This document shows, in pieces, positions 1 to 32,052 of a stretch of DNA of 32,052 nucleotides. Source of the stretch: a virus. The notes under the pieces were generated by a model. The model worked only from the letters and a program-made list of their open reading frames with translations, had not been told where the DNA came from and did not search any database. The stretch covers positions 1 through 32,052 of the IMG/VR virus record IMGVR_UViG_3300021963_000017; one strand, written 5' to 3'. Each line of letters starts with the position of its first letter. Within the stretch, counting starts at the first letter, position 1. The position numbers and the translations under genes were made by a program.

Positions 1-127
1 ACTTGCAAGGAACTGTTTGAAGTCCTGGACGCCGGCAAGGTCCGCAAGGTTTGGCTATTGTCGGGACTCTATTTCAAGAAACGGGAACCCGCGGTTTATG
101 CCCGCCTAGCGACCGGCCTTGCGGAGC
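1..127 (+). repeat. Window-end duplicate, left copy
   Basis: These bases are identical to 31926-32052 and coding across the join in the same frame. An exact 127-base end overlap is what a circular assembly graph gives when a k-mer length of 127 is used, so this most likely marks circularity rather than a biological terminal repeat. Confidence 0.92.
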
Positions 128-318
128 GCGGCCAGCGTATCAAATGTAGCGAGAACCACGCAAAGGTCGCGGTTCTGATCGGGGCCGGCTTTACGGTCAC
201 GATGGAGGGAAGCGCCAACCTTACGGCTAACCCCCGAATCGAGCAAAACGTCGTCACCGGTAGCCCGGACGTCGCCGCCTTCCACGCCGCTTGGATGCGG
301 GAAATTATTGAAGCCTGA
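1..318 (+). CDS. PLD-like (HKD-family) phage protein, 3' part of a gene split by the circular join
   Basis: This is the C-terminal half of the gene that begins at 31605; base 1 is the first base of codon 108, and the full protein is 212 residues. Around residues 159-163 it has NHAKV, followed by GSANLTANPRIEQ. This H-x-K ... GS-x-N arrangement is the half-site signature of phospholipase D-type nucleases and phosphotransferases, which form the active site from two half-sites, so a single-copy protein would be expected to dimerise. Related proteins are encoded beside terminases in other phages, but their role is not established. The TGA stop overlaps the next ATG by one base. The family call is fairly good; the biochemical role (DNA end processing, nuclease) is inference. 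Confidence 0.72.
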   Translation, partial: TCKELFEVLDAGKVRKVWLLSGLYFKKREPAVYARLATGLAERGQRIKCSENHAKVAVLIGAGFTVTMEGSANLTANPRIEQNVVTGSPDVAAFHAAWMREIIEA

Positions 319-728
319 TGAACCATACCGAAACCGCCCTGCAATTGGCAACGGCCGGCGCCACCCTGGCCGACATTCAAAAGAAGCTTTCGGCCGATGG
401 GGCGAGCAAAGCGGACGCCCTTGCGGCGCTGGATAACGTGCTGACGTATTATAAGACCCTGGCTAACTTTAACCCCGAAGTCGAAATGGGCCGCGCCTAT
501 TCCCGGCTTAACCTGATCTTCCTTAATGGGGTTAAGGTCCAAGACTTTAAGACCGCAATCGCCGCCCAGAAAGAGCTTAACCGGCTGCTAGGCCTTTACG
601 GAAAGAACAACCCGCCGTCGCCGGCACAAACCCCCATCTATGACATTGACGAACTCCTCGCCCTCCCCGACCCCGGACCCGTCCCGCCGGATCGCGGAGC
701 TGATAGCGAAGAAGGCCGCGGGGATTGA
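318..728 (+). CDS. Hypothetical packaging-region protein, possibly terminase-associated
   Basis: This 136-residue protein begins on an ATG overlapping the previous TGA by one base, so it is probably translationally coupled. The middle (about residues 45-92) is mostly helical. It contains a stretch of the kind LNGVKVQDFKTAIAAQKELN followed by RLLGL, a pattern common in small phage proteins encoded just upstream of terminase, where a helical region links to a DNA-binding or terminase partner. The C-terminal tail is rich in Pro, Asp and Gly. Its last 89 bases overlap the start of the next gene in another frame, and both frames look coding there. It could be a second terminase small-subunit-like factor; I cannot assign a firm function. 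Confidence 0.6.
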   Translation: MNHTETALQLATAGATLADIQKKLSADGASKADALAALDNVLTYYKTLANFNPEVEMGRAYSRLNLIFLNGVKVQDFKTAIAAQKELNRLLGLYGKNNPPSPAQTPIYDIDELLALPDPGPVPPDRGADSEEGRGD

Positions 729-1443
729 GCTGACCGCCGACGACCGCGCCTTCCTAGAAGCGCAACGGGCCGCCCGCGTCCCGCCCTCCCTGCTCGCCAA
801 GCGCTGGAAGGTCACGGCCGGCCGCGTCTCGCAGCTTATCGCCCTAGGAATGCCTACGGACTCAATCGAGGCCGCGGAGGCCTGGAGGAAGGCCCGAGCG
901 TCGACGTCCCGCGGCACTCCCCAACGAACGGACGAAGACGAACCTATCACCGTCGACCCTTCCGAGATTGCCGGCGCCGAGAATACGACGCTTGAGGAAT
1001 CGCTTAAGGAACACCGGCGCTTGTCGGCCATCGCGCAACGCCGTTGGGCAAAAGCCCAGGAGCGCAGCGCTCCAGACGAACAGCGCCTTTTCAAGATTTA
1101 CCAGGACAGCAAAGCCGGGGAAATGAAGATCGAAAGGACGGTCCTGGCGCAAAAGCTGGAAGCGAAGGAACTAGTTAAAATCAAGGACGTCTTTGCCGAC
1201 TTGGCAAAAGTCCTGGCGGAGATTCGCAACGACGTCCGCGGAATCGGGATTGAAGTCGCCCCGACCGCCAACCCTGACGACCCTGGTCTGGCGCTTAAGA
1301 CGATTAACGCGAAAACCAACAAGCTGCTTAAGAAATGGTCGACCGTAGAAGCCGACGCCCTGGAACGATTGTCGGAAGCGGAGCCGGCGGAGCCGAACGG
1401 ACTCCAGATCGCGGAGGACGAACTTGCCGACGATGCCGAGTAG
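640..1443 (+). CDS. Terminase small subunit (Nu1-like, DNA recognition)
   Basis: This 267-residue protein lies directly before the large terminase and overlaps its ATG by 11 bases. Residues about 47-88 form a helix-turn-helix: LLAKRWKVTAGRVSQLIALG, then MPTDSIEAAEAWRKAR. This wording is typical of phage Nu1/terS-like and excisionase-like winged HTH domains that read a motif and then a helix beginning EAA-W. A long charged helical region follows (about 110-200) that probably mediates assembly and contact with the large subunit, and the C-terminus is acidic. Its expected role is to recognise the packaging site on phage DNA and bring in the large terminase. The protein is longer than lambda Nu1 (181 residues). 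Confidence 0.75.
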   Translation: MTLTNSSPSPTPDPSRRIAELIAKKAAGIELTADDRAFLEAQRAARVPPSLLAKRWKVTAGRVSQLIALGMPTDSIEAAEAWRKARASTSRGTPQRTDEDEPITVDPSEIAGAENTTLEESLKEHRRLSAIAQRRWAKAQERSAPDEQRLFKIYQDSKAGEMKIERTVLAQKLEAKELVKIKDVFADLAKVLAEIRNDVRGIGIEVAPTANPDDPGLALKTINAKTNKLLKKWSTVEADALERLSEAEPAEPNGLQIAEDELADDAE

Positions 1444-3253
1444 CTTTGAAATCAAGCTGCGCGGAGTCCTGGCGCCTGACCCTCACCAAGACCCGGTCGA
1501 ATGGCTGGAGCATCACGTCCGAAACATCCCCTATTCGCCCCAGGCCGGCCCGTTTCGGATCAGTAACTCCCCCTGGCTGGAGGAACCCCTTCGCGCCCTT
1601 ACCGACCCGGAGGTCCAAGAAATTGGAGCGCTTGGCTGCGTCCAATCCGGCAAGTCCTGGCTGATTGAAGGCGCGTCGCTTATTATCCCGACGCTGTCGC
1701 CTGGTCCGACGCTCATTCTCCAGGATATCGACCGCAACGCGTCCGACTTTCAGGAAACCCGGCTGCGCGTCCTATGGGAGTCTATCCCCGCGATTAAAGA
1801 GCTGATTGGGCCGGACGGAATCCCGAAGACCGGGGCGATTCAATTCCGCGGGAATACCGCCTGGGTATTGGGCGCGAACAACGAACGCAATTTGCAACGC
1901 CGGTCGATTCGTTTCCTGCTAGGGGACGAAGTCTGGCTTTGGGGACCGGGTAGCCTAAAAGAAGCCCTGGCGCGAACGACGGCTTTCCGTTGGCAATCAA
2001 AGACCGTGCTGGTTTCCCAGGGTGGCGTCGAAGGCGACGATTGGTCCCAATGGTTTAAGACTACGGATCAAAGGGTCTGGACCTTCTGCTGCCCCGCTTG
2101 CGGCCACCGGCAACCCTACAAATGGGAACAGATTATCTTCCCAAAAGAAGCAAGGACTCCCGAAGGATGGGACTTGGATAAAATCCGCAAGGGAACGACC
2201 TACCAATGTGAAAGCTGCAAACACCAGCTGGAAGACTCTAACCGCGTCCGAACGGAGCTGAACAAGTCCGGCGCTTATGTAGCCACAAACCCGACGGCCC
2301 CAAAATCCCGCCGCGGTTACCATTGGAACGCCCTCTGCGCCCAATGGGGACTTTCCTGGGGCGACCTGGCCGTCGAATGTATCGAAGCAAAAAGGGATTT
2401 CGAGAACGCCAACGCGACGTCCCGCCGCGAATTCGTCCAGAAGCGCCTTGCCCAGACCTGGAGGGAAGAAGCGGACGAAGTCCAGATCGAGAGCAGCGTC
2501 GGCGGCTACAAGACCGGCGAACCCTGGGCGGAGGAAGGCGGCTTCGTCGCCGGCAAACCAAAACCCGGCAAAGAACTTACGGCCGACGACCGCGCCTTGC
2601 CTGATTTCGTCCCCTTGCGGTTTATGGGGGTCGACGTCCAGCGCCGCGGTTTCTGGTGGGTAATCCGTTCGTTCAGCGGCGACGGCCGTAGCCGGCTTCA
2701 CTCTTTCGGCTATTGCTTCGCCTGGTCCGAGCTTATCGACATTCACCGCAAAGCCGGCGTCCACGCGGCTAACGTCTTCGTCGACTCCGGCGACCAGCAG
2801 GACGAAGTCCTGGCAGCTTGCGCGGCTAACGGATGGGTAGCGACGCGCGGCGACCAGCGCAACGAATACGCCTGGAAGGTCCGCACCCCGCACGGGAACA
2901 AGACGGAAATCCGACCCTACTCCCCGCCGGTCGTGGAGCTTGTCGGCCAACGCCGTTGCAAGCGGTTTTACTTCTCCAATCTCCGGCTTAAGGATACCCT
3001 GGCGCTTCTGATCCGACGCGGCCGGCATACCCGCCCCGACGACGTCCTGGAGGAATACCTTAAGCAAATGCAATCCGAACGCCGGACGGTCGGAGCCGGC
3101 GGAAAGCCAATCTGGGAACAGATAGAGTCGCGGGCGAACCACCTTTGGGACTGCGAAGTTATCCTTATGTTGCCGGCCATCGCCTGGAAGCTGACGGGGA
3201 AGGCCGAGCAAATGGTCGAAGAAGCGCCGGCGGAGGAAGCCGACCCGGCTTGA
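1433..3253 (+). CDS. terL: Terminase large subunit (lambda gpA family)
   Basis: This ATP-driven DNA packaging motor and nuclease has 606 residues, close to the usual gpA size of about 640. Visible motifs are a P-loop variant GCVQSGKSW (68-76), Walker B FLLGDEVW (161-168), and a zinc-ribbon-like pair CCPAC (219-223) and CESC (259-262). The nuclease part carries acidic signatures MGVDVQRRG (D401), VFVDSGDQQDEV (D451) and NHLWDCEV near residue 580. I chose ATG 1433 over an in-frame TTG at 1424 because it overlaps the small-subunit stop in the usual way. gpA-family enzymes generally cut at cos sites, so cohesive ends are likely for the virion DNA, but no cos site is identified. Confidence 0.95.
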   Translation: MPSSFEIKLRGVLAPDPHQDPVEWLEHHVRNIPYSPQAGPFRISNSPWLEEPLRALTDPEVQEIGALGCVQSGKSWLIEGASLIIPTLSPGPTLILQDIDRNASDFQETRLRVLWESIPAIKELIGPDGIPKTGAIQFRGNTAWVLGANNERNLQRRSIRFLLGDEVWLWGPGSLKEALARTTAFRWQSKTVLVSQGGVEGDDWSQWFKTTDQRVWTFCCPACGHRQPYKWEQIIFPKEARTPEGWDLDKIRKGTTYQCESCKHQLEDSNRVRTELNKSGAYVATNPTAPKSRRGYHWNALCAQWGLSWGDLAVECIEAKRDFENANATSRREFVQKRLAQTWREEADEVQIESSVGGYKTGEPWAEEGGFVAGKPKPGKELTADDRALPDFVPLRFMGVDVQRRGFWWVIRSFSGDGRSRLHSFGYCFAWSELIDIHRKAGVHAANVFVDSGDQQDEVLAACAANGWVATRGDQRNEYAWKVRTPHGNKTEIRPYSPPVVELVGQRRCKRFYFSNLRLKDTLALLIRRGRHTRPDDVLEEYLKQMQSERRTVGAGGKPIWEQIESRANHLWDCEVILMLPAIAWKLTGKAEQMVEEAPAEEADPA

Positions 3254-3255
3254 CA

Positions 3256-3483
3256 ATGCCGGCGGACTTGGCAGATTTCCTTACGCGCCTACCGCGGTTC
3301 TGGCATAGGATTGGGGAGGTAGCAGCGGCCTCCGACCAGGTGCTGGGATCGGAAGGCCGCCCTTTTGACTGCCGCCTAGTCTTATGGCCCGAGCGACAGG
3401 TTGCTTTCTTATCCTTTCCCAATCCCGAATCGAAGCGATCGCGGACAAGGCCGCTTCGCTCCTTATGGAAGGAAAGACTATGA
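3256..3483 (+). CDS. Doubtful small ORF between terminase and gpW-like gene
   Basis: An ATG two bases after the terminase stop opens a 75-residue frame beginning MPADLADFLTRLPRFWHRI. It would fill the otherwise empty 130 bases before the next gene, but it then overlaps that gene by 100 bases. Its codons (GTA, GCA, TTG, TTA, AGG, AGA) are less typical of this genome than those of the overlapping frame. It also translates straight through the conserved 20-bp start-associated element. It may be a short real peptide or a chance frame; I favour chance. Confidence 0.2.
   Translation: MPADLADFLTRLPRFWHRIGEVAAASDQVLGSEGRPFDCRLVLWPERQVAFLSFPNPESKRSRTRPLRSLWKERL
3365..3384 (+). promoter_or_regulatory. 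Start-associated 20-bp element, copy 1
   Basis: The sequence TTGACTGCCGCCTAGTCTTA ends on the A of the ATG at 3384. It is identical to copies at 8095 and 15001 and nearly identical to those at 6545 and 9819. The GACT ... AGTC arms could pair with a 7-base loop. The function is unknown. It supports 3384 as the start of the following gene. Confidence 0.8.
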
Positions 3484-3650
3484 TGAATTACGCCGATTCC
3501 GGGACTTCCGTCGGGAAGGCTTTTCCAATGGACGTCCAGACGGTCCTGATCGAAGCCCGCTACGCGCTCCAGGTCAAAGACCCGAACCAATACGGCCCAA
3601 TTGACCGCGTCCGCGTCTATAACGGCCTTTGGAACTTCCGCGGCCTCTAA
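3384..3650 (+). CDS. Head-tail joining protein candidate (gpW-like position)
   Basis: This 88-residue protein sits between the large terminase and the portal, where lambda encodes gpW. It is predicted to be a short helical segment (about residues 9-30, IEAIADKAASLLMEG) followed by a compact tail including FPMDVQTVLIEARYALQVKD, and it ends RVYNGLWNFRGL. The start is supported by the 20-bp element, which runs directly into this ATG. Internal ATGs at 3465, 3480 and 3483 are alternatives, and AAGGAAAG at 3470-3477 is one of the few purine runs upstream of a start in this genome. Assignment to gpW rests mostly on position and size. Confidence 0.55.
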   Translation: MARATGCFLILSQSRIEAIADKAASLLMEGKTMMNYADSGTSVGKAFPMDVQTVLIEARYALQVKDPNQYGPIDRVRVYNGLWNFRGL

Positions 3651-3653
3651 TTT

Positions 3654-5231
3654 ATGGCGAAAGCGAACATTAAGACCGCAATCCGCAAAGCCGTCCGCGA
3701 CGTTAAGGCCTACGCTAAAAAGCACGGCCTGAAGGTCAACGCCTACGGCGGCGGCGGCGGTTCCGGCATCTTCTCGCAATTCGAGTCCGCCAAATATTCC
3801 AATAAGCGCCAATGGGTTAACACGCCCTGGCCGGCGGACTTCAAGCGGACTATGACGGTTTTCGACCGTCAGGAGCTTACGCGGAAGATGCGTTGGCTTT
3901 CGGTCAACAGCGGCCTGGTCCGCCAGATGATTAACGATATGGTCACCTACGCCGTTGGCGATGGGATCAAGGCGCAGCCGGCTTCCGGCGACGCCGCCTG
4001 GGATGCCGCGGCGCTCAAATATTGGAACGATTGGTCCGAAAAGCCCTGCGAAATCACCGGCCGTTATAACCTGACGGAATGTCTTCAAATCATTTGCAAG
4101 AAAATCGACGTGGACGGGGAAATCTTCGTCCTGAAGACCTACGGTCCGAACGGAGCGCTTATCCAACTGATTGAGTCGCACCGCGTCGGAACGACGATGG
4201 ACAATAACGTCCCGGCCCCGGAGGGAATGACGGATGGAGTAATGTTCAATAAATACGGCGCGGTTACCGGCTACCAGGTCATTAGGTCGGACGGTTCCGG
4301 CCGGCTTGTCCCCGCGTCGGCTATGCTTCACGTCCATATCCCGGAGCAAGTCAGCGGAGCGCGCGCTTATAGCCCTATTCAGCATAGTATTAATAACCTG
4401 ATCGACGTCCTGGAAGTCCTGTCTTTGGAAAAGGTCGCTATGAAGGTCGGCGCGGATATCGTCCGCACGATCACCCGCGAAAATCCGCAATTCGACGGTT
4501 CCGACGCCGACTTCCAGGCCTTCGGAATGCGCCCGCAGGACTACCCGCAAGGCGTCTACGACAACCCCGAACAAGTCGGAAACTTCATTGGCGGAAAGAC
4601 GCTCTCCCTGGCGCCCGGTGAAGAATTGAAGATGATTGAGTCGGGCCGGCCGTCCCCGAACGTCGTTTCGTTTATCGAGCATAACAACCGCGACAGCTCG
4701 CAGGGGTTCCTGCCTTACGAGTTTATCGACCTGACCAAAGCAAACGGGGCCGCTATGCGCGTCACCCTGGGCAAAGTCGACCGCAGCGCTTCGGCCCGTC
4801 AGTCCATCCTGATTCACCGCGTCCTGATTAAGCTCTGGGGCTACGTCATCGGGACGGCCGTCGCCAATAATGAGCTGCCGATGCCTTCGACCGGCGATTG
4901 GCATAGGGTAGGCTGGGTCACTCCCCGCCGGATCACGGCCGACGCCGGCCGCGAAGCCGTCGCTAACCAGCGCGATATCGAAATGGGACTTAAGACCCTT
5001 TCCGACCACTACGCCGAAAACGGTTCCGACGTTAAAGAGGAAGTCCGCCGCCGCGCAGCTGACGCCCGCCTGATTATCGACGCGGCCGCCGAGTTTAACG
5101 TCCCCGTTTCAATGGTCGCCTCCCTGGCTACCAACGTCCAGCCGGAGGCGATTAACGCCGCCGCGGCCGGCTCCCCGTCGACGGACCCCCATAGCGGCTT
5201 CGTCCCCTTCCCGTCCGCCGGCAACCCCTAA
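3654..5231 (+). CDS. Portal protein (lambda gpB family)
   Basis: This 525-residue protein forms the dodecameric ring through which DNA enters and leaves the head and which docks the terminase and later the connector. The family call rests on the whole-length pattern: a basic N-terminus, the block MRWLSVNSGLVRQMINDM (about 80-97), then YWNDWSEKPCEITGRY and CKKIDVDGEIFVLKTYG. It also has IQLIESHRVG, LHVHIPEQVSGARAYSPIQ and DRSASARQSIL, all typical of gpB-like portals. The length matches the family. The Pro/Ala/Gly-rich C-terminus may be trimmed by the adjacent protease, as in lambda. It lies 3 bases after the previous stop and 18 before the protease. Confidence 0.93.
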   Translation: MAKANIKTAIRKAVRDVKAYAKKHGLKVNAYGGGGGSGIFSQFESAKYSNKRQWVNTPWPADFKRTMTVFDRQELTRKMRWLSVNSGLVRQMINDMVTYAVGDGIKAQPASGDAAWDAAALKYWNDWSEKPCEITGRYNLTECLQIICKKIDVDGEIFVLKTYGPNGALIQLIESHRVGTTMDNNVPAPEGMTDGVMFNKYGAVTGYQVIRSDGSGRLVPASAMLHVHIPEQVSGARAYSPIQHSINNLIDVLEVLSLEKVAMKVGADIVRTITRENPQFDGSDADFQAFGMRPQDYPQGVYDNPEQVGNFIGGKTLSLAPGEELKMIESGRPSPNVVSFIEHNNRDSSQGFLPYEFIDLTKANGAAMRVTLGKVDRSASARQSILIHRVLIKLWGYVIGTAVANNELPMPSTGDWHRVGWVTPRRITADAGREAVANQRDIEMGLKTLSDHYAENGSDVKEEVRRRAADARLIIDAAAEFNVPVSMVASLATNVQPEAINAAAAGSPSTDPHSGFVPFPSAGNP

Positions 5232-5249
5232 CCCTTACCCCCTTTCAAT

Positions 5250-6548
5250 ATGCGAAACCTTATCAAAGACATTAAGGCGAACCGCCCGCTTCTGATCCAG
5301 CCGGAACAAGCGAACGCCTACCTTGAGCGAACCGCCAAGGTCGACCTTCCCCTGGGCGCCAAGCTGTCGGACTTTTCCGATATGCTTTCCGCTATGTTCG
5401 GGGAGCCGGAAACCCTGGAAGTCTTCCCGCCCTTCGCGATCGTCCCGGTCAAAGGGGTTATTTCCAAGAACGTCAGCGAGCTGGACGCCCTTTGCGGCGC
5501 TTGCGATATCGAACACGTCGAAGAAATGCTGGAAGCCGCGGAGCGCGACGCGTCCGTTACTACGGTTATCCTGGTTATCGACTCCCCCGGCGGAACGTCC
5601 GTCGGCGTCCCGGAGCTGGCCGCCCGAATCCGCAATTACAGCAAAGAAGTCCTAGCGTTCACCGATAACGAAGCCTGTTCCGCGGCCTATTGGCTTGGCT
5701 CCCAGGCGCGGGCCTTCTACGCGACCCCGTCGGCCACGGTCGGCTCGATTGGCTGCTATATCGCTTATCCCGATTGCTCCAAGGCCTACGAAATGGAAGG
5801 GGTTAAAATGGAGGTTATCAAGTCCGGCGCTTTCAAAGGCGCTGGCATCGCCGGCACGTCTTTGGACGACGGTCAACGCGCTATGCTGCAAAAGGAAGTC
5901 GAAGAAATCCACGCCGACTTTAAAGCGGACGTTAAAGCCGTCCGCCAATTCGCGGACGACGCGTCTATGGAAGGTCAGACCTTCAGCGGGAAGAATGCCG
6001 CCGAAGCCGGCCTGGTTACCGGCCTGGTTAACGGCTTCGACGAGCTGATGGAATCCCTTAACGCGGAAGTCGCCAAGCAAATGGAAGCCGACGAACGCAA
6101 CGACGCCGCGGCCGAAGCCGAAGCCGGCGAAGGGGAGGAAACCGCCAAGGCGAAGGCCTTCCGATCCGCGTCCGCCCGCGCCCTGGCCGGCGTCAACCTG
6201 AAGCCGTCCGCCAAGGCCTCCAAGATGGAGGAAGGCGAAGACAACGAAGACGAAGAAGAAGGCGAAGACGCCCCGGAGTCGGAAGACGACCAGGAAGAAA
6301 AGAAGCCGGAGTCGGAAGACGACGAAGACGACAAGGAAAAGAAGTCTGAAGACGACCCCGACCAGGACAAGGCCGCCCCGCAGCCGAAGTCCGACGACGA
6401 CGAAAAGGAAGACGGGAAGGAATGCGCCGACGAAGACGATAAGGAACGCGCCGAAGACGAAGAAGGCGCCGGCGACGACGCGGTCGACACCGACGAAAAG
6501 CCCGACAAGTCCGGCGTTAAGCGCAACCGTTCCAAGGGCATCGCTTGA
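5250..6548 (+). CDS. Head maturation protease (S49/SppA-like, lambda gpC family) with acidic scaffold-like tail
   Basis: This 432-residue protein has a ClpP/crotonase-fold peptidase domain at about 55-275. VIDSPGG (109-115) is the oxyanion-region signature, Ser144 in EACSAAYW is the likely nucleophile, and Lys191 or Lys196 in KSGAFKGAG is the likely general base. Residues about 283-425 are low-complexity and rich in Asp, Glu and Lys, with repeated ESEDD-type units. In lambda the C gene overlaps the Nu3 scaffold, so this disordered tail may act as an internal scaffold and be cleaved during maturation. The stop TGA is embedded in copy 2 of the 20-bp element. Confidence 0.9.
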   Translation: MRNLIKDIKANRPLLIQPEQANAYLERTAKVDLPLGAKLSDFSDMLSAMFGEPETLEVFPPFAIVPVKGVISKNVSELDALCGACDIEHVEEMLEAAERDASVTTVILVIDSPGGTSVGVPELAARIRNYSKEVLAFTDNEACSAAYWLGSQARAFYATPSATVGSIGCYIAYPDCSKAYEMEGVKMEVIKSGAFKGAGIAGTSLDDGQRAMLQKEVEEIHADFKADVKAVRQFADDASMEGQTFSGKNAAEAGLVTGLVNGFDELMESLNAEVAKQMEADERNDAAAEAEAGEGEETAKAKAFRSASARALAGVNLKPSAKASKMEEGEDNEDEEEGEDAPESEDDQEEKKPESEDDEDDKEKKSEDDPDQDKAAPQPKSDDDEKEDGKECADEDDKERAEDEEGAGDDAVDTDEKPDKSGVKRNRSKGIA

Positions 6549-6564
6549 CTGCCGCCTAGTCCTA
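6545..6564 (+). promoter_or_regulatory. Start-associated 20-bp element, copy 2
   Basis: This is TTGACTGCCGCCTAGTCCTA, differing from the consensus at one base (T to C at position 18). Its TGA is the stop codon of the protease gene, and the next ATG is at 6576, 12 bases after the element ends. It therefore lies in the protease/scaffold junction. Confidence 0.8.
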
Positions 6565-6575
6565 ACCTTCCGATT

Positions 6576-7043
6576 ATGACGCTCGAAGAAACCCTTAAGA
6601 CCCTGAAGTCGGCCTTTTCCGGCAAGTCCGCCGAAGCCGAATCCCTGGCCGGTCAGGTCAAGGCGCTTACCGCGAAGAACGATACCCTTTCCGCCGAATA
6701 CGCCGCCCTGGCCGAAAAGCTGGAAGCGCAGTCCGCCGCCCTGGCGGAGCGCGACGGTCTGGCCGGCAAGGTCGAAGAATTGACCAAGGCGCTGGCCGCG
6801 GCCGAAGCCCAGAAGGTCGCCGCCGTCTCGCAGATCGAGTCCGCCGGCAAGGTCGCCGCCAAGATCGCGGCCAGCGTCGGCGTCCCGGCCGTCGAAATCA
6901 ACCCGGCCGAAGCTGCGGCTTCCGCCCCGAAGTCCAACGCGGAAGTCTGGGAAGCCTATATCGCCATTAAGAACCCCGGCGAAAAACAAGCGTTCTACAA
7001 CAAGAACCGCGCCGCCATCGTCGCCCACCTGGGCGTCCGCTAA
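6576..7043 (+). CDS. Coiled-coil head scaffold candidate
   Basis: This 155-residue protein lies between the protease and the major capsid gene, the usual place for scaffold or decoration genes. Residues 1-95 are an almost uninterrupted Ala/Glu/Lys/Leu heptad pattern, a long coiled coil. A short Ala/Pro linker follows, then a compact C-terminus NAEVWEAYIAIKNPGEKQAF ending AAIVAHLGVR. Scaffold proteins commonly have a long helix and a small capsid-binding C-terminal helix. A head decoration protein is less likely because of the coiled coil. The assignment comes from architecture and position. Confidence 0.6.
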   Translation: MTLEETLKTLKSAFSGKSAEAESLAGQVKALTAKNDTLSAEYAALAEKLEAQSAALAERDGLAGKVEELTKALAAAEAQKVAAVSQIESAGKVAAKIAASVGVPAVEINPAEAAASAPKSNAEVWEAYIAIKNPGEKQAFYNKNRAAIVAHLGVR

Positions 7044-7079
7044 TCCTTTCCCCCCCCTAACTCCTAACTAATCCCTACT

Positions 7080-8000
7080 ATGAGCAATTCCGTTCTCAAC
7101 CAGGGCTTGGCCCCGCAGTTTGTCGCCGCCGAAACGCTGCGCACCCTCGTCCCGGTCCTCGCCCCCCTGAACAAGATCGTCACGACCGACTTCAGCGCCT
7201 ACGTCGCTGAAAAGGGCCAGGTCGTCCATACCCGCTTCGCGAACAAGTTCACCGCGTCGACCTATGACGTCGCGACCGGCTTCGTTCCGTCCAACGCCGT
7301 CGCTACCGACGTCGCTATCACCCTGGCCGACCATAACTACGTCAGCGCCGCCTTCACCGATACCGAAGTCGCCACGATTTCGCTCGATATGCTGCGCCGC
7401 GTCTTTATCGCCCCGATGGCGAACGCCACCGTTCAGTCCCTGTTCACGTCCGTGATCAGCAAGACGACCGCCGCTAACTTCGCCGGCGTCGCCTACTCCG
7501 GCACCAAGGCCAATTTCAACCGCACCGCGATTGCCAACGCCGCTACCGCGATGACCAAGGCGAACCTTCCGTTTGCCGACCGCGGTCTGCTCCTGACCCC
7601 CGACGCCTTCGGCCAGCTGCTCCAGGACCCGTCCGTCGCGCAGTATCTGTCGATCGGTGATACCTCCGTCATTCGCGACGGCAAGGTCGGCCGCCTCCAC
7701 GGGATCGACATCTACGAATACAACGGTTTCCCGACCACCGGCACGACCGCGACCGAACACCTTAACGGCATCGCTTCCTGCCGCGAAGGCCACGTCATCG
7801 TGACCCGCGTCCCGGCTGCCCCGACCACCGGCGGCGGCGAGCAGATCACCGTCCAGGACGAAGAAAGCGGTTTCGCCTTCGCCCTTCGCAGCTGGTATGA
7901 TTGGTCCAAAGGGACGTCGAATATCTCGGCTTCCTGGATCACCGGCTCGTCCGTGGGCAACCCGGACGCCGCCCTCCGCGTCGTCATCTCCGACCTCTAA
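7080..8000 (+). CDS. Major capsid protein
   Basis: This 306-residue protein follows the scaffold candidate, and its size and place fit an HK97-fold coat protein. Features typical of coat proteins are a long N-terminal arm and a middle section of Ala-rich helices (about 95-165). After these come RGLLLTPDAFGQLLQDPSVA and GKVGRLHGIDIYEYNGFP, the common A-domain wording of P22/phage-coat-type proteins. The leader before the ATG contains only C, T and A over about 30 bases, with no Shine-Dalgarno. A strong terminator follows 28 bases after the stop, which would isolate this abundant transcript from the connector genes. Confidence 0.85.
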   Translation: MSNSVLNQGLAPQFVAAETLRTLVPVLAPLNKIVTTDFSAYVAEKGQVVHTRFANKFTASTYDVATGFVPSNAVATDVAITLADHNYVSAAFTDTEVATISLDMLRRVFIAPMANATVQSLFTSVISKTTAANFAGVAYSGTKANFNRTAIANAATAMTKANLPFADRGLLLTPDAFGQLLQDPSVAQYLSIGDTSVIRDGKVGRLHGIDIYEYNGFPTTGTTATEHLNGIASCREGHVIVTRVPAAPTTGGGEQITVQDEESGFAFALRSWYDWSKGTSNISASWITGSSVGNPDAALRVVISDL

Positions 8001-8028
8001 ACCTCACCCGCCACGCGCGGGACGAGTT

Positions 8029-8056
8029 AAGCCCTCCCTTCGGGGAGGGCTTTTTT
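8029..8056 (+). terminator. Intrinsic terminator after the major capsid gene
   Basis: A perfect 10-bp stem (AAGCCCTCCC / GGGAGGGCTT) closed by a TTCG tetraloop is followed by a T-run (8051-8056, the first two T in the stem). UUCG-capped stems are especially stable. It lies between the capsid gene and copy 3 of the 20-bp element. Confidence 0.92.
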
Positions 8057-8094
8057 GTGCCTTTAAACCCCTCTGGCTTGCCCTAGGAGGCGTT

Positions 8095-8114
8095 TTGACT
8101 GCCGCCTAGTCTTA
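8095..8114 (+). promoter_or_regulatory. Start-associated 20-bp element, copy 3
   Basis: This is an exact consensus copy, 38 bases downstream of the terminator, ending on the A of ATG 8114. Because a strong terminator lies just upstream, this copy is the best place to ask whether the element starts transcription. No -10 box at usual spacing is visible. Confidence 0.8.
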
Positions 8115-8455
8115 TGGGTGCTATCCAAGACGAATGGGCCGCAGACGCGTCCGAAATCCTATCTGAAATCCCTAAAGCCGTAACGGTCCGCCGTGGCTCT
8201 GGCCCCTCCACTTCGTTTAATGTCCTTATGTCGGCCCCGATGGTCCAGCAAGACCTAGAAACCGGCGGCTTCCTGAATTCGACCGCCTACGACGTTAAGT
8301 TTCTTAAAACCGATTGCGCCGCCCATCCTGGGGTCGTAATCTACGGGAACCTGGTCGCCTATAACGGCGCCGACTACCGAATCGTAGCGATTAACGACCG
8401 GCCGCCGTCCGCCTGGGTAATCGTCCGCGTCCAGACCAAGGCCGGCCCCGCCTAA
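8114..8455 (+). CDS. Head-tail connector protein candidate (gpFII-like position)
   Basis: This 113-residue protein is the first gene after the capsid terminator. It is predicted mostly beta, with a C-terminal segment VIYGNLVAYNGADYRIVAIN and WVIVRVQTK that resembles the small beta-barrel head-tail attachment proteins of the gpFII type. Those proteins cap the connector and hold the tail. The start is fixed by the 20-bp element. The last base of TAA is the first base of the next ATG. Position and size carry most of the weight. Confidence 0.5.
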   Translation: MGAIQDEWAADASEILSEIPKAVTVRRGSGPSTSFNVLMSAPMVQQDLETGGFLNSTAYDVKFLKTDCAAHPGVVIYGNLVAYNGADYRIVAINDRPPSAWVIVRVQTKAGPA

Positions 8456-9378
8456 TGCCCGTCCGCGTCTCCAAAGACGTCGAAGTCGACGCCGCCGGCT
8501 TCCTGGCGCACCTTCACGACTTTGCTAAAGTAATGGGAAAGTCTATGGGCGAAGTCATTAAGCAACAGGCCGCGCTATTCTGTCGGGATATGATCGACTA
8601 TACGCCCCCCTTCCAAGGGTCGAACAAAGGAAAGCCCGGAAGCGGCGGAACGGCCGACGCAAAGCGTCAGGGTCAAATGAACGTAGAAAACCAGATCAGG
8701 ACTATTTTCCGCCCGCTGTCCTGGGCGAACCCGGCTATTATCGCCGGCCTAGGCCGCGAAGACGTATTTAAGAAATGGCGCAAGGCTTCCGTGGAAGACC
8801 ACAAATACGCGACGACCTCCGGGAAGAAGCTTATCCCCTGGAAGACGTTTCAGCAGCGGTTCGGAGGTAACGCCTACGGAAGCGCTAACTTCATCGCCGC
8901 CGGCGACATTGGTTCAATGAAGTCTTTCCATACGGCTAACCGAACCGACAGCGGCCGCGGTTGGCTTAAGACTTCGGCGCGTAAAGGCAACGTCGTCGCC
9001 TTTGTGGAAAAGGAATCGGATATTAAGGCCTACGTTCGCCAGAAACAGAAGTCGGTCGCCAAGCTAAAAGCCCCCTATATGACCGCCGGCAACAAAGCGT
9101 CGACCAAGGTCCGTTTCCCTGGCTGGGTCAATCATCCCGAAATGGCCGGCGAAGCGATTAGCGACGATCAGACCAGCGTCGCCCTTAAACCCAGCTACAC
9201 GGTTGGAAACCGCATCGGCAACAAGGTCGACAGCGCCCGCTTCCTCGCCCTGGTCCGCAATAAACGCGCCTTCGCTATGCGGTCCGTAATGGCCGCCAAG
9301 ATGAACAAGGAAAAACAAACCCTTTGGGAAGCGACCGCGGCCGGCTCCATTGGGCAAACCCGCCGCGGCTTTAACTAA
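8455..9378 (+). CDS. Neck/minor tail protein candidate (gpZ or HK97 gp10-like)
   Basis: This 307-residue protein is encoded between the connector candidate and the tail terminator candidate, the slot of lambda gpZ or HK97 gp10 proteins. It begins VRVSKDVEVDAAGFLAHLHD, then FCRDMIDYTPPFQG. The RDMIDYTPP stretch is similar in style to the 'tPvrTG' region of HK97-gp10-like proteins. The protein is basic (many Lys/Arg) and contains a long middle insertion compared with the roughly 130-190 residues usual for that family. No enzymatic motif is visible. Confidence 0.5.
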   Translation: MPVRVSKDVEVDAAGFLAHLHDFAKVMGKSMGEVIKQQAALFCRDMIDYTPPFQGSNKGKPGSGGTADAKRQGQMNVENQIRTIFRPLSWANPAIIAGLGREDVFKKWRKASVEDHKYATTSGKKLIPWKTFQQRFGGNAYGSANFIAAGDIGSMKSFHTANRTDSGRGWLKTSARKGNVVAFVEKESDIKAYVRQKQKSVAKLKAPYMTAGNKASTKVRFPGWVNHPEMAGEAISDDQTSVALKPSYTVGNRIGNKVDSARFLALVRNKRAFAMRSVMAAKMNKEKQTLWEATAAGSIGQTRRGFN

Positions 9379-9387
9379 CCCCTCTTT

Positions 9388-9822
9388 ATGCCCGCCCCCT
9401 ACGCTATCCGCACGATTGCGGAACAATCCCTTAACGCCTGGTTTGCTACCAACGCCGCGGCCCTCCCCGGCGTCGCTATCCACGTCGGCCAGACGGAGGA
9501 AATCCGCAGCGTCCCGATTGTCATCCTATATTGCGAATCGGCCCGCGGCGCGGCCGACCTAGGCGCCAAGCCCCTAGGCAATTTCGAGCTGTCCGTTAAA
9601 ATCTACGTCTATTCCAGCGCGGACGATTCGACCTTGGAACAGCACCGGCAGCGCGTCGAAGCCGTTCAGGCAATTATGCAAGATATCCCCGGACTTCAAG
9701 CGGCCTGGACGGAAGGCGCCCTATATGCCGGTTGGATCACGTCGGACGACGAAGGGGTCGCGGACCGGCGCTTCGGGAACGTCCTCCAATACACCCTTTT
9801 TGCGGTCTACCCCCCCGCTTGA
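9388..9822 (+). CDS. Tail terminator/completion protein candidate (gpU-like)
   Basis: This 144-residue protein begins with a helix (IRTIAEQSLNAWFATN), then alternating strands and a helix (QHRQRVEAVQAIMQDIPGLQ), and ends with a strand (RFGNVLQYTLFAVYPPA). Small alpha/beta proteins of this size and order, placed just before the tail tube gene, are typically the tail terminator that caps the tube and joins it to the head. Its stop codon lies inside copy 4 of the 20-bp element. Confidence 0.5.
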   Translation: MPAPYAIRTIAEQSLNAWFATNAAALPGVAIHVGQTEEIRSVPIVILYCESARGAADLGAKPLGNFELSVKIYVYSSADDSTLEQHRQRVEAVQAIMQDIPGLQAAWTEGALYAGWITSDDEGVADRRFGNVLQYTLFAVYPPA

Positions 9823-9838
9823 CTGCCGCCTAGTCTTA
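9819..9838 (+). promoter_or_regulatory. Start-associated 20-bp element, copy 4
   Basis: This is an exact consensus copy whose TGA is the stop codon of the preceding gene. The next start (ATG 9852) is 13 bases beyond the element, in contrast to copies 1, 3 and 5, where the ATG overlaps it. Confidence 0.8.
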
Positions 9839-9851
9839 ACAACTTCCGCCA

Positions 9852-10208
9852 ATGGCTAACCCTAACACTTACGGAACGCCCCACGTCTTCGGCTTGCTGG
9901 ACGTTTCGCAGCCCTATATCACGAACCAGAGCGACAGCCAGGACTCGTCCTGCGCCGTCGACGTCAAGGTTTTGGATTCGACCGGCCGCGTTATCACGGT
10001 CCGCAAGGACGACCAGCACGACGTTATCACCTTTACCGGCATCCTGAAGCCCGGCGAAGACGTGCCGGTGGCCGGCGGAACCGTCAGCTACGGCGGTTTT
10101 TACTACATTATCGACTCGATTACGGACGCCGGCGAAAACAGCGGCTTCCGTAAATTCACGATCAAGGCTACCTGGTATCAGGAAGTCGACGCTACCCCGG
10201 CCCCCTAA
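9852..10208 (+). CDS. Tail tube or small structural protein candidate
   Basis: This 118-residue, mostly beta protein sits between the tail terminator candidate and the pre-tape-measure gene, where the major tail (tube) protein is expected. It has strands around VDVKVLDSTGRVITVRKDD and YGGFYYIIDSITDAGENSGF, followed by KFTIKATWYQEV. At 118 residues it is smaller than most siphovirus tube proteins (roughly 150-250), so it could instead be a minor tail component. The gene downstream of the tape measure (12114-12986) is another tube candidate. Confidence 0.4.
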   Translation: MANPNTYGTPHVFGLLDVSQPYITNQSDSQDSSCAVDVKVLDSTGRVITVRKDDQHDVITFTGILKPGEDVPVAGGTVSYGGFYYIIDSITDAGENSGFRKFTIKATWYQEVDATPAP

Positions 10209-10222
10209 TCCCCTCCGGGGTC

Positions 10223-10240
10223 TTTTCCCAACGTGGAAAA
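10223..10240 (+). promoter_or_regulatory. Inverted repeat covering a possible GTG start
   Basis: TTTTCC - CAACGT - GGAAAA is a perfect 6-bp inverted repeat. The GTG at 10233 sits partly in the loop, so a hairpin could affect initiation. A shorter CCCC/GGGG hairpin followed by TCTTTT lies directly upstream (10210-10226) and could be a weak terminator. Confidence 0.35.
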
Positions 10241-10844
10241 CCGTTGGATAAAGGTCGCGACGATGCTCCCGCCGACTATTGAAGTCTGCGGGACTCGTCT
10301 TTTGCCTTTCTGCCTACGTCACCGCGTAGCCCTGGCCGCTATCAATTCGCCGGCGCTGTCCCGCGATCGAGAAATGACCGGCGACAATTTGCTGGCGGCC
10401 GTCCGCATTCTTTCCTCCAGGACGCTGGAGCAGATTCGCCGGCCGTCGACCATTCGGGAACTCTGGTGGGCTGCCAAGCTGCGCAATAACCAGAAAGCGC
10501 TGATTGAGGAAGCGTCCAAGCTAATGGTTTATTTCGAGGCGCAATCCCTATGGCCCCGCTTTTGGGAAAAGCCGGCCAAGCCCGGAGCCGAAGCCGGAAC
10601 GCCCTGGGAACTAGTCGTCGTCGCGTCTCTGATCCGTAACGGCTGCACGACGGAAGAAGCCTGGACGATGCCGGAGTCCGAAGCCGTCTGGCTTCATATC
10701 GCCCACGTCCAAGCGGAAGGCGCGGATATCAAAGTCGTATCGGATCAGGAATGGGATATTATGCAAAGCTACCTTGCGGAGCAGCGCCTTAAAGCCGCGG
10801 CCAAGGCCGCCGGCGAAACCCCTAACAACCCCCGCGCTAACTGA
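10233..10844 (+). CDS. Pre-tape-measure protein, tail assembly chaperone candidate
   Basis: This 203-residue helical protein is encoded immediately upstream of the tape measure. That place normally holds the tail assembly chaperones, which coat the tape measure while the tube assembles. The N-terminal half resembles a folded helical domain (LLPFCLRHRVALAAINSP), and the C-terminus is a long charged helix rich in Ala/Glu/Lys. The start is uncertain: GTG 10233 gives 203 residues; ATG 10263 gives 193 and begins MLPPTIEVCGTRLL. I see no frameshifted extension into the next gene, unlike lambda G/GT. Confidence 0.45.
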   Translation: MENRWIKVATMLPPTIEVCGTRLLPFCLRHRVALAAINSPALSRDREMTGDNLLAAVRILSSRTLEQIRRPSTIRELWWAAKLRNNQKALIEEASKLMVYFEAQSLWPRFWEKPAKPGAEAGTPWELVVVASLIRNGCTTEEAWTMPESEAVWLHIAHVQAEGADIKVVSDQEWDIMQSYLAEQRLKAAAKAAGETPNNPRAN

Positions 10845-10847
10845 TTT

Positions 10848-12101
10848 ATGGCCGACGACGTAAAAGTTAAGTTTGGCGGCGACTTTACGGACCTGAACAA
10901 AGGAGCCGAAAGCGCCGCGACCAAGGCCGGGACGGCTATGCAAGGATGGGTTTCCGACTTCGCAAAGTCGCTTAAGTCGTCAATCGCCCAGGCCTTTTCC
11001 CTGCAAAACATCACTTCGACGCTATATAGCAAAGGCCGCGAACAGCTGCGCGAAATGGCGGAGCTGGACGTCCTTTCCAAGTCGCTTGGCATTTCGTCGA
11101 CTGACCTCCAGCAATTCGCGGAAATGGGGAAGCTTGCCGGCTTGTCGCAAGAACAGATGGGAAAAGCCGTCCAGAACGCTAACCGCCTGATTGCCCAGGC
11201 CGCGGTCGGAAACAAGGGTTCCCAGGAAGCCCTTAAGCAAATGGGGTTCACCCAGAAGGAAGTCACGTCCGGCCAGATCAAGGCGCTGGATATTGTCTAC
11301 AAGCTTGGCGAGAGTTTCAAGAAAAGCGGAAACGAGACGGTCGCCGCGGCCAAGGCAACAGCGGCCTTCGGGGAAGCCGGGTCTTCTATGGTTTCGATTC
11401 TCCGCCAGGGTAACGAAGCGATCCGCGAACGTATCCGCCTGATGGCGATCTATTCCGAAGAATCCGTCCGGGCCGGCCGCCGTGCTAACGACGCAATCGA
11501 GCGCGGGGAAAAAATCTTCTACCGCGAAACCGTCGGCGCTGCTTTCGGGACGCTTGGCGGCGCTGCGCAATCTATGGAAATGCGGGGACTGCTTTCCGAA
11601 ACCAAGCAACAGCTAGGAATCGGAAGCGGCGGCGCCGAAGTCCAAAACTTCAACCCGACCAGCTCCGAATTGTCGGGAATGAGCGCGGAACAAATGCGGG
11701 CATTCACCCAGACCTTGCTTAAGAACGCGGCCGCAAAGGGTATTGGCGCCCAGGACGTAGCGGACTTTTTCAAGAGGAAATCCGAAGTCCAGCTAGGGGA
11801 AGGAAACCGCGAAATCTCCGCCCGCCTTGCTTCCTTCGCGCAGCTGTCGGCCGTAGAGGAAGAAAACCTGAAGAAGAAACAGCTAGGGGAATCCCGTTTC
11901 CTTTCCAGCGCTACGCCGGTCCTGGCCGCTTCCTCCCTCCAACAGATCGGCGGCGGCGACATTTCGTCCGTTACTACCGGCCTTTATACCGGCAGCATCG
12001 AAGACAATACGCGGCGCACGGCCGACGCGACGGAAAAGCTTGCCAACAAAGGGGACCAGCCGACGCCCAGCCGCGCCGCGATTATCAACAAGGCGAAATA
12101 A
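10848..12101 (+). CDS. Tape measure protein candidate (very short)
   Basis: This 417-residue, mostly helical protein has a typical tape measure N-terminus. The stretch about 75-185 (SLGISSTDLQQFAEMGKLAG, then QMGFTQKEVTSGQIKALDIV and AAAKATAAFGEAGSSMVSIL) matches the wording of the TP901/lambda-H-like tape measure N-domain. The C-terminal part ends in repeated polar heptads (DNTRRTADATEKLANKG) like those near tape measure C-termini. With roughly 0.15 nm of tube per residue, 417 residues would give a tail near 60 nm. No transmembrane stretch or peptidase domain is obvious. The protein could be a different tail-tip component if a larger tape measure were missing, but none is seen. Confidence 0.6.
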   Translation: MADDVKVKFGGDFTDLNKGAESAATKAGTAMQGWVSDFAKSLKSSIAQAFSLQNITSTLYSKGREQLREMAELDVLSKSLGISSTDLQQFAEMGKLAGLSQEQMGKAVQNANRLIAQAAVGNKGSQEALKQMGFTQKEVTSGQIKALDIVYKLGESFKKSGNETVAAAKATAAFGEAGSSMVSILRQGNEAIRERIRLMAIYSEESVRAGRRANDAIERGEKIFYRETVGAAFGTLGGAAQSMEMRGLLSETKQQLGIGSGGAEVQNFNPTSSELSGMSAEQMRAFTQTLLKNAAAKGIGAQDVADFFKRKSEVQLGEGNREISARLASFAQLSAVEEENLKKKQLGESRFLSSATPVLAASSLQQIGGGDISSVTTGLYTGSIEDNTRRTADATEKLANKGDQPTPSRAAIINKAK

Positions 12102-12113
12102 CCCCGCGACTTT

Positions 12114-12986
12114 ATGGCCGACCCTACTATCAAGAAATATGGTAACGAGCTAATCGCCCCAGGGGAGCGTCAGCCGAACGGCTCTTTTCACCTGGACGCC
12201 TTTGGACTCGCCCAGGCGCAGCTTATGTTCGCGCTGGATTCCGACCCGGCCAACATTACCGACGCAATTGATATGTATCAGACCGGCGTCGACTACCCCG
12301 ACGACCTTGGCTTTACGATGCGGTCTTATAAATACGCGATCAGCACGACGGCCGGCGGCGTCGCTATGTTGACCGTCGACTATATGGGGGTAGCCAGGAC
12401 GACCGGCTGGACGGACGCGCAGATCACCGGCGTAGCGTCGACGACCGCGCAGCCAATCGAGACGCACCCGGCCTTTTCTAAAGACGTCACGATTGACGAA
12501 ACGACGCACCCGGCCCTTGCCGGGACTCCCTCCGCCCCGGTCAATAACGCTATCTTCGTCGTCGCCCCTCCGCAGCCTAACGGAAATATTCAATTCTCCT
12601 TTGGCGGCTTCGGCGTCGCCCAAGGCGAGACGCCCAACAAGAAAGCAGGAATTCGCCAATTCCTCCGGCCGATGCTTAACGTCCGCGGCCAGATTTTCTT
12701 TAACGCGGAACAAGCTAGCCGGTCGGCCGCTATGGTCGCCAACATTGGGAAGACGCTTTATAACGAGACGGATATGTGGACGCTGATCACCCCTAACGAC
12801 GCGGTCGGCGCCCTGACTCCCGAAATCTGCCTTCTGACCAGCGCTTCCGTTGAACCTATCGGCTACCCTGGCGGCGACGGGACGGAACTTGCTGGGATTA
12901 AAGTCGTCTACGATATTATGGTCGGCGGCTCTAGCGGTTGGGACGAAGACATTTATTGGAAAGCCGACGGGGCTATCTTCTCCTAA
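12114..12986 (+). CDS. Tail protein of unknown role (tube or tail-tip candidate)
   Basis: This 290-residue, beta-rich, Thr/Ala/Gly-rich protein lies between the tape measure candidate and the fibre genes. It begins MADPTIKKYGNELIAPGE and ends SSGWDEDIYWKADGAIFS. Repeated strand-like blocks (YKYAISTTAGGVAMLTVDYM, IQFSFGGFGVAQGETPN) suggest a structural protein. I do not recognise a family. In position it could be the distal tail protein or hub; it could alternatively be the tube protein. Its stop overlaps the next start by one base. Confidence 0.4.
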   Translation: MADPTIKKYGNELIAPGERQPNGSFHLDAFGLAQAQLMFALDSDPANITDAIDMYQTGVDYPDDLGFTMRSYKYAISTTAGGVAMLTVDYMGVARTTGWTDAQITGVASTTAQPIETHPAFSKDVTIDETTHPALAGTPSAPVNNAIFVVAPPQPNGNIQFSFGGFGVAQGETPNKKAGIRQFLRPMLNVRGQIFFNAEQASRSAAMVANIGKTLYNETDMWTLITPNDAVGALTPEICLLTSASVEPIGYPGGDGTELAGIKVVYDIMVGGSSGWDEDIYWKADGAIFS

Positions 12987-14983
12987 TGGACGACCTAGGC
13001 TTCCAGGGGACCGGCTCGCGGTTTAATACCCGATTCGGGGCCGGCGAAGACATTTACGCTTCGCAGCTGAACGGACTTGCGGCCGGCATTCAGTCGGCGC
13101 TTGGAATGCCCTACCTAGGCGCTGGGCAAAGCGTCTCTTTCGTCCCTGGCGGGAATCTCATCACCGGCCCTTCCCCCGTAGAAAACGCAATCGGGACGGC
13201 GATTAACATTAAATTTGGCGGCTATATCAACCACTACCAAATTGAAGTCGGAACGTCTTTCCTAGGGGTTACGCTGCTCCCTACGCCTACCCTGAAGATC
13301 GCGAAAGGCGGGAACGTCTGGCGGCCTGAAAACTCCGAATGCACCGAACAACTCTGGGCTAGTCAAATCCTAGCGGAAGACGGGATTACGGTCGTCACCG
13401 GCGCCGACCCTTCCAGCGTTTGGGCATCGGCCGACGGCTATATCGTAATGGTCCCTGGGGAAACTTACTACCCCTACGCTTACCACCTAGAAACGGAATT
13501 CGGGTCTTTCTTCTATATCTACGTTTCCACGTCGCCGGCGCTGACGGTTGCTTGCCCCAACACGCTCCCCGATGGAATCCCAGAACCGGGGACGCCCTAC
13601 AAGGTCCACGGCATCCTTTTGGGGTCGGCTACCTATACCCTGCCTTTTTTCCCGGTCGTCCAGCAATTCGTCGTCGGCTCCATTACCTGGCCGAATCTCC
13701 CTAGCGACGTAACCCCTGAATACGTCAACCATTGGGAAGCGAAATACGAAAGCATTCTAATTGATAACGTCCCCAACGATATCGTTAAGATTGGGAAAGG
13801 AGGGAACGTCTGGAACCCCTCCACGACCGCGGATCAGAACGCGCACGAAAAACGCGCGGACGTAATCACAAGCGACGGCTCGGTCGTAGTAGTCACGGGG
13901 ACGAACGGGGATAGCCCTTGGGCATCGGCCGACGGCTATATTATGCCTTACGCGAACGCTAATACCTATATTTACGCGTTCAAGGTTACCTATAACAACG
14001 GGAATACGTCCGACTTCTATATCTACGCGGCCGTTAGCGACGCCCTATTGCCGGCCGCCGGCGGAGTCGTCGACTTGCCCGCCGGCCTGGAACCCGCGCC
14101 GGCTCCAGCTGGGGAATATACGGTCCAAGGCCTACGCGTCGCGGATATCATTTGGACCGGCGAAGGAGAGGGGAAAAACTTCAGGATCGAGCAGCGCGTC
14201 GTCGGCTCCATTACCTGGCCGGACTACGTCCCGCCCCCGGTCGTCCAGCAATTCGAGGTTTCCGTTACCCAGGTCGTCGACGAATACCGGCTTAAGATCG
14301 CGAAGGGTAATATTCTTTGGATGAATACCCGTTGGGACATTTCCCGAACGGAAGGAATCGACAACTTTACAATGCCCTTGCAAGGCGAAGCGCGTAAAAT
14401 CTGGGTCTACCCCACCGGCTCGCTGACCAATGGGGACAACCCTTCGTCGCCCTACGTCAATTCCGGCGGCTATATTTCCTTGGAGACTACCCAATCTTAT
14501 GGAGTCTACATTATCGGGAATCAGGATTCGACCGCGGCCGGCTCTAATTTCGGAAACGTCACGCTAGCCGTGATCGCGGACGGGTCAGACGCGGACAGCA
14601 AATCGGAACCCTTTTACGGCGGCTATATGGGCCGCCAATGGGCGACGGCCGCTACGCCCTTCCTGGAGGTCGACGGGTCGCTTTATGGACTTGGCGGGAT
14701 TGGTATTTCGGCAAATTGGCGCTATAACTACAACTGTCAGCGCTACCTGATCGCGAAAGTCTATTGGAATGAAGACCGTTGGATCGTCGAACAACAGCTT
14801 TACGGACCTGTAACCCTGCCCGACGACCTTATGTTTATGGGCTGCCGGTTCGTTATTATGGACGAAATGGGCGAACCTTGGCCGATGTATTACGAATCGG
14901 AACAAAACGATTGGGAAGGCGCCTGGTCGGGATATACCAAGGACGGAAACCCCGACCTTTGCACGGTCCCGATTGTCCCTTAA
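12986..14983 (+). CDS. Tail/receptor-binding protein candidate with three tandem modules
   Basis: This 665-residue protein is rich in Tyr, Gly, Asn and Trp. The N-terminus (about 1-90) is a probable attachment region. The remainder contains three related modules, each opening LKIAKGGNVW or a variant (VKIGKGGNVW, LKIAKGNILW). Two of these share WASADGYI, FYIY and VVGSITWP. Two 23-25 base stretches are identical between modules at the DNA level (13421/13919 and 13669/14197). Repeated beta domains of this kind suit a fibre or receptor-binding tip. I chose the ATG at 12986 because it overlaps the previous stop. Confidence 0.6.
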   Translation: MDDLGFQGTGSRFNTRFGAGEDIYASQLNGLAAGIQSALGMPYLGAGQSVSFVPGGNLITGPSPVENAIGTAINIKFGGYINHYQIEVGTSFLGVTLLPTPTLKIAKGGNVWRPENSECTEQLWASQILAEDGITVVTGADPSSVWASADGYIVMVPGETYYPYAYHLETEFGSFFYIYVSTSPALTVACPNTLPDGIPEPGTPYKVHGILLGSATYTLPFFPVVQQFVVGSITWPNLPSDVTPEYVNHWEAKYESILIDNVPNDIVKIGKGGNVWNPSTTADQNAHEKRADVITSDGSVVVVTGTNGDSPWASADGYIMPYANANTYIYAFKVTYNNGNTSDFYIYAAVSDALLPAAGGVVDLPAGLEPAPAPAGEYTVQGLRVADIIWTGEGEGKNFRIEQRVVGSITWPDYVPPPVVQQFEVSVTQVVDEYRLKIAKGNILWMNTRWDISRTEGIDNFTMPLQGEARKIWVYPTGSLTNGDNPSSPYVNSGGYISLETTQSYGVYIIGNQDSTAAGSNFGNVTLAVIADGSDADSKSEPFYGGYMGRQWATAATPFLEVDGSLYGLGGIGISANWRYNYNCQRYLIAKVYWNEDRWIVEQQLYGPVTLPDDLMFMGCRFVIMDEMGEPWPMYYESEQNDWEGAWSGYTKDGNPDLCTVPIVP

Positions 14984-15000
14984 GGCCTTCCCCGCCGGCT

Positions 15001-15020
15001 TTGACTGCCGCCTAGTCTTA
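15001..15020 (+). promoter_or_regulatory. Start-associated 20-bp element, copy 5
   Basis: This is an exact consensus copy ending on the A of ATG 15020, 17 bases after the stop of the tail protein gene. It introduces the three-gene fibre block (15020-17200). Confidence 0.8.
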
Positions 15021-15343
15021 TGGCGACGACGGTCATTGAATTTAAACGCGGGACGTCCTTTGGGGCGGTTTGCACCTATACCCAGGACACGCCGTCCGCG
15101 CCGGCTAACCTGACCGGGGTAACGGTTACGTCCGCCCTTCGGGACGCGGCGCATAAGCTCTATAACCTGACCGTTACGGTTACCAGCCCGACGACCTTTA
15201 ACGTCACCTATTCCGGCGACTCGTCCGATTGGTATTTGGGGACCGCCTATTGGGACTTGCGCTTCGGTTACGGGACCGGGTCTGCCTTCTATACGCAGAC
15301 GATTATTCTTAACGTTATTCCCAACATCACGCCGAACGTCTAA
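15020..15343 (+). CDS. Small fibre-associated beta-domain protein
   Basis: This 107-residue protein begins [20 protein letters not shown]. After that it alternates beta strands ([20 protein letters not shown], then [15 protein letters not shown] and [13 protein letters not shown]). This wording is common in small proteins encoded before fibres in phages, where an Ig-like beta sandwich may anchor fibres (BppU-N-like in concept). It is translationally coupled: the last base of its TAA is the first base of the next ATG. Its role in fibre attachment is inferred from position. Confidence 0.5.
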
Positions 15344-16464
15344 TGTCGCTTCTTGTCCAGCTGCTAGAGTCCGCGACGATCGGCGCGTCTACGCCGACGC
15401 CGGCAACGGTCACCTTGGCGACCGGCGTCCCTGGTCCGCAAGGTCCGGCCGGCCCGCAAGGTCCAGAAGGTCCGATCGGGGAAACCGGCCCGCAAGGCGA
15501 ACCTGGTCCCGAAGGCGAACAAGGTCCGCAAGGGGTCCAAGGGGTTCAGGGTCCGCAAGGCCCGCAAGGTCCGCAAGGTCCGCAAGGAATCCCTGGAGCT
15601 ACGGGCGCAACGGGCGCCACCGGCCCCGCGGGCGCTACCGGCCCCGCTGGCCCGCAAGGTCCGCAAGGGGTTAAAGGCGACACCGGCGAAGCTGGTCCTA
15701 TTGGCGCGACCGGCCCGCAAGGTCCACAAGGCCCGCAAGGTCCGCAAGGTCCGACCGGCGCTACCGGCGCCACCGGCCCGCAAGGTTCGACCGGCCCCGC
15801 CGGCGACAAATACGCGACGACGTCCACGACTTCGCTTCTGATCGGGAACGGCTCCAAGACCCTGACCGTCGCGTCCGCCCTGGCTTACTCCACGCAACAA
15901 AGCATCGTTATTGCCTACGACGCTAGCAACCATATGCACGGGGACGTTATCAGCTATAACGCCACGACCGGCGTTATGGTTGCCGACATTCAGAACCACA
16001 CCGGCGCGGGGACGTATTCGGTTTGGTCCGTTAACCTAGAAGGCGCTGCCGGCATCCAAGGCCCGGCCGGCCCCACGGGAGCGACCGGCGCCACCGGCCC
16101 CGCCGGCCCTGCTGGTCCCCAAGGTCCGCAAGGAATCCAAGGCCCTGCCGGCCCCACCGGCGCAACGGGAGCCACGGGAGCGACCGGCGCTACCGGCGCG
16201 ATTGGTCCCGCCGGCCCTGCCGGCCCTACCGGCGCGACCGGCGCACAAGGTCCAGCTGGTCCGCAAGGCCCGCAAGGAATCCAAGGCCCGCAAGGCGACC
16301 AAGGTCCGGCCGGCCCGCAAGGCATCCAAGGCGAACAAGGCATCCAAGGCGAAACCGGCCCGCAGGGTCCGCAAGGCATCCCTGGCGAAGTCGAAGAAGC
16401 CCCTATCGACGGAACCCCCTACGTCCGCCTTAACGGCGCCTGGGAAGCCCTGATTATTTCTTAA
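15343..16464 (+). CDS. Collagen-like tail fibre protein
   Basis: This 373-residue protein contains two Gly-X-Y blocks, about residues 28-154 and 234-349, rich in GPQ, GPA, GAT and GIQ triplets. They flank a globular domain (about 155-233: [18 protein letters not shown] and [10 protein letters not shown] are typical parts). This kind of domain is repeatedly found interrupting collagen-like regions in phage fibres. The triplets should form a homotrimeric rod, and the short C-terminus (350-373, ending [10 protein letters not shown]) may join or cap it. The highly repetitive DNA can recombine or misassemble, so the exact triplet number deserves caution. Confidence 0.9.
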
Positions 16465-16468
16465 ACCT

Positions 16469-17200
16469 ATGGCGCTTAACCTCTATTCTTCGACGACGAC
16501 CGACACGCTCCTGGCCGCCAAGCTGGACCTTGCCGGCGGAACTATGACCGGCGCTCTTAACTTGTCGGCTTCCGGAATTATTTTTAGCGATTCGACCTAC
16601 CTTACCACGGCCCCCGCCGGCTCCACGCTTGCCGCGGATCAGCTGACGGCCGGCGCTGTCACGGCCAACCCCACGGCCGGCCCCACGGCTGCCGGCGACG
16701 TCCTTAAATACGACGGTTCCGCCCTGATCTGGGCGCCCGGTGGCGGCGGCGGTTCCGTTGCCTGGGGTAGCATCACCGGCACGGTCACCGACCAGACCGA
16801 CCTTACGACCTATCTGTCCGGCGCTTATTATCCGCTTTCAGGCAACCCCTCCGGCTTCCTGACGTCCGTCCCTGGTAAAACCGTCTACGAAGTCACCAGC
16901 AACGCCTATACGCTGTCTTCGACCGACGCTAATAATATCGTCTATATCCCTGGCGGCGCTAGCGGCGGCTTCCCGCCAATCAACATCACGGTCCCCGACG
17001 ACGCCACCTACTCTTTCCCTGTCGGGACGGTCATTACTCTTTCGATTAATAATAGCGTCGGCGGTTCTGACGTTAACCTAGTCCTAGGCGACCCGATGGC
17101 GCCGGCGCCGACGATTATCGGAACGACCAGCTTTAGCAGCTCCACAAGCGGAAACTTCCTGCTGACCAAGGTCGTGGGTAATCTTTGGGTCTGCTCTTAA
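16469..17200 (+). CDS. Tail fibre/tip protein
   Basis: This 243-residue Gly/Ser/Thr-rich protein follows the collagen-like fibre by four bases and shares its compositional style. Features include LDLAGGTMTGALNLSASGII and TVTDQTDLTTYLSGAYYPLS. Both kinds of phrase occur in repeat shafts of phage tail fibres ('GGTMTGAL', 'ITGTVTDQTDL'). The C-terminus (about 140-243) is beta-rich and probably a compact receptor-binding or trimerising tip. It is likely the distal partner of the collagen fibre. Confidence 0.7.
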   Translation: MALNLYSSTTTDTLLAAKLDLAGGTMTGALNLSASGIIFSDSTYLTTAPAGSTLAADQLTAGAVTANPTAGPTAAGDVLKYDGSALIWAPGGGGGSVAWGSITGTVTDQTDLTTYLSGAYYPLSGNPSGFLTSVPGKTVYEVTSNAYTLSSTDANNIVYIPGGASGGFPPINITVPDDATYSFPVGTVITLSINNSVGGSDVNLVLGDPMAPAPTIIGTTSFSSSTSGNFLLTKVVGNLWVCS

Positions 17201-17208
17201 TCCCCCTT

Positions 17209-17352
17209 ATGATCTTCTATCTTTGTTCCGTTGCCTTTGCCTTTATCGCCGGCGCTGTCGGCGGAATCCTGGTCTACCGCAATAACGCGGTTAAGCTCCA
17301 GACAAAGGAGTCGGAAGCCCGCAAGCTGCTGGAAGCCCTGAAGGGGAAGTAA
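17209..17352 (+). CDS. Small single-TM membrane protein
   Basis: This 47-residue frame starts MIFYLCSVAFAFIAGAVGGI and ends with a charged helix (KLQTKESEARKLLEALKGK). One N-terminal transmembrane segment (about 2-23) is followed by a helix, giving an N-in or N-out single-pass peptide. It lies at the start of the lysis cassette. It could be a holin-type or spanin-type accessory; no family is recognised. Codon use matches its neighbours. Confidence 0.6.
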   Translation: MIFYLCSVAFAFIAGAVGGILVYRNNAVKLQTKESEARKLLEALKGK

Positions 17353-17365
17353 AACACCGTTTTAC
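17349..17365 (+). promoter_or_regulatory. Perfect 7-bp inverted repeat at a gene junction
   Basis: GTAAAAC - ACC - GTTTTAC spans the TAA stop of the small membrane protein gene and ends one base before ATG 17367. It could form a small hairpin controlling initiation of the lipoprotein gene or be a protein-binding site. Confidence 0.4.
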
Positions 17366-17366
17366 G

Positions 17367-18116
17367 ATGCGTCTGCTTTTGGTAATCGCGGCCCTGCTCC
17401 TGGCTGGCTGCCCGACTACCAATCCCGACACGGCCGGCACGGGGACCGCGACGCCGCCGGCGGATAACTTCGCAAAGGTCGGGGACCAGCTCGATAAGGC
17501 GGACCAGCGAATCGCCGCCGCAATCACCGTCGCCCGCGAACACGCGGAAAGCCCCGCCGTCGTCCGCGCCGAAACGGGAGTCGCCCTTTCCTTCCTTCCG
17601 AAGCCCGATCAGACCGCAGTCGACTACGTCCGCGCCCGCGTCGCCCGTAATAACCCGGAGGAATACAAACGCGCCGAAGACGCCGGCCGCAAGCTGCTGA
17701 CGGTCATTAATGCGAATTGGGATAAGGCCGCCGCGGACGCCGCGAAGAACAAGGCCGCCCTGGACACGGCTAACAAAGAGATTGAGAAACTACGCGCCGA
17801 AATCGAGGAAGTCCGAACCGAAGGAGTCCGCAACGCCTTTGCGGTTGCCGCGGGAATCTGCTTTCTGGCCGCCCTGGGAATGGCCCTGCTAGGCCAATAC
17901 GTCCGCGCCGGCGCTGCCTTCCTGATTGGCGGCGCTATCGGCTCCCTTCCGTTCGTCTTTAACTCCCCCTATTTCATCCCCGCCGTCGGCTTCCTAGTCG
18001 TCGTCTTCCTAGGCCTTGCCTGGTCGAAGCTGCGCAAGCCGTCCGCGATCCAAACCCCCGCGACCGATGTCCCTGAAGAAAAAGATACGAATTCGGGAAG
18101 TCGTAACGCCGAATAA
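17367..18116 (+). CDS. Lipoprotein with coiled coil and three C-terminal TM segments (u-spanin-like candidate)
   Basis: This 249-residue protein has an N-terminal lipoprotein signal with lipobox LLAGC (acylated Cys15) and a Thr/Pro-rich linker. A long charged periplasmic region (about 34-155) follows, with a coiled-coil stretch near 130-152 (KAALDTANKEIEKLRAEIEE). Three hydrophobic segments lie at about 156-176, 179-198 and 203-220. A lipoprotein tail plus inner-membrane segments could join the outer and inner membranes, as unimolecular spanins do; known u-spanins have one C-terminal TM, so this would be an unusual version. It lies in the lysis region, with a holin candidate downstream. Confidence 0.5.
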   Translation: MRLLLVIAALLLAGCPTTNPDTAGTGTATPPADNFAKVGDQLDKADQRIAAAITVAREHAESPAVVRAETGVALSFLPKPDQTAVDYVRARVARNNPEEYKRAEDAGRKLLTVINANWDKAAADAAKNKAALDTANKEIEKLRAEIEEVRTEGVRNAFAVAAGICFLAALGMALLGQYVRAGAAFLIGGAIGSLPFVFNSPYFIPAVGFLVVVFLGLAWSKLRKPSAIQTPATDVPEEKDTNSGSRNAE

Positions 18117-18345
18117 CGAGCTAGGCCTGACGTCGGAAATCGGGGAAGACCAATACCTGGTCCGAATCCACCCGGTCCATTGTTCCGAACGCTCCAGGAT
18201 GAACACGGTCGTTCACGAAGGCCTTCACGTCGCGGACTTCGATGGTCTATCCGAACGCAAGGTCCGGCTGCTGACCGCCTACGTCGTCGAATGCCTTTGG
18301 AGGGAAGGATATCGCCGCGTTAAACAAAAGCCCCGCCGCAAATGA
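18067..18345 (+). CDS. Mini metallopeptidase-like protein (HExxH)
   Basis: This 92-residue basic protein starts MSLKKKIRIREVVTPNNELG. Its VVHEGLH (about 44-50) is an HExxH zinc-binding motif, followed by ADFDGLSERKVRLL, and then LWREGYRR near the C-terminus. This small layout (H-E-x-x-H, then D/LSEEEV, then LWR-G) is frequent in tiny phage proteins of unknown role. Whether it cleaves anything is not known. It overlaps the lipoprotein gene by 50 bases in another frame and overlaps the next gene by four. Confidence 0.6.
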   Translation: MSLKKKIRIREVVTPNNELGLTSEIGEDQYLVRIHPVHCSERSRMNTVVHEGLHVADFDGLSERKVRLLTAYVVECLWREGYRRVKQKPRRK

Positions 18346-18734
18346 GCGCCGCGCAGCCAATCGACCCGGAAGGTTTCAGCCCCGAAGTTAAGCAGGGAGC
18401 GCTTGCCGGCCTCCTGGGGTTGCTGGGTATGGTCGCCCGGATCGTTATCTCCCCGGAGCCGGTCGGCTGGGTCTGGGTAACCAAGCGCCTGGTCGCCGCG
18501 ACGATAACCGCGGCCTTCGCCGGCCTCGCCCTAGAATCTTACGTTTCCAATCCGCAACTACGCTACGCCCTGACCGGCCTTTCCGGCTATATGGCCCCCG
18601 AAGTCCTCCAATGGGCGGAGGATATGGCCCGCGCCAAAATGAAAGGGTCGCTGGACAAGGCGAAGAAGGAAGCCGGCCTGAAGCCGGCCAAGACCAATGG
18701 CAAACGAAAGACCAAACGGAACCGGGGAGCGTAA
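18342..18734 (+). CDS. Holin candidate
   Basis: This 130-residue protein has three hydrophobic stretches at about 18-38, 45-64 and 72-88 and a Lys/Arg-rich C-terminal tail ending GKRKTKRNRGA. The pattern (GLLGLLGMVARIVISPEPVG, then AAFAGLALESY and LSGYMAPEVLQWAEDMA) recalls class I three-TM phage holins of the LydA/phage-holin type. Such proteins form lethal membrane lesions at the end of infection. Its ATG overlaps the preceding stop by four bases. The basic tail runs into the next gene, which overlaps by 38 bases. Confidence 0.55.
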   Translation: MSAAQPIDPEGFSPEVKQGALAGLLGLLGMVARIVISPEPVGWVWVTKRLVAATITAAFAGLALESYVSNPQLRYALTGLSGYMAPEVLQWAEDMARAKMKGSLDKAKKEAGLKPAKTNGKRKTKRNRGA

Positions 18735-19032
18735 TCTTCTGATCGCGGTCGCCTTCCTGGCGGTTACCGCCGGCCTGACGTCTTTTGCGGCCGCCTATAT
18801 TGCCGGCTTCGTCCTGGATAAGACCGGCGACTCCAACGCTATGGCGCTTCTGATCGGCGCTAACCGCGTCGCCAGCGATTCGGCCGACCTGGAGCGTCAG
18901 CTGAATTCCGCCCAGGCCGCCCTTAAGTCCGTCCAGGAACTAGGGTGGGCTATGACTATCGGCTGCCTAGGGATTGCCTTTTCGGTAGGGGTCAAGGTCT
19001 TCCGTCGTCCCGACAATCAAAACGCCTCCTAG
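18697..19032 (+). CDS. Two-TM membrane protein of the lysis cassette
   Basis: This 111-residue protein has TM1 at about 13-40, a short helical region with coiled-coil character (DSADLERQLNSAQAALKS) in the middle, and TM2 at about 83-101. It overlaps the holin candidate by 38 bases in another frame, an arrangement often seen for holin/antiholin or spanin pairs. The loop between the TM segments would face the periplasm or the cytoplasm depending on orientation. No family is recognised. Confidence 0.5.
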   Translation: MANERPNGTGERNLLIAVAFLAVTAGLTSFAAAYIAGFVLDKTGDSNAMALLIGANRVASDSADLERQLNSAQAALKSVQELGWAMTIGCLGIAFSVGVKVFRRPDNQNAS

Positions 19033-19046
19033 AGCATTCTAGGGGG
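19025..19046 (+). terminator. Hairpin at end of the lysis operon
   Basis: CCTCCTAGA - GCAT - TCTAGGGGG forms a 9-bp stem with one G-T pair. It covers the TAG stop of the last lysis gene. No T-run follows, so termination would need a factor; it may instead be an mRNA-stabilising hairpin. Confidence 0.35.
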
Positions 19047-19052
19047 GTCTAA

Positions 19053-19078
19053 TCGACATATTCGGCCCCATATGTCGA
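19053..19078 (+). promoter_or_regulatory. 9-bp inverted repeat
   Basis: TCGACATAT - TCGGCCCC - ATATGTCGA is a perfect 9-bp inverted repeat with an 8-base spacer, a size and symmetry suited to a dimeric HTH repressor or to an RNA hairpin. It follows the lysis operon by 20 bases. Confidence 0.5.
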
Positions 19079-19110
19079 CGGGGTTTGGAAGGGGTTGTTT
19101 CCATAAAATG

Positions 19111-19137
19111 CCCGAACGGGAACTTTTGGAAACTTTC
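19111..19137 (+). repeat. Direct repeat copy A (control region)
   Basis: Copy A starts CCCGAACGGGAACTT and matches copy B at 21 of 27 positions. The two copies are 50 bases apart start to start, so they could be protein-binding sites arrayed on one face of the helix (about five turns). Each copy contains two GGAA(A)CTT-type units. Confidence 0.55.
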
Positions 19138-19160
19138 AGGGGGGAAACGTTCCAAACATT

Positions 19161-19187
19161 CCCGAACAGGAACTTAAAGGAACTTTG
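19161..19187 (+). repeat. Direct repeat copy B (control region)
   Basis: Copy B starts CCCGAACAGGAACTT. A GGAAACGTTCC near-palindrome (19143-19153) lies between copies A and B. This could be an activator or iteron-type replication site. Confidence 0.55.
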
Positions 19188-19245
19188 CAAAAGGATGTTG
19201 ACGGAATAAAAGTCACCGCCCAGGATTCTAGTCGAACCTACTCCT

Positions 19246-19728
19246 ATGGAAAACACATCCACCCCCACGGCCGTTGCCGGCCTTCTGTCCACCGTCACCC
19301 TTTCCAAGTTTAAATACTTTGCGGGGATGAGCGAAGAAACCAACGCGTTCACCGCGACCGTCCACGTCGCCGGCGAAGCGATCGGGACGGCCGAGAATCG
19401 CGGCCACGGCGGTTGCACGTTCGTCCGCTTCAATAACCAAGCCCACGCGCTCGCGCCGTTTGCTTCGCAGATTGCGGACGCCGTGGACAAGCTTGTCGAC
19501 GCCAAGGTTAACGAGCAGCACGACGCCAAGTTTATCCTTAAGATGCGCCGCAAGGCCCGCGAAACTACGGCTTACATCACGTCCGACTGTTCCCGCGGCC
19601 AATATATCGCTTTTAAGAAAGGGGTTATGGTCAACCTTAACGCGGTCACGGCCAAACCCGGTTTCCTCAAATTCGTTTCTGATATGACGGACGCCGAAAT
19701 CCTTTCCCACTTCACCGCCAACGCCTAA
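19246..19728 (+). CDS. First early gene, conserved-type hypothetical protein
   Basis: This 160-residue protein follows the control region and is probably strongly expressed early. A central stretch EAIGTAENRGHGGCTFVRFN resembles the 'G-x-x-x-N-x-GHGG' phrase seen in several phage hypothetical proteins. The rest is mostly alternating helix and strand, with a basic patch FILKMRRKAR, and it ends DMTDAEILSHFTANA. I do not recognise a function. A DNA- or host-takeover role would fit the position but is not shown. Confidence 0.5.
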   Translation: MENTSTPTAVAGLLSTVTLSKFKYFAGMSEETNAFTATVHVAGEAIGTAENRGHGGCTFVRFNNQAHALAPFASQIADAVDKLVDAKVNEQHDAKFILKMRRKARETTAYITSDCSRGQYIAFKKGVMVNLNAVTAKPGFLKFVSDMTDAEILSHFTANA

Positions 19729-19732
19729 ACCT

Positions 19733-19864
19733 ATGAAACTGATTCTTCCCGTCCTGCTAGTCGTCGGCCTTGCCGTCGGCTACAACGTCGCCCTGGTCAA
19801 GTCCGGGCCGGCCATCCATAAGGCGATCGTCGACCGCCTCCCCCCGAAGCCCGCCAAGCGCTAA
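19733..19864 (+). CDS. Tiny single-TM protein
   Basis: This 43-residue peptide starts with a hydrophobic segment (MKLILPVLLVVGLAVGY) and ends with a basic, Pro-rich tail (DRLPPKPAKR). The leader AACCTATG matches the start signature of its neighbours. It could anchor in the inner membrane; its purpose is unknown. Confidence 0.6.
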   Translation: MKLILPVLLVVGLAVGYNVALVKSGPAIHKAIVDRLPPKPAKR

Positions 19865-19868
19865 CCCT

Positions 19869-20165
19869 ATGCCCCACGCTATCCGCAAGACCTACCGCGA
19901 CGACCCGGTCCGCAACGCCGTCGCCAATTTCTGCGAGAACCTGGACGGAGCGCAGCTCTTTATTGCCGCCGGCTCCGGCGGTTCCGCCCGCGACTACGTC
20001 AACCGCGCTCTTTCTGATCTAACCGCGGTCCTCAATTCCGCCGGCGTCCGCGACCTAACGGTTTCGGTCAATTCGGTTGGCCGGCTGGAATTCTTCCTCG
20101 ATTACCAGGACGACCAAGGCGAAATCCGCCTTACCTACACGGCCCGCCAACCCCTTAACGACTAA
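19869..20165 (+). CDS. Hypothetical protein
   Basis: This 98-residue protein begins MPHAIRKTYRDDPVRNAVAN after the leader ACCCTATG. A helix-strand pattern is visible (SARDYVNRALSDLTAVLNSA, followed by DLTVSVNSVGRLEFFLDYQD). No known family is recognised. It lies five bases after the tiny TM protein in the early block. Confidence 0.5.
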   Translation: MPHAIRKTYRDDPVRNAVANFCENLDGAQLFIAAGSGGSARDYVNRALSDLTAVLNSAGVRDLTVSVNSVGRLEFFLDYQDDQGEIRLTYTARQPLND

Positions 20166-20174
20166 CTTTCCCCC

Positions 20175-20200
20175 AACCCAGCAAACCAACCCAGCAAACC
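20175..20200 (+). repeat. Tandem 13-bp repeat in the leader of the multi-HTH gene
   Basis: AACCCAGCAAACC occurs twice in tandem, ending one base before ATG 20202. A related A/C-rich leader (AACCCAGAAACC) precedes ATG 21103. The stretch lacks a Shine-Dalgarno sequence. Confidence 0.6.
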
Positions 20201-20201
20201 A

Positions 20202-21080
20202 ATGAGCAAACCCACCGAAACCACGGACAAGGCGACCGTCGCCCTCCGCACCCGCCAAGCGGTCTATTTCCGCAAACGCGCCGCCCAAGCCGGTCCTGGC
20301 TACCAGCCCGGACTTGCGAGCTACGCCCTTTACGGAGTCGAAGACACCAAGTCCGGCGCCTTCCTGATCGGGGACGCGCCGACGTCCGCCGACTTCGCCC
20401 AATACATCACCGCCAAGGCGAAGGCCGCGGCGCTGGAGAAATGCGACGCGCTGATTGAATGGCGCGAAGTCACCAAGTCCAAGCCGGTCGTCCGCGTCTG
20501 GATCAAGGACGAATCGGAAAAGCCGGCCAAGGCCCGCAAGGCCTCCGGCACGGTCAAGGCCTACGTCGCCGCAAACCCGGATAAGTCTATCCGCGAAATT
20601 GCGGACGCCCTGGACATTCGCCCGTCGACCGCCTGGACGACCGCCAACCGGCTAGCGATGAAACTCCCGACGCCGGGGAACCGCAATACGCACGAAATCA
20701 ACGGCCACAAGATGAGCAAACTAAAGCACGACCGTATTATGGCCTTCAAGGCGCAGCTCCCGCAATTCGACGACGCGGAACGCCTTAACTCTAACGATAT
20801 CGCCGCCCGCCTTGGCTGCTCCGGCTCTAACGTCCGCTTCTGGCTGCGCATTCTCGGCCACAAGCTGAAGAACCATAACGGCCGAACCATCTTCAAACAC
20901 GATACCCGCACCTGGCCGGCCGTCTTCAAGCGGACCTTTAAGGACGGGACGCGAATCAACGGAGCCGCTAAAGCCCTGGGCGTTTGCTACGCGGTCGCCT
21001 ACCGTTACGCCGCCAATAACGGACTGATCTCCGTAAAGGAGCGCGATCAGAACAACCGCAAGTCGGCCAACCCCTATTAA
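20202..21080 (+). CDS. Multi-HTH DNA-binding protein, regulator candidate
   Basis: This 292-residue protein has a distinct N-terminal domain (about 1-105). At least two HTH segments follow: about 117-150 (TVKAYVAANPDKSIREIADA, then LDIRPSTAWTTANRL) and about 196-225 (NSNDIAARLGCSGSNVRFWL). A third, RINGAAKALGVCYAVAYRYA (about 251-270), looks like another DNA-reading helix pair. It may regulate early or late phage transcription, perhaps through the control region. It starts MSKPTE, a start shared with other early genes. Function is inferred only from the HTHs. Confidence 0.6.
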   Translation: MSKPTETTDKATVALRTRQAVYFRKRAAQAGPGYQPGLASYALYGVEDTKSGAFLIGDAPTSADFAQYITAKAKAAALEKCDALIEWREVTKSKPVVRVWIKDESEKPAKARKASGTVKAYVAANPDKSIREIADALDIRPSTAWTTANRLAMKLPTPGNRNTHEINGHKMSKLKHDRIMAFKAQLPQFDDAERLNSNDIAARLGCSGSNVRFWLRILGHKLKNHNGRTIFKHDTRTWPAVFKRTFKDGTRINGAAKALGVCYAVAYRYAANNGLISVKERDQNNRKSANPY

Positions 21081-21102
21081 TCCCAACCCAGAAACCAAAC
21101 CT

Positions 21103-21351
21103 ATGTCCGCAATCCCTAACACGACCGCCGTTAAACACGCCGGCCGAATCGTCCCCCTGACCCGCCCGGTCTGCGACTACACGGCCCGCCGAATCGAGCG
21201 CATCCTGCCGCAGCTCCACGCCCTGAACGCCGCCGGCAAAACCCAGCCCGACGCGGCCGCCGCCCTGGACATTACGTCTATGACCCTGCGGAATTACTGC
21301 GCCCTGCTGAATCTCCGCTGGTCCAACCTCAACCCCCGCCGCCGTGCCTGA
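21103..21351 (+). CDS. Small HTH protein
   Basis: This 82-residue basic protein contains an HTH at about 41-70 (LNAAGKTQPDAAAALDITSM, then TLRNYCALLNL). The remaining N-terminus carries several Arg residues. It probably binds DNA as a small regulator. The stop overlaps the next gene's GTG by 8 bases. Confidence 0.55.
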   Translation: MSAIPNTTAVKHAGRIVPLTRPVCDYTARRIERILPQLHALNAAGKTQPDAAAALDITSMTLRNYCALLNLRWSNLNPRRRA

Positions 21352-21634
21352 TCCTAACGCCCACCCTGCCGCTATGTTCGTAATCAAGAACCACACCCTC
21401 CCCCGCTTCTGGTGGCTCCGGCCCTGGACGACCGCCCGGACGCTAGCCGTCACCGTCGCGGCGCTCAAGGCCTACGCCGACCGGGCCGACGCGGCGCTTA
21501 AGCGCAGCGAATCCGACTTGCTCGCGGCCAAACAATCCCGCGAACATTGGATCGCGAAAGCCGAACGCGCCCACGCCGTCGCTATGCACAACGAGCGCGT
21601 AATCCTCGAAATGGAGAAGCGCGACCGTGGCTGA
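21344..21634 (+). CDS. Coiled-coil membrane-adjacent protein
   Basis: This 96-residue protein starts at GTG 21344, overlapping the previous stop by 8 bases (GTGCCTGA). The very similar junction GTGGCTGA is used by the next gene, which supports the GTG; ATG 21374 is an alternative. Residues about 38-93 form a long helix (KAYADRADAALKRSESDLLA and beyond) predicted as coiled coil. Trp-rich LPRFWWLRPW sits near the start and could lie at a membrane interface. Function is unknown. Confidence 0.5.
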   Translation: MPDPNAHPAAMFVIKNHTLPRFWWLRPWTTARTLAVTVAALKAYADRADAALKRSESDLLAAKQSREHWIAKAERAHAVAMHNERVILEMEKRDRG

Positions 21635-21944
21635 TTTCACCCCTGGGAAGCCCTGGACGGAAGACCATTTCAAAACCGTCCACCTAGCCGGCTTTAACGC
21701 CCTGCTTTCGGAAATCTATTACGTTAACGAGGAAATTATGCGCGGGGACTGTTTGTCGGCCAAACACGCCTTGCCCCGCGTCCGCAAGCTGTTGAACGAA
21801 TATAAAGCGACGATGGAGTCCGAAGGCGCTACGGAAGTCGACTTCGACCCTTACGTCGTCGCCGGCGGCTGGATTGCCTTACGCTTCAGCTATTTCGTCG
21901 CCGGCGTCCCTTATGCCGGAACCCTGACCCCCCGCCGGCGATGA
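21627..21944 (+). CDS. Hypothetical helical protein
   Basis: This 105-residue protein starts with GTG in the GTGGCTGA overlap with the previous stop. It is mostly helical in the centre (HFKTVHLAGFNALLSEIYYV and HALPRVRKLLNEYKATMESE) with a beta/aromatic C-terminus. It has no recognised family. It overlaps the exported lysozyme gene by four bases, suggesting coupling. Confidence 0.45.
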   Translation: MADFTPGKPWTEDHFKTVHLAGFNALLSEIYYVNEEIMRGDCLSAKHALPRVRKLLNEYKATMESEGATEVDFDPYVVAGGWIALRFSYFVAGVPYAGTLTPRRR

Positions 21945-22396
21945 TCTCCGCCCGCTTCTCTATCGTCGCCCTTCTGCTCCTTGGCTGCTCCTGCCAAGCG
22001 CAGACGGACGCCCGCGTCCTTTACGCTATCGGCCAGGTCGAAGGCGGGAACCGGCTCCAGCGCGGGGATAACCTAAAGGCCTACGGACTTTATCAGCTCC
22101 ACGCGGGAACCTGGGAGACGGCCAACGCGCAGCTGACCCGCGAAGGCCGGCGGACTTATCCGCTGTCAGCTTGGCGATCCGCGGAAGCCCAGGATATGGT
22201 CGCGGCCGCCTTGCTTCGCTACCTACGCGCTCAAATGAAGTCCGAAGGGATTCACTTCCCGACGCCAGAGCAATACGCCCTTTGTTGGAATATGGGCTTT
22301 GCCGGCGCTAAATCGGTCGGCTTCGACCCGCACAAAGCCCCGCCGGCGCGGTCTTCCTATGCCCAAAGAGTGGGCAACTTGTCCAGAGTCCGCTGA
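21941..22396 (+). CDS. Exported transglycosylase/lysozyme-like protein
   Basis: This 151-residue protein has an N-terminal hydrophobic signal with a lipobox-like LLGC (Cys16), then an SLT/lysozyme-type domain. Glu34 in YAIGQVEGGNR is the likely catalytic acid; AYGLYQLH (47-54) and YALCWNMGF (112-120) match the substrate-cleft and core motifs of this fold. It would cleave peptidoglycan glycan strands. Export or membrane anchoring means it may not need the holin to cross the membrane. It lies in the early region, away from the lysis cassette, so it could be an entry- or injection-related lysozyme. It is the only peptidoglycan hydrolase I see, so it may also be the endolysin. Confidence 0.7.
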   Translation: MISARFSIVALLLLGCSCQAQTDARVLYAIGQVEGGNRLQRGDNLKAYGLYQLHAGTWETANAQLTREGRRTYPLSAWRSAEAQDMVAAALLRYLRAQMKSEGIHFPTPEQYALCWNMGFAGAKSVGFDPHKAPPARSSYAQRVGNLSRVR

Positions 22397-22410
22397 CATT
22401 TATTTGCTTA

Positions 22411-22438
22411 ATCAAGGTTATAGGGCAATAACCTTGAT
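22411..22438 (+). promoter_or_regulatory. Perfect 11-bp palindrome before the resolvase gene
   Basis: ATCAAGGTTAT - AGGGCA - ATAACCTTGAT is a perfect 11-bp inverted repeat ending two bases before ATG 22441. The area is AT-rich compared with the rest of the genome. It may be an operator or a hairpin that hides the start. A CTGACA hexamer (22393-22398) and TTATAG (22418-22423) could be a weak promoter with a 19-base spacer. Confidence 0.6.
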
Positions 22439-22440
22439 AA

Positions 22441-22914
22441 ATGAACCAAACGCCCGCCGATTATATCGTTATTGCGGTCGACCCTGGCCGTAACGGCGGG
22501 ATTGTCTGGCGGGAAAACGGGAAGGTCCACGCTATCAGGATGCCGGCTAACGAAGCGGCCACGGTGGACTTTCTGGTTAAAGTCGCTTGCCGGTCCGCCC
22601 TGGTAGAATTGCACCTAGAGCTGCCGGCGTCCGGCGGATGGGGTAAGGCCGGCCTTTCGTCTATTGCGAAACTGTTCCGCGGCGTCGGAAATATCGAAGG
22701 CGCGGCCTACGCTTTGGGCTGGAAAGTTAACACGGTCGACCCCCGCAAATGGCAAACGGCCCTTAACCTTAAGCGCAACAAGCTAGGGAAGACGGCTTGG
22801 AAAAACCTTCTGAAACAGAAGGCCGAAGACCTATACCCCGACCTTCCTATCACCCTGGCGACGTCCGACGCGGCCCTGATCTACCACGCCGGCTCTGCCG
22901 GACTCCTTTTCTGA
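22441..22914 (+). CDS. RuvC-like Holliday junction resolvase
   Basis: This 157-residue protein, of RuvC size (about 160-170), has the expected RNase H-like acidic positions. Asp14 lies in VIAVDPGRNGG, Glu60 in ELHLELPASGG, and Asp143 near HAG in ATSDAALIYHAG. Further conserved wording is GNIEGAAYALGW and DPRKWQTAL, as in RuvC-type Holliday junction resolvases. It should cut branched DNA made by the ERF/exonuclease recombination system before packaging. Confidence 0.88.
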   Translation: MNQTPADYIVIAVDPGRNGGIVWRENGKVHAIRMPANEAATVDFLVKVACRSALVELHLELPASGGWGKAGLSSIAKLFRGVGNIEGAAYALGWKVNTVDPRKWQTALNLKRNKLGKTAWKNLLKQKAEDLYPDLPITLATSDAALIYHAGSAGLLF

Positions 22915-22927
22915 CCCTCCCCCACCT

Positions 22928-23143
22928 ATGAAAAAGAATATTCCTAACGTCCCCCCTGTCGCGGAAATCCGACAGATTGAAGGAACGCCTTATATCATCG
23001 TCGACGGGAAACACGTCGCCCGCTTCCTGACCCCGACCGTCGTCAATAATAAGACCTATTTTAACCTGTTCCTTAACCCGAACGAAGGAAGCCGCCACGC
23101 GCTGGAAGACCTGGTCGAACAGAACCCCCGCCTTCGCAAATGA
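22928..23143 (+). CDS. Hypothetical protein
   Basis: This 71-residue protein is beta-rich (IRQIEGTPYIIVDGKHVARF, then VVNNKTYFNLFLNPNE) with a charged helical C-terminus. It sits between the resolvase and ERF genes in the recombination block, overlapping ERF by four bases, so it may assist DNA processing. No family is recognised. Confidence 0.5.
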   Translation: MKKNIPNVPPVAEIRQIEGTPYIIVDGKHVARFLTPTVVNNKTYFNLFLNPNEGSRHALEDLVEQNPRLRK

Positions 23144-23736
23144 GCAAAACCCCCGCCACGGCCACGACCGCCCGCCAGGACTTCGTCGGCTTCCTTAACG
23201 CGATCGGGAACGTCCACGCCGATAAGGTCAACCCGGCCTTTAAATCCCGCTACGCTTCCCTGCCCGAAATCCTGGACAGCGTTAAGTCCGTAGCGAAGGG
23301 GTTTAACCTGGCCGTCCAGCAAACCCTTTCCTCCAACGACGGGACGATCCGCGTAACGACTGACATTCTCCACGCCGACGGCTCCACCTTCCCCGGCGGT
23401 TCCGTTGCCTTCAAGTCGGACGGACTCAACCCCCAGCAGCTCGCGTCCGCGACGACCTATCTGCGCCGGCTTTGCCTTAAAACGGCCGTAGGCATAGAAA
23501 CGGACGTCGACGACGACGCGGCCGCCGCTTCCCGCCCTATGCCGGCCAAGCCCGCCGCCCCCGCCGGCCCCTGGTATTCTTTCCTTTCCGCCCTGGAAGC
23601 CGAACGCGCCCACGCCTATTGCGTTAAGAAGGGGTGGCTGCCGCCCTCCGCCGAAGACCTGGCCGAACTGCCCCAGGACAAGGTCGACGCGATCCTTTCA
23701 AATAAGGCCGCCTTCGTCTCCGCGATTAACCGATGA
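23140..23736 (+). CDS. ERF-family single-strand annealing protein
   Basis: This 198-residue protein matches the ERF recombinase wording throughout: VNPAFKSRYASLPEILDSVK, then KGFNLAVQQTL, TDILHADGSTF, LNPQQLASATTYLRRLCLKT and VGIETDVDDDAAA. ERF proteins anneal complementary single strands and promote recombination and genome circularisation. The C-terminus (about 140-198) is a Pro/Ala linker plus a helical tail. It starts MSKTP, like other early genes. It works with the RecE-like exonuclease encoded nearby (24774-25580). Confidence 0.9.
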   Translation: MSKTPATATTARQDFVGFLNAIGNVHADKVNPAFKSRYASLPEILDSVKSVAKGFNLAVQQTLSSNDGTIRVTTDILHADGSTFPGGSVAFKSDGLNPQQLASATTYLRRLCLKTAVGIETDVDDDAAAASRPMPAKPAAPAGPWYSFLSALEAERAHAYCVKKGWLPPSAEDLAELPQDKVDAILSNKAAFVSAINR

Positions 23737-23921
23737 AGCCCCGACTGAACCACGGCGACGCCAAGGCCGCCGCCTTCGACGGTTGGCGCCGGCAAATGTC
23801 GGCCCGCGAAGTCGCCCGGTCCTATGGGATTAACATTAATTCCGTCTACCACGCCGCCCGCCGAATCGGAATCCAGCTGCGCCCGGTGATTAACCGCCCC
23901 GCCGGCAAACGCGCCGCCTGA
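23733..23921 (+). CDS. Small HTH protein
   Basis: This 62-residue, basic protein contains one HTH at about 20-47: RQMSAREVARSYGININSVY, then HAARRIG. The wording resembles small phage DNA-binding proteins. It overlaps ERF by four bases and the next gene by one. It may control the replication block or read host sites. Confidence 0.55.
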   Translation: MKPRLNHGDAKAAAFDGWRRQMSAREVARSYGININSVYHAARRIGIQLRPVINRPAGKRAA

Positions 23922-24163
23922 TGTATCGCCCCCCGCTTAATCTCCTGGCTATGGCCGCAAAGATGCCGCGGGAATCCCACGCCCTTTTCGTCATCGCGGA
24001 CGGGAAAGTCCTTAACCCCGAATTTGTCGTCTGGGATCGCGACAGTTACCGGGAAGAACTTTGGAAGCTGAAGCGCCGCGGCCTACGCGTCGACGGCCGA
24101 CATATTGAGTTTATCGCGAAGCACGGCCAGGAATACGAACGGATTAACATTAACGCCATATGA
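23921..24163 (+). CDS. Hypothetical protein
   Basis: This 80-residue alpha/beta protein carries the segment FVIADGKVLNPEFVVWDRDS, then ELWKLKRRGLRVDGRHIEFI. The basic middle (KLKRRGLR) might touch nucleic acid. The gene is in the recombination/early block, with TGATG and ATGA overlaps to its neighbours. No family is known to me. Confidence 0.45.
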   Translation: MYRPPLNLLAMAAKMPRESHALFVIADGKVLNPEFVVWDRDSYREELWKLKRRGLRVDGRHIEFIAKHGQEYERININAI

Positions 24164-24420
24164 GCAAACCGACCCCCCCCATTCCCTCCGCGGTCCTTAA
24201 GAAAGCGAACGTTAACCGCGAATTGGACGGCTTTGTCCTGCTTACCTGGTTCGACTCCCTTTGCTTTACCGAAGTCACCGCCAAGACGAAGCGACAGTTT
24301 CAGACCTACCTTGCTTTCTGGAAGAAGGACACCCTCCCGACGCTGCGCAAGGACACCCGCTATTTTATCCGGCTAGGCGCGGAAGCCCCCCTTATCGAAA
24401 CCACCCGCAACAAGCTATGA
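24160..24420 (+). CDS. Hypothetical protein
   Basis: This 86-residue protein starts MSKPTPPIPS, the N-terminal phrase shared with several early genes. The remainder is alpha/beta with many aromatic residues (FVLLTWFDSLCF, YLAFWKKDT). Function is unknown. It overlaps both neighbours by four bases. Confidence 0.45.
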   Translation: MSKPTPPIPSAVLKKANVNRELDGFVLLTWFDSLCFTEVTAKTKRQFQTYLAFWKKDTLPTLRKDTRYFIRLGAEAPLIETTRNKL

Positions 24421-24761
24421 CCAACCGCGACCTGATCCGCCGGCTGCTGGAAACCGTTAAAAACAACCTGTCCGACCTGGACTACTATTGCGAAACGGAA
24501 ATTATCGGGGAAGACGCCCGCCACCTAGACGCCGATATCAAAGGCGCGACCCGGCAAGCGCTCTACGTCGACCCCGAGAAGCTGGAGGAATCCTTTCAGC
24601 TTAAACCCCTCTACGATCGCCTTAAGTCTATTCAATGCACCTTGCGGATACTCCGAAACAACCTGGACCTGTCCGACAAGGCGATTGAATCCGCCCTGGA
24701 GTCCTGTCAGCTAATCGGCGCGGAAGTCGAAGAAACGAACAAGCCCGACGACGACCTCTAA
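24417..24761 (+). CDS. Hypothetical helical protein
   Basis: This 114-residue protein is almost entirely helical and acidic (for example RRLLETVKNNLSDLDYYCET and LYDRLKSIQCTLRILRNNLD). It ends with the acidic tail TNKPDDDL. It precedes the exonuclease, and its acidic tail might bind a partner. No family is recognised. ATG 24417 overlaps the preceding TGA by four bases. Confidence 0.45.
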   Translation: MTNRDLIRRLLETVKNNLSDLDYYCETEIIGEDARHLDADIKGATRQALYVDPEKLEESFQLKPLYDRLKSIQCTLRILRNNLDLSDKAIESALESCQLIGAEVEETNKPDDDL

Positions 24762-24773
24762 ACCTTTCCCAAT

Positions 24774-25580
24774 ATGCCCCTGATCCAAACCCGCGACGAA
24801 TACCGCGCCCTTAAAGCGCTCAACTACTCTGGTAGCAAAGAGCTGCTTAAATCGGCCGCCCATTACCAGGCCTACCTGACCAAGCCCCAGGAAGAAACGA
24901 AGGCGCTTAAGATCGGGACGGCCGTCCACGCTTACGTCTTACAGCCGGACGTCGCCTTTGCGACCTACGCCGTCGCCCCCGAAGTCGACCGCCGCACGAA
25001 AGACGGGAAGGCCGCCTGGGAAACGTTCGTGGCCGCCAACGCCGGAAAAGTCGTCCTGACCGAAGACGAAAACGCCCTAGTCGCCGGCGTCTCTAATTCT
25101 ATGCGGTCGACCCTTAAGACCCTAGGAGTCGGCGCGGTCGCTACGGAACTTATGATCTCCGGCGAATACTGCGGAACGCCGGTTAAAGCCGCTATCGACC
25201 TGGTAGGTTCCGACGGCTACCTCTACGACCTGAAGACTTGCGAAGACGCTAGCCCGAAGGGTTTCCTTTCGGCCGTCCGCGCCTATCGCTATAACCTCCA
25301 GGCCTACCTTTACCGGCTCCTTTACGAACAACATAGCAAAACCAAGGTCCGCGGTTTCCGCTTCATCGCGACCGAAAAGGCCGGCGACGGCTTCTACCCT
25401 ACCGCGGTTTATGAGCTGGGGCCGGAGCTTATGACTTACGCAATTAGCGATTTCAATCAGGCCGCGACCCTTTACAAGACTTGCGCCGCCCTGGACGAAT
25501 GGCCGGCCTACCCGCTGGACGTGCAGACTATCGACGTCAACGCGCCGGCCAAGGCCGCCGAATCCATTAACTTTGCCTAA
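24774..25580 (+). CDS. RecE-like exonuclease (PD-(D/E)XK)
   Basis: This 268-residue protein belongs to the phage exonuclease VIII-like group. Visible signatures are GTAVHAYVLQPD (48-59), CGTPVKAAIDLVG (133-145, Asp142), YLYDLKTCEDASP (149-161, Asp152-x-Lys154) and YRYNLQAYLYR (171-181, the conserved QxxxY-type helix). It should degrade one strand of double-stranded ends to provide 3' tails for annealing by ERF. The size is typical for standalone RecE C-terminal domains. An SSB-like gene follows 9 bases later. Confidence 0.88.
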   Translation: MPLIQTRDEYRALKALNYSGSKELLKSAAHYQAYLTKPQEETKALKIGTAVHAYVLQPDVAFATYAVAPEVDRRTKDGKAAWETFVAANAGKVVLTEDENALVAGVSNSMRSTLKTLGVGAVATELMISGEYCGTPVKAAIDLVGSDGYLYDLKTCEDASPKGFLSAVRAYRYNLQAYLYRLLYEQHSKTKVRGFRFIATEKAGDGFYPTAVYELGPELMTYAISDFNQAATLYKTCAALDEWPAYPLDVQTIDVNAPAKAAESINFA

Positions 25581-25589
25581 TCCAAACCT

Positions 25590-26033
25590 ATGAACCAACC
25601 CAACGCCGACCGTCCCCCCCTTACCCCTATCAGCGTCCCCGGCGTCTACCGGCTGCGCCTGTCCAAGCCGAAGATTGAAAAGGTCAAGATGCACGAAGAC
25701 GGGACGGTTTCCGCCCGCCTTTTCTTCGTCGACGCGGCCGGCCAATGCCTGTCCAAGAACTACGGGACTAAATACCATACCAAGGCGCTGGCTATGCTTG
25801 TCGGCCGGATCACCGGCAGCTTTGCCCAGGAAATCCGCCAAGGCGCCACGGTGGCCGAATTCCTGGACTACATCGCCCCGGCCTGTAACGTTATTACCGA
25901 TATCGGCGTCGACGTCACGCCGGACGGGGATTGGCAAGGCCGCCCCCAATACAAATATAAGCTGACGTTCGGGAAAGGTTCGGTGAAGCCGGCCGTCCCC
26001 GAAAAGCCGGCCGACGGCGCAATCGACTTCTAA
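25590..26033 (+). CDS. SSB-like protein candidate
   Basis: This 147-residue protein follows the exonuclease. It is beta-rich (VPGVYRLRLSKPKIEKVKMH and TVSARLFFVDAAGQCLSKNY) with a Pro-rich linker and the end DGAIDF. Single-stranded DNA-binding proteins typically carry a flexible linker ending with an acidic-hydrophobic tip such as DDDIPF, so this tail is compatible with an OB-fold SSB. The tip is less acidic than usual. Gene order (exonuclease, SSB, ERF in one block) supports it. Confidence 0.5.
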   Translation: MNQPNADRPPLTPISVPGVYRLRLSKPKIEKVKMHEDGTVSARLFFVDAAGQCLSKNYGTKYHTKALAMLVGRITGSFAQEIRQGATVAEFLDYIAPACNVITDIGVDVTPDGDWQGRPQYKYKLTFGKGSVKPAVPEKPADGAIDF

Positions 26034-26036
26034 CCG

Positions 26037-26264
26037 ATGCGCGAAGTCCTGGGCGGGATGTTCCTGGTTATGTTCACCCTGAAGCTTCTGGGAATAACGG
26101 AAGTCTCCTGGTGGATCGTCACGGCCCCGCTTTGGGCGCCGCTTTCGGTTGTCCTAGTTATCGTCGCTTGTTGCGGCGTCGTCATCGGTTCGGTTTCCCT
26201 CTGGGAAATGTATCAGAAGCGGAAAGCCGATCAAAAGCGGAGGGAGCTGCTTAACCAGCTATGA
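26037..26264 (+). CDS. Two-TM membrane protein
   Basis: This 75-residue protein has TM segments at about 5-20 and 28-52 (including WWIVTAPLWAPLSVVLVIVA) and a basic helical tail (QKRKADQKRRELLNQL). The TAPLW-P phrase resembles small phage proteins annotated as 'transmembrane Fragile-X-F', whose function is unknown. It ends with an ATGA overlap to the next gene. Confidence 0.55.
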   Translation: MREVLGGMFLVMFTLKLLGITEVSWWIVTAPLWAPLSVVLVIVACCGVVIGSVSLWEMYQKRKADQKRRELLNQL

Positions 26265-26668
26265 GCGCCGCGCTACGTTACCGGGTAGCCGACAACCAGG
26301 CGCAGCTGACCCTAGGCGGAAACGTCCTGATCGTCGACCCGGCCGGCCCGCTGGTCGAATACGCGGACTATGCCCGCTTAAAGGAAAAGTCCGCTTGCCA
26401 GACCGAAGCGCTTAACGCTTTCGATAACAAACTGCGCCAAGCCGAAGCCCAGGTCGAACGGCTAGAGATTGAAAACGAACATCTTCAAAATACGCTTAAC
26501 CGTTACGCCCTTGAAGACGTCCGTTGGCAAGTAAAGGTCGAACGGCTGCGCACGGCCGGCGACAATATAGTCCGTCTATGGTCAAGCGGAACGGGGACTG
26601 ATCTGGAAAACTTCACGCAAGCGCTTTGGCTTTGGACGACCGCAAAACAAACCAAACCAACCGAATGA
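26261..26668 (+). CDS. Coiled-coil protein, possible paralogue of next gene
   Basis: This 135-residue protein has a beta-like N-terminus (YRVADNQAQLTLGGNVLIVD). A coiled coil follows (about 40-90, e.g. KLRQAEAQVERLEIENEHLQ). The later VKVERLRTAGDNIVRLW resembles EETRRLRKAGNNLHGFL of the following gene, which hints at a partial duplication. Function is unknown. Confidence 0.5.
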   Translation: MSAALRYRVADNQAQLTLGGNVLIVDPAGPLVEYADYARLKEKSACQTEALNAFDNKLRQAEAQVERLEIENEHLQNTLNRYALEDVRWQVKVERLRTAGDNIVRLWSSGTGTDLENFTQALWLWTTAKQTKPTE

Positions 26669-26949
26669 GCGAACGCTTTGAAGCCCTGGGTAATTACGTC
26701 TACGAAAAAGGCGAACGCATCGGCGCAACCCCGGAAGAATCCGCTATTAATCTAGCGCGGAAACTTAACGCTTACCAAATGCGTATCGAGCGCCTGAAAG
26801 AAGAAACCCGCCGGCTCCGCAAGGCCGGGAATAACCTTCACGGTTTCCTTATTAACTACATTGTCGATAACCGCCTTTCATCGGCATACCTGGACAAACT
26901 AGACAATGAATGGTTGAACGCCGCCAAAAACGGAAACCTGACTAATTGA
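26665..26949 (+). CDS. Coiled-coil protein, possible paralogue of previous gene
   Basis: This 94-residue helical protein starts MSERFEALGNYVYEKGERIG and carries RIERLKEETRRLRKAGNNLH near the middle. The C-terminus is acidic and polar. ATG 26665 overlaps the previous stop by four bases. It may pair with the preceding coiled-coil protein. Confidence 0.5.
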   Translation: MSERFEALGNYVYEKGERIGATPEESAINLARKLNAYQMRIERLKEETRRLRKAGNNLHGFLINYIVDNRLSSAYLDKLDNEWLNAAKNGNLTN

Positions 26950-26979
26950 AAGTCTGACGCCGACTAATTTAAAGACCCT

Positions 26980-27543
26980 ATGTCTAAACCTACCATCGTC
27001 CTGCTTTGCGGTTACGCCCGCGCCGGCAAAGATACGTTTGCCCTTGGAATGTCCAAGGCCGCCGAACCTAATCTGATCCGAACGTCGTTTGCTTACGCGC
27101 TCAAGGACGCCGGCGACTTATACCTGGCGAAGCTAGGGGTTTGCGACGCCGATAACAGCTTCTTTTCGGAACGGTTCAAACTAGCTCACCGCGCCTTTCT
27201 GGTCGAAGCCGGCCGCACGGCCCGCGCCGTTAACCAGGACGTCTTCGCTAACGCCCTAGTCGCCCGCGTCGCCGGCTACGAAAAGACGCACGTCGCCGTT
27301 ACCGATTGGCGCTACCGAAACGAATACGAAGTTATTCAGCGCACCCTTGGCGCCGCCGGCTGGACGGTTCGGACCGTCTGGCTGGAAACAATCGGGACGT
27401 TCGCCGCCAACGAGGAAGAAGCCCTGACTATCGCGGACATTCGGCGCAACCTCCCCTTTGATTACGAATTCTATTTCCGCGCCAATTCCCCCGAAGCCGT
27501 AAAAGAAGAAGGGAAGCGGTTCGCCGCGACCCTCCGGCTATGA
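26980..27543 (+). CDS. Deoxynucleoside monophosphate kinase-like protein
   Basis: This 187-residue protein has a P-loop GYARAGKDT (11-19) followed by SFAYALKDAG, and a mid-sequence VAVTDWRYRNEYEVIQ. That last phrase corresponds to the conserved 'DxRFxNE' region of phage dNMP kinases. It would phosphorylate deoxynucleotides for phage DNA synthesis. It starts MSKPTI, and its leader is AGACCCTATG. It lies 30 bases after the previous stop. Confidence 0.8.
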   Translation: MSKPTIVLLCGYARAGKDTFALGMSKAAEPNLIRTSFAYALKDAGDLYLAKLGVCDADNSFFSERFKLAHRAFLVEAGRTARAVNQDVFANALVARVAGYEKTHVAVTDWRYRNEYEVIQRTLGAAGWTVRTVWLETIGTFAANEEEALTIADIRRNLPFDYEFYFRANSPEAVKEEGKRFAATLRL

Positions 27544-27902
27544 TCGACGACGCGGGAATGGCCGGCGCTAACGAACGCCGCCGCCGCCTGACGTTCGTCG
27601 AACGCTGCCTAATCCTGGGAATCGACCTGGACCGCGCCCACTTCCTAGCCGCTTGCGCCCGCGGCGAGAACGCCCGGAAGACGAAGAACGAAGGGATATA
27701 TATCCCTTACGACGATAACGTCCAGCTGCGCGAAGCCGCCCGCCTAGGAATCAACGCCCTGGACACGGCCCGGATGATGGGACTTCCCCTGGCCGACGTG
27801 CTTTCCCGCGGAATCGTCTTTCCGGCAAAGTCTACCCACCCGATCCCCGAAGGGTTTTACGTCCATAACCTTTTCACCCCTGACACCGGCCAAACCGAAT
27901 GA
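27540..27902 (+). CDS. Hypothetical protein, possibly HTH-containing
   Basis: This 120-residue protein includes LREAARLGINALDTARMMGL and PLADVLSRGI, an HTH-like helix pair in the middle or C-terminal half. The rest is Arg-rich at the N-terminus. It overlaps the dNMP kinase and the phosphoesterase genes by four bases each. No family is recognised. Confidence 0.45.
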   Translation: MIDDAGMAGANERRRRLTFVERCLILGIDLDRAHFLAACARGENARKTKNEGIYIPYDDNVQLREAARLGINALDTARMMGLPLADVLSRGIVFPAKSTHPIPEGFYVHNLFTPDTGQTE

Positions 27903-28675
27903 GCAAACCAACCCGCTTCGTCTTCGCGTCCGACAGTCACGGGGATATGGCCGACCCCGAAGCCCTAGAAGCTTTGTTCGCCTTTTGTAAGGATTACCTA
28001 CGCCCTGGGGATATCCGCGTCGCCGGCGGGGACCACTTCGACTTCCGCGCCCTTCGCCGGGGAGTCGGCCACGGTGACGCCGAGTCCGGGGAATCCCTTA
28101 AAGACGATATCGACGCCGGAAAAGACTTCCTGCGCCGCTTCCGCCCGACGGTCTATCTATGGGGAAACCACGAACACCGCCTGGACAACCTAATCAGCTC
28201 GTCCGCGTCCGCTATGGTCCGCGATTATTGCCAAGACATTAAAGACGATATCAACCGCACGGCCCGCGCAGCTGGGGCAAAAACAATCCTGCCCTACCAC
28301 GCCGAAAAGGGAGTCTACCGCCTAGGGCCGGTCGCCTTTATTCACGGATACGCGCACAGCGAGACGGCCACCGTAAAGCAAGGACTCCATTACGCGGTCG
28401 CCGGCGGCGCCCTGATCCACGGCCATACGCATAACCTGGCTAGCATCGCCCTAACGAAACACGGTTCCGGGAACGCCTTCAGCGCCGGCTGCCTTTGCCT
28501 TAAGGAAGAAATGGGATACGCGTCCCACCGCCTAGCAACGTCCCGCTGGGGTTCCGGCTTCGTCGCCGGCTGGGTCGACGGCCGCGACTACAAAGCCCAC
28601 CTAATCCACAAAGTCGGAAACCGCTGGGTCTGGTCCGCCGACCTCCGTTTCTTCACCCCGAAATCCCGACGCTAA
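27899..28675 (+). CDS. Calcineurin-like metallophosphoesterase
   Basis: This 258-residue protein has all five metal/substrate blocks: SDSHGD (11-16), GGDHFDF (43-49), GNHEHR (89-94), FIHGYAH (147-153) and IHGHTHN (173-179). The fold serves many substrates (DNA ends, nucleotides, proteins). It lies beside the dNMP kinase and replication genes and starts MSKPTRF. A role in DNA processing, nucleotide signal removal or defence evasion would be inference. Confidence 0.9.
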   Translation: MSKPTRFVFASDSHGDMADPEALEALFAFCKDYLRPGDIRVAGGDHFDFRALRRGVGHGDAESGESLKDDIDAGKDFLRRFRPTVYLWGNHEHRLDNLISSSASAMVRDYCQDIKDDINRTARAAGAKTILPYHAEKGVYRLGPVAFIHGYAHSETATVKQGLHYAVAGGALIHGHTHNLASIALTKHGSGNAFSAGCLCLKEEMGYASHRLATSRWGSGFVAGWVDGRDYKAHLIHKVGNRWVWSADLRFFTPKSRR

Positions 28676-28962
28676 TGGCCCGCCAAGGCAAACGCCCCAA
28701 ACTGACCGACGCTACCTTCCGCGCTATCGTCGCGGAGCTTCAGAACCAGGCCGAGACGCCGCCCAAAGGTTTCCTGACCCGCGACGAATGGTCCAAGAAA
28801 TGGGAACTAGGCCGGACGGCTACGGCCAAATATCTAGACGAAGGGGTTAAAGCCGGCGTCCTAGAGACTATCCTGATTCGCCGCGATCTAGGCGCTTACG
28901 TCCGCCGCGTCCCCCATTGGGGACTAGTCGCCGGGAAACGGAAGCGACTTAAAGGAACTTGA
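28675..28962 (+). CDS. Winged-HTH-like small protein
   Basis: This 95-residue basic protein has a central HTH phrase (LTRDEWSKKWELGRTATAKY) followed by LDEGVKAGVLETILIRRDLG, a wing-like strand. Such proteins bind DNA or act as replication initiator accessories. It is immediately upstream of the helicase gene and overlaps the phosphoesterase stop by one base. Confidence 0.55.
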   Translation: MARQGKRPKLTDATFRAIVAELQNQAETPPKGFLTRDEWSKKWELGRTATAKYLDEGVKAGVLETILIRRDLGAYVRRVPHWGLVAGKRKRLKGT

Positions 28963-28970
28963 CGGACGAC

Positions 28971-28990
28971 CCGACGACGCCCACCGTCGG
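28971..28990 (+). promoter_or_regulatory. 6-bp inverted repeat upstream of the helicase
   Basis: CCGACG - ACGCCCAC - CGTCGG precedes ATG 28997 by six bases. It may be a hairpin over the initiation region or a coincidence of the GC-rich sequence. Confidence 0.3.
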
Positions 28991-28996
28991 CCGCCT

Positions 28997-30313
28997 ATGC
29001 CTCCCCCTAACGCGTCGCCAGAAGCGGAGCGCCACCTTCTAGGCGTCCTTATCCGCGACGCCCTACCCTTCCCGCCCGACCTTGTCCCCGCGGACTTCTA
29101 CGAACCAAAGCTGCAAGACGTCGCTTACGCGATCCGCGCCGTAGAAGACCAGGGAGGACAAGCGGACGAACTATCGGTTATCCTTTATCTGCGGTCTACC
29201 CCGTTCGACTCCCCGGACGCTTTCGTTTCCAGCCTAACGACGGACGTCGGCTTTTCCGCCTATAACCCCGCCTGGGCCGGCGAAGTCCGCCGGCAATCCC
29301 TTTTGCGGTCCATCGCGGAAACGACCGCCAAGGCCGCCGCCCTGGCAGCGGACCCGGCCGCCGACCCTGAAGCCGTCCTAGCCTTCACCGCCGGCCAACT
29401 GAAAGCCGCGACCGAACGCGCAAAGAAGTCCGACGCCGGCGTCGTCGCTATGGACTTCGACGCCCTGGAGACGTTCGACCGCAAAGCCGACCCTAATTGC
29501 GTTATCGGTTCGCGCTGGATGTGCCGCGGTTACTCCTGCCTTTTGGTTTCCCAATCCGGCGTCGGGAAGTCGTCCTTTAGTCTTCAATTTATGATCTGCC
29601 TAGCGCTTCGGAAATCATTCTTCGGAATCGAGGCCAAGCGCCCCCTTAAAGTCCTTTTCCTGCAAAACGAGAACGACGAAGGGGACGTCAGCGAAGCCCT
29701 CCAGGACATTACGGGAGGAATGAACCTACATTTTCCCGAACGTCAGCAGCTTAAACAAAACCTAGTTATCTACCGGCTTAAGCGCTTCACCGGGCAAGAC
29801 TTCCTGGACAAGATGCGCGACCTTATCCGACTCCACGCCGCGGACGTCGTCGTTATCGACCCCCTTATGGCATTTATCGGGATTCCGGCCGCCGATCAGG
29901 AAGCTATGACCGATTGGTGTCGCCGCGGCCTGGACGCCGTCCTGACCGAAACCGGCGCTGTCCTATTCGCCGTTCACCATACGACGAAGCCGCGATCCGC
30001 CAAGGACAAGGAAGGACAGACGGCCGCCGACCTTGCCTACTCCGGCGCGGGAGCTAGCGAGCTGGTTAACTATATGCGGGAAGTCGCGGTCCTGGAGCGC
30101 TGCGCCGGAGAGGAACCCGTCTTTAAATTCAGCCTGACCAAGCGCCGCGGCCGGTCCGACCTTCGGGACAATAACGGGGACTTCGCCCCCTCAATCTACG
30201 TCCGCCACTCCCCGACCCGCGGCGTTATCCGCTGGGAACGGTCCACCCCGCCGACGCAGGATAGCGATTCCAGCCCTTCCAAGGGGTCTAGGAGACGCTT
30301 TGACAAGGAATAA
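28997..30313 (+). CDS. Replicative helicase candidate: DnaB N-domain fused to RepA-like ATPase
   Basis: This 438-residue protein has a DnaB-type N-domain (about 1-110, beginning PNASPEAERHLLGVLIRDAL). The RecA-fold part has Walker A SQSGVGKS (185-192), a following acidic NENDE (224-228) and Walker B VVVIDPLMAF (284-293). HHTTKPR and SAKDKEGQTAADLAYSGAGA lie further on, as in hexameric RepA/AAA_25-type helicases. The C-terminus is Ser/Pro/Arg-rich. It likely unwinds phage DNA with host primase or polymerase. I see no primase or DNA polymerase gene in this genome, so it would use the host's. Confidence 0.85.
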   Translation: MPPPNASPEAERHLLGVLIRDALPFPPDLVPADFYEPKLQDVAYAIRAVEDQGGQADELSVILYLRSTPFDSPDAFVSSLTTDVGFSAYNPAWAGEVRRQSLLRSIAETTAKAAALAADPAADPEAVLAFTAGQLKAATERAKKSDAGVVAMDFDALETFDRKADPNCVIGSRWMCRGYSCLLVSQSGVGKSSFSLQFMICLALRKSFFGIEAKRPLKVLFLQNENDEGDVSEALQDITGGMNLHFPERQQLKQNLVIYRLKRFTGQDFLDKMRDLIRLHAADVVVIDPLMAFIGIPAADQEAMTDWCRRGLDAVLTETGAVLFAVHHTTKPRSAKDKEGQTAADLAYSGAGASELVNYMREVAVLERCAGEEPVFKFSLTKRRGRSDLRDNNGDFAPSIYVRHSPTRGVIRWERSTPPTQDSDSSPSKGSRRRFDKE

Positions 30314-30471
30314 GGGGGAGGACAGCCTTAACCGCCTACCCCCGTCTTAAATCGCCTTCTAGATGCCTACGCCCTGCCGGCATACTTCCGTAGTATTACC
30401 CCTTACGGGGAATACAAGCCCCTTCCCCCTCCGCCTGACGGCTACGGGTCGGGGCTATTTAATCCGAACCT
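30314..30471 (+). other. 158-bp intergenic region with hairpin
   Basis: Between the helicase and the next gene I see no convincing gene. A hairpin at 30393-30415 has stem GTATT(A)CCCC / GGGGAATAC with a one-base bulge and a TTAC loop. Several C/G-rich runs are present. The leader ends GAACCTATG. It may hold a promoter or another control site. Confidence 0.4.
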
Positions 30472-30846
30472 ATGCCGAGAAAACCCCACAAGTTTAGCCG
30501 CGCCCAGATATCGGCCATTAACCGCGGGAAATATTGGGCGACCAAATGGCGACTTATGCCTGGTCAAATGGAACGCGCCCGGAGGAAGGCCGGGAAAGAG
30601 TCAGTCAAGGAAAGGGAAAGACAGCGACTCAATATCCAAGACGACCTTAAGTCCTGGCCGGAAACCCTGACGACTAAAGAGCTTAACGACCTGATCGCCG
30701 GCTATATCCCGAAAGACTATAACCCTAGGTCATTCGTTAACCGTCTTCGACGTTACCGATTCTTTATCTTCGACCAGATGAAAGCCCTATGGGTCAACCA
30801 ATGCCGGCCTAGTGGACAACCCGTCAACCCTTCGGCCGGTGTTTAG
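30472..30846 (+). CDS. Basic DNA-binding protein candidate
   Basis: This 124-residue, very basic protein begins MPRKPHKFSRAQISAINRGK and includes KELNDLIAGYIPKDYNPRSF, then VNRLRRYRFFIF. The Arg/Lys-rich N-terminus and the helix-rich centre suggest nucleic acid binding. It sits between the helicase and a second HTH gene. No family is recognised. It could regulate late transcription. Confidence 0.45.
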   Translation: MPRKPHKFSRAQISAINRGKYWATKWRLMPGQMERARRKAGKESVKERERQRLNIQDDLKSWPETLTTKELNDLIAGYIPKDYNPRSFVNRLRRYRFFIFDQMKALWVNQCRPSGQPVNPSAGV

Positions 30847-30906
30847 TGTATTATATGCCCTATCGCTTCCGACGTTTCCAAGGCCTGGCGCAGCTGGTGG
30901 TCTAAA

Positions 30907-31602
30907 TTGACCGCATCGGAACGCCGTCGGCTAGTGGACGCCGGCTGCTTTAACGCCGACGATCCAAGCGACGCGACGCCGCCAGGGGACGCCCAGCGAA
31001 TCAATACGAACCGTTACGACTTCCAAAGGATGGAGGAAGAAGGCGCTTACGCGGCGGACGGTCAGGAACGCGGGAAGCTGCGCGACGAGCTGCGGGACAG
31101 GTCAGCGGCCGAACAAGTCCAAGCGGACGAAGACCAGGCCGCGCCGGCCGACCCGCGTATCGCGGAGCTGGACCTTGCGTCGCTTCGCTTGCGGGCGACT
31201 ATTGAATTTATCCTGGCCGGTTGCGATCAGTCGTCCGACCCGGAGATGAGACTGAAAGCGGATATTATTCGGATTGTTATCGGGGAGGGAAGTCCGCCCA
31301 GGATGACGGTCCTAGCCAAGCGCCACGGCTTTAGCCGCGCGGCCGTATCCCTACGCTGTCGGACTTTGCTCCGTCAGCTCGCTATCGAGCCGTCGCGGTT
31401 TATGCGCCCGGAAGACGAAGTCCGTAATATGCGGATTTCCGCCATTTTTCGCGGCTTTTCCGCTTCCCCTACCCCTCCCCCCATAGGAAATCTATTAAAA
31501 AGGGGGGGTATTTCCACTTCCGCGGGCCGACTTCGCTCCGTTGGGACAAAAGGTCACCAAAACCTTAAGGGTAAAGGGAAGCCGCGTCACGCCGGCAACT
31601 AA
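30907..31602 (+). CDS. HTH protein with uncertain start, upstream of packaging genes
   Basis: This 231-residue frame begins with TTG 30907; the same frame continues upstream to TAG 30844 and includes plausible coding (KAWRSWWSKL). An ATT (30850) or ATA (30853) start therefore cannot be excluded, and an ATG in another frame (30855) gives only a 16-residue peptide. Residues about 90-165 hold an HTH phrase LAKRHGFSRAAVSLRCRTLL. That phrase resembles sigma-like or activator HTHs, after an acidic N-terminus. The end (from about 31455) is low-complexity and Gly/Lys-rich. It could activate the packaging/late genes, but this is inference from position. Confidence 0.5.
   Translation: MTASERRRLVDAGCFNADDPSDATPPGDAQRINTNRYDFQRMEEEGAYAADGQERGKLRDELRDRSAAEQVQADEDQAAPADPRIAELDLASLRLRATIEFILAGCDQSSDPEMRLKADIIRIVIGEGSPPRMTVLAKRHGFSRAAVSLRCRTLLRQLAIEPSRFMRPEDEVRNMRISAIFRGFSASPTPPPIGNLLKRGGISTSAGRLRSVGTKGHQNLKGKGKPRHAGN
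31470..31510 (+). promoter_or_regulatory. C-tract/G-tract hairpin within the 3' part of the HTH gene
   Basis: A run of CCCCCC (31477-31482) can pair with GGGGGGG (31502-31508), with an AT-rich ATAGGAAATCTATTAAAAA spacer. It lies within the low-complexity end of the HTH gene, 95 bases before the PLD-like gene. It could be a packaging, cos or transcription-control site; nothing further supports one of these. Confidence 0.35.
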
Positions 31603-31604
31603 CG

Positions 31605-32052
31605 ATGGCTAAAAAAGATAAAGACCGTTTAACGGAAACGACTTTGGACGTTATTTTTTCTACCGCGATGATCGAGGGAGAAACGGAAACGATGGAAGGA
31701 GTCAGCGCCCGCCAGATTCGCAACGCGGCGAAAGCCAATATGATTTCCCGACTGAAGAAACAAGAGGCGAAGACTTTCTTTGACCGGCTGCCGGCCGCGG
31801 GCGAATACTTCCACACAATCAGCAACGGCTCCTTTGATTATTGGTCCGTGCTTTCGGTGCTTATCGACCTTTGCCCCGCGCCGGTGGACGAAGCTTATAT
31901 TTCCACCTGGACGCTTAACCACAATACTTGCAAGGAACTGTTTGAAGTCCTGGACGCCGGCAAGGTCCGCAAGGTTTGGCTATTGTCGGGACTCTATTTC
32001 AAGAAACGGGAACCCGCGGTTTATGCCCGCCTAGCGACCGGCCTTGCGGAGC
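31605..32052 (+). CDS. PLD-like (HKD-family) protein, 5' part of the split gene
   Basis: The gene starts at ATG 31605 (MAKKDKDRLTETTLDVIFST), two bases after the previous stop. Codons 1-107 end at 31925, and bases 31926-32052 are the duplicate of 1-127. The reading frame then continues at position 128, giving 212 residues in all. The N-terminal part has helical segments and then YFHTISNGSFDYWSVLSVLI and WTLNHNTCKELFEVLD. The catalytic-type HAK/GSAN pair is in the other part (see 1-318). Confidence 0.75.
   Translation, partial: MAKKDKDRLTETTLDVIFSTAMIEGETETMEGVSARQIRNAAKANMISRLKKQEAKTFFDRLPAAGEYFHTISNGSFDYWSVLSVLIDLCPAPVDEAYISTWTLNHNTCKELFEVLDAGKVRKVWLLSGLYFKKREPAVYARLATGLAE
31926..32052 (+). 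repeat. Window-end duplicate, right copy
   Basis: This is the right copy of the 127-base end overlap. The nonredundant circle is 31,925 bases. Confidence 0.92.

Follow-up and report, generated by a model that had tools for sequence, protein, structure and literature searches.

Structures of HipBA on its promoter were reportedly presented by Schumacher et al. in 2015. As cited in one study (PMC7029023), E. coli HipB binds its operators together with HipA, which is believed to be held in check by dimerising within the promoter complex; for the C. crescentus hipBA1/2 promoters, the same study describes inverted repeats of identical sequence at fixed distances. In the Legionella HipBST system, operators O1-O3 are evenly spaced, with 53-bp gaps, upstream of the operon (PMC10653801). 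The locus described here is an intergenic gap at 19033-19245 of a 32,052-nt viral record (IMGVR_UViG_3300021963_000017; the window, hereafter, is this whole stretch). Like the hipBA promoter regions of E. coli and C. crescentus, it carries multiple palindromic, putatively HipB-binding sites at a fixed interval, but such copies occur in phages without hipB or hipA and usually without a promoter between them. The E. coli hipBA sites, read here as TATCC-N8-GGATA at 28/39/28 bp, belong to a different site class. Even spacing of HipB operators is also a feature of Legionella HipBST, whose sites nevertheless have another sequence, with six-base arms and gap, and serve chromosomal autoregulation rather than being phage-borne.

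Layout of the gap and its relatives

The window begins and ends with the same 127-bp direct repeat and is therefore probably a complete genome, circularly permuted or circular. An initial annotation of the gap, made from its letters, had listed two 27-bp direct repeats, a 9-bp inverted repeat, a hairpin over the last late stop codon and a near-palindrome (coordinates in Table 1). The direct repeats agree at 21 of 27 positions at a spacing of exactly 50 bp, which was not equalled once when the gap was shuffled 1000 times with dinucleotides preserved, and they can be extended to 32 nt at 78% identity (19105-19136 and 19155-19186). The arms of the 9-bp inverted repeat (19053-19061/19070-19078) match perfectly around a loop of 8 nt, and 22 of 1000 shuffles contained such a repeat; the hairpin, with 9-bp arms at 89% and a 4-nt loop, folds as RNA at -14.9 kcal/mol (z -3.0). 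The near-palindrome is also present, but it does not merely lie between the repeats, being an inverted repeat of 39 nt (72%) that takes in both of them. Beyond this list, each direct repeat contains a 14-bp palindrome of the form TTCCCG-NN-CGGGAA. These two copies, O1 and O2, each differ by one mismatch from TTCCCGNNCGGGAA, carry the half-sites TTCCCG/CGGGAA, and lie in direct orientation at a distance that agrees with the 49/50 bp (start to start) of the hipBA class discussed below.

Table 1. Positions of features in the window, and records of named phages carrying the pair
Feature	Position or record	Strand	Remarks
Terminal direct repeat, 127 bp	1-127 = 31926-32052		
42-bp block around hairpin CAAAACGCCTCCTAGRGCA, inverted copy	8063-8104	-	After capsid gene terminator; also in L016
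42-bp block, second copy	19011-19052	+	Over last late stop, 81% identical to the other copy; also in L016
Hairpin over last late gene's stop codon	19025..19046		Possible terminator
Inverted repeat TCGACATAT-N8-ATATGTCGA	19053..19078		Upstream of operator pair, separate from it
O1 operator copy TGCCCGAACGGGAA	19109..19122	+	TTCCCG-AA-CGGGAA, 1 mismatch; bacterial hipBA operons share sequence and 49/50-bp pairing
O1-O2 spacer, 36 bp	19123..19158		Inverted repeat AAACTTTC-AGGGGG-GAAAC; conserved in five pair-carrying relatives
O2 operator copy TTCCCGAACAGGAA	19159..19172	+	50 bp from O1
Predicted early promoter TTGACG-N17-CAGGAT	19198..19226	+	25 bp downstream of O2; TTGACG box in all relatives
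First early gene, 160 aa	19246..19728	+	No family match; under predicted promoter
Early-region recombination pair: ERF-family single-strand annealing protein, DUF3799 (PD-(D/E)XK) nuclease	23140-23736, 24774-25580		
cobS genes with embedded pair	L307 DSL-LC03, L308 S-WAM1, L311 S-RSM4		MoxR-like ATPase
phiCbK-like Caulobacter phages, pair right after tRNA-Leu cluster	L385, L386, L389, L390		Centre dinucleotides vary

In the syntenic relatives L016, L029, L025 and L039, the stretch from O1 through the spacer to O2 forms a conserved block while the upstream flank has mostly diverged, and the counterpart of O2 in the first three is TTCCCGAACGGGAA. The arms of the upstream inverted repeat are present in L025 and L029 and absent in L039, and L016 has a different inverted repeat in their place (GGGCGTCC/GGACGTCC); this element probably forms a hairpin or serves as another operator. 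A promoter scan of the 36-bp spacer gave no significant sigma70-like promoter, a weak test, since roughly three quarters of bacterial hipBA loci fail it as well. The early promoter itself is conserved across the relatives as TTGACG-N16/17. Two further syntenic relatives, L037 and L038, keep this promoter and its leader and lack the pair; the pair is thus a separable element beside the early promoter and not part of it.

These comparisons bear on the two functions proposed in the initial annotation. As an early promoter with operators, the gap does show a conserved TTGACG promoter and operator-like palindromes, but the sites match operators of HipB, which the phage does not encode, and the repeats are not needed for the promoter, because the relatives that lack them (a finding that the annotation itself had counted as adverse) retain it. 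The suggested binders, HTH proteins encoded at 20202, 21103 and 23733, do not behave as a cognate repressor, as none tracks with the pair: the first two are absent from the pair-carrying L039 and L025 (the latter a short fragment), and a homologue of the third occurs in the pair-lacking L037 and L038 and not in L039 or the L025 fragment. Their HTH assignment is itself a weak point, with sub-threshold HTH matches only for 20202 and no matching Pfam family for 21103 and 23733. The direct repeats, lying in a large gap that separates late from early genes, would also suit iterons of a replication origin or a packaging element, a function that we consider highly improbable: there are two copies only, no GC-skew switch occurs at the gap, no initiator family was found among the adjacent genes searched, the repeats are missing from the syntenic L037 and L038, and other phages place the pair differently.

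Operator pairs in bacteria and viruses

A scan for the pair at 49/50 bp over 84,980 bacterial and archaeal genomes returned 86 bacterial stretches, for which the chance expectation (estimated from pattern length) is far below one. They span Spirochaetes, Fibrobacter, Proteobacteria, Verrucomicrobia, Gemmatimonadetes, Elusimicrobia and others, and their loci encode an HTH protein of 70-90 aa, which often starts 5-20 bp away from the pair, and, after it, a larger one of about 410-440 aa. On example loci, Pfam identifies these as an HTH_3-type antitoxin and a toxin with HipA_C and Couple_hipA domains; HMMs built from the examples find HipB together with HipA at 71 of the 86 loci and HipB alone at another 9. 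In Caulobacter sp. 602-1, two 50-bp pairs precede hipBA. Judged by this adjacency of hipB and hipA, the pair serves a broad, widespread class of hipBA operons as their operators, and the same adjacency suggests that HipB is specific for it.

In IMG/VR, the pair at 49/50 bp occurs at no fewer than 116 viral loci representing at least 37 unrelated lineages. When spacings of 35-65 bp were allowed, 89 loci fell at 49/50 bp vs. about 17 at all other spacings (among the matches listed), and the viral matches at other spacings mostly stem from coding repeats, whose spacings are multiples of three. A separate scan of the whole collection with an AT-centred palindrome, independent of the exact letters of the window and run to completion, placed 44 of 59 stretches at 49/50 bp, and likewise 25 of the 37 lineages (binomial p ~1e-21). 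A chance or codon/composition artefact might be suspected, given that low-complexity coding repeats (e.g., PEPEPE) match looser patterns, but such matches lie mostly at spacings divisible by 3, a reversed-sequence control over the whole collection yielded 43 stretches with none at 49/50 bp, and two independent palindrome variants both peak there; we regard the chance of such an artefact as negligible. Low-complexity coding matches (PEPEPE, VPEQE, tandem repeats) were set aside as artefacts.

The viral pairs agree with the bacterial consensus also in the flanks outside the scan query, and each record has the pair once, with both copies on the same strand and further copies rare. They differ in gene neighbourhood: HipB is adjacent at 80 of 86 bacterial vs. 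1 of 116 viral loci (the latter among the matches listed; p ~1e-47), L134 being the sole locus with hipBA in this first viral set. Whole-record searches of 49 viral records, a type of record that is often a fragment, found 48 without HipA and 47 without HipB; the AT-centred matches include no HipA, and HipB-like matches at two loci, both at other spacings. Neither hipB nor hipA was found in the window, where the pair lacks the adjacent genes of a hipBA operon. A promoter between the copies is likewise less frequent, at 3 of 116 viral (among the matches listed) vs. 23 of 86 bacterial hipBA loci. Two records, L097 and L176, have the pair within coding sequence.

The pair could instead be bound by a phage-encoded protein, convergent with HipB in its DNA recognition or very diverged from it. 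Uncharacterised HTH proteins are indeed many in phages, and weak XRE-like HTH genes are seen in some carriers (G023; CcrRogue, E 0.0035). Yet HipB matches are missing from 47 of the 49 records and from eight complete named phages, the HTH candidates of the window do not follow the pair, and a shared binder would be needed for identical sequence and spacing across the 37 or more unrelated lineages. We consider such a binder improbable.

Several observations stand beside these counts. L032 and L034 carry the pair in an unrelated phage lineage, and the whole record of L032 is without hipBA; in L020, L021 and L030 the pair directly follows a tRNA gene. An RNA-hairpin reading of the palindromes was rejected, as the arms are conserved, the centre is free and either orientation relative to genes occurs; a known RNA was rejected too, an Rfam search having given tRNAs only. 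Searched with BLASTN against named phages, the gap gave no match; short-query BLASTN of the pair regions returned only AT-rich matches attributable to chance or short ones in the flanks, and an open-access literature search on the palindrome letters returned nothing relevant by title.

The host of the window may belong to the Verrucomicrobia, to judge solely from distant terminase similarity to the Verrucomicrobia phage P8625, from which the pair is absent. Of 388 Verrucomicrobiota genomes, only 3 (~1%) contained the exact pair, a fourth match not resembling an operator pair; the likely host group therefore does not commonly carry the operator.

Pairs within cobS and beside tRNA genes

T4-like cyanophages carry the pair within a cobS/MoxR-type ATPase gene, which is translated through the two copies in different frames, giving PVRE and VPFGN. 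Synechococcus phages S-RSM4 and S-WAM1 as well as DSL-LC03 contain the two sites at a 50-bp distance, the left one bearing two changes. The peptide VPFGN is encoded as GTC-CCG-TTC-GGG-AAC in 7 of 8 alignable phages, with a joint codon probability of ~4e-4 each, these phages being related to one another; rare codons are retained in the cobS pairs, and Prochlorococcus phage P-TIM40 is without the motif. A HipB search of eight complete named phages, including S-RSM4, S-WAM1 and DSL-LC03, gave no match.

A second setting is provided by the Caulobacter phages CcrBL10, CcrRogue, RBC8 and BL57, in which the pair follows a tRNA-Leu cluster. The centres are AA and TT in BL57 vs. AT in the other three, with arms and 50-bp spacing kept, so that BL57 and CcrRogue differ by compensated centre changes. 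The whole CcrRogue genome (223,720 bp) contains exactly one pair, at 50829-50892, and no HipA; its XRE-like HTH matches are all weak. No pair is present at the corresponding locus of phiCbK (examined there only) or CcrMagneto. Taken together, the cobS codons and the kept arms and spacing point to selection on the pair at the DNA level.

Proposed capture of a host protein

On balance, we lean towards the reading that the gap contains a hipBA operator pair in orphan form, by which host HipB or HipBA is captured and HipA is held inactive or its control disrupted. It is highly probable, on the likeness of the sites, that the phage copies are of HipB type and would be bound by HipB; whether HipA is thereby neutralised and the phage helped is about an even bet. 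In the proposed course of events, two HipB-dimer palindromes at the hipBA phasing of 49/50 bp, sitting in a phage without hipB or hipA, would be supplied in many copies of two-site DNA by infection and genome replication, and host HipB or the HipB-HipA complex would bind this DNA. The likeliest benefit would be that HipA is kept in an inactive DNA-bound assembly or that HipBA is drawn off its normal control, and the HipA kinase would then be unable to arrest translation during infection. Since HipA is thought to be restrained in its promoter complex, a two-site operator multiplied by a phage could hold it inactive. Extended to phages of many unrelated lineages, this would be a DNA-only countermeasure in which the single phased pair nucleates an inactive HipB-HipA-DNA assembly on phage genomes as they replicate and disarms HipA during infection, a generalisation that we advance tentatively and at somewhat less than even probability.

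Less likely than a DNA decoy is control of the early promoter by a host repressor, in which HipB or HipBA would serve the phage as a ready-made repressor or activator that reads the dormancy state of the host. The position of the pair here, 25 bp upstream of the TTGACG promoter, fits such control, as do TTGACA/TTGCAC-N17-TATAAT-like promoters that follow the second copy within about 12 bp in several AT-rich lineages and L058, and a third operator in L039, 49 bp beyond the pair and nearer the promoter. It is set against the retention of the promoter without the pair in L037 and L038, the location of the pair within coding sequence in cobS, L097 and L176 and after tRNA-Leu in CcrRogue, and between-copy promoters that are rarer than in hipBA operons; overall, we judge it unlikely but a serious rival. 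Because pairs occur inside genes and beside tRNAs, and few have promoters between the copies, we favour capture of a protein over gene control.

The presence of the pair in phages without the toxin genes suggests that a host system is decoyed or hijacked in a way previously undescribed; open-access literature on HipB, phages and decoys held no report of phage-borne hipBA operators. The role of HipBA beyond persistence is debated, and hipBA is not established in the open-access literature as an anti-phage defence; HipAD, a relative, is one (PMC13092281). If the countermeasure is real, HipBA would act against phages, and if dozens of phage lineages maintain the pair, even in coding sequence and through compensated changes, phages are under selection by HipBA. 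A classic persistence system would thereby be tied to phage infection, with a sequence signature for finding such phages. Caulobacter, which has characterised hipBA systems and existing hipBA1-3 knockouts (PMC7029023), offers a direct test bed, in which CcrRogue, CcrBL10, BL57 and RBC8 can be compared with phiCbK and CcrMagneto, which lack the pair at that locus.

Among known systems, the use of phage DNA with sites for a host-encoded repressor, as proposed here, has a parallel in CTXphi, which is controlled by the host repressor LexA; there, however, an SOS regulator acts at one promoter, whereas the phage pair belongs to the hipBA site class and is often located away from promoters. Phage-encoded means against host toxin-antitoxin systems are likewise represented by antitoxin mimics, namely T4 Dmd, which is directed against RnlA, and the pseudo-ToxI of phiTE. 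To our knowledge, a DNA operator decoy against a toxin-antitoxin system would be the first of its kind: Dmd and pseudo-ToxI act as protein or RNA, whereas the phage pair would do so as operator DNA.
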